Source: Lepas anatifera (Eukaryota; Arthropoda; Thecostraca; Lepadidae). From it: a stretch of DNA of 64,000 nt. Location: NCBI GenBank assembly GCA_034440635.1, contig JAOTON010001139.1, positions 32,103 to 96,102 on the forward strand, given 5' to 3'. The notes under the pieces were generated by a model that did not search any database, was not told the origin of the DNA, and saw only the letters and a list, made by a program, of their open reading frames with translations. This document shows positions 1 through 64,000 of the stretch, one piece after another; the stretch's first letter is position 1, and each line of letters opens with the position of its first letter. A program made the translations under genes and the position numbers.

Positions 1-21
1 TGTCACCACAGTAAAGCATAT

Positions 22-290
22 CATATGCGGATCCAGGGGGGTAAAGGGGTCAGTTGGCCCCCTGATCGACCCTCGGCGCCCTCTGAAATGGTCACGACGC
101 CACTCTGAAAGGCTGATGGCGCCCTCGTGAAATGTCGCCTCCCACCCCACCCCCCCAGGATGCAAAAATCGGGGCCCACCAGATAGAGTTTTTGCCGGTC
201 AAAAGTGGAGCCCCCTGGTCCGGATGGCGCCACCCCCCCCCTGCGGGAAGGTGCTCCCTCCTCCGATTGAAAATCCTAGACCCGCCTATG
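22..290. mobile_element. hAT-type MITE, CATA(T)GCGGATCCAGG family, 269 bp
   Basis: The ends catatgcggatccagg and ctagacccgcctatg are imperfect inverted repeats. The flanking 8-mers aagcatat (14-21) and aaacatat (291-298) match at 7 of 8, as expected for hAT target duplications. G- and C-rich interior with repeated ggcgccccctgaaatg blocks. Non-coding. Confidence 0.85.
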
Positions 291-1105
291 AAACATATAT
301 CAGCAAGCGGATATTGCAAATCAGACGTTACCTACCAAATATATTGTTGTGTAGAAATATAACCCATGCGACGGTCAGCAAACTTTAATTCCTCCACTAT
401 GGCGCGCCTCTTTCAGACATTCGCGTATCTGGCGTTGCTGTTCGTGGGGCGGAAACCCCAGAGGAATTGGCGGTAACATTTCATTGCCGTGTATCATTAT
501 TCCAAAGGGACAGCGGCTGTTCCCCTGACGAATGCTCGCGATGCCGACAACATTGATCGATGTCCGTGCGGTAAGAGGTGAAATGACTCCCCCCAACATC
601 CCGCTAATCGTAATCGAGGTCGGTGTTGGATGCAGTCGGAATGGGCAAGGAAGCGATAGAATAGTTTCTAGGTGATGTACAGAATTGTTGAAAACTGGTG
701 CAGCGTTATGAACTAGCACATTTTGGCGTCCCTGCTTGAAATGAGCTGTGTTGAATGTCTTATACGCCCGGGAATACTGAATAGCTGTTGTACTTTTTCT
801 ACGATATCGCTTACCAAAGCGTGTGCCCTAACGATCAATGTCAGCAGTAAAGGTGGCAAATCTTTTGATATATATTTATGTATACTTTTATAAACCTGCT
901 GTATCTTTGTTTTCGTTTGCCTTGTGCTTTTGACAGCTGAAGCTCATTTAAAATTGCATACCGTCGCGTGACATTCAGTGATCGAAAGCTTGTAATGATT
1001 GCTGGTATCGTCACACCATGGAAATCAACCCGTGAATGCACGACATTTGATCGAGTGTAGCACATAAGAACCAAGTCCTTACTGTGTACCTCCCTGTGAC
1101 TTCAG

Positions 1106-1210
1106 GTTGGCGCCAGGGCAGTATGGAGGTGCTGGTCGACGGCTTGAACATGACGAAGGCGGAGCGGAAGCGACTGGAGAAGCTGAGCAAGATCAACATC
1201 CACCTGCACG
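1106..1210 (+). CDS. ANKFN1: ANKFN1 exon 1 of window (pre-ankyrin segment)
   Basis: Acceptor ttcag ends at 1105 and a GTGGTA donor starts at 1211. It encodes a basic helix, MTKAERKRLEKLSKINIHLH, and ends in phase 1. The single G joins CG of the next exon to give Ala, so HLH-ALYAAVEH reads through. It opens in mid-codon, so at least one more exon lies upstream. An internal ATG at 1122 could serve as an alternative start. Confidence 0.8.
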
Positions 1211-4200
1211 GTGGTATCTTCTAATTGTTCAGAATACCTTTTTAATCGTTGTTAGGATAGCTTTAGTCACCGGAACACACTATGATGTTCTTCTTTTAAC
1301 CTGTTAGCTATGGATATCGGGACGGGTAACTGATGTAGGCGTGGTGTTTTGATATATTGATTGTAGCCAGCTGTTGTATCTGTTGTAGCTCTTCTGGTTT
1401 TAAAGGGAATGTGGAACCTTCACAACGTGATTTTAACTGAGATAGCCAAGTTGTAAAGCAATTCGGAAAACCCGGTAGTCCAATTTCATTTGTCTTGGAA
1501 CTCGATATTTCCGTAAAAAATCTAAAACCTACCTGACACCAGCCCCCCCATCAGCCCGTCGCCGGGCGGCCATTGTTGTGAGCTGCTGGTGTGACGACAT
1601 ATGCTGACGTCACAATGAGCATCAGCCAATCGAAGCCCTTGAAGCGTTTCAAGTATGGTAGTGGTTGCCAGATCGTGACATCATCCACAGGCTGATATTT
1701 ATTTCTTTTTCTAGAGGAGTATTTAAAAAAACAAAATATTGAGTTTATTGTACATTTTTCAGAGAAATCATGAGTGGTTTCATTATTTTTGGCTAAAAGT
1801 ACGCCTAATTTCACTAAATTCCAGTATTCGACCAAGGTGCCACATTGCTTTTAATTTTACCTTGGATTTTTTTCGTTTTTAATCAGGGTGCTTTTATCCT
1901 GGGATGTCTATTCTTCTGAAAAGGCACTGTGATGCGTGTGAAAATGACCCCAGAATAGCCCATTTTGTGCGGAATGGTCATCTATAGTGTAAATAAAATA
2001 CATATATAAGTCAGTTATCTCGCCGGTCACCGGCTCTGTGCTTTTGCCTAGGCCGGAGTCTGCATGCTAATGAAATATACTCATGGGACGGGGAAAGCGG
2101 TGGAAACTACCAGACGGAATGGAATGCTACAGGATGGTAGGATGTTTTTTCAGGTTTGTTGCGGAAGGAGGGTAAGCGGAAGGATTTTTTTAAAAATGGT
2201 ATGGGATATATCGAAATAGGATTGGGAGAGGATCGCCTATTCGGTACGTTTTTCCGGGGCAGAATGGGGCGGGACGTTTTCAAGTGGGCCGAAATGGTAT
2301 TGGTTCTAAAATACTTCCTCATGCTGACCTGGGATGCACATAACTATCCATCGAACCTGGATAGTTCGGGGAATATATATCTCTCTACCCGTGTCATGCC
2401 ATTTAAATTGTCTTTATTATTCACTACATTCCTCTTCGCTGCTCTAGATCTGATAAAGTATGCAAGAAGGGATCAAGTTCGGATGGGCAACGAAACTATG
2501 ATATTTGTCAAACTATGATAAGTTGTCAAACTATAATAAGTTTGAAATAGGTTTGTGGAGAGTTCGCTGTGATTCGAGCGTCACCAGGTTTAAAGATACG
2601 TGTCGTCATAACGACCTGTTCTGGTACTTACACCATGATATCTTGTGCTTCACTGTACCACAATGCATTAGTTGACTTTTTTAAGACTCAGACTTTAAAT
2701 CACGGGTTTGTGTTCCTCCGAGCTGTTTTATATTAGGGGCCGATTTGCCTATGCGACTTCTCTGTTAAAGTTCAGATTGGCTCAGCATGAATTAACGTGA
2801 GTTTGATCCTTCTCGGAGGGAGATCGCCTTTTGTGGTTTCTCGTGTTGTGGTTTTGTTACACTTTTCATAAACATCTCCCAGGACATTTTTGTATACTAT
2901 GTGGGGACCATTTTTGATCCCAGGACCGTCAAATTGGTCTTCACCCGGGCACATATAGCCATATAGTAGCTGAAATGCCCTAAAACTCTAATAATCATCA
3001 AATTGATCTTCACCGATATTCCTCAAGTGATGACCAATGCCCCATCGACGAAATGAAAACAAAGCCGAAGAATCCAACATTTTCATCCTCATATTATTTT
3101 AGTTTAATTGTTCGAAGTGAGTGTGCGATTGTGTGTGTGTGTTTTTTATTTTACCAGAACCTAATCCTTATCCTTATCCTTACTCTACCTGGAGGCTGTG
3201 AGCGCATGCGCCTGTGGCTGCAGCGACCCCTCCAGGTAGAATCCCATCCTCTTTATCCTCACCTTTCCTCATCCTTACCATCTCCTTCCATAGTTTACAA
3301 TCACTTCATACACATTGCGACAACACTTTAAAAGCCACCTCATTTGTGTGGAAGTGTGAGAAATACATGATGATCATAATGATGATCATAGTAACAAACA
3401 CGCACAAGCATGCCCTTCGGTCCTTGAAGGTGCTTGTGCCCTTCGCTAATAAAGACCGCTACGGCCTTCCAACGATGCTTTAGTGTCGTGGGTCGGAAAA
3501 CAGCGTGCCCGCTTGAGAAAACAAGGATGCCCTTTTGACTGTCGAGACATGGCCCTTGAAGACGTAAGTATACGCTTCCTCTCCTTGAGTAAAACTTGAG
3601 AAATAAATGCACTGAACGTCCTCACTAATGCTCCCTTTGATGGAGCTGGTGTACCCACTGGGAGAGGTGCTGAAGGCAAGAGAACAAATAAGTGAAGTAC
3701 TAACATTTACTTGAGCCGGGAAAGCTGTTTGGACTAAGAAGTCTTTGGTTTCTCCGCCCATTCTCCTGTTTATTCATGAGCCACCATTACACCAGCGTCC
3801 GTGTAAATGCACAGAGAACGATTCACAAAACTCTTCGGACAGTATAGCGCTTGACTAGACTTTCATGTACCTGGTGGGACCAGACCTTGGTTCTTTTTCC
3901 TGTTGGTATTGCTGGAATAGGACAAGGACGGTTGGCTGCACCTGGTCTGTTTAATATGTCACGAAGCTTTAACCAGCATGACATAATTCGTTGTTTACGC
4001 GGCGGCTCAATGCAACAAATGACGATAGCGTGTGACGAAAGTAAACTACCGAAAACGAGGCAATTGGGGAGTAATATCATGTATACTTTAGACTGTCAAA
4101 TGTTGCGAAATGTCACTGAAGCGATCCGTTTGAGAAGCCTACCTCGTGCCAGCGTCCTTCCATAAATTCGTGGGTCTTACCACTGGACCTGTCTGGATTA

Positions 4201-7200
4201 GCAGCTTTGTTCCAGACAAATCTATGCAGCTCACCTGAAGCCAGTAGTGGATACAAGGGGAGGGAGCTAGGAGGTTCAACCCCCTTTCCCCCGACATGTA
4301 AAAGTGCTGATAGTAACTGTTAAGCCTGAAAGGGGCGCGGTAGTGGTGGTCGCATAGCTGTCTGCCACGCAGCCGACCCGGTTCAGGCCCGGCGGCTTCC
4401 CTGAACAAGGAGCAAGCTGGCTCCCGAGAAACCCTTCCAACAGGGAAAGAGTTGGCGACGCCATATGACCCTGGCAGTTGGTGCGTCGATAAGCCCCAAA
4501 AATTATTATTATGTTAAGCCTGAAGCTGCTCCGATACAATGGCGAGGGAGGCTCAAGTCCCCCCCACCCTAAAATGAAGTCATGGATCCGCCAACGTCTG
4601 CAGCTGGCGCTTGCCCCGACCGCTGGGCATTGTGGCAGCTACCAGCTCATCGCTCTTTCTCTGGACTGTGTTTACTGGGAACCTGGCATCTGATTTTCCG
4701 TGGAATCGACGGTGGCTAAAATCCGAGTGCAAAGTCTCGTAGTCTGACTGAATACCGCTATAGAACACGCCCGGCCGCAAAAGTCTGCTTATCTGCAAAA
4801 CAATGATGCTTTTTTTAAACGATGGTTTTTGGTTATGATAAACTAACGTTAAATGACCCTAAAGACTCATTTCTCTTGAATCGTGCGAGACGGGCATGCC
4901 GTGGCGTGGGGAAAGAGCGCTCTAATTCCACCACCCTGACCCGGGATCAAATCCCCGGCGGGGTATTCTGCATAAGTCTCTCCGATCCCCACAATGCCCT
5001 CCCAACAGAATGGGAGTTGGCGACACCATATAAACTCAGCAGTCGGTGTGTCGTAAAATGTCCCCAATTGTGTGAGAAGTTTTGCTACTATTTTGTTTGG
5101 TATAACCACTGCTAATGAAAGTATTTTGTCCTGTTGCTATAAAACCTCTTATCTGGCATCTGTTCCGATCATTTTACCCAAACAACACTGATGAATACCT
5201 GTCAGAAGCCGGTGACATTTCCTAATGCCTCAGTCGCCCGAATAGCGACAATCCTCCGAGAAAATCAATTGGTATTAATGATGTGCATGGACCATGCCTC
5301 CTTCTGCGTGCGTATCATGTCTAGCTAATTAGTACGCAGCCACGCCGGCCATCTTTTTCTGATGTGGTGCATTATTCCTCTGACTCTAGATCATTTCCCG
5401 TAAGCTGCATTAATTAACGGTGGCCCGTGGTCATAGTACTTGAGCTGGGGTCGTCGCCGACCGCCCTGAGTTTTGCTTGTGCGGTGTTGTAAACGATGGC
5501 TTGGGGCAGGGGAGCCATTAGAGTATTTGTGGCTTACCCAACGGCGAGTTAACGCCGTTCGAAGTCGGTTTGAGCCAATCTTGGAGTCGTCTAATGTTAA
5601 AACGGATGTGAGATGAGAAAACGTATTTGTGTAATTTATTATTCGGGGTTTTCACAACACATTAGCGTCAATATAGGATCTGTCTTATCCGTGGTCTTTA
5701 GAAGAGTAGGGGACGAGGTGAAGCTCCCCTCCCAACTGGCGCATTATAGGGGACATTGCTGAGAATGTGGACACTCGATAAATTGTCTCAGTCTTCTTCT
5801 CCTGATTTAGACTAGATAAGCTGGAATGGATCTGTAGTTTTGAATAGACTCACATGGGTTTCGCTTAATATAGCTAACCTGGAAATGTTGGGCTCTTTAG
5901 ATTCCCTCACGCACTGCCCCTGATAAAGCCAGATAGGACTCGAGATGTCCTGAGATTTTGGTGTGCAGTATAAATCCAGGGCAGTAAAATATGTATTTAC
6001 AACGAGGCTCTGATAAGGATATTCATATTATTAAGTTTTTGCTAAATATTCCAATTTTCTTTTTGAATATAATGGTCAAGTTTTCTGTCACAAATTCGTG
6101 GTACCATAATTTGGTACCTACCATGTTATAAAGTTGACTAATCCACTGATGAGTTAATGTCTCGAGTTACCCACCAAACGTCCTAAAATCGTGAAGCTTC
6201 TGGCGGCCTCGCGCAATCAGCGAACGCAGTTTCCGCCATTCCATTAAACTCACTGCGGAACCAAACAGCGCTTCTAAGGCTTCTCCGCAGCTGTTTACTG
6301 TTGGCTCCCTCATCAGCGAACTGGTACTAATTGTGTGCATTGGGATGCTGCGTTGCTCCGTTTAGTGCCCACTGAGATAAAGGGGAGCGTGCTAGCGATG
6401 TGGCGGCCTGTAAACCAGCCTAACGAACTCTAACGAGCCCGCAGGTGTTATGGCGTGTTGGGCATGACTTAAATCTCGGAGTGATGACAGGTGGTGCTCG
6501 GCCTGCTTTCAGAATTAGCCCCACTGTCATGAGTCAAATCACGCATGCTGAATGACTGTTTTCTAAATGGTAACATGTGCTGAATATCTGTCTATTCGGG
6601 GTGTGTTCACCGTGGTGGCTGAGATTAGGCACAAGTGAAAAGGAGTAGAAAGGGTGTTTTGTGTCTCTTACAGTCCCAGTTTGAAAACATGGCAGTTTCC
6701 TCATCTCCTGTAACAGTGTTGAACATAGCCACATGTGTGGGCCACAGTGGCGGATCCAGGAATTCATTTCGGGGAGGCTTGCAAGCTCGGGCCTTACCCG
6801 CCAGTACCTCGAGCAGCCCCTCACCTATGTATTAACTATAGGGGCCCGGAAATTTCGAGGGGGCTTGAGCCCCCTAGCCCCCCCCTGGATCCGCCACTGG
6901 TGGGTCACATCGCCTGTTTTGACGAATGTGCCTATTTTTCAGCGCTGTACGCAGCCGTCGAGCACAATCAGCTAGAAAAGGCACGGGCCATTCTGAAGAC
7001 CACGGATGTGGATGTCAACAGGTAAGCGGACAGACGGGGTTGAGTGGGGTCAGAGGTCAGTGGCGAGCCGAGCCAATCGGGGGCCCGCGTGGGGTCAGAA
7101 CGGAAATGGAAGGGTGGTGGTTCGGTGCCGACGGATGCAACTGCCGGTTTTGATTAAAATGGAGGTTGCTTGTGGGTGAGTGGAGAATTTATTTTTTGTA

Positions 7201-10200
7201 CCGTTGTGTCTGTGTGGTTTTTTACCGGGATTCCGTTTAGATAATGACGTTAAACAATTTGCTTCGTTTTAAAAGTTCTTAACTATAATTTGAACAATAT
7301 TTAGCAAATGGATTGGGTGTGTGTGGATTTTTTTCACGTGTCATGGGCCTTAAATTCCAGTGGCTTGCATAGTTGTCACGGTCTTAAAACCTTCCGAACC
7401 CGTGGTAATATTCAAGGTCATACAAACCTCAATCTCTCGTTATATTCCGCGGTGATGCCAGCATTGACATAGAAAGAAGTAAAAGCAGGTCGGACCCTCA
7501 GACCTGGGTGAGCAGTATGCTGATGATTCACAAATTCAACACACAGTTTTATGGCAGCATTCTTTGGTCGTGGCCGGAGATTTCTCTCATCATTTGAGGA
7601 CTCGATCCTACAGTCGCTAAATCCTAAACTTGGTTCGATGTTGTTATTGCATAGGAAATACCAATGCTTATGATTAAAATCATCAAGCCGCGTACTCAAT
7701 ACAGACGACATCTAAGCCTCGGTGTATGCATTTGATGAGTTCAGAGAACTGACGGCGTGTTGCTGGTTTGTACGCATGGCTGGCAATGGTCAACACGCTG
7801 GTGCACCAGCTGCCAGATCGACTCACGTGTCGTCTGGCATGTCACGGCTCTGTTTCGAGAAATACTGGACACTGGGTCAACTGGGTTTGGGAGTTACAGA
7901 CAATTCCAGACGTCGTTCTGTCCCGGAGTTAGGTGATTTTGTTCAGTAAACAAGCTCTAATGCCTGCGGCTCATCTTTAAAGTTTTAGCTGAACATTTAT
8001 ATGAGTATAACTTTTTTAGAGTTACTAAGCTCCACGGATTATAGTTAAAACAGACCTGATATGTGCTGAAACAAGATATGTATGTTATAATAATATATGA
8101 AACAATATACATATATTTTGCATATATCTATGTTTGGGCTTGGCATCTGGAAAAAAACCCTGTGTCCTAAGCTGAGTTCTCCGTCTGGCTGCCTGGTAAA
8201 CTATTTTGCACCCTCTGCAGTTGCAACACCAATTACAGGAAACCTTCCTTCGGAGAATCCAGGAATTGAGGAAGTGACCGTATCTCAACTTGAACGTTCA
8301 ATGTCTAGGTCAGTAATGGTGATTGAATGCGCTACCATTCAATTGGCCTAAATGCCTCAGGCATCCAATTTCACGTTTAAGTTTTAGCGGGAATTAGCTA
8401 AGACTTTGGCGGAGGCTGACGGGGTGCGATAACTTTGTATACGTCTGCGAGTGGTCTGACTTTGATGGCTGCTGGGTGAAAGCCGGCAGCCACCTGAACG
8501 AGCCAGGTCCTATTGATTCGGGGACTCTAGTAAAAAACACAATCTGAGGTGTCCTAATGCTTTGAACTTAAAATGAGTAGGATGTATGTTGACGAAAAGG
8601 TGTTGACTGAAACCATAGGCGGATCCAGGGGGCAAGGGGGCGGCTCTTGCCCCCTGCTGATCGTCCCTCGGCGCCCCCTGAAATGGTCACGGCGCACTCC
8701 TGGAAGGTCGGTCGCGCCCCCTGAAATGCCGTCTCCCACCACACCCTTCCCCCTTCCCAGGATGCGAGTAGGCGCCCCCACGGTAGGATTTGGCGCCCGC
8801 CTGATAGGTTTTGCCGTTCAAAAGTAGCGCCCCCTTGTTCGGATGGCGCCCCCTGACCATTTGTCCCCCTTTCCTCCCTTTGGGCAGTCCTCGATCTGCT
8901 TATGACTGGGACTATTTTCGAGGTGGAAATTCATGCGATGCTTAGTGTAGATTCCCAACTCTCAACGATCCTTTTATCGCTAACAAGTAAACTCAAACGA
9001 ACATGGCTGTCCCTCTTGCCCCCCCTCCCCGCTTTACGAAGCCTTCTGTGCACATGTAAACAGGTCACTCGAAAACTGTCACGACATTTTTCATCAATTT
9101 GTACGTTCACCGGTGGCGAAATAACTAAATAATTGTGTGATGTAAATTCCCGTGGAGACCAGACCTCTGGAAAGCCTCGAGCAGCTGCGTTGGCGGGGAT
9201 ACAGCGCAGTACCTACTGACACTCCTGGCACTAAAAGCCTCAGCGTACGGCCTCAGTGGGCTGTTTGACCCGGGAGCGTCTTGGGGCGATCCGAAACGTT
9301 TGAAACGCCATTACAGGCTCCAGTCGTGGCATATGAACTCTTCTTTAAACCGCGGCAATTAGCATAATGGGCAATGGTTATGCGGGCGCGCTCCCAGCGG
9401 ACGTTTTCATTTGTCTGAGTTCATTGACAAAACATTTTGACGGGTCCCCACTAATTGAATTCACCGGAATGCCCGCTGACAGAACTAGAGTTGCCTTGGC
9501 CTGATCCTGGATAATGAATTCTTGCGCAATTTTGTGTGACTGGGAGGTATAGTGAATCCGAGTGCTGAAACTGCTCAGTCAGCTTATTTCATGTGATACC
9601 TAACCAAACGCTACAGAGTGGCTGTAATACCCTGGTCGGTTGTGTCACTACACCCGTTAAGATCATCAGCTGTCGCTGTGTTGTTTTAGATGCAGGGATA
9701 GCTGTGGTGACGCTGCTGGGATTCCAATTAGAGATACGTCTCGCCCACCCTGGTTGTCTTGGTCTGAAATAGCATCAGCAGCTGATGTGGTCGTAGACTC
9801 TGACCCTGGCGATGTTAAATGTCGCGAAGGTCGGTAATCGGAGCTAAATTATACTTTCATTGGGAGCAGAAGACCTATTAAGAGGATATAAGTTTCAGGA
9901 AAATGGATCATCGATGGGTGGGTTCTATCTATTTTATTTTTTTAGATATATCAACACCAAGTGATGTCTTCGCCTTGGAGCAACTCGTTCATGTTTTATA
10001 GTCCTGGTATGAGACAGCCGTTCTTGGAAGGAAAGACATTTCTTTATTCATAATCTAAAATTTCCAAACATAGCAAGTCAGCCATTCATTTATATTTCAT
10101 ATACCTTTGCTTGTTCCAAGTTCTTCATGTTTCGTAAGTTTATCGAATATAATATTTTTCACACAGTCAGTGAACTATATAGCTTTGATTTAGGCATTGT

Positions 10201-13200
10201 GGTGCTCGGCTGGCGCATATGAATTCGTCCTTGTCTCTGTTATATATTTCGTTGTATCGCTTAGTTTTTACTCTATTTGTCTTAGATGACGACCTCTGAG
10301 CCCCGCATAATTTTATTCCTGTCGCACTGTTTTAACCAATTCAGGGAATATTTTGTATACAAACTGGGGATCATTTTCGGTCCCCAGCCCCTCCCATTGG
10401 TCCCGTTCTTACGAATTTTCTCGATAGGGAAGCAGCGCCCTTATAGTACTAAAGTCTGAAGGCATGGTCCTCGTTCAACACGGGTATTTGTGTCCCTCGC
10501 AATTAAGACCGCTATGGCCGTCTAACAACGTTAAGTGTATGGAGTAGTAAAGCAAAGTGCCCGGTGAAAAACAAGGCGCCCTTCCGGCTGCCCAGGTTTA
10601 CCGTTTGAAGCCCTGAGTGTACCGTTTTCTCTCTTTGGCACCCAGTAAAAGAAAAACTAGAAAATGCACTGAGCCAGTCGTTTGTGTGTGTTTTCAGTGT
10701 AAACGGTGATGGTTTCTCCCTGCTGGACATCGCCGTGATGACCAACAACCAAGCCATGTCCCGCCTTCTGCTCACCTGCGGGGCAAGGGAGAGCTCGCAG
10801 TGTAAGTACATGTACGGAGCAAGGGAGAGCTCGCAGTGTAAGTACATGTACGGAGCAAGGGAGAGCTCGCAGTGTAAGTACATGTACGGAGCAATGGAGA
10901 GCTCGCAATATAAGTACATGTACGGAGTTGGGGAGATCTCGCAATGTAAGTACATCTGTGAGGGAGAGCTCGCAATGTAAGTACATCTGTGAGGGAGAGC
11001 CTGCAATGTAAGTACATCTGTGAGGGAGAGCTCCCAATGTAAGTACATGCACGGAGCAAGGGAGAGCTCGCAGTGTACTCTTACGGGGCAAGAGAGAGTA
11101 GGCAGCTCAGTTTCAGTACACAGATGGCTTACGTACGGGACAAACATGCTATTCAAGTCCATCTTGTGCGTTCTGTCTTTGTGTTGGGTGATGGATGACT
11201 CTTGGTTTGGGATCACCTCATGGCAGGAAGAAGGCATTTGGAACCGTATAGATGTGTTGGCAAAGACAAGGAAAACGCTGACAACAACAAACATTGGATA
11301 AAGCAAGGACAGGAGTTGAGTGATGGGACGAAGACCCCGGAAACTGACAATATCCCATGCGGCGCTTGTATGATGTTGGTTGTCCACTTATTTGGAGAGA
11401 AATCAGTTTGAAACGTCTTAGAATCGGTGATGAGTGGCGATGATCTATTTTCAATCTACCGCCTTGAAAACAAACTGCCAGAGCAGCTGTCGGTGACTTC
11501 TGATCCCCCAGAGATACTAAGCGCTGCATGAAGCTGACAAGCTAGAAACTTGCGAACTATGATTTATAAGACCCTGACATCATCATGAAAGACTTTTTTC
11601 GTTCAGCTTTCAAAGTTGCACAATTAAGAGTCCGTTTCAGCGTGAGTTAGAAAATGGGAAGTCACTTGCACGGGAAGTTTTACTCGGACAAGAATCAGCC
11701 AAGTAGAATTTTCATCAGAGTTTGCACTCTGAAGTTGGAATTTGAGTAAGGGACGGATTATGAATGATGTCGCGTGCTGAGAGGGGAGGTGGGTTAGCCG
11801 AAATTTGACGTGTATGATACGGGGTGGACTTTTTAAGGTGCCTTTTTTAATCATGTGTTGTTGGTTTTTCGCGGAATGTAAAGCTGCCTGAGTTAAACTG
11901 GGACCCGAGACATGCTTTTCTTTTGGGAAAAGAGTGACATGGATGTCAGACTTAAATTCTAAAGGTTAATGATTTATCTCCTTCTTTGTTGTATAACTGC
12001 ATTATTTTTAGCGTCTAAAATAGCATGTTTGGATAATGCCAACTGATGAGACATGGGGGTCGTAAATTGTCGACGGACTTGTGGCCGCCCTAAGATGACG
12101 CCATGACATGAAGAGGGGGAGGGGTTGGAAACCCGTAAACAGTGACGTCATTTAAGAACAGCTCCTAATAAACCATTCAACAGACAGGTCAGTGGGGTTG
12201 GCAACGTGAATAGCGATTGAGCAAAGGATGGTGGAAATGTCTATGCTGTGTATTTAAAGACATGATCAAATGGACATCACTTTAAAACGACTTAGAGCCC
12301 CAGTAGAGAGTTTTCCTTTGTGTTTACGGTCCTGCTTCTGCTTATCACCGGAGATAACTCCACAGTCGAAGCCGTAAATAGGCGGCTAACGAGGCTTTCA
12401 GTATAACAAACATCTAGAGGTCACGCCAAACAGGCCACAGTGACTTGCAGGCCTGTGGTCTTCGAGGCAAATTGGAAACGCGAGGGCGTGGAACATCTAA
12501 TGATTTCCTGGAAATTCAGGTTGTGTCACGGTCATGTAAGATGTGTGTCAGGGTGGTCACAAAAGACCGGCTTATTTTCGATTATTTACGTATTTCTGGT
12601 GCTTGTTTATTAAAACATGGCACTTTAGGGTCATTTTTGTTAAATAATGGTTGAGCAAAAATACAGATCTTCCGTGCTGTTACCTTAAAAGCGAACAAAG
12701 GGATCATTAAGTCTAAGCTTTGTTCATCATCAGTGAAGCAACGGCTCATCGACAAGTTGTAAGGCCCTTTCACACGTGGCAGTCTGGCTCAACTTCTGCC
12801 GGCAGACACAATAAAAGCACGTGGCAGCATGGTTGGCTGCCAAAAATGTCGGCAGATTCTGACGCGTGAGAATTGGCGTTAAGTGTCAATCAGTTTCAGT
12901 GTTAACTAGACTGCCTGGCGTATCACTTCTTTGGGAGTCTATACCGCCACTCAGCTGTCCAGTTGGCAGGAGAGTGTGTCATGACGACTAGAGTTCTTGT
13001 CCAGTCTGGTCTGGTCCATGCCAGAGATTTTACCGATCAGTCTGAGTCGATATCACTCTGAGTTGTTATCAACCCGTGTCATTATCAACCATAATCGTTA
13101 ATGGTCCGAATAGTATGATCCGAATCGTTATCAATCCGAGTTGCTATCAATCCCAATCGTTATCGATCCGAGTTATCAATCCGAGTCGATTTCAATCCGA

Positions 13201-16200
13201 GTCGTTATCAATCCGAGTCGTTATCGATCCGAGTAGTTATAGATCCGAGTCGTTATCAATCCGAGTCGTTATCAATATGGGTCGTTATCAAGGAGTCTTT
13301 ATCAGTTGAGTCATTATCAACCCGTGCCATTACCGATCCGAGTTCAGAAAACACGATTAAATCGAAAAACATGGCAATCCCAATCCAGATCCCGATTCGA
13401 TCATACCCGAATGATCTGGTTAATCCAACCCTCCACTGCTTCGGAGATCCATTTGGTTATCCGATCCGTGATAAGCTCTAAAGCTAGCTAGCTCTAGCAG
13501 CCGACGGGTTCAGCTTCGTCAGCTCACGCCGAAGCCTAAACACGTCGCGCGGCACAGAAGGTCAAGTCAAGGGTCAACCTTTTATCTTCGCCGCCCGCGC
13601 TAATGCGGTTGGCTGTCATGACCAAGGGAGTGGCAATTTAGAGTGTCGCTGGGTGTATTATGGGCTGGAGTTGAAAATGGTGTTTGAGGTTTGTTTATCG
13701 AATGTGAGAACTGCATTTTGGTGATTAAGCTTGTCACAAGAAGATTTAATCACTTGTGCCCCTTTCCCAAAATTGATGTTTGTGCGAAGGATTAAACAGA
13801 ATAAAAAATTGATAAAATTTTACCTTGTTGAAAATACAAGACTCGTTTTGGCCAACTAGCGTAGGGGTACAGGCTGCGCGCTAGATAGAACACTGATACC
13901 TGCGCTTGAGGTTTGGGGCCTGTGGGTCTCTTCTAAACCCAACTGGAGATTGATTTGCTGAGGAGAGCAAACTCTGAATTTTTCCCAACTGTGACATTGA
14001 CCTGCCACACCTGATGACAAAAAATCAGCGTCCTTGTGGGGACATTGATTAATCACTGAGCAAGACCGATCAATGTTAAGTAGCTTAACTTCACGTCTCG
14101 AGACGAAGTGACCATGTTTGGTACCGCCACTACTGCTTTACTTATCATACTAATCGTGCCCGAGACTTCGTCGCTGAAATACTTGCTTCTACTAGGCGTG
14201 GAAACCGGTTAAATGTCAAGGAGCGAATTATGGCAAGGCTATCCTACTCAGCGCCCAGCAACTACTTGTCTGTGGGTAAATCTGCTGAATTCTACGGATG
14301 GTATTGCTGTCTGAATGTTCTAGCCAAAATTGTATTGAAACCGCGGCTTTGTTCTTTATATCTCTTTCGCTCCGGCATTTTTCTGATTTTCGGAGTGTGA
14401 TCATCGCTCTATTTCGACGCACTGTATTCCTTCTCAGATGGTCCTGAAAGCTGTACTCAAACTGTTTATTCTGTTGCGAAAGATCCTCGATCTATGCCCT
14501 TGGGGTATTTACACCAATCGCTTGAGTTTCGCCTGGGTATGCATGTGTGCTAAGTAACTACACATTTTCACTAACCCTACTACTGGGGATGCATTAGCGT
14601 GGAGAACAGTTCTCAACTTACACGCCACTGACCCGGGTTCGAATCCCTGGGCGGGTATTTAAAGGGAATGTGGCGCCTTCATAACATGATTTGAACTGAG
14701 ATAGCCATGTTGTAAAGCAAGTCGAAAAACGCCTACTACCTTACGCCTACTCCATATATCATTTGTCTTGGAACTCGATATTTCCGTAGAAAAAAAACTA
14801 AAACCTACCTGACACCAGCCCCCTCATCAGCCCCTCGCCGGGCGGCCATTGCTGTGAGCTGCTGGTGTGACGACATATGCTAACGTCACGATGAGCATCA
14901 ACCAATCGAAGCCCTTGAAGCGTTTCAAATATGGTAGTGGTTGCCAGATCATGACATCATCCACAGGCAGATATTTATTTATTTTCCTAGAGGAGTATTT
15001 TTAAAAACAAAATATTGCGCTTATTTAACATTTTTCGGAGAAATCATGAGTGGTTTCATCATTTTTGGCTAAAAGTACGCCTAATTTCACTAAATTTCAG
15101 GATTCGACCAAGGTGCCACATTCCCTTTAACTCCATCCGATCTCCACAATACCCTCCCAACAGGATGAGAGTTTGCGGTGCCATATGGCCTCAGCAACGG
15201 TTGTGTCGTAAAGCCCCAAAGTGGTGTTAATACTCAATACAACTACTTCTCATATCTGCACCATTGGTATTACCTAGGTTCGTATGTGAATGAAATCACC
15301 TAATAAAAAAGCTACCTAAGGCCACAATCTATATCTAAAACAGGGATTACTGCGTCTGTGGGCGAAGTTGCCCTAGGCGTAGGAACGGGGTGGGCCGGGG
15401 CCTGGCCACCCCCAACATTCTGGTCTTAACCATTAACCCTATGGCGTTGACTGGAAAGAAATGACTTAAATGCCCCCCCTCCCCATTTGCTTCCACATAT
15501 GAAGTTGCCTGAAGTATCTCAGTACCACATCTGACAAGACGCAGAAGTCAAATATAGTATCATTTAGCCCTGTGGCACCGACTACGTCACAAAGAGTTGT
15601 TATGGCAACGGCAGATGGCGGGCTGTTGCCGAGGTGTCTGCCGAACCAGTGACGTCACGTAATGGACCAGCGTCTTGTTTGTATACCGCAGCATGTGGAG
15701 TGGGGCTTAACGCTCGAGAGAGAGAGCTTGGGAGCCTCTCGGTGGTCTCTTCAGGAGGGTTGGTACTTGACATGGGGGTTGTTGGGTTGTATGGACTTCA
15801 CGATGTCAAGGAAAATTGTGTTGACTTTATAGCTGGCCGATGATGCTGATGTCTCTGTGACGTTCAAAACGCTCAAGTCAGCTTGAAATCAATAAATAGT
15901 TTTGAATATTGAAATAATCTCGTCGAGTGTTCAAGCTGGTGACAGGCAGACCTCATATCAGCATGGAATAATGATAGCAATATGCTGGCAAGGCTGTATG
16001 ATTTTGCAACCAGTGCAAATCCACCACGCTACATGTGGAGTTGATTGTCTGGTGTCGGCACCAACAAAGATAACAATGCACAGACAAAGCGCTATGATTT
16101 CGCCTGAGTAGACATCCAGCGCGTCATACATGGAGCTGATGATCTGATGTAACAGCTGGCAGAAGTGTCATGTGGTGTTTATGGTCGGCGGTCGAAGATC

Positions 16201-19200
16201 ACGGACCGCGGATTGTGGGGGGGCGGTCATCGTTGTTGAAAGGTTTGCTTCGAGAGCAAGGGATGATGACACCTGTTGTCACCAGAAGATTCTGCGAAAT
16301 ACAGGGGAATGTTGTTTCGTGTTCATTTATAGCGTGGCAACTTTGGCATGGCAAAAACTCTGTTTTTAAGCCAGAACTCATATTAGGCCAACTATTTGTA
16401 AATCTTTTCCGTTATGCTGTGATCTATTTTCCCCTTCATTCGTATGCCTCAAATATGGTTATACTTATATTCTTTGCCTCAAATATGGGTGAATATACCA
16501 AATGTTTAGACATGGGGTGCTTGGCTCGTCTCTTTGTCTTCACCGACGAGGAGCGAATGACTCCACGTTCGCTCGCCTTTCGTAAAACTGATATGAAGGC
16601 TCTTAAAAACCAGAGAAAATGACGTTCGCGTTTCTGACGCTTTTGTCTCTCTTCGCTCGAGCTTATGCAGCGTGAAAGTAGCCCCTGTCTTGTAAATATG
16701 ATATGCAAATTGGATGTTCAAGCACTTTTGACGACCAGCCCATGTCGAATATGATACCACAAAAGTGCAAGCGAAGGGATTTCAGGAGTCTCTTGTGGCT
16801 CGTTTCGTGGGGTCTATTTTAGACCATGGGTGGTAAAACTGGAACTAGCTAATTCCCTGGTCCCATGATAACGTACTTGTTGGGGCAGCTTCGACTGATT
16901 TTGGTTTAGTGTTCATTAAAATGAGCTGTGCGTGATTGTCTCTCCAGAGAGTGCGATAGAACGGTTGTTGCCAGGTTATTCAGAGAAGCCTGAAGGCCAG
17001 CTGATGCTGATGTGATGCCGCATCGATTCAGTCGCGAGGTTGATGCCGTCTGGTGCTCGTCAAGTCTCTAATCTTATCGTAGGCTGTGCTCATATGCGAT
17101 CAATGCTCGTTCTCGAAGGAGTTTAACGATGCTAATATCTTTCGATCAGAAGTGGAATTGGCTTGTTTTCAGCGAGAACTTAATGGAGTCTTGATTAGTT
17201 TCCCCGAAATGTTTTAGGAGTTACGTCAGTCTTTGGCTGAGGAAAGGGCTTATTGGGACGCACTTTTTCCGAAGCGTGTGAGGAAAGGGTGATATTTTTC
17301 CATAGTTGCACATTTATCCTGCCACCCAATAATACTTTTTATATTATCGGATAGTGTCGCACGATTGTCAGATTTCTGTGGTGACATTTGTTTGTGCGAA
17401 TCGTATCGTATTTATGTAGTGCTACCATCGCCCCAAGGTCGACTATTGGCCAGGTTTCACTGCAGCGGGCGTCAGAGAGGGTCCGCACCACCTTCTGTCA
17501 GAAAGCTGGGGCAGCGTTCATCAGCTGATTGTCGCTAAAAGCTTTTCGGATAGGCTTTTGCGTTGCTGGCTATACATGGGAAACGCCTGTGCGAACGTGT
17601 AGGCTTAGACGCAAGGGCAATTCAAAATATCGAAAGCAAAGTGTCATGTAAAGATGTTCAGAACCCTGGGGTTTTTACGTGCATACACTTTTTTCTTTGC
17701 CAGCACAGCATTGCTAGCTATTTGGAGGCAGGTTACCGCTGAAAACGTGAAAGTTATTGTATTCAATAACCATTTCGATAAACATGTGTGACCCGGGAAA
17801 TAATTGGTCTATCCTTTCAAGTCAAGTCAGAAGCACTTGTTAACCAGACTCCATGGAAATCCAGGTTAAAACTAGACAACGTTACATACCTTTCAGTCGC
17901 TTTTAGTGCCCTATCACTCACACAATCATGAGTTCTGTGCCGTGCCAGCTTCTGGCATCAACACTGCCTCGAGTACCGCACGCCGGTACAAACTCAGGCG
18001 GAGCAATTTCGAACTAATCGCTCGGCCCGGGGGCGCTCTTATGCTAATGCTACCAGACGTGTTCTCGCTGTCCAATCTGCCGCCTGACGGATGGATGAGA
18101 CTCTAATCTGACCTGACGAAGGCGCTGAGTGATTAACGCCCCGGGCCATTCAGATAAGGCGCGTGTCCGTGAGCGATCGTGAACCGGTTTTCTGGCTTAG
18201 TTCAGATCGGCTGCCGGCTTCTGTATGTAATAAAAGTGCTGTGATCGGTGAGGAATATGTAAATAATTGGGAAGTTTTCATTTATAGTGGGTCTGTAGCT
18301 AACCCGAACATCCTGGCCGCTACCGGGTCAGACTTGGTAAAGTATTCTAATAGAAAAGAAATACTAAGCTCTCTAGTGGATTGCGTTTCTGGTGGAGAGG
18401 ATCAGATGGTGGCTGCGGGACTCGATTCCATGGCCTACCCCAGGCCAGTAACTGTCTCATCTGTCGAAGAAAACGAATTGCCTTCCGATCGCTACAGTTT
18501 CGGTGGAATAATTCGTTCAATGCGGGAGATTCTGCCCGGGGGAAATTGGCCAGTGTGGAGAGTTGGACTTGAGTTGGGAGAGGGAGGGGCGCGGGCGCTC
18601 TCTGTCAGCCTCTGGTGGGTCGTAATGTCGCGGCGAACTGACTCGGCCGGGGCGGCTTCCAGACGCCCCAGTTGAAAACTCGTGCCTGTGCTGGAACTTT
18701 TTGGCGGATGGAATGTCAAAGCTGCACACCATATCATCTGAAATCCGGGTCAACGGGCGTGCGTGCCCAGGGACAAAATCGGCCTGTGTGTGATATGTTT
18801 GCATGTAGAAATGTTGAATTCAAGAGACATTTTATCATGATTGTCTCGTTCAGAATTATTGTGTTTGTCTTCAGATATGACGCTGCTTACTTCCTTGTTT
18901 TAGGGATTTGAAAGCGCATGTACAACAGCGGTTTATCTATGATACAAATGTGATTATTTCTGGAAGATGCATTTTTAGGCAGCCGAACCTTGTCATAATT
19001 AGAGGACCGAGGAAGCTATGTATAATTTAATGTGTTCTTTCTGTGGAATTCTTCTCGTGGTTGAACATAGCAAGGGAACACAACTTGTGCTGGAGGTTAA
19101 ATGTAAAACTGTTCCTTTTGTCTCTCCATCTATAGTATGTCAGTACTTCCTTTCGTAAGGAATTGTTGTGTCCTCCCGTTAAGACTTTTGGAAAGATTGC

Positions 19201-19891
19201 TTATTTGGCGGGAAATAGTGCGCCAAAAATCCCACGTTTTGGCTGTGCTGATGTGTAGCTGACTGAACTTGTGAGTACAGCTTTACAGCCAGCATTGGTT
19301 GCATGGTTCATCGAAGTTCAGAAAAAAACAACATTTTACCGTCATATTTGGGAAAATCTCGGGGAGCCCTGGAATCTGATATCCTCAGGTTCCCCCTGAA
19401 ATGTATGTTTGTATAAACGGTAAATTGTATGAACGTATCAAAATTCTCTTCATCTCGGGGTAAAAGCCGGTCTGCGTTGGGTAAAAAGATAATTTATCTG
19501 GTCTCTGTGGTCTATTTTCCGTTCTATCTCAGCGTGTGGTAGACACGAGCCCAGGCACCCCCATCACTAGCAGTCGAACGGCCTCATTGGAGGCACTGCC
19601 TCTCAAAGTACACACTCGGACCTTCCTTACCGCTGTAGTAGGAGATTATCCCGGGCGCCAGCGGCCGTCGTTCTCTCAGGCCTGGCTGTACCACACCGTT
19701 GTACACCGGTGGCCGGCCATCCGGAAGGTCCGAAAAGCTGTTGAACCGGGTCAGAATCACGTCTTTATTGACCCACGGTTACGGCTGGTCATGGATGGCG
19801 AAGCAGAGCGATGTTCTGGTCCCGTGAGCGTGCGGGGCTTGGGATGTGAGTTAGATGGATTTTTGCTCCCAGCGTTTGGAAGAAATGGCTC

Positions 19892-19956
<65 letters not shown>

Positions 19957-20541
19957 ACCGATTGGTAAATTATAGATGGCCCCCTATATCCAGCTGGCCC
20001 TTCGTGAACTTTCCAGATTCTGCGATTTAATTAAAATATCTTTAAGCCAGAGGTTTATATTTTCCATTTCTAAACTTAAAAATGTATTTATATATTTCAT
20101 TCTCAGAAATGTAAGGATAAAGATGTTTTCTGTGCCAGATCTGTAACGTGAAGATCTAACATAATTTTAGTCATTTCTACGGTGAATATATCCCCTGCCT
20201 TCCTGAGCTTGTTATTAAATCTCCCCTCGGAGCTGGACTCAATACATATTAATGAACGTCGGACCTACTTTCTGCACATTTACTGCTCCGGATCATCGCG
20301 AGTTTAAATCCTGTCCGAGAATAAGTTATACGATGAACAGAAATGCATGGAAGGGTGCTTCTTCGACTGCTCCTTCTGTTCTGAATTCGAGATGCTTTTA
20401 TCTCATTTAATGTAGGGCAGAGCGAGAGAGTCGGGTCAGTTCGGAAACGTTCAAAACTGCGTGCCTTCTTCCACCCGAATTCCGCTATAACCGCCCCATG
20501 ATCATGAATAATCATGGTGGTGTTTTTCACTTCTGAACCCG

Positions 20542-20582
<41 letters not shown>

Positions 20583-23500
20583 TTTTCTTTCTCTCGTTTT
20601 TCATATGATCTCTTTCGCTCTTTACTGTTCCTAAAACAACGTGCAGCGCAAATTATTATGGAGGCTTCCTGGATGCCGTTTTTCACTCGCCTCCTTTCTT
20701 CTTTCAGTCTTGTCGTCGGACAGCCGTTGCTCTCACCTTCAAGAGCTGGTGCGGAAGGCCCAGAAGAGGGTGGACACTCTGTCGGCCTACCTGGCCACAA
20801 CCAATGGAGGCTACAGCAAGGAGAGCGAAAAACAGCGAACACTCTGGGAGCGAAGACTGAAGCTGCTCAACCGGATGAAAGTGGGCTTCGACCAGACGCG
20901 TGAGTTTGCCCTGAGGCGTCCAAGAACCTGGTGTTGGAAGGTGATGGAAGAGGAATTAATCTGCGCGACGGTAGCCCGCTTCCCAGGCGCCAAGGCTGTT
21001 TCATGTGTCCGAGGGGTGTTAATGGGATGTTTCCTACGATTCGGGTGTGATAATGGTGGGTTTTGAGTATGTCACACGCATGACCTCAGAGTGCAATTTG
21101 GCTACAGTGGTGATTTTGTCACCTCTTTGCCCACGGTACAGCAGAGTGTGATTGGAGACTGAAATCGTTAAAGTAAGGTCGCACATTACATTATCTCGCT
21201 GTTAAATCCAGATCAGAGGTATGATTGCAACCGATTTGGGTGATTTAAGAATTTATTTGTGAGCTGTCTCAGAATTATACCAGATGGAAGCGAATTCTGG
21301 AGATATTCCTCACTGCAAAAGTTATGTGTCATTGTGGCTATACCTGCGGGAAGCAAACATTGGCATTGCTTACATTTAGACATGACTCAGTAACCCCGTC
21401 CTATTAGATGGTGGGCTCCAACCCTGTGGTTTGGTGATTTTATTTCAGAAAATGTAAGGAAAATTACAGGGCTATTTGACCTAACCGCGATCTTAAGAAT
21501 GCAAACTACCCATCAAAAACTTCCTATTCGATTTTAGTGTTTCTTGTTAGCTTCTTCCAAAAATTAAACCCCTATGGAAAACCTTTAGGTAGCCGTCTAC
21601 GGGGCCCTAATAGTCGTGGCCAAGGCCTTTCATGCTGGCAACATTACGATTTTGTAGCACCTATCGCGGCACAGTATAAATTATTTTTATTTTATTTGGC
21701 TCCTAATTAGTAGCATTTCCAGTTTTGAACCCCATCTAGGCGCAATTAGTTTTGAAGGTACGTAATTCAGCTTTCTATAGATGTGTGCCGTAATATCTGA
21801 TGATCCCGGGATATGTTGAGCTGAAAAACTGTATCTGCCAATCCTTCAGGGGTGGCAAGCTTGTCAGACGTCAACACTAGCCTGGATATGTCCTCCGTGA
21901 AAGCCTGCCTCTGAATCTACTGGTCATTGTATTAGCGATACTTAAATACCGATAACTTAAACGCCTAAAAAGCCATGTTTCTTATATGCCTTATTGAAAT
22001 GTTGAGGTTATTAAAAATGCAGTTCAGAAGTTCAACACTTTTACGGTCACGTGTTCTGGCTTATTTCACCTCCGAATCTCGGCTTCTGTATCACGTTCAG
22101 CACTATCAACAGCACTTCCATGACCGGAATACCAGCTCTCTAATTTGCCTACGATTTGGCATCACTTTCTCCCGACGCGCTGTCATTTGGTCGGAGCGCC
22201 CGAGGGCGGACCGGGGTGACCCCGCGCCGTGTCCGATTGACCCTGGGTGGTCCGCTGCTGAGTTCCTGGGCTGATGTCCGGGAAAAGTCATTTAGAAGAG
22301 TGGATCACACCATTTCATTACGGCACATGACAGGCTTCTGGTAATGGTGGCCGCTTTGCTGCCACTAGAAAAGTGTCTGGAGCTTTAAAGCTCGTTTCAG
22401 CCGAAAGCTTATATCCTGGAAATGACGCTGGGCCTGGGGATGTGTTCAACAGCTGCTTAGTATCATATTGGAATTATATCTGGCGGACATTTTCTATTTT
22501 CCATGACTCCCTCGCCTGTCTCTTATCTCTTATTTTCCATCAGTCCCTGTTTCAGTTTACGTAACTCTTTGCATGAGTAAAACTGGGATGAATATGTTTC
22601 TTAGAATTGAGTAGATTGATTCTTTATTTCGCTGGATATTTTGTGAGCTACTGTTTTCCATCTTTCTTTTAATTTCTTGGAATAAGCTTGCCTGTCAGCT
22701 GGTTTTGTGTATAATTTTGGGTTCCTGGAATGCATGAACGTAAGTTAAGGCTCTCACTATGGCTCAATATTATTTCGGAAAATATTCTAGTCAAGGTAGC
22801 ATTCTTAACTCAGAATTGCGTACTTTTTAAGAGAACTGAAAGAACTCCTAACTGACACTTGGCTTAGTATACTCTTGGTTCATATCAAATATTGGTTTGA
22901 GGGCTAATCTAATACGTATCCAAACGCCATGGACCCTCCAACCCGCGCAATTAGGACATGGGTGGGCGAGAAAGCGTGAGTTTACTGGTTTATTTAAAGA
23001 GGGTATCAGGCTTCAAAAGCCAACAGTAGCTGCCAGTCAGGTTGGAATGATCGGGCGTCCCAGACCGACAAGTCGGTCCTTTGTAAACATTGCATACTGT
23101 CTAGCTACAGCGGGACCCACTGGAGTGTGCAATGTGCATTGCAGTTGTCTGCAGTGTGCATGTCAGTTGTAAGTGAGGGGTGAAGCTGAAATTGCAGGGC
23201 AAGTGGCATTCTTGATTTCAATAACCATCACATACAAATGGATAGCATGAAATAATCTTTGTTTTGAGCCTTACATAGGCCCGTTGCACCAGACAAAAAT
23301 AATCCAAAGTCTTGAAAGCATAAAACGATAACTTTCAAGGATTTTTTTAGAATTCACTCAGCTCGTCATGGGGGTGCCCAGGCAACTTCCAGAGACATGA
23401 ATCTGCTTAGACACATACACAAGTTGGCAAACATACATATTGCAGCACTTGAGAAGGCTTGCACGCATTAGAGGGCTGTGACGTTGAAAGTACTTAAGCA

Positions 23501-26500
23501 GCTAAACGCCTAACGCCACACATGAAAGTTTGCATATGTCTGGTTAGGCACTCAAATTGGGCGCAATGGAACTGCTAATGTATCGGGTTACATGTCTTCA
23601 GACCCACATAACCTGCCCAGCTGGGTGTATGTAGAGGTCACTGTATGACCCGGGTGTCCCCGCGGCCTCAGGTCCCCTGACCCTCCCAGTCGAGTTTCGG
23701 TGGAGGCCACTGTATAACCCGTGTGTCCGCGCCCTCAGGTCCCCCTGACCCTCCCAGTCGAGTTTCTGTGGAGGTCACTGGACCGGAGGAGGTTCGTCTC
23801 CGCCTGGAAGAGCCTGACAATCAGCATCACTCCGTCTGCACCAAGTACAAAGGTTTGTCAAATGCAGTGGTGGATCTACACTGATTGTTCGGGGGGGCAA
23901 TGGGGTCTCAAATCGTGAAAACATCCGGTGTTGTTTAAAGGGCACAATTAGGGTTGTGGGGTGCAAATGTTTTCCCCTCCGTCCTCTAGATCCGCCTGTG
24001 GTCGGATGCCTAGTTTTGTAATGAAAGAGCGATCAGCATGGTTGGGGGGTGAGGGCACTGCAGTAGCAGTCAGAGATTACGCGCTGGTGTGAGTTCTGGG
24101 TCTGTGACCTATCACGGGGGGGTTCGGGGTTTGTCATTAGGTCAGATTTCGGAAAGCATCACAATCCTCTCTTTCCTCAGCGTTACAATAGTTAACTTTT
24201 ATGGGTATGCCCTACTGTGCATGTATATGATGTTTTGGAGCTAATAGAACCTCCACTGGATCGACGCTCGTGGGCCACTTTGTTCGCATCCACCACGGTG
24301 CAATGGTCGACTTCCTGGGATTTTACCCCACTGTGCGGCGAGTTGAACGTCACAGACCCGGTATTTTGCCGTGTCTGAAGAAGCAGCTGACTGTTGTCCC
24401 CTCCTCCACAGTACAATGGTCGACTTCGCCGGACTTTAGCCCACTGTGCGGGGAGCGGGACGTCACTGAGCTAGTGCCCCCGCCGGAGCTAGCGGTGGGA
24501 GGCCTGACACAAGGCCAGAGGCATTTCTTCCGCGCCGCCTCCGGCAACTTCTGTGGCTGGAGCAGGTTCATGACGTCACAGCCCAGCGGTCTGGTGCCCT
24601 CAGGTGAGACCAGTGTTCACCTCTTGTGTTCACTAGTGTTCACGCCTTGTGCGGACGAGTTTAACACCAACTTTTGTGTCAATGATTGTTGTTAATGACG
24701 TCTTGCGTCCGCGATTGTCTTGTGGCTGCATTTTGCTTCGTCTTGTGAACGCGTGAGTTCACTTTTTGTTCTCGCGGGTGTTCATTGAGCTGTAAGCGCA
24801 GCGGTGGTGATCTGAACATTTGATTTGGACATCGGGTGTGGTTGACGGGACGGAAAGTCTGTTTCCGTTCCCTACACTTGTTTCCGGCTTTCTAGACATG
24901 TAGACCTGGGTTTAACATCGCGTTCTGGCACCACTGGCGGATCCAGGGGGGCCCAGGGGCCATGGCCCCCAAAGCCCGAAATAGTATCTTTTGCCCCCAA
25001 AACGACCGACTTTTGGCCGTTTTTTTTAATCCTATGCTTTTTGCGATTTTTTCCCGATTTGGCCCCCAAAACGATGTTTTGGCCCCCTCAAAACTTTTTC
25101 CTGGATCCGCCAATGTCTGGCACCGACCAAAGCCAGGGCCATAGACTGGGTTTGTGCTTTTATGGTGATTCCCGTCCTGTTTGTTTGCTTTAATTACATC
25201 AGAACGCAAGGATTAGCTTGCTCGATGTGTTCAATGTGATGTATTCAGTGTGTTATATATGCTGATTGCTCATTGAATGCAAGCGAAAATGAACGCCTGG
25301 CTGACGGTTGCGGTGGGGTGTCTGAATTGAGTTCGGGATTGGGGGAAACAAACGAAAACAATATTAGGTAGATTTTCTGTGTGAATTACTTCCAAGTTAG
25401 GCTCATACACCCGCCGGAGGGTACTCTCGCGCTGAAACCTTGGGGCCGTAAATGGAAGATTGCGGTCTAAGTGTTTAGTTTTTGTGCGATCAACATCAAC
25501 GGAGCTGATTCGCCGGTCCTGAGTGGTTTCCTATCGAGCCCTGGTCCAGTGATAAGCCTCCGATAATGCGGCGCGTTGGCGGGTGAGGCGGCTCTGTAAG
25601 CCCTTCACTAGGGCTGGTGGTATCGAACTTGTTTTCCAGGCGAATAATTGCTAGTTTTTTTCCATTCTGAGAACCAAGGGAGGCTACAGGGCTCTCCCTC
25701 CCGTCCACCCCAAAATGTAATTGTCTATAGTTTATTCATAGTCGCAGGCTGTTTCGAGGCAATGGCGGGGGAGGCTCGAGACCCCTATCCCCGCCCCCCA
25801 GAATGTTTTCCTGGATCCGCCACTGCTGAGAACACAATTCCACGCTCGGATGTCTTCGCGTTCAATGGAAGTCATATAAAAGCGCACCTGCCCCTAAATG
25901 ACGCGCGTTCGCCACAAGCAATGACTGCAAGGCTCTGAAATCCGACTGGTTGTATCGCAGCTTTTGCTGTGTTGAGTGTAACTCCTGGTTGATTGCACTC
26001 CCTAGATGCATTTAATAATCGATATCTGTTTCATTTTCAAACTTGCAAGCTATTGAGGGGAGTATAGTAACGCCGTCTCCTTCCCGTCATCTGTCACCTA
26101 CGGATCCAGCGGGAAGGCAAAAATGCGTCCCCCGAAACCCCGATTTTTTCGGTTTTTGCCGATTTTCTGTAAAAGATCTGTACTTTTTACGATTTTGAAA
26201 CCCTTTACCTCCCCCGTCCCCGAACCATTGACCAAGCTCAAGCTCTGGTTGGAAGATTTAGCTCAGGTCGATAGTTAACTTGACCCATTTCCAAAGGCTT
26301 GTCCATCATGGTGGACCCACAATTTTAACAAATCAGCCTCCATTCCTTCTGCTTGGGGTTACGGACAACCATTATCGCACGGGTCATGTGATCAGAAAAT
26401 AGCGGTGTCGTGTCTCCAGGCAGCTGATAATCACAAGTTGTCACGTTCCCGAGGCCTGGTGTCAGACGTCATGGCACGCAGTGTCGGATCCAGGACTTCA

Positions 26501-29500
26501 TTTCAGGGGGCTAGGGGCTCGAGCCGCCCCCGACATTATGTTGGATCGACCTCCACCTATGCATTAACTATACACACTCGGATATTTGGGGGGCTTGAGC
26601 CCCCTTAGCCCCCTCCTTGTATCCGCCACTGATGATAGGGTTACATGTATGTACCTGTGTGTTACGTATTCGCCAAAGTCTATACTTGTTTACTTTTTCA
26701 TCAGTCATGGGCCCCCAAGACCCGGCTATTTATCGGCCCCTCATTATCTCTTTAGACAACCCGTCGACCTTTTCCAGTGTTGAGACACGTCATCTGCCCC
26801 CTCCGAGGTCGCTTCAAGCGAGATGTCCACATGGTACATAATGATAACCCAGCTGATCGAGCAAAGGCTAAATAACCCAGATGGCTGCAATTATAAACTG
26901 TATTCCCGGATCAAAAGTGATTCGGGTGGACCTTTCTCGACTGTGACTTATTTTTATTGCGTTGTTTCCATATGTGAAATAGTAACGGCGGGAAAGATAA
27001 GGTAACGTAACGTAGTAACAGATGGAACAGCACGACAGTGACGTGGGGCCGATTTTGTCTGGTTTTCTCTGGTTGTCCTTAGTTTAGGGTCTGCTATTAT
27101 CAGGGGTGGGCGCCGCTTCCAAGGTTTTCTAGCTGCTAGCGCTGTTTCCACTGCCTTAGCCAGCAAAACCGCTGCCGCTTCCTGTGCTACTTTTTCGAAA
27201 TAGCAAAACCTATATCCGCTACTTCATCTTTTGCTACTTTTTACAATGAATTGCTGCCCCAAAAAATGTGTATTGTTCTTATTAGATAAATTTATATAAA
27301 AAAGTTGTCCATCCTTTTATTATATAAGAATTAACAGCTTTATTTTATTACAGGCCAATCACAGCAATAGCATTGATTCAATTTCCTTTTGTTTGCCGAT
27401 AGAGAAAACATTTCCCTCAATCTCAATGTCCTAAATTTTAAGATATGGTCCGCGGCTGTAAAACGGGTTGTCGGTAGAGTTAGCAGTTTCGAATTCTTTC
27501 CAAATCTGCCACTCGCTACGCTGCTAATTCTTGGCTATAGGTTCAGCCACCTCGCTACCGTTTGGAGAGTCTGCAAGAAGCGTGCTAGTCGGTTAGCAAC
27601 AATGGCGGATACGGGGTGGGGGGACTATGGGGTTCAAACCCCCGGAAATGAAGTCCTGGATCCGCCATTGGGTAGTAAGTAATACATAAGTAGCGGACCG
27701 ATCCGGCTCTGATTTATGATTATTGTGTATTGTTTATTGTTTATTGAGCATAATCAGCAACAGGTATGTACCCAAGTATAGCTGAAGTCGATGTTAATTA
27801 TCTTATTATATTCTCTTATATCTCATGCCCCTCACACATGGGTTTGTATTTATTTTTAGGTGTTCAATGTCACTATCCACACGCCTTTGAAGCCACTAAT
27901 GAGAAGATGGGTTTGTTCCTGGGTTCGATCGTTTTTAACCTTGAAAATTGATAGGTAAATTTAAAGCCCGCACTCTCTGCATCGTTTAAAGCTTTCCTAT
28001 TTCGCTCCCAAGTCGTAGAGCCCATTAAAAAAACCTTGAAGCAACAAATAACAGAAATACTTCGTTCGTCGTCGACTTCTGGCAATCTTACTAGTGCGCC
28101 GTCTGATTTCAAAGTTCAGGGCTCCCCGCACATCCTTCAACCGCACATGCTGACACCAGTCTCTTTCTCTAGTGGTCTGACGTATTGAATTTCTCAATAG
28201 AGACTGATTTTCATTCCGATATAAATATTATCTCCAAGAGAAAAGGACTTGTAAAGTTTAACGAGAAAGAAAGTGACCTTCCGCAACGTACGGAATGCGT
28301 AAGCTAGGAACCAGCAGTGGCAGATATAAGGGGGGGGCTCAAGCCTCCCCCCACCCCAGTGTCCGAGTGTCTATCATTAATACATGGGTGGAGGCTGATC
28401 CGAGGCAGTTTCGGGGGAGGCTCGAGCCCCTAACACCTCCCCCCAAGAAGTCCTGGATCCGCCACTGGAAACATGAGTGTGACACTATGCTTTATCGGTG
28501 ATATGGCCCAGTCGCTGAAAGTGCCCTAAAACACCAATACACCATGCTTTATTGAAAGATTTATTCGCAACTTAGTTTGAAACTATTCCATCCTCTGCCT
28601 CTCGAGGTTTTCCTGCCTCTCGAGATTTTCCCCAACTCATTTAGCAAGGGAGACATTGTTCTGACCTCCGTCCCCCTTCCCCAGTGTGGCGGGACAAGGA
28701 TCAGCGACCCTCTCGGCTGGACGGCAAGGTCTCCGCCCTGGACAGGCTGTTCCGTCAGATTCGGGACTCGCGGCCCGAACACGCCAGTGACCTCCGAGGC
28801 CTGGAGGGGTCGCAGGAGTCGCCTCTGGCCAGAAAGAACGTCAAGAAGAAGAGCATTAAGAACCTCTTCCAGACGGCTGTCAAGTTTCAGAAACATCTCC
28901 GCAGGTAGGGTCGGGGAAGGTTAACGGATCGCAGAGGATTTGGTCGAACCGGAAAGAGTGTTTTAGAGTACTTATTAGAGTGTATTAGCTTAGCTTTTAG
29001 TATGTTGAGAATGTTTTGGAGTGTTTTAGAGTTCCTGTGCGACAAACAGAGTAAATTTGTGTCTCCACCGTCTCTGGGGGCTGTAATGCACGATTAGGTT
29101 TCGGATAGTGATGGGAATCGCACAACCCATTTGCGCCCCCCCGCCATAATTGTACAGTGTGCATAATTTTCCCAGCGTGTGTGACTATCATCTACCCTGT
29201 TTTTTTGTTACGATGAATTTTGAGTCGAATGCCAGATGCAGAACTTAGATAATACTAAATATTTGCACCACATAAGCTGCATTCATCGTGTGGGGTGAAA
29301 GCTTCCTCCCGGAGAGTTAGCTATCCTTGTGTAACAGAAGCGCTGTGGTGATTAATATGAGGCCTCTTTATTTCCGTGGTATGATGTATTACAATCGTGG
29401 TACAGTGGTATCCAGGCATTATGGCGCCTCGTTTGACGCGACTCTTTTTCCCCGCAGTGGAGTCTACCTTGCCAGTGTGATCTACCACGAGGACCGGGTT

Positions 29501-32500
29501 GCCATGACGACCGAAGATTTTCTACCTGTTCTGGAAGCGGACGAGTCATATCCGAGCTCCATACACGCTGATTTTCACTGGCTGATGAAGGTATGTCTTC
29601 TATTGGCCAGTGAACTCAATCCAGGAAACCCCAGCCAATGAGTAGGAGCCAAATATACTCCTAGATCCTGGAAAATACGTTTTTCTACAACAGCTTAAAC
29701 GTCTTGGGTTATTTGATTGATGCGTTCCAGTCAAGTTAAGCACGCTCGTTACAAGTGCTCGGTAGGCTTAGGAAGAGCCGCTTGCTGTCCAATCGCTGGA
29801 ATTTAAGTGAGAAATAGATGGGGCGGGGCCGCGATTATCATGTTTGTTCAACGCGTGGTTGACTTTGTGTTGATGGAATTTACTTCGTCTCTATTTAACC
29901 CACATCCCGGCCGAGTTTTGAACCCAACACATTTCTCACCAAATATCGTTTGGTTACAGGTGGCGTGCACGTGGGACGACGTGCGGTCCCTGCGACAGGA
30001 CATGGAACGGTCACTCAGCTCGTCTTCTGTTCATTTTCGCATCAAACTGCTAGCGGCAGCAGAACAGATGCAGGTGAGATGACCGGAAGGAATGTGATTG
30101 GTAGAGATAACGTATGGCTGCTAATGATAAGTGAAATGCTATTTAAAGTAAATCGGCACGTGTTGTCAGCTATATCTGAACGTGATTCAACTCTGATTTT
30201 TTTACCATCCTCTTACCAAGTTTGGTTGTTGTGCTTGTGTAAATGTTTAACTGTCAGAGGTATTGAATGACGTTATCATTTCTTGCGCAATTATTACCTC
30301 GGATCTTTGGGCCCGAATATCAACTGTCATTCAAGCTTACTTACTTTGCGTCGGGAGAAGATCTTAACAACTTTTACGAGCTCTGTTTTAGCCATGAACG
30401 TTTCATTTCCATACGTTTTTGTACCTTGATCACAACCATTTTTGTTGGAGTGGGACAGATGGGCGAGCAGGTCTCAGCACGGTTTTGCAGAGCCTGTGAT
30501 TTTTTTCTTTTTAACTTGTCGACTTTTTCACCTAAAGGTCCAATTCCAAATAAAATAGGTGTCATCAAGGTACAAAAGTATACCCAAATTTAAGTTCTAG
30601 AACTATATCATAATCGGTGAAATCTATAATGACATGTTTTCAAATATTTTAGTTTTAAGCTGGAATTTAACCGTTTTCACCGTCCTTTACTTCCTTTGTT
30701 TAGCTTGTACGTACCGGTTTTAACGTTAGTTGTATTTGTGCTTTAAGCTCTATTTATAAGCTTCTTGTCGGGGAGACATACAATCACGTCTGTTCTTCGT
30801 ATTTAATCCCCGTAATATATGACTAAGTTGAAGGTGACATGACAGCTGGGTGTGTACTTTGTTTGACTGACTCCTCTGCGCTGACCTGGTTTTGAACCCG
30901 TGACCTCATCCTCCACAGTCGGCGCTGGGGGTGCAGGACCTGGGTCAACTCTACTACAAACCACTGCGGGACAGCCACGGCGTCCTCGTCTTCGTCACCA
31001 TCCACCACATGAGGTAGGGCTTCAGTACAGTGACCGTGACTTTCCACCACATGAGGTGCTGAGGTAGAGTCCTATTGTAGTGTACGTTATGGTCCGTAAT
31101 ATGCAGGGGCGGACGCAGGGGTACCTGGGGAGGGGGTAACTCGGGAGAAATCGTAAAAAAAACATTTTTTTAAAAGAAATTCGGCAAATATTGTGTCATT
31201 TGGCACGGGGCATGGCCCCTTGCCCCTCCCCTCCCCCTGCATCCACCAGTGATCATGTGAGGTAGGGTTCTATCTCAGTGAACGCAGCCACCCATCACAT
31301 GAGACAGGGCTTCTTTTCCGTCGTGCTACAACACTTGGAGTAGGTTTTCGCCTAGTATTTGTAACCTTCCGCTATATGGGTCAGGTTTTTGCCTGGTGTT
31401 TATTACCATTCATTTCATGAGATAAGAATGGTTTTCATCATCCTTCTTTAGCCTGTTTTTCATCATCAGTCACAAGTGAGGTAGGAGGCATTTGAAATGT
31501 AACTAAACTGATGGCAGGGAGAATTATTGACAAAATGCTATATAACAAACTATCCAGTGAGTTAGTGTGTTTTGTCATGCCTCCAGAAATGATTTTTGTT
31601 CTCCGAGCTTGAATGTGTTCATCTGTTTTTGTTTGTCGAAATAGTGGCCTGATTTTGTGCCTGCTTTGTGACTGCAGTTTTTGACGTTCCTCAAAGGAGC
31701 TAATACTTAATGTTTCCCACTTGTGTGCTCATCTTAGTCATTTGTTTGCAGCATTTCTCTTGGAGAATATTAAACCCGTCACCCTAAATCCCTTAACGCT
31801 GTTTTCAGGTCGGGAAAGCTTCCGTCGGCGTCCGTTAGATGGCAGCAGGTGAACAAGATGCAGAGGAAGGTGTCCTCCTCAGAAGAGGAGCTCAGTGCCG
31901 CCGAACAGCTGATTGCTGAACTGAAGGTACCTGGGTCGGAGGGGCTAGTATGGCTGATCAAATTCGCTGTACGTTCTATCACGCCCATGTTTTTTTAGAT
32001 GAAATTGAAGGATCTTGTAAGACGAACTTGCATCGTTCGTTTTGTTTGTTAGTTCATGTATTGTTGGTGTTGTTGTTCATTGTTGTTTGTTAGTAGTTTG
32101 TTTTTTTCTACCACGTGCCACCGTCGAAACGTATTATGCTGCGGGAGATTAAACGGGAAATCGGAGACTTTGATGCGTTTTGGTGGGTCTCAATTCCATG
32201 ACCATGCAAAGAAAGTCAACAGATTAACTCCAAAGCATGCGCCAACTAACTGCACTGCACCTCCTAATCCGAGGATCAGCTGTGAGTCGGCCTGAAATCT
32301 CCAGTAACCACTGTTGTCCCGTTCTTCTCACAGGACATCGTCACCTACCACATGGTGTGCTCGGTGGGCATCTCGCGGGGTCTGCACCTGGGGTATCTGC
32401 AGTGTCAGACCTCGGTCGACCTGATTCGGGTCAGCGTGGCACGTGACAAGCCTAATGTTCTGCCGCACGTGCGAGTCCGCGACAATCCGCACGTCAGCAG

Positions 32501-35500
32501 GTGGGCATGGTGGATGGTCTTCATGAGGATGATGTCGTCACAGACATCACGGGAACGGAAGTTTTCGGTTGTGCAAATGTGCATCCAGACGCGGTATTGT
32601 GGCTCAGGGAGTTTCTAGAAGTTATTCCGTTTTCCTTTTCTCTCTTGTTGGCTGTTTCAGCTGAATTCATTCACCTACGTCTTCCACTAGCTCTGTTTCG
32701 TAATCAGATGCATAGGTCAGCGATTCAATTGATGCATGGTTTGAGGAAATGGGGAAATTGTAGCAGAATGCTGTGAACCTGTCGTGGTGCCGGCGTGAGT
32801 ACCATCTGCAATTGTGCCAGATGGAGCACCATCGGTCTTGTGTATTCCGGCCTCTTGTGGCATGTTCAATATGACAAACGCATATTTACCTAGTCTGCGG
32901 TGCAGCGGTGAAAGAGGTGGACCGGTACCTCTCCTTTGCTTGGTATCATGTACTAGACTCTGGCGACTGGTTAGGTTTTGAGCTAATCACTGTGCGCAGA
33001 AGAATGTCTTTTCGAGATTGTCAGTGCTGTTGGTTTTCAAAGTTAGGTGAGAAAACGGCACATAGGTCAAAAGTACTGAAGAATAAATATTTATGTTATG
33101 GCATGCCTCTGACCAAGCCATAAAACGATACCTAGTGTGCATCATGTCCTTACAATAGTCAAAATGGCTTCTGTGTTCCAGTGAGGTTACTAGGACACTC
33201 CACTAGTTAGCCTTATTCTGCCCTGCAGTGAGGACACCATACCACTCCAATAGTCTCCATTTCTGTTTCGCAGTGAGGAGTGGTCGTGGCTGCGTGAGAT
33301 GGGGGCGGAGGAGGAGTTCCGGGAGGCGGGAGACGCCGGGGAGACGACTCCCCGCTCCCGGTTCCGGTCCCAGGTGGAGACGGCCGTCCGCAGACTCATC
33401 AAGTTGATGGACGTGCCGGCCTCGGAGGCCCTCAACCACAGGTGGGAGGGCCTTTAACCCGCGCCCCACCGGGGTCCGGCGCCACCTTCGCCCCACCGGG
33501 GGGCCATCGATGGCCCCCCTCTAACTCCGAAAATATGGGCGTTAGCGCAAATCTGCAAAGTGCAATAGAAAGCTCGCGTGAATTCAGTAAGAAATTACTT
33601 CGCATGTTTTAGTGCTCAGGTCAATGGTTTGACCTCCAGAGGCCAAATTAGGTCAAGATCGGCTATTTTCACTCAAATATGCAATGATTAAGCCAACTGG
33701 GCATAACTCTTATGTCATTAGAGCTATTGAGGCCTGGTAAAGTACATTTGATAGCAAATTGCCAGTACTTTTTCCGGTATGTGGAACGTAAAGACCTCCC
33801 GCCAGTGGTTTGACCGCCAGAGGTCACCTCGTGACCTAATATGACCTGAGGTCACGAAAGGTCAAAAGTGACCTTGCCGTATATCAAATGAAAGCCAGTG
33901 ACAAGACAAACACGATGGTGTTTGTTTCACCGCTCTAGTTCAATTAGGTCAAACGTTATTGTCCAAATACTGTTTTTGACCTCTGGTGACCTTGCATGAC
34001 CTTGGAAAAGTCAAAGGGCAAATATGACCCCTGGTATCCGTGAAAGGGTTCCAAAACGTTGTTCTGAGCAGTCTGAGTATTTGCAATCATTTTTGTGGCT
34101 TTTATATCATGAAATAGCTTTTCCCATGCTTTTCAATGGGAGAGGTCGCCTCGTGACCTGACCTCACCTCAGGGCACGAAATCGAAAATCCCGGATATAC
34201 ACCTTGTAGACCCTGGAGGGGTCATAAGTGTACGAAGTTTCAAATTGATCGACTTCGAAATGTAGCTCTTACGGCTCTAAAGGTGAAGTGAGGTGACCTT
34301 GGTTGACCTCGTCTGGTGACCTGACCTTGGGTGACCCGGGGTAAAAATTTCGGGATGATGGGAAAATGATGCAGTGAGAGGTAGAGCCCTCAACCGCGGT
34401 GCTGCGCCTCGGCGTTTTTCTGCTATTCCGAAAACCTTGGGGGCCATCGATGCCCCCGGTGGGGGGTTAATGGAGGAACGGTGCTTTTGGGGATGTGGAG
34501 GATCTTTTAAGTGGTTCGTGTTTGGATTGAGTTTCGGTAGATTCAGCTGAGAATCAATTGAGAACCAATCCACCAATCAATCAACTGAGAATCAATCACT
34601 CAAGAATCAATTGAGTATCGGAAGAATCTCCTCAATCTGAGGGGAAAACAGCGGTTGATGGTTTTGCGTTGCTAGCAAATTGTCCGATTTTTTTATAATG
34701 CTGTTGTCCATTTGTAGAAACGTGGTGTAGATGAAAGATAATACGCCTCTTCAAGTGTCTTCAGGAAATTTCCTTAAACTGTGTAGTGAAGAAGTAAAGG
34801 ACCAGCCGTTCCTTTCGCCTTTTCAGTAAATTATCTGGATTTCATCATAGCGCGTTCAACGCCTGTGTGTGTTTCGCTAAGAGCATGGTTCGCTGGCTCT
34901 TTGCTACGACTGCGTTCGGGTGTGTCAGTAGTCGCATTATCAGGATCGGATAGGCTGATACCCTCTCGTCTGCAGGCTGTACAACGCCGAGATTCTGGAG
35001 TTGAACAGCAGCACCAGTTTCCTGCTCTTGGTGCCGGCCGCTGACCAAGTGTGCTCCATCCTGCCGTCGGAGGAGACCACCGCCCCCAACAACTGCCTCC
35101 GGCTGCCCGTCCAGGTCAGGGTCCAGACTCGCTCCAGGCGCGGGGCTCGGTGTCTGCCGGACTGGAAACCCTCAGCGTCGAGAGCTGTAGCTGCTGGTCT
35201 CTGGTAGAGCGTGTGATGACCGGGAAAATTTGTATTCAATCAGGTCCGCTTGCGGAGTTTCGCCGATTAACCATGGCTGATATGTCTGCACTCCACAGTC
35301 TTGAAACCAAATCGGATAAATTTGGGAAAAATCCTACTAAATTCACCAGAATGGGAGTCCAAATCCGGATCCAAAACTATCCGAGTTATGTGACGAATCG
35401 GATTAAATTCGACAACGCTTTGAGGATCCACTTGGATGTCTACTCCACGCCACACTAAGCTTTCTTTATTTTTAGGAGTGATCCAAGAAGGGTGTGCTTT

Positions 35501-38500
35501 GCAGTAATCGAACTATATCGATCCTATTTAGTTAGCCCGGCAGTATTAATCAGATTCGAAATTTTCGGAGGGGATTTTACCCAAAATGTGCAACTTAGAA
35601 CACAAAGGGTAAAAAGAGTAATGGAAGAGTAGCTCTTTTAGTCTTGGCAAGCACCCAATGCAGCCGGCAAAATGGGGTTGAACTCTGGAAAATTTGGGTA
35701 ATTTTGAATATTTTAATTTTGACGAACATAACGTTTTCCTACCTCCAGGCTAGCATTATGAGTAAATTAACCTTTGTGACATTTTTGTCGTTTTTCAAAG
35801 CGTCTCATAGAATAACGTAACAGTGTGTGTTGTATGAGGTAACCATAACGTCATGGTTTGGAAGATTTGTGAGAAGAATGACATACCAGGTGAGCGGGAT
35901 GTGTGACGTAACTGTGACGTCATTGTTGGGCAGATTTTCGAGATGGTGCACATGATGACGTACCAGAGGGCGCTGGTGAGCCGCTACAGCAGGATCAGCT
36001 CCATCCTGGAGACGGACACCATCATGGCGCAGCACGCCCACAGAGAGGTGAGGTCAGGAGGTCACCGTTCTGTACTGGGAGGGGGCGACTGCGGCTTGGC
36101 GACAACGGGAGAGGGAAGCTCAAACATGTTTGCTGTCGTGGTGAATGCTTCAGGTGTACTAGCCCAACACGGATATTGGGAACATTAAGGTAAATTAAGG
36201 TTGATAAGGAGAAAAGGCCAAGGGAAAACTGGAGTCGCAAGTTTACAGCAGGAGCGCCGCTTGGTTCACCAATTTTGGGGGACGCGTAGCGCCTTCCCCC
36301 CCCTCCACTTTCTACACCGTAGGCAGGACTGCCTGTCATTAGGCATTCCCTGCCATAGTCCGGTTAAAATGGCAGTTTTGATGTAAAATGTGTTATTGTT
36401 AGGTATATTGCGCTACACCTTTTTTAGCTTGTCTCGGTTGTCTTGCATTGATTTTGTATGCGGGCAAACTTGGAAAAACTTGATCAAATAGCTCTTCGTG
36501 ATTAATGTGTGACATGTCATGACTCCTCACAAACGCTTCACTAAACTAGTCATATTTTAAATCAATAGTATTTTAATTTGTTAAAACATGACTTTAACTC
36601 TTACCTCGTCTTATCGCACCTGTTTACAGAATTATGTTACACCCTTTCCTCGTCTCACCCTACTCCTTTTCCAGGCGTTCAGCGACTCGGAGATCAGCGA
36701 TGCCCGCGGGCGGTTGGCCCAGCTTCAGACTTTCCAGGCCCAGCTGGAAACCATCTGGAGAACCTCGCGCTGGCTCACAGATGCCATTGCCTGGGCCAGG
36801 GACAAGGCACAGGTAAGAAGAGATTCTATGGATGTATAAAATCAGATCATACGATCAGTAGCAATTTATTGATTATTGTCTGTAATAAGGAAAGGGCTGA
36901 ATGTAGTTTTTCAAGTCATTTGATGCAATTTACAGGGCTTTTACAACTATTTGGCACATTGGAAGCCAGGGTTTTGTCCCAAGTGGCACGGGCGACAGCA
37001 GGACATCGGACCGATTATAGGAAATGTACATGTTTAGGTGAACAGGGGACGCGTACATCCTTTTTACAACTTCAATGAAATTGACCCTGGGCAAAATCGA
37101 GACGGGTTTGCCAAAATTGCAGAATTTGTTGATTCTTATTGACATAGTGCCAGCTTCCGAATACAAATGCGGGCCTGTGTCACAGCGACGATAACTGGGA
37201 GTAAGCAGCTAAAGGGCTAGTGACAACGTTGTTTAACTCTGGGGCTTTGGTGGTATTTATTATAATCTTTAATGGCATGGGCCTCCCGAACATGGCCAGT
37301 CGTGTTTGTGTGTTTATTCCATCCTAGTAGTCGCCCCTTTAACATATGTTTCGGCTCCTCGCCTCCCCTTTTCTGCTACTGCCTTCAGCTTTGTGTTTCG
37401 ACCCAGGGCGTAGTGTCACGGACCTTTTTAGTTGGGGAGGGGACGAACTCCGATCTGACGATAATTGATATCTGACCTGCCCGTTGGGTGACCCGAGTGG
37501 GATAACTTTCTTGAAGAGTGCTATCAAGGGAGCTACTGGAAACTAAAAGTGGAAACGCATACGTAGGCCATCGCTGTAGGAAAAGTACATGAAAACCTAG
37601 GTCAGGTCTACATTTTTTGAGGACGTCTTCTCCGATTCATAAATTGGGGGACGCATCTCCCAGTCCCCCTCCCCTCCTGCTTTCACGCCCATGGTTACAC
37701 CCTTCCCGTTATATCTCGCACTGTTACACCGTTTCCATGGATGGGATGTTTCTTTGTCTTCGTCTAAAATTGCATGGTTTCTGGCGTACCTGACACTCTT
37801 CCCAAGCGCAGAGTCAGACGATGGAACTGATGAGCGCAATGACCTCGCATCTGGAGACTAATTCCTAAAAGTTTTTGTCAGGTTGACCTAATCTAAATCT
37901 TCCCTCTGTGATTTCACCCGCTGATTATTTGAACGCAATAAACAATACATAAGTGATCCCCGGTTACATCTACCTGTCCTGCAGTAACCCCTGTACAGAG
38001 TATCACCTCTGCCCCAGAGTATCATTTACCCTGCCCCTTCCTGTCCTTGTACCCATCCCTCTAACAGAGCCCCCCGTGACCACCAGGAGGGCTGCCCGCT
38101 GACGGCGGCCGCGCTTCGCTCCTGGGAGGGCAGGGACGTCAGCGTCTCGCCTGTGAGAGACGCCAAGCGACTGCGCAAGGACACCAACTCCCTGCCGCCG
38201 CCCAGCCCTGCTGAGTTCAGACGGTGAGGTGGTCACAGACCCTGTAGAACACGAGTGGCACAGGAACTGGTGTAGTGGTGGTACACTGATGAATAGGTAC
38301 TTGATCCATTTGGCGCTGTGCTAGGACGTGTGTGTAGACGATTAAGTGGGAGAAAAAGTTGCTGAACGTTAAGACACGGGTCAGAGTCGAACTGGGGATC
38401 TCTTGAAGGTCATATTCGATCAATGTGTTATATTTGAACCACAGTCCGTTTGTACCAAGGCGGTGGTAATTTGTTGACGATTGAAGTACGCAACTCTTTA

Positions 38501-39572
38501 ATAATGAGTTGCGAGTCGGATTCGACTCGGTGAGGTGATCTTCCATCTGACAGCCATAATGATCAGTCATATCCGGTTGTCCGTCCCCCTGAAGGACTTA
38601 GTGACCCCCCAACTCCTGGGATTCCCGACCAGTATGTACTTACCCATGGCTTGGAACGTGATTTTTACAGTACTGGAGTCACGTCCTACGCTGATTGTCG
38701 CCGTTTGCTGTCGCAGGTCGAGCTCCCAGCGGCTGCTGAAGCCCAAGGTGGAATTCCAGAAGTCGCGCACCTCCGAATGCCTGCTGAAACCCCGCTCCAG
38801 CACGGGCGGCGAAGACGGCCGTGCTCTTCTCTCCAGCACCGTGGTCGACTCCAGCAGCGAAGACTCTCTGTCGCGGCCGCCGCCTCCGCCGCCGCCGCCG
38901 CCGCCCTCCCGCGGCGGAGGCCACTTCCTGACGGTGTCGACAGACCTGCGGAAGAGCTCGGCGCCCGATGTGTACGTGCATGCCGATGTGGAGAGACAGT
39001 GGAACACAGCTCTAAGCAGGTCCACGCCGACCTTCCACGGCGTGGAGCGGCTGGCGCCTCCACCGCCGCCGATATCCTCGCTGCGCATGCGCGGCGGAGA
39101 CCGGTCGCCGAGCTCGGCCAGTAGCCTGGCGTCATCCGCACGAAGTCTGTCCTCCAACGACACAGAGACGGACACAGTCAGTGCAGACGAGGACGCTGAC
39201 GACGCCACGCCGGCCTCCGCCGCCTCCCCGGGCGTCCTCCAGGTCTTTGCGGCGTACGAGACCGGTCTAGCCGCCGGTACGTCAGTTAGGTTACACGTGA
39301 CCCCGCGCACGTGCGCGCGGGAGGTGGTTGACCTTGTAGTGAAGCAGTTGAACATGGCGGTGGTGCTGAAGGGACGTCAGACGCCGGTGTATGCTACGGA
39401 CCAGCTGAGGACTTTCTGTCTTGTAGCGGTGATCGGCGCGAGGGAGAGGTGTCTTAGGGATGACTTCCGACCACTTCAGCTGCAGAACCCGTGGAAAAGG
39501 GGGAAGTTGTTTGTGCGCAGGCGCGCGGACGTGTTAGCTGCGATTCAACAGAACACTGCGCGACTGCTTTGA
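1106..39572 (+). CDS. ANKFN1: ANKFN1 / wide awake (WAKE) orthologue, 18 exons, 5' end outside window
   Basis: Spliced gene; exons are 1106-1210, 6943-7021, 10698-10801, 20708-20899, 23739-23852, 24412-24603, 28685-28904, 29458-29590, 29960-30073, 30919-31013, 31809-31926, 32334-32500, 33274-33441, 34976-35114, 35934-36047, 36675-36812, 38018-38223 and 38717-39572. All junction phases agree and the frame stays open for about 1084 codons to TGA. Order in window residues: ankyrin repeats about 36-95, coiled region 96-160, fibronectin type III about 160-262, WAKE-specific core to about 730, Ser/Pro/acidic linker, RA domain about 970-1070. Signature strings include LYAAVEHNQLEKAR, DFHWLMKVACTWDDV and VAVIGARERCLRDDF. 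In Drosophila the family is an adaptor that lets clock neurons promote sleep through the GABA-A receptor Rdl; the mouse gene is Nmf9. It is a cytoplasmic or membrane-associated scaffold, not an enzyme. The start codon and promoter lie left of the window. Exon 17's acceptor is the least certain boundary. Confidence 0.95.
1404..1850. mobile_element. TTAA-flanked MITE, 450-bp family, copy 1
   Basis: Ends agggaatgtggaacctt and aaggtgccacattgct between TTAA sites. The interior includes tgacgacatatgctgacgtc and a segment shared with the copies at 14663 and 57257. Confidence 0.85.
2870..3612. repeat. Dispersed repeat, related to 10335-10690
   Basis: Blocks such as tttgtatac-ctggggaccattttcggtcc, aagaccgctacggcc, acaaggatgcccttt and aaatgcactga occur in the same order here and at 10335-10690, with a longer spacer here. 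Unclassified old interspersed repeat. Confidence 0.5.
4335..4508 (+). mobile_element. tRNA-derived SINE
   Basis: B-box-like ggttcaggcc at 4380, then a conserved body ccttccaacagggaaagagt, ccatatgac and a tail agccccaaaaattattatt. The same body occurs at about 5000 and 15150. Confidence 0.65.
4537..4596. mobile_element. hAT-type MITE remnant
   Basis: Short piece with caatggcgagggaggctc and catggatccgccaacg ends, sited after the tail of a SINE. Another lone end (tacggatccagcggg) is near 26098. Confidence 0.5.
4888..5075 (+). mobile_element. tRNA-derived SINE
   Basis: B-box-like gggatcaaatcc at 4943, followed by ccctcccaacagaatgggag, ttggcgacaccatat and gtgtgtcgtaaa. Same family as 4335-4508. 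Confidence 0.7.
6745..6899. mobile_element. hAT-type MITE, CAGTGGCGGATCCAGG family, 155 bp
   Basis: Perfect terminal repeats cagtggcggatccagg / ctggatccgccactg, flanked by gtgggcca and gtgggtca (7 of 8). It ends 43 bp before ANKFN1 exon 2. Confidence 0.9.
6943..7021 (+). CDS. ANKFN1: ANKFN1 exon 2 (first ankyrin helix pair)
   Basis: Acceptor atttttcag ends at 6942; donor gtaagc starts at 7022. It encodes LYAAVEHNQLEKARAILKT followed by TDVDVNR, a clear ankyrin helix-loop-helix of the ANKFN1 type. It enters in phase 1 and leaves in phase 2. A hAT-type MITE ends only 43 bp upstream of this exon. Confidence 0.93.
8614..8904. mobile_element. hAT-type MITE, same family as 22-290
   Basis: Ends cataggcggatccaggg and tcgatctgcttatg. 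The 8-mers actgaaac and actgggac flank it (6 of 8). The interior shares ggcgccccctgaaatg blocks with the copies at 22 and 43014. Confidence 0.8.
10335..10690. repeat. Dispersed repeat just upstream of ANKFN1 exon 3
   Basis: Shorter relative of 2870-3612 (tttgtatacaaactggggat, aagaccgctatggcc, acaaggcgcccttcc, aaatgcactgag). It abuts the pyrimidine tract of exon 3. Confidence 0.5.
10698..10801 (+). CDS. ANKFN1: ANKFN1 exon 3 (second ankyrin repeat)
   Basis: Acceptor gttttcag ends at 10697; a perfect donor GTAAGT starts at 10802. It encodes VNGDGFSLLDIAVMTNNQAM, SRLLLTCGARESSQ. The phase-1 exit joins exon 4 as ESSQ-FLSSD, matching the GARES-x-x-F pattern of the family. The last bases and the donor are tandemly repeated downstream (see 10783-11080). 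Confidence 0.93.
10783..11080 (+). repeat. Tandem copies of ANKFN1 exon 3 end and its GTAAGT donor
   Basis: Unit gcaagggagagctcgcagt then gtaagtacatgtacgga, 36 bp in the first copies and 31 bp later. GTAAGT donors begin at 10802, 10838, 10874, 10946, 10977, 11008 and 11039. The copy near 10910 has lost its GT (ataagt), and the last, at 11074, is gtactc. Use of the second or third donor would keep frame and insert CKYMYGARESSQ once or twice. Confidence 0.93.
13040..13335 (+). repeat. 16-bp minisatellite in ANKFN1 intron 3
   Basis: About 18 degenerate units of gagtcgttatcaatcc, with ga/aa and gt/at variants. It gives an open frame by chance only. Confidence 0.9.
14595..15226 (+). mobile_element. 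tRNA-derived SINE split by a TTAA MITE
   Basis: B box ggttcgaatcc at 14636. The 5' part runs to 14662, and the 3' part (ccctcccaacaggatgagag, ccatatggc, gtcgtaaagccccaaa) resumes at 15127. The MITE at 14663-15126 interrupts it. Confidence 0.8.
14663..15126. mobile_element. TTAA-flanked MITE, 450-bp family, copy 2, nested in a SINE
   Basis: Ends agggaatgtggcgcctt and aaggtgccacattccct with TTAA outside (14659-14662, 15127-15130). The SINE body stops at the left flank and resumes at the right flank. Confidence 0.9.
19895..19954. repeat. (AT)30 microsatellite
   Basis: Uninterrupted alternating AT for about 60 bp in ANKFN1 intron 3. Confidence 0.97.
20540..20595. repeat. CT-rich microsatellite
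   Basis: (CT)n with occasional TTT, about 110 bp upstream of the ANKFN1 exon 4 acceptor. It could serve as a long-range pyrimidine tract. Confidence 0.95.
20708..20899 (+). CDS. ANKFN1: ANKFN1 exon 4 (coiled region after ankyrins)
   Basis: Acceptor cttctttcag ends at 20707; donor gtgagt starts at 20900. It encodes HLQELVRKAQKRVDTLSAYL and continues to LWERRLKLLNRMKVGFDQT. The heptad-like Leu spacing suggests an alpha-helical linker between ankyrin repeats and the FN3 domain. Phases are 1 in and 1 out. Confidence 0.93.
20900..23738 (+). other. ANKFN1 intron 4
   Basis: No coding or transposon signature apart from the duplicated exon 5 acceptor edge at its end. Confidence 0.75.
23620..23738 (+). 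repeat. Duplicated acceptor and 5' edge of ANKFN1 exon 5
   Basis: A unit of about 67 bp containing cctcag, the start of exon 5 (ccctgaccctcccagtcgag) and ggaggccactgtataaccc is repeated. The upstream acceptor ends at 23671. It has one C fewer in the homopolymer, so using it would shift the frame. A third partial copy precedes it. Confidence 0.85.
23739..23852 (+). CDS. ANKFN1: ANKFN1 exon 5 (FN3 domain, first half)
   Basis: Acceptor ccctcag ends at 23738; donor gtttgt starts at 23853. It encodes PPDPPSRVSVEVTGPEEVRL, RLEEPDNQHHSVCTKYK, the A-C strands of a fibronectin type III fold. The acceptor region is duplicated 67 bp upstream, and a MITE begins 13 bp after the exon. Confidence 0.92.
23865..24000. 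mobile_element. hAT-type MITE, 136 bp, next to exon 5 donor
   Basis: Ends cagtggtggatctac and ctagatccgcctgtg, flanked by gtcaaatg and gtcggatg (6 of 8). It starts 13 bp after the end of ANKFN1 exon 5. Confidence 0.8.
24289..24345 (+). repeat. Imperfect upstream copy of the start of ANKFN1 exon 6
   Basis: Sequence from gtgcaatggtcgacttcc to gaacgtcacag matches the beginning of exon 6 (gtacaatggtcgacttcg to gacgtcac). It reads VQWSTSWDFTPLCGELNVT and meets a stop about 30 bp later. No AG acceptor precedes it. Confidence 0.85.
24412..24603 (+). CDS. ANKFN1: ANKFN1 exon 6 (FN3 domain, second half)
   Basis: Acceptor cctccacag ends at 24411; donor gtgaga starts at 24604. The split codon G|TA gives KYK-VQWSTSPDFSPLCGE. 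Later GLTQGQRHFFRAASGNFCGW gives the F and G strands. An imperfect copy of the first part of this exon lies about 120 bp upstream. Confidence 0.93.
24932..25115. mobile_element. hAT-type MITE, 184 bp with perfect 8-bp TSD
   Basis: Ends cactggcggatccagg and cctggatccgccaatg. TCTGGCAC is duplicated exactly at 24924-24931 and 25116-25123. Confidence 0.93.
25675..25825. mobile_element. hAT-type MITE, 151 bp with perfect 8-bp TSD
   Basis: CTGAGAAC at 25667-25674 and 25826-25833. The right end cctggatccgccactg is intact; the left end is diverged (caagggaggctacagg). Confidence 0.9.
26479..26631. mobile_element. hAT-type MITE, 153 bp
   Basis: Ends cagtgtcggatccagg and cttgtatccgccactg. The interior contains gggggcttgagcccc, as in 6745-6899. 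Flanking 8-mers are diverged. Confidence 0.8.
27600..27670. mobile_element. hAT-type MITE, short internally deleted copy
   Basis: Ends caatggcggatacgg and cctggatccgccattg enclose only 71 bp. The flanks gttagcaa and ggtagtaa match at 6 of 8. Confidence 0.75.
28315..28467. mobile_element. hAT-type MITE, 153 bp
   Basis: Ends cagtggcagatataagg and cctggatccgccactg; two ggctc(a/g)agcc blocks inside as in other copies. The target duplication is decayed. Confidence 0.8.
28685..28904 (+). CDS. ANKFN1: ANKFN1 exon 7 (post-FN3 basic segment)
   Basis: Acceptor ccccag ends at 28684; donor gtaggg starts at 28905. It encodes VWRDKDQRPSRLDGKVSALD and ends with a Lys-rich KNVKKKSIKNLFQTAVKFQK. The run of lysines before the Phe-Gln-Lys motif is typical of this part of the family. 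Confidence 0.92.
29458..29590 (+). CDS. ANKFN1: ANKFN1 exon 8
   Basis: Acceptor ccccgcag ends at 29457; donor gtatgt starts at 29591. It encodes GVYLASVIYHEDRVAMTTED, FLPVLEADESYPSS and IHADFHWLMK, among the most conserved blocks of WAKE proteins. It enters in phase 2 and exits in phase 0. Confidence 0.95.
29960..30073 (+). CDS. ANKFN1: ANKFN1 exon 9
   Basis: Acceptor ggttacag ends at 29959; donor gtgaga starts at 30074. It encodes VACTWDDVRSLRQDMERSLS, SSSVHFRIKLLAAAEQMQ. Both phases are 0 and the exon is 38 codons long. Confidence 0.95.
30919..31013 (+). CDS. ANKFN1: ANKFN1 exon 10
   Basis: Acceptor ctccacag ends at 30918; donor gtaggg starts at 31014. It encodes SALGVQDLGQLYYKPLRDSH, GVLVFVTIHHM. 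The donor edge (CACATGAG then GTAGGG) recurs several times in the following intron. Confidence 0.95.
31040..31310 (+). repeat. Decayed copies of ANKFN1 exon 10 donor edge
   Basis: CACATGAG-GTAGGG of the exon end at 31013 recurs as ccaccacatgaggtgctgag (donor-like GT at 31056), catgtgaggtaggg (near 31262) and cacatgagacaggg (near 31300, GT lost). A hAT-type MITE (31104-31251) sits inside the series. Confidence 0.7.
31104..31251. mobile_element. hAT-type MITE, diverged, 148 bp
   Basis: Ends caggggcggacgcagg and ctgcatccaccagtg, flanks only 5 of 8. Inserted among the copies of the exon 10 donor edge. Confidence 0.65.
31809..31926 (+). CDS. ANKFN1: ANKFN1 exon 11
   Basis: Acceptor gttttcag ends at 31808; donor gtacct starts at 31927. 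It encodes GKLPSASVRWQQVNKMQRKV, SSSEEELSAAEQLIAELK. It enters in phase 2 and leaves in phase 0. Confidence 0.93.
32334..32500 (+). CDS. ANKFN1: ANKFN1 exon 12
   Basis: Acceptor tctcacag ends at 32333; donor gtgggc starts at 32501. It encodes CSVGISRGLHLGYLQCQTSV, DLIRVSVARDKPNVLPHVRV and RDNPHVS. The GL-x-LGYL and PNVLPH-RDNPHVS blocks are diagnostic of ANKFN1/WAKE. Confidence 0.95.
33178..33273 (+). repeat. Triplicated acceptor edge of ANKFN1 exon 13
   Basis: AG-TGAGG occurs at 33181, 33228 and the true site 33273, 45-47 bp apart. Each upstream copy is followed by a related tail (acactccactag / accataccactccaatag). Confidence 0.75.
33274..33441 (+). CDS. ANKFN1: ANKFN1 exon 13
   Basis: Acceptor gtttcgcag ends at 33273; donor gtggga starts at 33442. 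With the split codon it reads S-EEWSWLREMGAEEEFREAG, then FRSQVETAVRRLIKLMDVPA. The acceptor edge is present three times in tandem, and a 1-kb MITE starts 17 bp after the exon. Confidence 0.93.
33458..34466. mobile_element. 1-kb TTAA-flanked (piggyBac-like) MITE, copy 1
   Basis: TTAA at 33454-33457 and 34467-34470 flank an element starting cccgcgccccaccgg and ending ccggtgggggg. The TTAA target and CCC...GGG ends fit piggyBac-type transposition. Non-coding and rich in TGACCT/AGGTCA. It begins 17 bp after ANKFN1 exon 13. Confidence 0.85.
34976..35114 (+). CDS. ANKFN1: ANKFN1 exon 14
   Basis: Acceptor cgtctgcag ends at 34975; donor gtcagg starts at 35115. It encodes LYNAEILELNSSTSFLLLVP, AADQVCSILPSEETTAPNNC, LRLPVQ. 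It enters in phase 2 and exits in phase 0. Confidence 0.95.
35934..36047 (+). CDS. ANKFN1: ANKFN1 exon 15
   Basis: Acceptor tgggcag ends at 35933; donor gtgagg starts at 36048. It encodes IFEMVHMMTYQRALVSRYSR, ISSILETDTIMAQHAHRE. Both phases are 0. A decayed copy of its 5' edge may lie about 70 bp upstream. Confidence 0.93.
36675..36812 (+). CDS. ANKFN1: ANKFN1 exon 16
   Basis: Acceptor ttttccag ends at 36674; donor gtaaga starts at 36813. It encodes AFSDSEISDARGRLAQLQTF, QAQLETIWRTSRWLTDAIAW, ARDKAQ, a helical segment that closes the conserved core. Both phases are 0. Confidence 0.95.
38018..38223 (+). CDS. ANKFN1: ANKFN1 exon 17, acceptor uncertain
   Basis: The reading frame ending at donor gtgagg (38224) encodes CPLTAAALRSWEGRDVSVSP, VRDAKRLRKDTNSLPPPSPA. 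The donor phase fits exon 18. The best-looking acceptor (ctctaacag, 38067) would break the phase-0 junction from exon 16. An acceptor at 38017 (gccccag) keeps phase 0 and adds 17 residues. Either the earlier site is used or a small exon between 36813 and 38067 was missed. Confidence 0.7.
38717..39572 (+). CDS. ANKFN1: ANKFN1 exon 18: Ser/Pro/acidic linker and C-terminal RA domain
   Basis: Acceptor ctgtcgcag ends at 38716; the stop is TGA at 39570-39572. The first 170 residues are low complexity, with a ten-proline run near 38880-38907, Ser-rich blocks and an acidic stretch. From about 39231 the sequence becomes GVLQVFAAYETGLAAGTSVR, LHVTPRTCAREVVDLVVKQL and VAVIGARERCLRDDFRPLQL, a Ras-association-like domain that is the best conserved C-terminal part of the family. 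Dense CpG makes the opposite strand look open here, but that frame has no supporting similarity. Confidence 0.95.
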
Positions 39573-42094
39573 CTGTCGAGTCGACTTGTGTGGCTGTAGT
39601 CTCTCTGATACACGCCCAGACTCTTGTCTCATAGAAATTCTTCTCTAGAACGGACGCGGTGATGAGTGTGAGGATAGTGGAGGTCGATGTAACAAAGAGT
39701 GATAAAGTTCAATAACCGAAAAACATGATCTGTGAGTAGAGGAGAACACACCATAAAATCACAAATAGGCCCTCTATGGGAATTTTCTCTGCTATTTTTA
39801 AAAAGTTAGGTGCGGCTTATGCTTGATTTAGACTTTAGGGTACTACTGAAGTACTTCTAGGGGCGTGAATATTTGAAAACGGCTGAGGTGCCCAAATTCA
39901 AAGCAATGCTAATAAGCATCGTATTTAAGGGTGACAGTACAATATAATATGTTTTAGCCTTCCCACTGGCCACGTAAAACCGTAAAACCAATTTCAACTC
40001 TCTAAAGTCGAAAACATTAACATTTAAAAATATTTTAACTCTTCATTGACATTTAATAGAGGGTGCACGGGCATCCCCAATGAGATATAAATCCACACGG
40101 CTAATATCTACTTGTGATACTATTGATACATTGTAAGACTGCTGAATGGCGTTGAGTGTTTTCATCAGCAGATTTCATCGTCGTTTGCTGATAACAGCGC
40201 ATCTCAACCAATCAGCGCACAGCATCGGTACAGAACTGGCCTGATCATGCATTTCTGCTGTCTGATCACAGATTGGTCCGATAATGTTTTAGAAACGTTG
40301 TCATTGACACCAGAGGGAATTTTTTTAGAATAGCCTAGGTCAACGTGAAAATAAAACAGTCAACTGAGAGACAAGCACGCATAGCACCGATAAATATTGA
40401 TTTAATTGGGATGATACTCTTCTAACTCCATCTATCACGTGGAGAGAATGTTTGTACTAAAGATGTCCGTTCTGGAGGTTTTTCTGTCCCTTGTCGCGTT
40501 CGGGCCCCCCTTTTCCCTTTATTCAACTGTTACTCGCGCGATTTTCCGTTGCACTTTTCTCACTGGTCTGTTTTGCCGTGTTTCCCGAGGTATGTTCCCG
40601 TGTTTCTCAACCCGCTGAGTTCATGCTCTGAGATCTTCCTTCCTAGCAAGAGAGCATGGATGTCCAAGCGTTGCACATTCCCACCTAGCTGTGATCGGTT
40701 AACGAAACGTGCATTTGAAAGTGTTTTCGCTTCGTTCTGAATGTTGAGGATGTTGGGAGCTCTACCATAAGTGAAGGTGGTGTTCATCTGTTGCAGCCGC
40801 CGCCATCTTGTACTGTCCAGCGTTGCTTATTAAGCCGTTGTGAGCTGACGTCAATATATTTATCAATATTGTTGTAGTCTACGTCATTCAGAGCCAACTT
40901 GCTGGTATGTTTGAGGCCATGCTTATGTGGCCATGTCAGGTGCCCTGAGTCGTAGTACCTCATGCTTTTTTGTGCCCCATGTGTGTGATGACAGCCTGGT
41001 ATTTTAATTCGCCCGATCGTAATGACTGTTTATGTCTAAATCTGGTACATTCCTTTTGTTACGTATTTATTGAGATTTCGCCAGTGCTGGGTCGCTGATT
41101 GTAAGCCCATGTTGATGATGATGATGCTGATTCAGTGAGATGCTTAATGAGAAATGCGCCATACTGTGGTTTACTTTGTGGTAAACTTATTCGCTTCAGA
41201 TCATGATTCGAAAATAGCCAGAATAGTGTTAGGGCACGTGAGAGTGAGTACGATATTTCTTTCAACTAGAGTGTCATGTATCTCATAGCGTACTTCAGAC
41301 AGTCCAAAAAACGCACACGCTAAATTCCACCTCCTACTCGCTTCTTAATTGCGGACCAGGATGCTTCGACGTGTTTTAACTTGCGTGCCGTTTCGCCATT
41401 GTTTCGACGGCGACGCAAGAGGCTGATCAGCGTTTTTCGTGCATTTGGATTGGTACCATGACCAAGGTTATGTACTTACTGTTGTATCGTGTCGGCGGTT
41501 CGAAGGCCCCGCGGGCTGTATATAATTTAATGGCTTATGATGTTGATATGGTGACACAATACAACGCATTTCACTTTGACTTGTTGGCGATTCGAGGTTG
41601 TTACGGTGAACTTGTCACCTCAGGGAGGGAAGTGACGTAAAAGAAGAGGTGATGACGTCATGGAAAGGGTGTCGGTACCAGCAATACAGACCAAGTGTAC
41701 CCTCAGTAGCCGACCATAACCTTGAGAAATGACGGCTACAGGTGAGAAACATCCTGTGACCAAAGCCAAGAACATTCAACGTTTTTTTTCAGCATTCACA
41801 ATGTCTTGGAAACAATAGTTATCATTAAGCCAATATTGTTACATTGACTTTGGCGTTTCTTCCCTGATCTGAGCGGCCATCCTGAAAAGGTCCACGCTTG
41901 CGCAAAAGGGTTCCAGATGGTAAGTTATGGTTGGCGTACTTTTGTGCTTTGACCTAACGAGAAGAAGCCATGGCTCAAGCCTCCATGGCTCAGCCTATCT
42001 CAGTTCTCTGTGATCCTACTCCACGATGTCACTGAAAGTAAGCACTGTATAACATTTTGTCGCCATCATCTAACGCTCTTGTTCTGTTCTGCAG
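39573..42094. other. 3' flank of ANKFN1
   Basis: Candidate poly(A) hexamer at 40350, a solo satellite head at 41705, otherwise no feature. Confidence 0.6.
40350..40355 (+). terminator. Candidate poly(A) signal after ANKFN1
   Basis: AATAAA hexamer about 780 bp after the ANKFN1 stop codon. No closer canonical hexamer was noticed in the 3' flank. The call rests on position and motif only. Confidence 0.4.
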
Positions 42095-42890
42095 TGGTCA
42101 GAACTGGACCTCAGCGGATCCCACGGCGACGACCGGCTCCTGCGAGCGTGACACACCGCGCACGTGTGTGCGGGACGAGAGCGACGCGGACGCGTGCCAC
42201 GTGGGCCCTGCGGCTGATCTCTGGCACGGACGGCCGGGCTGAGGGTGCCAGAGCGTCAGGACGCGTCAGGGCGTGCTCGTGCGTGTGGATAGTGCCGAGT
42301 GGGACAAGTGCGTTGGAAGTGCTGCCACAGCAGTGTCATGTTGTGGCTGAGAAGCGTCTTCCGATGAAGGAGGATACTCCGTGTAAGAACTTCACGCGTC
42401 TCGGCGTGAAGAGGATTGTGCACTGTTCTGGAAACAGTGTACACTTTATGAGCTGGTGTACATACAGCGAGTGTAAATCCCTGCGAGAGCTGCCAAAATC
42501 ATCAGCCTTTATACGAACTATGACTATGGCCATGCAGACGCCTGAACACGTGCATTTTTACACCATACGAGGAATGCCCGTTAGGCTCACATTGAGACCT
42601 GTAAAGTGTGCCATAGATGGTAAATCTGAATGAATCCCAGAGCTGTTGGCAGATCGGGCTGTATTTGCCACGGAATCCGCACAGCTCCGGATCCGGGGTA
42701 TATTTGGATTGCTATTGTTGTCTATATGGCTGCAGTTTTCAAATGTGGGATTGAGTTTGATTTTTTATCACAGTGTGCAAGTGAATTTCCCTGGATTTGT
42801 TCGGCAATCATTTCGGCTTAATCATTGTCTCTTGATTAGGCCTTGTTCTAACTCTAAGTATTTTCTTTTGTAATAAATCGTACTAGGGTG
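42095..42890 (+). other. Candidate 3'-terminal exon with poly(A) signal
   Basis: A good acceptor (gttctgttctgcag) ends at 42094 and is followed by GC-rich sequence. In phase 0 it reads WSELDLSGSHGDDRLLRA and stops at 42151. Entered in phase 2, a second frame runs SGQNWTSADPTATTGSCERD and on to a stop near 42241. AATAAA lies at 42872-42877. This looks like a last exon, possibly an alternative ANKFN1 3' end that skips the RA region, or the end of an unrecognised gene. No similarity was recognised. Confidence 0.35.
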
Positions 42891-43013
42891 AGAGTGGGCT
42901 CATTCTCTATGTCTTCTCATTTGAATAATGTCATCATTGTGACGTTATGGACATTATCAATGGGTTGCTTGCTATCTGTAGGGTTTATTCAGCTAAAATG
43001 TTACCCCATGTAT

Positions 43014-43282
43014 CATACGCGGATCCAGGGGGGCAAGGAGGGGGCACGTGCCCCCCCCCGATCGACCCTCGGCACCCCCTGAAAGGTCGATGGCGCCCCC
43101 CTGAAATGTCGCTTCCCCCCCCCCAGGATACGAAAGTCGGCGCCCACCGATAGCATTTGGCGCCCACCTGATAGGTTTTGCCGGTCATAAGTGGCGCCCC
43201 CTGGTCCGGATGGCGCCCCCTGGTCCGGATGGCGCCCCCCGGGAAGGTGCCCCCCCGATCGGCAATCCTGGATCCGCCTATG
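43014..43282. mobile_element. hAT-type MITE, 269 bp with perfect 8-bp TSD
   Basis: Ends catacgcggatccagg and cctggatccgcctatg. The target duplication CCATGTAT is identical at 43006-43013 and 43283-43290. Same length and interior as 22-290, so it is a recent family member. Confidence 0.92.
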
Positions 43283-43500
43283 CCATGTATATTTTTAGCC
43301 TTTAGAATAATTATGTTCCTCAGATCGATGAAATGTGTTCGTGTTTCTGATAAACGTTTCTGCAGGCGCGTGTGTATTCAAGTGCGTAGCCACATGGATT
43401 TTTCTTTATTGCAGCCTGTTGCCGCATTGTTGACAGAAATGATTTTATTGTCGTGCAGAATGTCGTGTCGTTCGCGCAAATTGTTTACGTTCCGAATTAA

Positions 43501-44519
43501 CCCGCGCCCCACCGGGGGTCCGGTGCCACCTTCGCCCACCGGGGGCCATCGATGGCCCCCTCTAACTCCGAAAATATGGGCGTTAGCGCAAATCTGCAAA
43601 GTGCAATAGAAAGCTCGCGTGAATTCAGTAAGAAATTACTTCGCATGTTTTAGTGCTCAGGTCAATGGTTTGACCTCCAGAGGTCAAATTAGGTCAAGAT
43701 CGGCTATTTTCACTCAAATATGCAATGATTAAGCAAACTGGGCATAACTCTTATGTCATTAGAGCTATTGAGGCCTGGTAAAGTACATTTGATAGCAAAT
43801 TGCCAGTACTTTTTCCGCTATGTGGAACGTAAGGACCTCCCGCCAGTGGTTTGACCGCCAGAGGTCACCTCGTGACCTAATATGACCTGAGGTCACGAAA
43901 GGTCAAAAAGTGACCTTGCCGTATATCAAATGAAAGCCAGTGACAAGACAAACACGATGGTGTTTGTTTCACCGCTCTAGCTTAATTAGGTCAAAAGTTA
44001 TTGTCAAAATACTGTTTTTGACCTCTGGTGACCTTGGATGACCTTGGAAAAGTCAAAGGGCAAATATGACCCCTGGGATCCGTGAAAGAGTGTCCAAAAA
44101 CGTTGTTCTGAGCAGTCTGAGTATTTGCAATCATTTTTGTGGCTTTTATATCATGAAATAGCTTTTCCCCATGCTTTTCCAATGGGAGAGGTCGCCTCGT
44201 GACCTGACCTCAGGGCACGAAATCGAAAAATCCCGGATATACACCTTGTAGACCCTGGAGGGTTCATGAAGTGTAGGAAGTTTCAAATCGATCGACTTTG
44301 AAATGTAGCTCTTACAGAGCTCTAAAGGTGAAGTGAGGTGACCTTGGTTGACCTCGTCTGGTGACCTGACCTTGGGTGACCCGGGGTAAAAATTTCAGGG
44401 ATGATGGGAAAATGATGCAGTGAGAGGTAGAGCCCTCAACCGCGGTGCTGCGCCTCGTCGTTTTTCTGCTATCCCGGAAAACCTTAGGGGGGCCATCGAT
44501 GGCCCCCGGTGGGCGAGGG
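43501..44519. mobile_element. 1-kb TTAA-flanked MITE, copy 2
   Basis: TTAA at 43497-43500 and 44520-44523. Near identical to copy 1 over its whole length and in the same orientation. About 20 TGACCT/AGGTCA hexamers. Confidence 0.88.
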
Positions 44520-44647
44520 TTAATGTGTAGCATGACTTGCATTTGACTTGTTAAATTCAAAGTCTGAGTTTCGGAAGCATTTCTTAATCTATGTTAATGG
44601 TACTTCATAATCGTAAGTGGCATATTTACTTCCGGAACATTGGCTTT

Positions 44648-44797
44648 CATATAACTGAGTTAGAATGTACGGACCGAATCTTACCTGTTTCATGTTTCGT
44701 ATAACGTGAGTTGAAATGTACGCACCGAATCTTAGCTGTTTCATGTTTCATATAACTGAGTTGGAATGTACGGACCGAATCTTACCTGTTTCATGTG
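44648..44797 (+). repeat. 51-bp tandem repeat, three units
   Basis: gagttagaatgtacggaccg then aatcttacctgtttcatg, repeated at 44657, 44708 and 44758 with few substitutions. Confidence 0.9.
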
Positions 44798-45245
44798 CAC
44801 ATGCTTTCTCTGTGTGAACTTCCCCTCCATATTTTACGACAGAATATTACCTCGACTGTGTGAAGGAACGAACGTGACGCCACCTATAATTGACATGTGT
44901 CTGGTGGTGTTCGATGCTAAAGCCAGCTTAAAGTACTTGTGCAGAGACGCAGCACGAGTCTTGGTGAGCCGATATTAACCAACGTTTCCAAAATCATCCG
45001 AAATACAATACAACACCCAATGTGCGGCTTTTTCTTGTGAGCGCTTTAAATAGGATGTACAAATTTGGAGGGAAGACCGTAAAGCCCAGGCGACTATTGG
45101 ATGGGCTGCACTCGAAGCGTACATGCTCATCCAGTCTGAATGGACATTCAGTTCACTGCAGGCACAATCTCTAAGCACAGTACACACAGTTCGCACAGGC
45201 TATACAGACAGGCACAGGCACACTCAATACGCACAGGATGCGCAG

Positions 45246-45330
45246 GTCGGTCTGCGTGGTCTACTGGGTAGCGCATCTGCGTTCCACCCGAGCAACCCGA
45301 GTTCGAGGCCGGACAGCGGCAGGTGTGTTG
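45246..45330 (+). mobile_element. tRNA-like SINE head
   Basis: A-box-like tgggtagcgcatctgc and B-box-like gagttcgaggcc at tRNA-like spacing. No folded acceptor stem or anticodon arm could be confirmed, so it is called a SINE rather than a tRNA gene. Confidence 0.5.
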
Positions 45331-45534
45331 GTCAATTTTGAAGCTCTATCCTAGCCACATGGATAATTGAAGACGTGAGAGTCGTGGGTGTATCAAGCTG
45401 TTGTTGATCCCAAGCCAGCATGCAGGTAGCTCCCGACGGATGAACTCAACGCTTGAAATGAACAATGGAAACTATATAATCCCGATCGGGCGCATCACCT
45501 TTTTGCCCTCTACCGATTACGATACTACCCTGAT

Positions 45535-46137
45535 CAGAGACGGGTCTGGTACTAGAGGTGAAAACATATCCCCAATGATTCCTCTGGTGAAACTCAAAAT
45601 TTGCTGAAATTTACAGGAAAACTTTATTAAATGCCAGTTAAGATGAACACGGCAAAATTTTTGATTCGGGTCTGATTTTAGAGGTAAAATAGTAACCGTT
45701 TTGAACGAGGTCAAAATTTCATCGCTCCGATTTCGTTCAAATTTTGCAAATAGATTTGGGCACACCGTGCAAATTTGACCGTAAAATATTTTTGGTAAAA
45801 ATTAAGCGGATCAGAAGTTATAAGCCATTTTCGGGTGGCAAGTTTTTCGCCTATAACTTTTGATCCGCTCAGTTTTTTCCAAAAATATTTTAGTTTTTAT
45901 TTGTAAGGGTTGGCCCCAATCTATTTTGAAAATTTGAACGAAATCGCAGCGATGAAATTTTTACTTCGTGCAAAATGGTTACTATTTTACCTCTAAATCA
46001 AACATGATTCAAAAATTTTGGTCTGCTCGTCTTCGTTGGGTTTTTGGGGAGTTTTTCTGTAAATTTGAACAAAATTGTAAGGTTCATTCGTGGGATGATT
46101 TTGAACATTTTTTCACCTTTAACATGGACACCAACGC
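45535..46137. mobile_element. Foldback / long inverted-repeat element, about 600 bp
   Basis: Arms of about 290 bp face each other around 45838. For example aagcggatcagaagttata pairs with tataacttttgatccgct, and taaaatagtaaccgttttg with caaaatggttactatttta. AT-rich with no coding capacity. Confidence 0.8.
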
Positions 46138-46188
46138 AGACGGTCGGACGGGAGGGACACCAGTCGCTCCGGCCTGAACCCACTTGGC

Positions 46189-48370
46189 AGTAGCCGACCA
46201 TAACCATCAAGAACTCTACTGCGCATGCGCAGCCTTTTCCCGCCACCCGACGGCGTGACCAGGGTTTCCTTGCTGGGGTAAGCTAAATTTAGAATTGTTT
46301 TATCACATCAGAAATGTCTTTCTTGACGTACTCAACCCTTCTATCAACATATAACAATATATAGTGCCGTAGAGAAAATGTCTGGACTCGCCTCTGGCAT
46401 GCCCTGGATTCTCGGCGGGAGGTTATGGGCGTCTACTGCTAATGCCGAGTATAGGGCGTATAGGTCGGCCAACTCTCTGCGGCCGGACCCGAGTTGCCAG
46501 TAGCCGACCATAACTATCAGACATTACTGCGCATGCGCAGCGTTTTCCCGCCCCTCGACGGCGTGTCCAGGGTTTCCTTGCTGAGGGAAGCAGATTTTAT
46601 GATTTTTTTATCATATTAGAAACGTCTTTCTTGACGTGCTCATTCCTTATATTAACATATTTTAGTATATGGTGTCGTAGATAAATCTTCTGAACTCGCC
46701 TCTGGCCTGACTTGGATTCTCAGCGGGAGGTTATGGGCGGCTACTGCTAATGCCGAGTAGGGCGTGTAGAGGCCGGCCAAATCGCTGCGGCCGGACCCGA
46801 GTTGCCAGTAGCCGACCATAACTATCAGACACTACTGCGCATGCGCAGCGTTTTCCCCGCCCCTCGACGGCGTGTCCAGGGTTTCCTTGCTGAGGGAAGC
46901 ATATTTTATGATTGTTATATCATATTTGAAACGTCTTTCTTGACGTGCTCATTCCTTATATTAACATATTTTTGTATATGGTGTCGTAGATAAAATTTCT
47001 ATTCTGGACTCGCCTCTGACCTGCCCTGGATTCTCGGCGGGAGGTTATGGGCGTCTACTGCTAATGCCGAGTATAGGGCGTATAGGTCGGCCAAATCGCT
47101 GCGGCCGGACCCGAGTTGGCAGTAGCCGACCATAACTATCAGACACTACTGCGCATGCGCAGCGTTTTCCCGCCCCTCGACGGCGTGTCTAGGGTTTCCT
47201 TGCTGAGGGAAGCAGATTTTATGATTGTTTTATCATATTTGAAACGTCTTTCTTGACGTGCTCATTCCTTATATTAACATATTTTAGTATATGGTGTCGT
47301 AGATAAAATTTCTGGACTCGCCTCTGACCTGCCCTGGATTCTCGGCGGGAGGTTATGGGCGTCTACTGCTAATGCCGAGTATAGGGCGTATAGGTCGGCC
47401 AAATCGCTGCGGCCGGACCCGAGTTGGCAGTAGCCGACCATAACTATCAGACACTACTGCGCATGTGCAGCGTTTTCCCGCCCCTCGACGGCGTGTCCAG
47501 GGTTTCCTTGCTGAGGGAAGCAGATTTTATGATTGTTTTATCATATTTGAAACGTCTTTCTTGACGTGCTTATTCCTTATATTAACATATTTTTGTATAT
47601 GATGTCGTAGATAAAACTTCTGAACTCGCCTCTGGCCTGACTTGGATTCTCAGCGGGAGGTTATGGGCGGCTACTGCTAATGTCGAGTAGGGCTTGTGGA
47701 GGCCGGCCAAATCGCTGCGGCCGGACCCGAGTTGCCAGTAGCCGACCATAACTATCAGACACTACTGCGCATGCGCAGCATTTTCCCGCCCCTCGACGGC
47801 GTGTCCAGGGTTTCCTTGCTGAGGGAAGCAGATTTCATGATTGTTTTATCATATTTGAAACGTCTTTCTTGACGTGCTCATTCCTTATATTAACATATTT
47901 TAGTATATGGTGTCGTAGATAAAATTTCTGGACTCGCCTCTGACCTGCCCTGGATTCTCGGCGGGAGGTTATGGGCGTCTACTGCTAATGCCGAGTAGGG
48001 CGTGTAGAGGCCGGCCACATCGCTGCGGCCGGACCCGAGTTGCCAGTAGCCGACCATAACTATCCCGACTATCTGTTGCGCATGCGCGGCCTTTTACCGC
48101 CACTAGGCGACGTATCCAGGGTTACATTACATGGGGATGCTGAGTTGATAGCATCAATTATTGCAAGGGAAACTCATCTCTGAACATTTCCACCGTTTTA
48201 TAAACAACAAATATACTGTGCCATAAATATTAATCTGAACTCGCCCCTGGCAGCCCTTCCATTCTCGGTGGGAGGTTAAGGGCGTCTGCTGATAATGCAG
48301 GGCAGACCATATAGATGTCGCGTCGGGTCGTTTCACCGATCGCAGGTGCCAATAGCCGACCATAACTATT
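46189..48370. repeat. 308-bp satellite, about seven monomers
   Basis: tagccgaccataac marks monomer starts at 46191, 46501, 46809, 47123, 47431, 47739, 48047 and a diverged 48353; most steps are 308 bp. Each monomer has the palindrome tgcgcatgcgcag and an inverted copy of its head (gttatgggcg(g/t)ctactg). Two variants (with gggcgtataggtcgg or gggcgtgtagaggccgg) alternate irregularly. A solo head is at 41705. Confidence 0.95.
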
Positions 48371-50132
48371 AGCAACTCAATGTGTATGCACGTTTTCTAC
48401 CCGCCACTCGACGGGATACTTATGTCTACCTTTTGGGTAGCCGAGTCAATAAAACTCATTTTTTTAATATACAACCATCCTTTCTTTCTCCTAAAAATTT
48501 TTCTTGGAACAAAAAGGATATAGTTTTACAAATATACGTTCTGGACTCGCCTTTGGCAGCCGTCTCGTTATCGGCCGTTCAAAATAAGAAACTATATGCC
48601 TTCATCAAAGCGTTTAATATAAAAATATTTCTGGGGTCGCCACTGCTCCCTCTTCCGGGACGCAAGGTGTTATGGGCGGTTACTGAAAATGAGGGGCGCG
48701 CACAAAGGCTGAATTGCGATTGGGGCGCCCCTACCGTAACGTCGTCACGCTAATAGGCATTTGGATGTGGTAGGCCAGGATCAACCTATCAAGAGCGAAG
48801 ATGTCTATAAAATGCCTCAAAATTTTCAAATAATATTTTCGTATGCGGGTTTACTTAGACGCAATGTATACAGTGGGGTCGGGGGTACGCGCCCTATATA
48901 TTTCAGTTTATTTACTATCATCTCTATGGCGTCGCACGGCAAGAGCAGCCTCACGCTATGCTAGCCTCCATATAATACTTCAAAATAGCCTTCGATATCC
49001 ATCGCCAAGAAGTAAAACACTCAACGCCGCCTATACAAAATCCAACTTTTTATTTAGTAGTAGTAGTAAAAACAGACCAACCATACGATCGATCTGCTTC
49101 GATCTTCAACAGCTACCCAGCACTAGGGTAATGTATGGTATAATTCGGTTGGATATTGGATATTCAACATCACATGCGAGGGTCCCGAGTCGGGATACGT
49201 AAAAAAGTCTACGCAGCAAATAACCATCAACGAAAAAATACACTGCGGAGCCCGAGGCGAAAATTAATGTACAAACCTGTACAGCACTTAGCTCAGTAAT
49301 TAAGTCAGAACGAACACGCATTGAGGTTCGAAGCACGAAACACCGAATACTTGCGCATCACAAAGATCTAAGACGTTTTTACACCTATATCACGCGCGAG
49401 CTGGATATTTCACGCGGAACAGATTACTCTAATGGTGCGATCCACAATAACAACACATCTAAACATTACCGCCTACCCACATGTTCCAACCTAAGCGCAA
49501 CACATATCTATCCCTGTAGAGCCCACACACACAAAATCCCATAAAGCTACCAATCTGGTTCACTAAGTAAACGGGTCTGGGCAGATGTAACGTGCATATT
49601 TAGCAGAACACTAGGTGCATTGTAACACTATCTGTGCCCCCTCCCCCCCCCGTTGACCACTTCCTCGCCCGCAAGGTCATCCATATTTCTAAATTTCCCC
49701 AACAATGCAGCCAAGGCCTTAAAGCATTTAAGAAAAACCAATGCTTACGTTTTTACGTGTCTTTGTGAGAATCGAGCGGTAACAAAGCGCCAGAGTCGTA
49801 TTGCGAGGCACGGAACTCGATGATAATTGGAGTTTTATATGCCCGTCACGAGACTCGCCACTCCAGTCTTGTCACGTTTCAGTTCGGCAGAACGCACCAG
49901 TTCATACGCAATGGTAAGTTCCTCTGGAAAAGGGGATTCAACAAGGTCCTGATATCCACTGCCTCCATTATCCTAACTGCCTCCAGTCTCCACCTCCATT
50001 GTCCTGCTAACTCCACTGTCTCAACCGTTTCCTCTGTCACCGCCCTCGCCGCTCTTCCCACGTCCCATCATCTCCACTCCATCCGTTGTTTTCCCCTTCT
50101 CCACTGAGCCCCACGTCTGCCCAATCCACCAG
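48371..50132. other. Spacer between satellite and ALDH fragment
   Basis: Diverged satellite pieces up to about 48700 (a gttatgggcggttactg end is visible), then AT-richer sequence without any recognised feature. Confidence 0.6.
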
Positions 50133-50286
50133 TTACGAGTTCTTCTCCGGCATGGCTGTGACGACCACCTTGACCTCGGTGTAGTTGGACAGTCCGTAGG
50201 CGCCCTTCTCGCGTCCGTGACCGGACATCTTGTAGGCATCGAAGAGTAGCTACGGTAGCTGGAGCAAGAACTTGTAGCAGCTGACC
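50133..50286 (-). pseudogene. ALDH last exon with in-frame stop
   Basis: Minus-strand acceptor tgttctcag precedes 50286 and the terminal TAA is at 50133-50135. Reading in the inherited phase gives VSCYKFLLQLP, then TAG, then [20 protein letters not shown]. The ALDH signature PFGGYK-x-SG is only partly kept (YKMSGHGRE is present, PFGG is lost), and about two extra codons are present compared with relatives. Confidence 0.75.
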
Positions 50287-51115
50287 CTGAGAACAGATGG
50301 AGAAGCATCAAGGTAGATTGCGCCTAAATAATTGTAATGAACTGACAACTCTGACTTGCATTATTCTGTCCTTCGTCATCGAATATATTCACAACAGACA
50401 CGTTTTCGGTTCATTCTGAAGATAGCTTAAAATGTACAATACCTAAAGCACTACCCCGAAACACACAAATTATCCACTGTTAAGGGTGTATTCCAGTCGA
50501 CATTAAAATGAATTATCCACCTTTGCACCCAAAAAGTCGTCCGTAAGCCCAATATTCAACAGTGCTTACTGGAGCTGGGCTGGTATATTTCCTGACCCAC
50601 CATGTAACCTAAAATATCAGCAACACATAAGCTGTGCGACATTTCACAAATCACCGCTGTGTACTGGGAGCGCTGTCTCGTACCAATCCGCTAAAAACAA
50701 CAGCTGAAGCTTAGTTTTGACATTAGACTACCAACAGGGGGTAGGTAAATAGTACTGGCGAAGTCGAGCAGTTTTACTTCTACTTGTTGTATATTTTACC
50801 ACTTATATCCTATAGTTTGCCGTGAACTAAAGCTAACAGACGAGCTGGTGACATCAGGTAATTTTAGAAGCTAAAGCATACGGACAATCAAAAGGGTTAT
50901 CACTTAATTAACCACGTTCAAGAGCACATGACAACTGACCATTTCAACGACCGTACATATAAATTGCAGAGTCTAATAAACCAATAAATTATGATAAGAA
51001 AGAGCACTGGAGAATATTATAAGACTGGAGAAGAGAATTAGACTGGGGGATAAGAGGATTAGATAAACAACGTGCTGCTCCGGCTGAGAAGTGGAAAGCA
51101 TGGTCCGAAACTCAC

Positions 51116-51273
51116 CAGACGGTGCCGCTGCGCAGTCCGTGAGCCACTCTGTTGGCGGTGTCCACGTTCTTTGTGAACACTCCGGCAGCCAAGCCGTACA
51201 TGGAGTTGTTGGCCCTCTCAATGGCCTCCTCAGTCGAGGAGAACTTCATGAGCTGCTGCACAGGCCCGAAAAT
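51116..51273 (-). CDS. ALDH penultimate exon
   Basis: Read on the minus strand, acceptor ggtccggcag precedes 51273 and donor gtgagt follows 51116. It encodes [53 protein letters not shown], which is diagnostic for ALDH1/2 (the E-IFGPV block and YGLAAGVFT). Exit phase 2 supplies TG of the Trp codon. Intact on its own. Confidence 0.9.
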
Positions 51274-51592
51274 CTGCCGGACCAAGGTGAAGGTGATCAT
51301 TTACTTGAGAATACGAAATGTTGAAGGACAGCTGGCAGTAGATTTGTCAATAATTGGGAGGGTCCATGCACTATCCTCCTCTCATGCATGTTTGTAGAGC
51401 GTTAGACTTCGTTACTTTTCACAGCATTTCACTTTTTCATGGTTGATGGGGCTAATCTCGTGCCATTTTCACGCATAATCTAATAGTATATGTATTTCCC
51501 CAAAATCATACGGCATCAGTTTGTCCAAATCTCTTTTACGAAGGCATGTTTCCGATATGTTTTTAGCTTCTCGACATGACCTGCCGCCTCAC

Positions 51593-51711
51593 CGGGAGAA
51601 CAGTTTGAGCCGAGTATCGGTGAATGTGACTGGTTGAAGACCTTGAAGTGAACCACCACCTCGAACTCGGACGGTCGAGTCTGCCGCAGGTGGTCGGTGG
51701 TGAAGTCACGC
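51593..51711 (-). other. Candidate exon of unrecognised gene
   Basis: On the minus strand a cgctcag acceptor and a GTGAGG donor bound 119 nt that are open in one frame, reading RDFTTDHLRQTRPSEFEVVV then HFKVFNQSHSPILGSNC. The protein-like composition and both splice sites suggest an exon, but I do not recognise the family. It is not ALDH sequence. Confidence 0.3.
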
Positions 51712-53147
51712 CTGAGCGCCCGTCAGAGCCTTCACCTCCACCAAGAACAGCAGCAGCAGCAGCGAACAGGCTGGCGGGGCAAGTGTGACGTTATACACAT
51801 CACGGTAAGTGTCGGTAATGTGACAAGTGACATCACGGTAATGCCGAACACAATGCCGAGGTAGTACGTGCAGCGTTAGAAACAGGGAACAGTACAGCAG
51901 CATCACCATAAATACTGCCGGAGCACGTTTGACGTTAGACTCAGCAGATAGAAGAGCAGCAGCATCGAACACACTGTCGGGGCATGGGCTGATTTCAGGA
52001 GACGAGTAAGAACTTTAAACAAAGTAAGAACTAAGTCCAATGCCGAGTAAGTCTTTGAGTCTCCCCATACCCATAATCATGCAGAAGCTTGTATTACTAG
52101 GAGCCGAATTTGGTGGGGAAACCTTCTACCCACGAAAAGGTAGGTAGGACTCTAAAATCTGAGTTAGTATTAGATATTTATTCCTTTATATTTTTCCGAA
52201 ATATTAGAAGTATTATTTCCTTCACGAATAATTCAAACAGTATTTATGCCTTGTTTTAAAGAAACTAACGAAAAAGCAGTCACAAAACGTAACTACAGGA
52301 AGGAATTGACTTCCTTTCTCTCGTCCTACTGGGAAAAACTAACCCCGGAAAATGATGCTGGCCTCCGGAAACGAAGTGGAAAAATACGTATTAAACATTC
52401 AGGCTGTCTATGATGACTAAAGCGACGTATTTGTTCCAAACGGTCTGAGGGCATGGTCGACAGGAGTCTGTTACTTCATGCCATCACATCTAAAAAAAAA
52501 TGACGAGACCATCAATTGTATTGATTTAGTGTCGACCCATAAACAGTCTTACTCTACGAGTTTCGTGGCAATCCAAAATATTCAGCATTTTATTTCAAGC
52601 AAAATATAGTAAGTCAACCAAAGTATATAGCACCCACAATCCACTTACATTCCTCCGGGTCAGGGGTCAAGCTGAGCTCATCGGACAAAGGTCACCAGGC
52701 CAATAGAGGGAAAAAACGCATCTAGTGGACGCAACTTTACATTTATCCAATGCTCCTAGATAAATCTAGTCATTTGCCTTGTGCAGTGCTTAGATCCTGC
52801 GCCCTTTCGTGACCTGTAAAAATTACCCAAACTCTAAGCCAAAATCCTACAAATGTGCAAAACTCGCTATTTTCCATACGCCTTTCAAACTGAAAATAAC
52901 GATGGGGACGAGTGCAGCTCGTGTGCAATTTGGGCTGTGATGACCCTGATCTAAAAACTAAGACTAGGACATGACTTAGATGGACCCAAGGGGCTGGTTT
53001 TTGTCATAAAATATAACCAAGACCAAAACCACTGAGAAAACGTGGCACACTTCCCAAAACTACGGACAAAGCTAGGGCCTGTCTTAAGCATAAACTAAGA
53101 GGCCGTTCAAGCTGCACAAACGGCGCTCCAGTTCCCGCTGCACTCAC

Positions 53148-53240
53148 CAGCCGTCTCCAGCAGCTGAACGTGCTTCCCGAGCTGCTTCCCCGGCGGCGCG
53201 TCCACCACGCTCGACGGCAGCTTCACACACGCGGCTCTGC
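53148..53240 (-). other. Candidate exon of unrecognised gene
   Basis: Minus-strand ttggccag acceptor and GTGAGT donor bound 93 nt reading RAACVKLPSSVVDAPPGKQL, GKHVQLLETA. It is GC-rich compared with its flanks and open in the phase used. Family not recognised; it could belong with the candidate exon at 51.6 kb. Confidence 0.3.
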
Positions 53241-56200
53241 CTGGCCAAGAGCAACCTCCAATATGGCAGGTAAAGCTGCATTTAAGTGACCATTGTCTGT
53301 ACAGCCTCTGTGTCCAGCCTCTGACATAGAAACCCAGTCAACGCCGCGCGCGTGCGTGTATTCAAAAATAAGCGCCGTACCACCACAGCCGCCGCCACAC
53401 CGTTTGAGCATTTCCGCTAGTCTGACCAGCACGTCGGCGGCCCCACTTCTCCTGTTCACTCTCTCACTGTCTTCACGCCAACAGAACAACACAAAACGAA
53501 GCTACCGGGCCCGTCCACGTCCCCGCCCGCTGTCAGGAAAGCACGTACCAGAAAAACACCGCAGTCGCCACTCAAGCTGGAGAAATCAAACACAGTCGCC
53601 GCCCACGTATTCTCTCTCTCTCTCTCCAACAGTTATTGACAACGCACACTCAGTGAACGCATTCGGCTCAACAACAATATAGTTGCCTATAAGCAAGAGC
53701 GAGCGATATCGCTGAAGTTTCCACGCGCTGGCGCGAGTCAAATGCAACAGTATGACTACAGTTACTCCAGTTATAAGATGATCTAAGTAACAATGCTAAG
53801 AAGTCGGCTGACTTCTTGCTTGGGCAGTTGCAGTCTGGATGTGACTAATCATTTAGATACCTAGCATCTTCAAGGTTCACAGTTGACGTTAAATGCACAG
53901 ATACACTCACAAAGTGAGATTCAAGAGGCAGTCCAACGGTAGCTCACAAGGATGCGCATTTTCCGCTAATTATTTGGTATTTCTGTTCGGGACAAACGCA
54001 CGCCAGATATGCAATGCCCTAGCGGGCTCAATATCTGTCTAAAAGTTCGAAAAGCCGGCTACGAATAAAGTGGGAAAAATGAATACCTATCGAGCTCATT
54101 TCGAGTTGATCAAGACAGGGAAAATGATCGAATTTTATCACTCCGGAACGCCGAATCAAGATACTGTTTCAAACATCCAGAAACCAATCTGGTTCTGCTT
54201 ACTGGAGCATAAGCATCAAGAACCTTTGCAATCGATTTGAGTCGCCCTGCCGTTTGACTGCCCAATGCACCTCACACCAACACACACACCAACAGGCAGT
54301 ACAGGGACTCAGAATCATCACAATTGTCATTGCCAAGTGTCACAACTACGCCATTACGTTCAACTAGAGCCGCGCATACATCTGAACACCAAACGTGGCC
54401 GCAAATCACATGAAACATGGCGACCACATAGTATGGAAGATAACACGATGGTATCGATTTCGTTACGGATACAACAGCTATACACAAACCTTTCACACAC
54501 AGCATATGTTTTCGCTCCGACACAGAGAAACACCGTTCCCGACGACGCAATGGTGAGTCGCGGGTCCGCGAAGCGATACACAGCTCGCGCGGGTACCCCC
54601 AACCCAACGACGTTACACCGTTCCAACACAGCAAGTGACGGTAACGCCTTTCGGTGACTAGACTTGCGACGAGCATGGCCCCACCCCGCGCACGGGGGAC
54701 GCCCCCGGTCGACTCAACACGCGATTCGCTTGCACGCGCACTTACATGAACACAGACAGGGCTGCTGGGGATTTAGCTTCAGACTTTGAGAGAGTGAGGC
54801 CTTTCTAGCCCTGGGCCACAACAGAGACACAACACTAAGTTCAAACAGTGCTGCTCGGTTCTTTCATTGCAGAGAGGAGAAAGTCTCGAGTCAGCGTGCA
54901 TACAACTTTAATATTTCTGCATACTTTCCAAAACTTGGTAAATAAAGATGATTATTGACGGAGTGAAACATCGGGTCGCTTTGTTCCCAATCCCACCTAG
55001 TGGGAGCAAAAATTAACAAGGAAGAATGAGCCTAGTAAATGCAAGAAAAAAACGACTGGCGACTAAGTAAGTCTAGCCTACGCGACATTTTGATCACCGT
55101 TTTCAGACTTGTCTCGACTCCGCACAGCTGCAAACCTAGCGCGTCACGATCCTATTTAAGGATCAAAACTGGATCATGGCACAAAGGCTCGGCGCTGACG
55201 AACCCATCGATCCTCCCTCTCCTTTTGTCTGGCAGTTTCAATCGCACCAATCAGCGCACGTTTCACCGCAACCCGTCTACAGGGCCGCGTCGGCTGCCAT
55301 TCACGCCGCTACTTTACAAAAAATTGCAAACAACATGGGCCCCACAGCGGCGCCCTGGGGGACGCCTTATGACTGCAACTAGACATCACTGGTGCATTTG
55401 GCCCGGCTGCGCGGCGGCTGCCACCTCGAATAAATATGACGCGAGCGTTTCACACTTGTCGTGCGAGCACATATGTCTACACAAAGAATCGCCATACGTC
55501 AAACGCACTCACAATATCTAGTTAGCAGACTGTCTATCACAAATCCCAGTCACGAGTGGACAAAGCACCGCCCACCATTTACCGGTGACGACGCGTTCCG
55601 AGCGAAGGGCAATGAACGTGAAGTTACGATGAAATGTGGATATTGGTGCTTTCAGCAGCGTGGGTAAGACCTCTGCACCACTACACAAATGATGCTTCTC
55701 GGTCATAACCGCCACACGTTTAAAATGCAATAATCCACAAGAACCATACCACTGAATCACACGCTGCACTTACACTTCAGGGTGGCCCAAACTCTAAAAA
55801 AAACAGCCATGGGTAACGAACCAGCGAGAGCAGTGGTTTGACCCTAGTCATACAAAATTTTTACAATTTTTGCACCCTTGCCGTAGAGGGAGGGGGACAC
55901 GTGATTGTCACCTCCCAAGGAACGAAAATGGCACCGGCCAAGACATAAATTGGATCGACAGCCTCAGATCAGCTGAAAAATTTACCCTCTTGGATGACCC
56001 AAGTTTTGCAACAAAAGAGTAGAATAAGAGGCAATGAACGAATCATTGCACGCTATCAGTGTTCATATTCACTTTTGCAGCGGATTGGCGAAGACATTTT
56101 ACGAACACCGAGAGGCGACTTCCAATACTGAGAGCGAGTTTCCAAGGTCTCAAGGGAGCTACTAATTTCGAACTTTCTTCGAGGCCAGCGCGCCGGAAAT

Positions 56201-56290
56201 GATACCAGGGGAGTGTAAAAGAAGACCCTAGGGGATAGCTTCTGCAGCTTCTTATCCCCACGGCCATAAAACATTCGAATGTAAATGTAA
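53241..56290. other. Region between candidate exons, no recognised gene
   Basis: Several open frames near 53.3, 54.3 and 55.1 kb have no protein-like signature or supporting splice sites. No repeat identified. Confidence 0.55.
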
Positions 56291-56530
56291 TCAATTGTAA
56301 ATGTTTTCCCACCCGCAATAACTACAGAGAGTCGACGTGTTCTGTCCGGGAAAAAACGTGTTCAGCAAAACGGCAAATAGGGAAGTAGATTCGAGCATGC
56401 CAGCAACATTTCGCAAAAGGCAAAATCCGGTTGTCTTTGCCACTTCCTTCACGCGTGTTACCATCAACTCCAAGCCATTGAGGGACTTCAGCTGGCCAAG
56501 AATGCGGCAACACCAGTCGCTTTCCGCCAT
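56291..56530 (-). other. Candidate first exon starting ATGGCGGAAAG
   Basis: A start codon in good context (AACATGGCG) opens 79 codons on the minus strand, beginning MAESDWCCRILGQLKSLNGL. It lies 48 bp after the end of the DCLRE1A frame, so it could begin the next minus-strand gene. No homology was recognised, and it may be chance. Confidence 0.25.
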
Positions 56531-56577
56531 GTTCTAAACACGCAGCCACACTAACTCACACACTCGTTCACCCACTG

Positions 56578-56884
56578 CTAACACGTCGTAACCTTCACTT
56601 CCCTCCGCGTCTCGGTGGCTGCCCTTTCCTTCTGACCGACACCTCCGCTCGGTCCGGCGGCGGAGCCGACAGGTGGCGGTGGCGGCGGCGGAGGCGGAGG
56701 CGGTAGAGGGGGCGTCAGGCGGGGCCTCAGAGGGGCCTCGCTCAGCCACTGTCGGAACTGGGCCTCCATCAGGCCCCGCGAGGGGCGCTGCCCACGTTGA
56801 CCGTGGGGATGATCTCGCGCGGCTGGACGAACTGGACGAAGCGGCGGAGTTCCGAGTAGCTGGAGTGTTCACTGTAGGGGACGC
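56578..56884 (-). CDS. DCLRE1A: DCLRE1A last exon D, with frameshift
   Basis: Minus-strand acceptor ccgtag precedes 56884. It encodes [32 protein letters not shown]. As written the frame then gives SAPRGA and a TGA at 56769-56771. Shifting by one base at the GGG of 56791-56793 restores the family spacing (seven residues between VG and Met) and reads [12 protein letters not shown]. That frame continues through a proline run to a stop at 56578, longer than the usual end of the family. Confidence 0.85.
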
Positions 56885-59800
56885 CTACGGAGCAGGTGGA
56901 ACGGTCAGCGCAGGAATTTACGCCGATTGATGGTACTTCAATAATAATTGCTGGGGTTTACCAAAGCACCAAACTGCCAATGTCATACGGCGTCGCCAAC
57001 TCTTACCCATGATGATGCAAATACAAAACCTCACTAATCACCTAGAAGAAGATTAAGATAATGAGTTTAACGAAACCATCCCCAGAAGTAAATGTGCCCG
57101 ACCTACAAAGCGAAATGGTGGGGATTTTATCGTTATACCAACAAAACACAACGCTTCTGCGCTTACATTAAGCCACAGCGACACTAGACACCCGCAGAGT
57201 CTGGTAGCGCCAGCACTGACACCTAGCCCCTCATCATCATCATGGTCGGCGTTTAAAGGGAATGTGGCACCTTGGTCGAATCCTGGAATTTAGTGTTTCG
57301 AAGGCGTACTTTTAGCCAAAAATAAGGAAACCACTCATGCTTTCTCTGAAAAATGAATAAGCTCAATATTGTGATTCTTGAAATACTCCTCTGGGAAAAC
57401 AAATAAATATCTGGATGTGGATGATGTCACGATCTGGCAGCCACTACCATACTTGAAATGCTTCAAGAGCTTCGATTGGCTGATGCTCATCGTGACGTCA
57501 GCATATGCCGTCACACCAGCAGCTCACAACAATGACCGCCCGGCGAGGAGAAAATGAGGGGTAGGTGTCAGGTAGGTTTTAGTTTTTTTCTACGGAAATA
57601 TCGAGTTCCAAGACAAATGATAAAAGGAGTACCGGGTTTTCCGACTTGCTTTAAAACTTGGCTATCTCAGTTAAAATCACGTTATGAAGGTGCCACATTC
57701 AATTTAAGGGCGTGACAAACATCACAGGGCATACGGCAGACCTAGCCCTAGCCCACTGCGCCCTCCACACCACACTGACCGTATATGGCGATGTTGCCGG
57801 ACACCTTGGGCTTGAAGTCGCCGTGCTTTTCGGCGTCCTTGCCGTGCTCCCAGCCGGTAGGCTTGATCGCCACGATGTGGGTGTACTGCGACTGGAAGAT
57901 CTTCAGGTAGTTATGCAGCGTCTGCCGACGAGCGCACACGCCCGGTCAGACCAACTGTGTGCAGGTGAACACCACAGCTATACATTTAATCGTTCCTACA
58001 GTTCGGGCAGGTCGGGCGCCTGACTTAAACTTCAACGGAGCCACATACCTAGCTTCACGGCGGTATCTAAGGGGAAGGACCTGGATTTTTTAGATTTATG
58101 GTCATTATCCCCGTGACACCCCCTACCTTCATAGTGGTGTCCCAATGACGTTTCCTGCCCTGTTGGTGAGTGTCATAATGGTACTGCTTACCCTCGTACT
58201 AAGGTGTCCCTAAAGGCATAATCTACCCTCATAGTGAGGACCGTGTCTTAATGACATAGCCTACCCTCACGGTGGGTGTCTCAGTGACGCCGCCTACCTT
58301 CATAGTGTCTCAGCAACATCACCTACCTTCATGGTGAGTATCTCAGTGATGCCGCCTACCTTCATGGTGAGTATCTCAGTGACATCACCTACCTTCATGG
58401 TGAGTATCTCAGTGACGCCGCCTACCTTCATGGTGAGTATCTCAGTGACGCCGCCTACCTTCATGGTGAGTATCTCAGTGACGCCACCTACCTTCATGGT
58501 GAGTATCTCAGTGACATCACCTACCTTCATGGTGAGTATCTCAGTGACATCAACTACCTTCATGGTGAGTATCTCAGTAACATCACCTACCTTCATGGTG
58601 AGTATCTCAGTGACATCACCTACCTTCATGGTGAGTATCTCAGTAACATCAACTACCTTCATGGTGAGTATCTCAGTGACGCCGCCTACCTTCATGGTGA
58701 GTATCTCAGTAACGCCGCCTACCTTCATGGTGAGTATCTCAGTAACATCAACTACCTTCATGGTGAGTATCTCAGTAACATCAACTACCTTCATGGTGGA
58801 GTATCTCAGTAACATCAACTACCTTCATGGCGAGCATCTCAGTGACATCACCTACCTTCATGGTGAGTATCTCAGTGACATCACCTACCTTCATGGTGAG
58901 TATCTCAGTAACATCAACTACCTTCATGGTGAGTATCTCAGTAACATCAACTACCTTCATGGTGAGTATCTCAGTAACACCACCTACCTTCATGGTGAGC
59001 ATCTCAGTGACGCCACCTACCTTCATGGTGAGGTGCCCCAGAGGCAGCACGTGGATGCGGGCCAGCCTCTGGTCGGTGGTGAGCCGCCGTTTGATCTGCC
59101 GCTCCTCCAGACACTGCAGGGTCCGCCGTTTGTCGGCTGACGCCCAGAACAGACAGTCCAGCGCCTCAGCCACCGTCAGGAACACCCGCTCCTTGCCTGC
59201 GTCAATATCAACGTCAGAAACACGACGTCAGATACACCCGCTCCCTGCCTGCCGCGGCGGCAACGTCAGAAACGCAACGTCAGAAACAGAGCGTCAGGAA
59301 CACCCGCTCCTTGCCTGCGTCAATATCAACGTCAGAAACACGACGTCAGGAACACCCGCTCCTTGCCTGCGTCAATATCAACGTCAGAGACACGACGTCA
59401 GGAACACCCGCTCCTTGCCTGCGTCAATATCAACGTCAGAAACACCACGTCAGGAACACCCGCTCCTTGCCTGCGTCAATATCAACGTCAGAAACACGAC
59501 GTCAGGAACACCCGCTCCTTGCCTGCGTCAATATCAACGTCAGAAACACGACGTCAGGAACACCCGCTCCTTGCCTGCGTCAATATCAACGTCAGAGACA
59601 CGACGTCAGGAACACCCGCTCCTTGCCTGCGTCAATATCAACGTCAGAAACACCACGTCAGGAACACCCGCTCCTTGCCTGCGTCAATATCAACGTCAGA
59701 AACACGACGTCAGGAACACCCGCTCCTTGCCTGCCGCGGCGGCAACGTCAGAAACACAACGTCAGAAACACGACGTCAGGAACGCCCGCTCCTTGCCTGC

Positions 59801-62522
59801 GTCAATATCAACGTCAGAGACACGACGTCAGGAACACCCGCTCCTTGCCTGCGTCAATATCAACGTCAGAAACGCGACGTCAGGAACACCCGCTCCTTGC
59901 CTGCCGCGGCGACGACGTCAGAAACACCACGTCAGATACACCCGCTCCTTGCCTGCGTCAATATCAACGTCAGAAACACGACGTCAGGAACACCCGCTCC
60001 TTGCCTGCGTCAATATCAACGTCAGAAACACGACGTCAGGAACACCCGCTCCTTGCCTGCGTCAATATCAACGTCAGAAACACGTCGTCAGGAACACCCG
60101 CTCCTTGCCTGCGTCGATATCAACGTCAGAAACACCACGTCAGGAACACCCGCTCCTTGCCTGCCGCGGCGACGACGTCAGAAACGCAACGTCAGAAACA
60201 GAACGTCAGGAACACCCGCTCCTTGCCTGCGTCAATATCAACGTCAGAAACACGACGTCAGGAACACCCGCTCCTTGCCTGCCGCGGCGGCAACGTCAGA
60301 AACACAACGTCAGAAACACGACGTCAGGAACGCCCGCTCCTTGCCTGCGTCAATATCAACGTCAGAGACACGACGTCAGGAACACCCGCTCCTTGCCTGC
60401 GTCAATATCAACGTCAGAAACGCGACGTCAGGAACACCCGCTCCTTGCCTGCCGCGGCGACGACGTCAGAAACACCACGTCAGATACACCCGCTCCTTGC
60501 CTGCGTCAATATCAACGTCAGAAACACGACGTCAGGAACACCCGCTCCTTGCCTGCGTCAATATCAACGTCAGAAACACGACGTCAGGAACACCCGCTCC
60601 TTGCCTGCGTCAATATCAACGTCAGAAACACGTCGTCAGGAACACCCGCTCCTTGCCTGCGTCGATATCAACGTCAGAAACACCACGTCAGGAACACCCG
60701 CTCCTTGCCTGCCGCGGCGACGACGTCAGAAACGCAACGTCAGAAACAGAACGTCAGGAACACCCGCTCCTTGCCTGCGTCAATATCAACGTCAGAAACA
60801 CGACGTCAGGAACACCCCGCTCCTTGCCTGCCGCGGCGACGACGTCAGAAACGCAACGTCAGAAACAGAGCGTCAGGAACACCGGTCACTGCTAGTATCA
60901 TCACGTATAGTCAGATGATTTGACCGGAAACCCGGTGGAGATAAAATGGGACTTGGAGAGAAATGTTCCCGCCTATGCGAGACTCAAGACCTAGCACACT
61001 ACTGGGATAATATTTGTATTCATTCATGCGTGGCACGGCTGTGCTCACTCACTTAAGTGAACTCCCACAGCTACGGAAGAATGTGCCGACTGACTGAGAG
61101 GAAACGAGTTTTGGACTGTTGCTAAAATTTCGAAAACCATATCCAAATAAACAATAAACAACAATAAAACTTTAAACTAAAGAATAAATAATTGACAAAG
61201 CAGTCTTAGGGGACATTAGCGTGCCACTGTTACCGTCAACATACCTATCGGCTAAGCTCCCGTCTGGCAATACACAAACCAAACACTTAACCCTCGCCCC
61301 ACCGAGTGGGCCATCGATGGGCCCCTCTAAGGTTTTTTCGGGATAACAGAAAAACGACGAGGTGCAGCACCACGGTTAAGGGCTCTATCTCTCACCCCAT
61401 CATTTTCCCACCATCGCTGAGTTTTTTTTACCCCAGGTCACCCAAGGTCAGGTCACCAGGCGAGGTAAGCCAAGGCCACCTCACTTCAACTTTTGAGCGC
61501 TATAAGAGGTATATTTCTAGGTCGATTGATTTGAAACTTTCTGCACTTAATGACCTCTCCAGGGTCTACATCATGTATATCCGGGATTTTTAGATTTCGT
61601 GACCTGAGGTCAAGTCACGAGGTGACCTCTCCCATTGTAAAATAATGGGGAAAAGCTGTCTTATGATCTAAAAGTCACAAAAACGATTGCAAATGCTCAG
61701 CTTGCTCAGAAAATCGTTCTTGGACACCCTTTACGGATCCCAGGAGCAATATTTGCCCTTTGACCTCTCCAAGGTCATCCAGTCACCAGGGTCCAAAACA
61801 GAATTTTGCCAATATCTTGTGACCTAAATTAAGCTAGAGCGCTGAATCAAACATCATCGTGTATGTCTCGTCACTGGCTTCCGTTTGATATACGGCAACG
61901 TCACTTTCTGACCTTTCGTGACCTCAGGTCATATTAGGTCACGAGGTGGCCTCTGGAGGTCAAACCACTGGCGGGAGGTCATTACGTTCCAAATAGCGGA
62001 AAAAAGGTCTGGCATTTTCCTATCAAATGTACTTTACCAGATCTCCAAAAGCTCTAATGACATAAGAGTTATGTCAAGTTTTCTTGAGCATTGCATATTT
62101 GAGTGAAAATATCCTATTGTGACCTAAATTGACCTCTGGAGGTCAAACCATTGACCTGAGCGCTTAGACATGCAAAGTAATTTCTAACTGAATTCACGGG
62201 AGCTTTCTAATGCACTTTGCAGATTTGCGCTAACCCACATCTTTTCGGAGTTAGAGGGGGCCATCGATGGCCCCGGTGGGGCGAAGATGGCACCGGACCG
62301 CCGGTGGGGCGCGGGTTATTAAACACTGAAACACCATGATGACACCAGCAGTTACATCGTCATGTCCACCATCCCAGATGTCATGTCCAGCACTGACCGA
62401 TGGTGTAGCTGCCGCAGACGATGAGCGTCTTCGGGTTCTTCTGGATCGCCTCGTTGACGATGCGCACGCACTGGTGCAGTATATCCGACTGGCTCGGGAA
62501 GTCGTACACGGGGTCACAGTAC
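56578..62522 (-). CDS. DCLRE1A: SNM1A / DCLRE1A DNA cross-link repair nuclease, C-terminal exons
   Basis: Four minus-strand exons (62398-62522, 59021-59196, 57780-57921, 56578-56884) join in phase and encode the C-terminal beta-CASP/DRMBL part of SNM1A, a 5' exonuclease that acts in interstrand cross-link repair in the nucleus. Signatures in order are [57 protein letters not shown] and IIPTVNVG. The metal-binding HxHxDH part of the beta-lactamase fold is not visible and should lie beyond 64000. The His of YSEHSS and the Val of PTVNVG correspond to late beta-CASP motifs. The last exon carries a one-base frameshift near 56791-56793. Introns around the second exon are filled with copies of its own splice edges. 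Confidence 0.92.
57257..57703. mobile_element. TTAA-flanked MITE, 450-bp family, copy 3, inverted
   Basis: TTAA at 57253-57256 and 57704-57707. The interior is the reverse complement of copies 1 and 2. It lies 76 bp from the DCLRE1A exon C donor. Confidence 0.87.
57780..57921 (-). CDS. DCLRE1A: DCLRE1A exon C (PTGW block)
   Basis: Minus-strand acceptor cgtcggcag precedes 57921; donor gtcagt follows 57780. It encodes [47 protein letters not shown], the conserved RPTGW-equivalent strand and the approach to the SEHSS motif. It enters in phase 0 and exits in phase 1. Confidence 0.93.
58290..59020 (-). repeat. 33-bp minisatellite made from DCLRE1A exon B donor edge (about 22 copies)
   Basis: Read on the minus strand every unit contains CACCATGAAG followed by GTAGGT, the last bases of exon B plus its donor, then a spacer such as gatgtcactgagatact. 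Steps are 33 bp from about 58328 to the true donor at 59020. Units differ at a few positions (gatgtc/ggcgtc). The 33-bp length keeps the exon frame, so reading through units would add repeats of 11 residues. Confidence 0.95.
59021..59196 (-). CDS. DCLRE1A: DCLRE1A exon B, flanked by arrays of its own edges
   Basis: Minus-strand acceptor gatattgacgcag precedes 59196; donor gtaggt follows 59021. It encodes [58 protein letters not shown] and aligns well with the KEKVFLA to MQINFK stretch of vertebrate SNM1A. Both of its boundary sequences are amplified in the neighbouring introns. Confidence 0.93.
59197..60885 (-). repeat. 52-bp minisatellite made from DCLRE1A exon B acceptor edge (about 31 copies)
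   Basis: Each unit, read on the minus strand, holds gatattgacgcag, then the first ~23 nt of exon B (starting GCAAGGAGCGGGTGTTCCTG). I count about 31 ccttgcctgc/ccctgcctgc sites including the real acceptor, mostly 52 bp apart. Longer variants of about 66-68 bp carry a cgcggcg insert. A higher-order duplication of about 548 bp is visible (the same variant pattern begins near 59734 and 60282). Because three units are 156 bp, all frames stay open on the plus strand, producing long spurious ORFs. Confidence 0.95.
61291..62315. mobile_element. 1-kb TTAA-flanked MITE, copy 3, inverted and more diverged
   Basis: TTAA at 61287-61290; the right flank is TTAT (mutated). The sequence is the reverse complement of the other two copies with many substitutions. 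It ends 82 bp from DCLRE1A exon A. Confidence 0.85.
62398..62522 (-). CDS. DCLRE1A: DCLRE1A exon A (YCDPVYDF ... GSYTIG)
   Basis: It encodes [41 protein letters not shown]. Minus-strand donor gtcagt follows 62398 (phase 1). The 5' boundary is set at the gacag repeated upstream. Because that edge is a 33-bp in-frame tandem repeat, the true acceptor could be one or more units further upstream, and none has a good pyrimidine tract. Confidence 0.85.
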
Positions 62523-62632
62523 CTGTCGAACCAGTCGTACACGGGGTCACAGTACCTGTCGAACCAGTCGTACACGGGGTCACAGTACCTGTCGAGCCAG
62601 TCGTACACGGGGCCACAGTACCCGTCGAACCA
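62500..62632 (-). repeat. 33-bp repeats of DCLRE1A exon A acceptor edge (4 copies)
   Basis: Units begin at 62501, 62534, 62567 and 62600. On the minus strand each carries gacag followed by GTACTGTGACCCCGTGTAC, the start of exon A. The phase is preserved: the unit encodes [11 protein letters not shown]. Confidence 0.92.
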
Positions 62633-63075
62633 CGCGGCAACGTTAGATAAACATGTGCCCTATCGTACACCAACGTTAGACAATGCCATAATGTCACAGT
62701 ACCTGTCGAACCAAGCGGCAACGAAAGATAAACATGTGGCCCTATCGTACATCAAGTTAGACAATGCACATAATGTCCCAGGTAACAGTCGAATCACGCG
62801 GCAACGGAAGATAAACATGTGCCCTATCGTACACCAACGTTAGACAATGCCATAATGTCACAGTACCTGTCGAACCAAGCGGCAACGTTAGATAAACATG
62901 GGCCGTATCGCACACCAACGTTAGACAATGCGCATAATGTCACCGTAGCAGTCGAATCACGCGGCACCGTTAGATAACGTGCACAATGTCACAGTACTCG
63001 TCGAACCACGCGGCAACGGTAGATAAACATCTTCCGAACCGTGAATGACGTATGTCAAACCACATGTCAACGTTA
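62633..63075. repeat. Decayed larger repeats continuing the exon A array
   Basis: Blocks with gtcacagtacctgtcgaac, gcggcaacgttagataaaca and caacgttagacaatg recur with irregular spacing. They extend the 33-bp array into a noisier tandem structure. Confidence 0.7.
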
Positions 63076-64000
63076 GATACCGTGCGAAATCCCACAGTGG
63101 CTGTCGAAATTTGGGTCAACGTCAACTGCTGATGTCGTGCACGAATCACATTCGACACCGTGCGCTACAGTCCGGTATCTTCAAATATTGAGCTGTAAAT
63201 ATAGCATTCCATACGCAGATATCAAACATCAAATCATTATCTGTTTTAGTTTGAAACGCAACGAGGGTTCTGATCACAGCGCAGAGCGGAAACGTGCCCA
63301 GGCTACACAGAAACCGAAGGCAAAGCTGACTCACTCGCTTCAACCCCAGCTCTGGCACGTACCCGACACGGACTATCACCTCCCGCGCCCGCCGACAACA
63401 GGCTCCCCCAGCTCCGCAGACAAACGTCACAAGCAACATGTTTCAAAGACCAGTCATTAGGAGGCATAAGGAAGGGCGCTTAGAAAATGTGATTCAGGGA
63501 CTGTGGAGAGATAAGAAGTTAGAGCAGTTGGCGGCCTCGCTTGAGAGTGGTGGCAACATGCAGCGAGCGAATGTCAAGTGGGTGCATCTGAGAGAAGAGG
63601 CGCTTCCTACGGATTGAACTGGCACGGTAGCGTAACGAGAAAGATGGCGTGTAGTTCGGGGATTTTATGTCTATCTGTTCTTTGAGTATGTATAAGCGTT
63701 TAATGCTTCTAGTGGTGCAGTGCTGTTTTTATTCTATCTCAGGTCTTCGTCTTCTGTGGGGTGTAATCCGTTAGTGGCAATCGTGACTGAGTTGCTTTCG
63801 GCAATATTAGTGTTTGTGAATTGAGATGCATGGATGTGAGAGAAATAACTGAGTTCAAGCCGGAAAAAACGTCACAAACAGCAGACATTCCCGGAAACCG
63901 CTCACTTGTGTGAAGCTGCCGAGATCGCTCATCATTACCTGTTACTCCAAAGAAAGTGCCGCCCCCGCCCCCCCCCCTCCCTCTCCCTCTCTCCCTCTCT
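63076..64000. other. Right end, upstream of DCLRE1A exon A
   Basis: Earlier DCLRE1A exons were not found. A plus-strand open stretch at 63250-63460 is low complexity and unrecognised. The window ends in a CCCTCT-rich microsatellite from about 63962. Confidence 0.6.

Follow-up and report, generated by a model that had tools for sequence, protein, structure and literature searches.

The DCLRE1A gene and its repeated exon edge

The window, by which we mean the whole 64,000-nucleotide stretch of the Lepas anatifera genome analyzed here, contains the DNA-repair gene DCLRE1A (SNM1A) and an ANKFN1/wide-awake-like gene, and tandem arrays lie on exon borders of both. Exon borders were assigned from splice signals and tblastn. 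The exons of DCLRE1A and the parts of the array at the donor edge of exon B are as follows, in transcript order:

62398..62522, minus strand: DCLRE1A exon A, by splice signals and tblastn
59021..59196, minus strand: DCLRE1A exon B, 176 nt, its final 12 nt being the exonic share of a 33-bp unit
58297..59032, minus strand: 33-bp donor-edge array of 23 clean copies, led by the exon's own copy, with donors running from 59020 to 58297
58795..58828, minus strand: copy 7 of the array, 34 bp, with a one-base insertion that closes the in-frame run
58100..58296, minus strand: decayed 33-bp copies toward the intron interior
57780..57921, minus strand: DCLRE1A exon C, 142 nt, by splice signals and tblastn
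56784..56884, minus strand: the part of DCLRE1A exon D that matches in frame, by splice signals and tblastn

The peptide of the four joined exons aligns with human DCLRE1A over 180 residues without a gap (E 2e-52), which bears out the gene name given in a preliminary description of this DNA. It scores 181 bits against human DCLRE1A versus 52 against Apollo and 25 against Artemis, contains the DRMBL domain (PF07522, E 1.2e-35), and is identical to the Pollicipes pollicipes protein at 171 of 181 residues (94%), again without gaps. Within exon D, at 56734-56808 on the minus strand, the frame is lost after ...TVNVGSA relative to Pollicipes and similarity continues in another frame; an error of sequencing or of assembly, or else a damaged copy of the gene, may lie behind this.

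The array at the donor edge of exon B is long and regular. Tandem Repeats Finder (TRF) places it at 58252-59032, with 23.8 copies, 91% matches, and a score of 1161, and identity at a lag of 33 reaches 0.889, whereas none of 1000 single-base shuffles exceeded 0.309. Each unit joins 12 exonic to 21 intronic nucleotides: the exon end CTCACCATGAAG is followed by GTAGGT, GTAGTT, or GTAGGC and then by a spacer, and the GT of the donor is present in all 23 clean copies. The roughly 22-fold amplification first reported at 58290..59030 is thus real, as is the composition of the unit from exon end, donor, and spacer, with the qualification that the donor hexamer takes three forms. Read in the exon frame, the first copies also give the 11-residue peptide type that had been described. 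Among 20 of the 23 clean copies, 9 of 33 columns vary. The idea that the unit is more constrained in its exonic than in its intronic part found no support, with variable columns numbering 2 of 12 in the exonic part and 7 of 21 in the intronic part in these 20 copies (P 0.43); both variable exonic columns come from a single copy adjoining the insertion.

Reading frame and choice of donor

For every one of the 23 donors, we built the join to exon C in silico. Only donors 1 to 7 keep the frame open, adding 0 to 66 residues, whereas donors 8 to 22 shift it by +1, and donor 23 lies at a distance that is a multiple of three yet behind a stop. The in-frame run ends at donor 7 because copy 7 is 34 bp long, with one extra base. 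The claim that the exon edge is amplified some 22 times in frame therefore fails, and the accompanying prediction, that splicing at the nth donor would add n repeats of 11 residues, holds in this in-silico splicing for up to six extra units and is wrong beyond them. A protein ladder in 11-residue steps is accordingly possible, judging from the sequence, with a maximum of six steps.

The donor sites themselves are hard to tell apart. The 9-nt site AAGGTAGGT is common to 10 of the 23 copies, namely, the proximal donor and 9 of the other 22, donors 2, 5, and 6 among them; the remaining sites are AAGGTAGGC or the weaker AAGGTAGTT. Two simple matrices were used for scoring, one from human frequencies and the other from 18 of the 20 donors mapped in the window, and under these the identical sites are equal. 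The idea that the proximal donor is intrinsically stronger thus found no support, as 10 of the 23 donors are identical in sequence, and the site alone cannot pick it out.

The join made at the exon-proximal donor aligns without gaps to both human and Pollicipes SNM1A, and this donor therefore looks ancestral. In an alignment of 24 relatives, hand-chosen from 78 database matches, the exon B-C junction shows a single extra residue in two and no larger insert in any, so protein length is conserved here. Homology thus favors use of the exon-proximal donor, insofar as sequence comparison can speak to it. In the structure predicted for the Pollicipes protein (mean pLDDT 84.6), the junction, between residues 254 and 255, falls at the start of a helix (253-262), and since the helix starts there, inserts would likely be harmful. 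Exon B together with the repeat frame, used as a protein query, had no match with E <= 0.001 in a set of 6060 candidates.

Arrays at other exon borders

Besides the donor array, four more exon borders carry arrays, across the two genes:

62500..63026, minus strand: exon A acceptor-edge array of DCLRE1A, four exon-proximal 33-bp copies, with decayed copies outward in 81-bp units
59174..60915, minus strand: exon B acceptor-edge array of DCLRE1A, 52-bp unit, by TRF
10779..11077, plus strand: donor-edge array of ANKFN1-like exon 3 (10698-10801), 36-bp unit, 8.7 copies
23634..23780, plus strand: acceptor-edge array of ANKFN1-like exon 5 (23739-23852), 68-bp unit, 2.1 copies

As had been proposed, both borders of the 176-nt exon B are minisatellites, with TRF arrays at 58252-59032 and 59174-60915. 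We asked whether unit lengths divisible by three might point to a function and set the idea aside, since 3 of the 5 border arrays have such units (33, 36, and 33 versus 52 and 68 bp), which is unremarkable.

The ANKFN1/wide-awake-like gene comprises 18 exons at 1096-39563 on the plus strand that read open without a stop, the start of exon 1 not being fixed. Its product is 80% identical to that of the barnacle Amphibalanus (787/982) and 76% identical to that of Pollicipes (551/723), and, among other crustaceans, 43% identical to that of Daphnia (340/785) and 46% identical to that of Scylla (354/762). By protein similarity the DNA therefore belongs to a thoracican barnacle; amphioxus, initially considered as host because the arrays resemble its border repeats, was rejected, since barnacle proteins gave the best matches. 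This gene and DCLRE1A (56784-62522) stand on opposite strands within 64 kb, a linkage that may be conserved in Pollicipes. The start of ANKFN1-like exon 6 may have a decayed duplicate upstream of it (24235-24363, plus strand; tblastn E 8.5e-4), weak in the comparison of copies with the exon edge, and the repeats at exons 5 and 6 have only two copies each.

Two further arrays lie elsewhere. At 44645-44796 on the minus strand, a 50-bp unit occurs three times after a short ATG-initiated open frame, two of the units with a donor-like CAG|GTAAGA; we left it out of the border count because there is no gene model there. At 46164-48123, a 308-bp tandem array (6.3 copies, 90% matches) lies off the mapped exon borders. 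A third gene was sought at 40 to 56 kb, where none of the seven open reading frames tested matches Pfam at E <= 0.01.

Placement and growth of the arrays

The window has 41 exon borders, and we defined a strong array as one with a period of at least 10 and a TRF score of at least 100, after rows had been merged by hand. With an exonic overhang of up to 60 nt, 5 of 8 strong arrays lie on a border, against 0.29 expected (0 of 20000 permutations); at up to 40 nt, the count is 4 of 8 against 0.20 expected (0 of 20000 permutations, P 0.00015 in another run). Taking all 19 merged arrays (period >= 10, score >= 50), 5 lie on borders at 60 nt (P 0.00005) and 4 at 40 nt (P 0.001). The window is a nonindependent sample for this enrichment, as these very arrays drew attention to it. 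With DCLRE1A left out, enrichment is weak: of the 5 strong arrays that remain, 2 lie on borders at up to 60 nt (P 0.010), and the number drops to 1 at up to 40 nt (P 0.107). A comparison of border 40-mers with controls outside border arrays gave no strong contrast (4/41 versus 244/5449), and we therefore relied on the test of array placement.

Likeness to the exon edge declines with distance at ANKFN1-like exon 3 (rho -0.84, n=10) and at exon A of DCLRE1A (rho -0.99, n=8), although in all of these correlations a score of 1 is built in for the seed copy. The corresponding decay is not significant in the arrays of exon B, either at the donor (rho -0.26, P 0.20, n=26) or at the acceptor (rho -0.24, P 0.18, n=33). 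Inside the exon B acceptor array, at 59655-60817, an exact match of 615 bp occurs at a lag of 548, reflecting either recent multi-unit duplication and growth or an assembly fault.

An exon edge as the probable seed of a minisatellite

The explanation that we favor, and consider probable, is that the exon edge seeded an unstable exon-border minisatellite that splicing at its proximal donor mostly removes, other donors being used occasionally. How the array amplified, what part the exon played as its anchor, and how its donors are used we infer as follows. A short tandem duplication would have arisen once across the exon B donor, taking in 12 nt of exon and 21 nt of intron, and the resulting 33-bp unit would then have been amplified via slippage or unequal exchange. 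Selection to maintain both the coding sequence and the splice signal would preserve the exon-proximal copy, which could act as an anchor able to reseed the array while distant copies decay. Splicing would occur chiefly at the exon-proximal donor. With so many donors identical in sequence, minority use of others is probable: a minority of transcripts would probably use donors 2 to 7, in frame, and so gain 11 to 66 residues where the helix adjoining the DRMBL core begins, while later donors would cause a frameshift. Most likely, then, the proximal donor serves, the array is inert or mildly disturbing, and its length is unstable; that length could differ among individuals.

One alternative holds that these are chance intronic tandem duplications, some touching exon edges, that leave RNA unaffected and have no special tie to borders. 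Tandem arrays are indeed common in the window, as the 19 merged arrays with a period of at least 10 attest, enrichment outside DCLRE1A is weak at the stricter cutoff, and border 40-mers stay close to their controls; the excess of strong arrays on borders over expectation and the identical donors within the array nevertheless make this account unlikely.

Alternatively, the length of the array may alter splicing, long alleles leading to skipping of exon B or C or to intron retention, with DCLRE1A lowered and no repeats added. At the human ABCA7 intron 18 VNTR, longer alleles showed more skipping of exon 19 but no more retention of units (PMC5954066). Exon B is flanked by arrays on both sides, and neither exon B (176 nt) nor exon C (142 nt) is a multiple of three. 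Border repeats of amphioxus, however, seemingly leave regular splicing intact according to the globin and PGBD5 papers (PMC3087553, PMC3902484), and we regard an effect of this kind as rather doubtful.

A regulated or tolerated ladder of protein lengths, in which distal donors are used substantially and DCLRE1A carries one to six extra 11-residue repeats, strikes us as improbable. The in-frame position of donors 2 to 7 and the sharing of the donor 1 site by donors 2, 5, and 6 speak for it, and the retention of a single unit observed at human ABCA7 (PMC5954066) means that the idea of distal donors is not fanciful. Against it stand the placement of the insert within the predicted helix, between residues 254 and 255, the finding that no aligned relative of the 24 exceeds one extra residue there, the lack of a match in the repeat-frame protein search, and the broken frame or stop that follows from donors 8 to 23. 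Finally, the assembler could have created the exact 548-bp duplication or set the length of the array. The 615-bp match would suit this, and the exon D frame break would fit an uncorrected one-base error, but among 20 donor copies 9 of the 33 columns vary, and two genes have border arrays whose units differ, so an artifact is very improbable.

A seeded, unstable border minisatellite thus remains our preferred reading, and it invites a wider one. Tentatively, and with somewhat more doubt than belief, we suggest a barnacle-wide class of exon-anchored minisatellites, in which a selected exon edge would act as an everlasting seed with growth toward the intron, many genes would have unstable ladders of donors or acceptors, and transcripts of DCLRE1A alleles would differ in 33-nt steps. 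Should border minisatellites be as common in barnacles as the window suggests, they would be a recurrent result of tandem duplication near a constrained exon edge rather than a chordate oddity. They would then offer a natural test of how the spliceosome chooses among many identical donors and of exon-border duplications as a route to new introns, and they would be a source of variation in gene length.

Comparison with known border repeats

A 2002 paper reportedly described so-called mirages in amphioxus Adh, and length polymorphism is said to have been reported for amphioxus Adh3. Mirages are minisatellite-like repeats across exon/intron borders and are documented for amphioxus Adh, globin, TnC, and PGBD5 (PMC3087553, PMC3902484). 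In the globin genes, both borders are affected, many copies carry AG/GT signals, and RT-PCR suggests that regular splicing is undisturbed; the same text cites somatic instability at Adh3 (PMC3087553). The likeness to the barnacle arrays is close, as both consist of border-straddling tandem units with splice signals at 5' and 3' borders, the units of mirages measuring 10 to 160 bp. The donor array spans the border between exon B and its intron (58252-59032) with 12 nt of exonic overlap, just as the definition of a mirage describes. The barnacle case differs in its arthropod host, in its 23 clean donor copies, and in its extent, which covers both borders of exon B and the acceptor of the preceding exon.

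Among the matches listed by a literature search with few subscription journals, there was no crustacean report of an exon-border minisatellite. By term look-up, neither "tandem repeat" nor "minisatellite" occurs in the main text of the P. pollicipes genome paper or in that of the B. improvisus genome paper, and a Daphnia tandem-repeat paper contains neither "splice" nor any of three exon-border terms.

Two other systems bear comparison. The human ABCA7 VNTR begins at the exon 18 donor, with 23.7 reference copies of 25 bp (PMC5954066), and it is, like the barnacle array, a minisatellite at an exon donor in which the donor is repeated. Its unit starts with the GT itself and has a length that three does not divide, whereas that of the barnacle includes 12 exonic nucleotides and allows six extra units in frame; the ABCA7 report also draws on population and RNA data, whereas the barnacle array is known here from its sequence. 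Intron gain by tandem genomic duplication (PMC4974935) shares the duplication of a stretch with splice signals, but the barnacle gene shows no new intron, and its copies are intronic, between exons that give a conserved protein. The barnacle array matches both the amphioxus mirages and the ABCA7 VNTR: it is a mirage-type exon-border minisatellite, of a known kind, found in a crustacean and on both sides of exon B.
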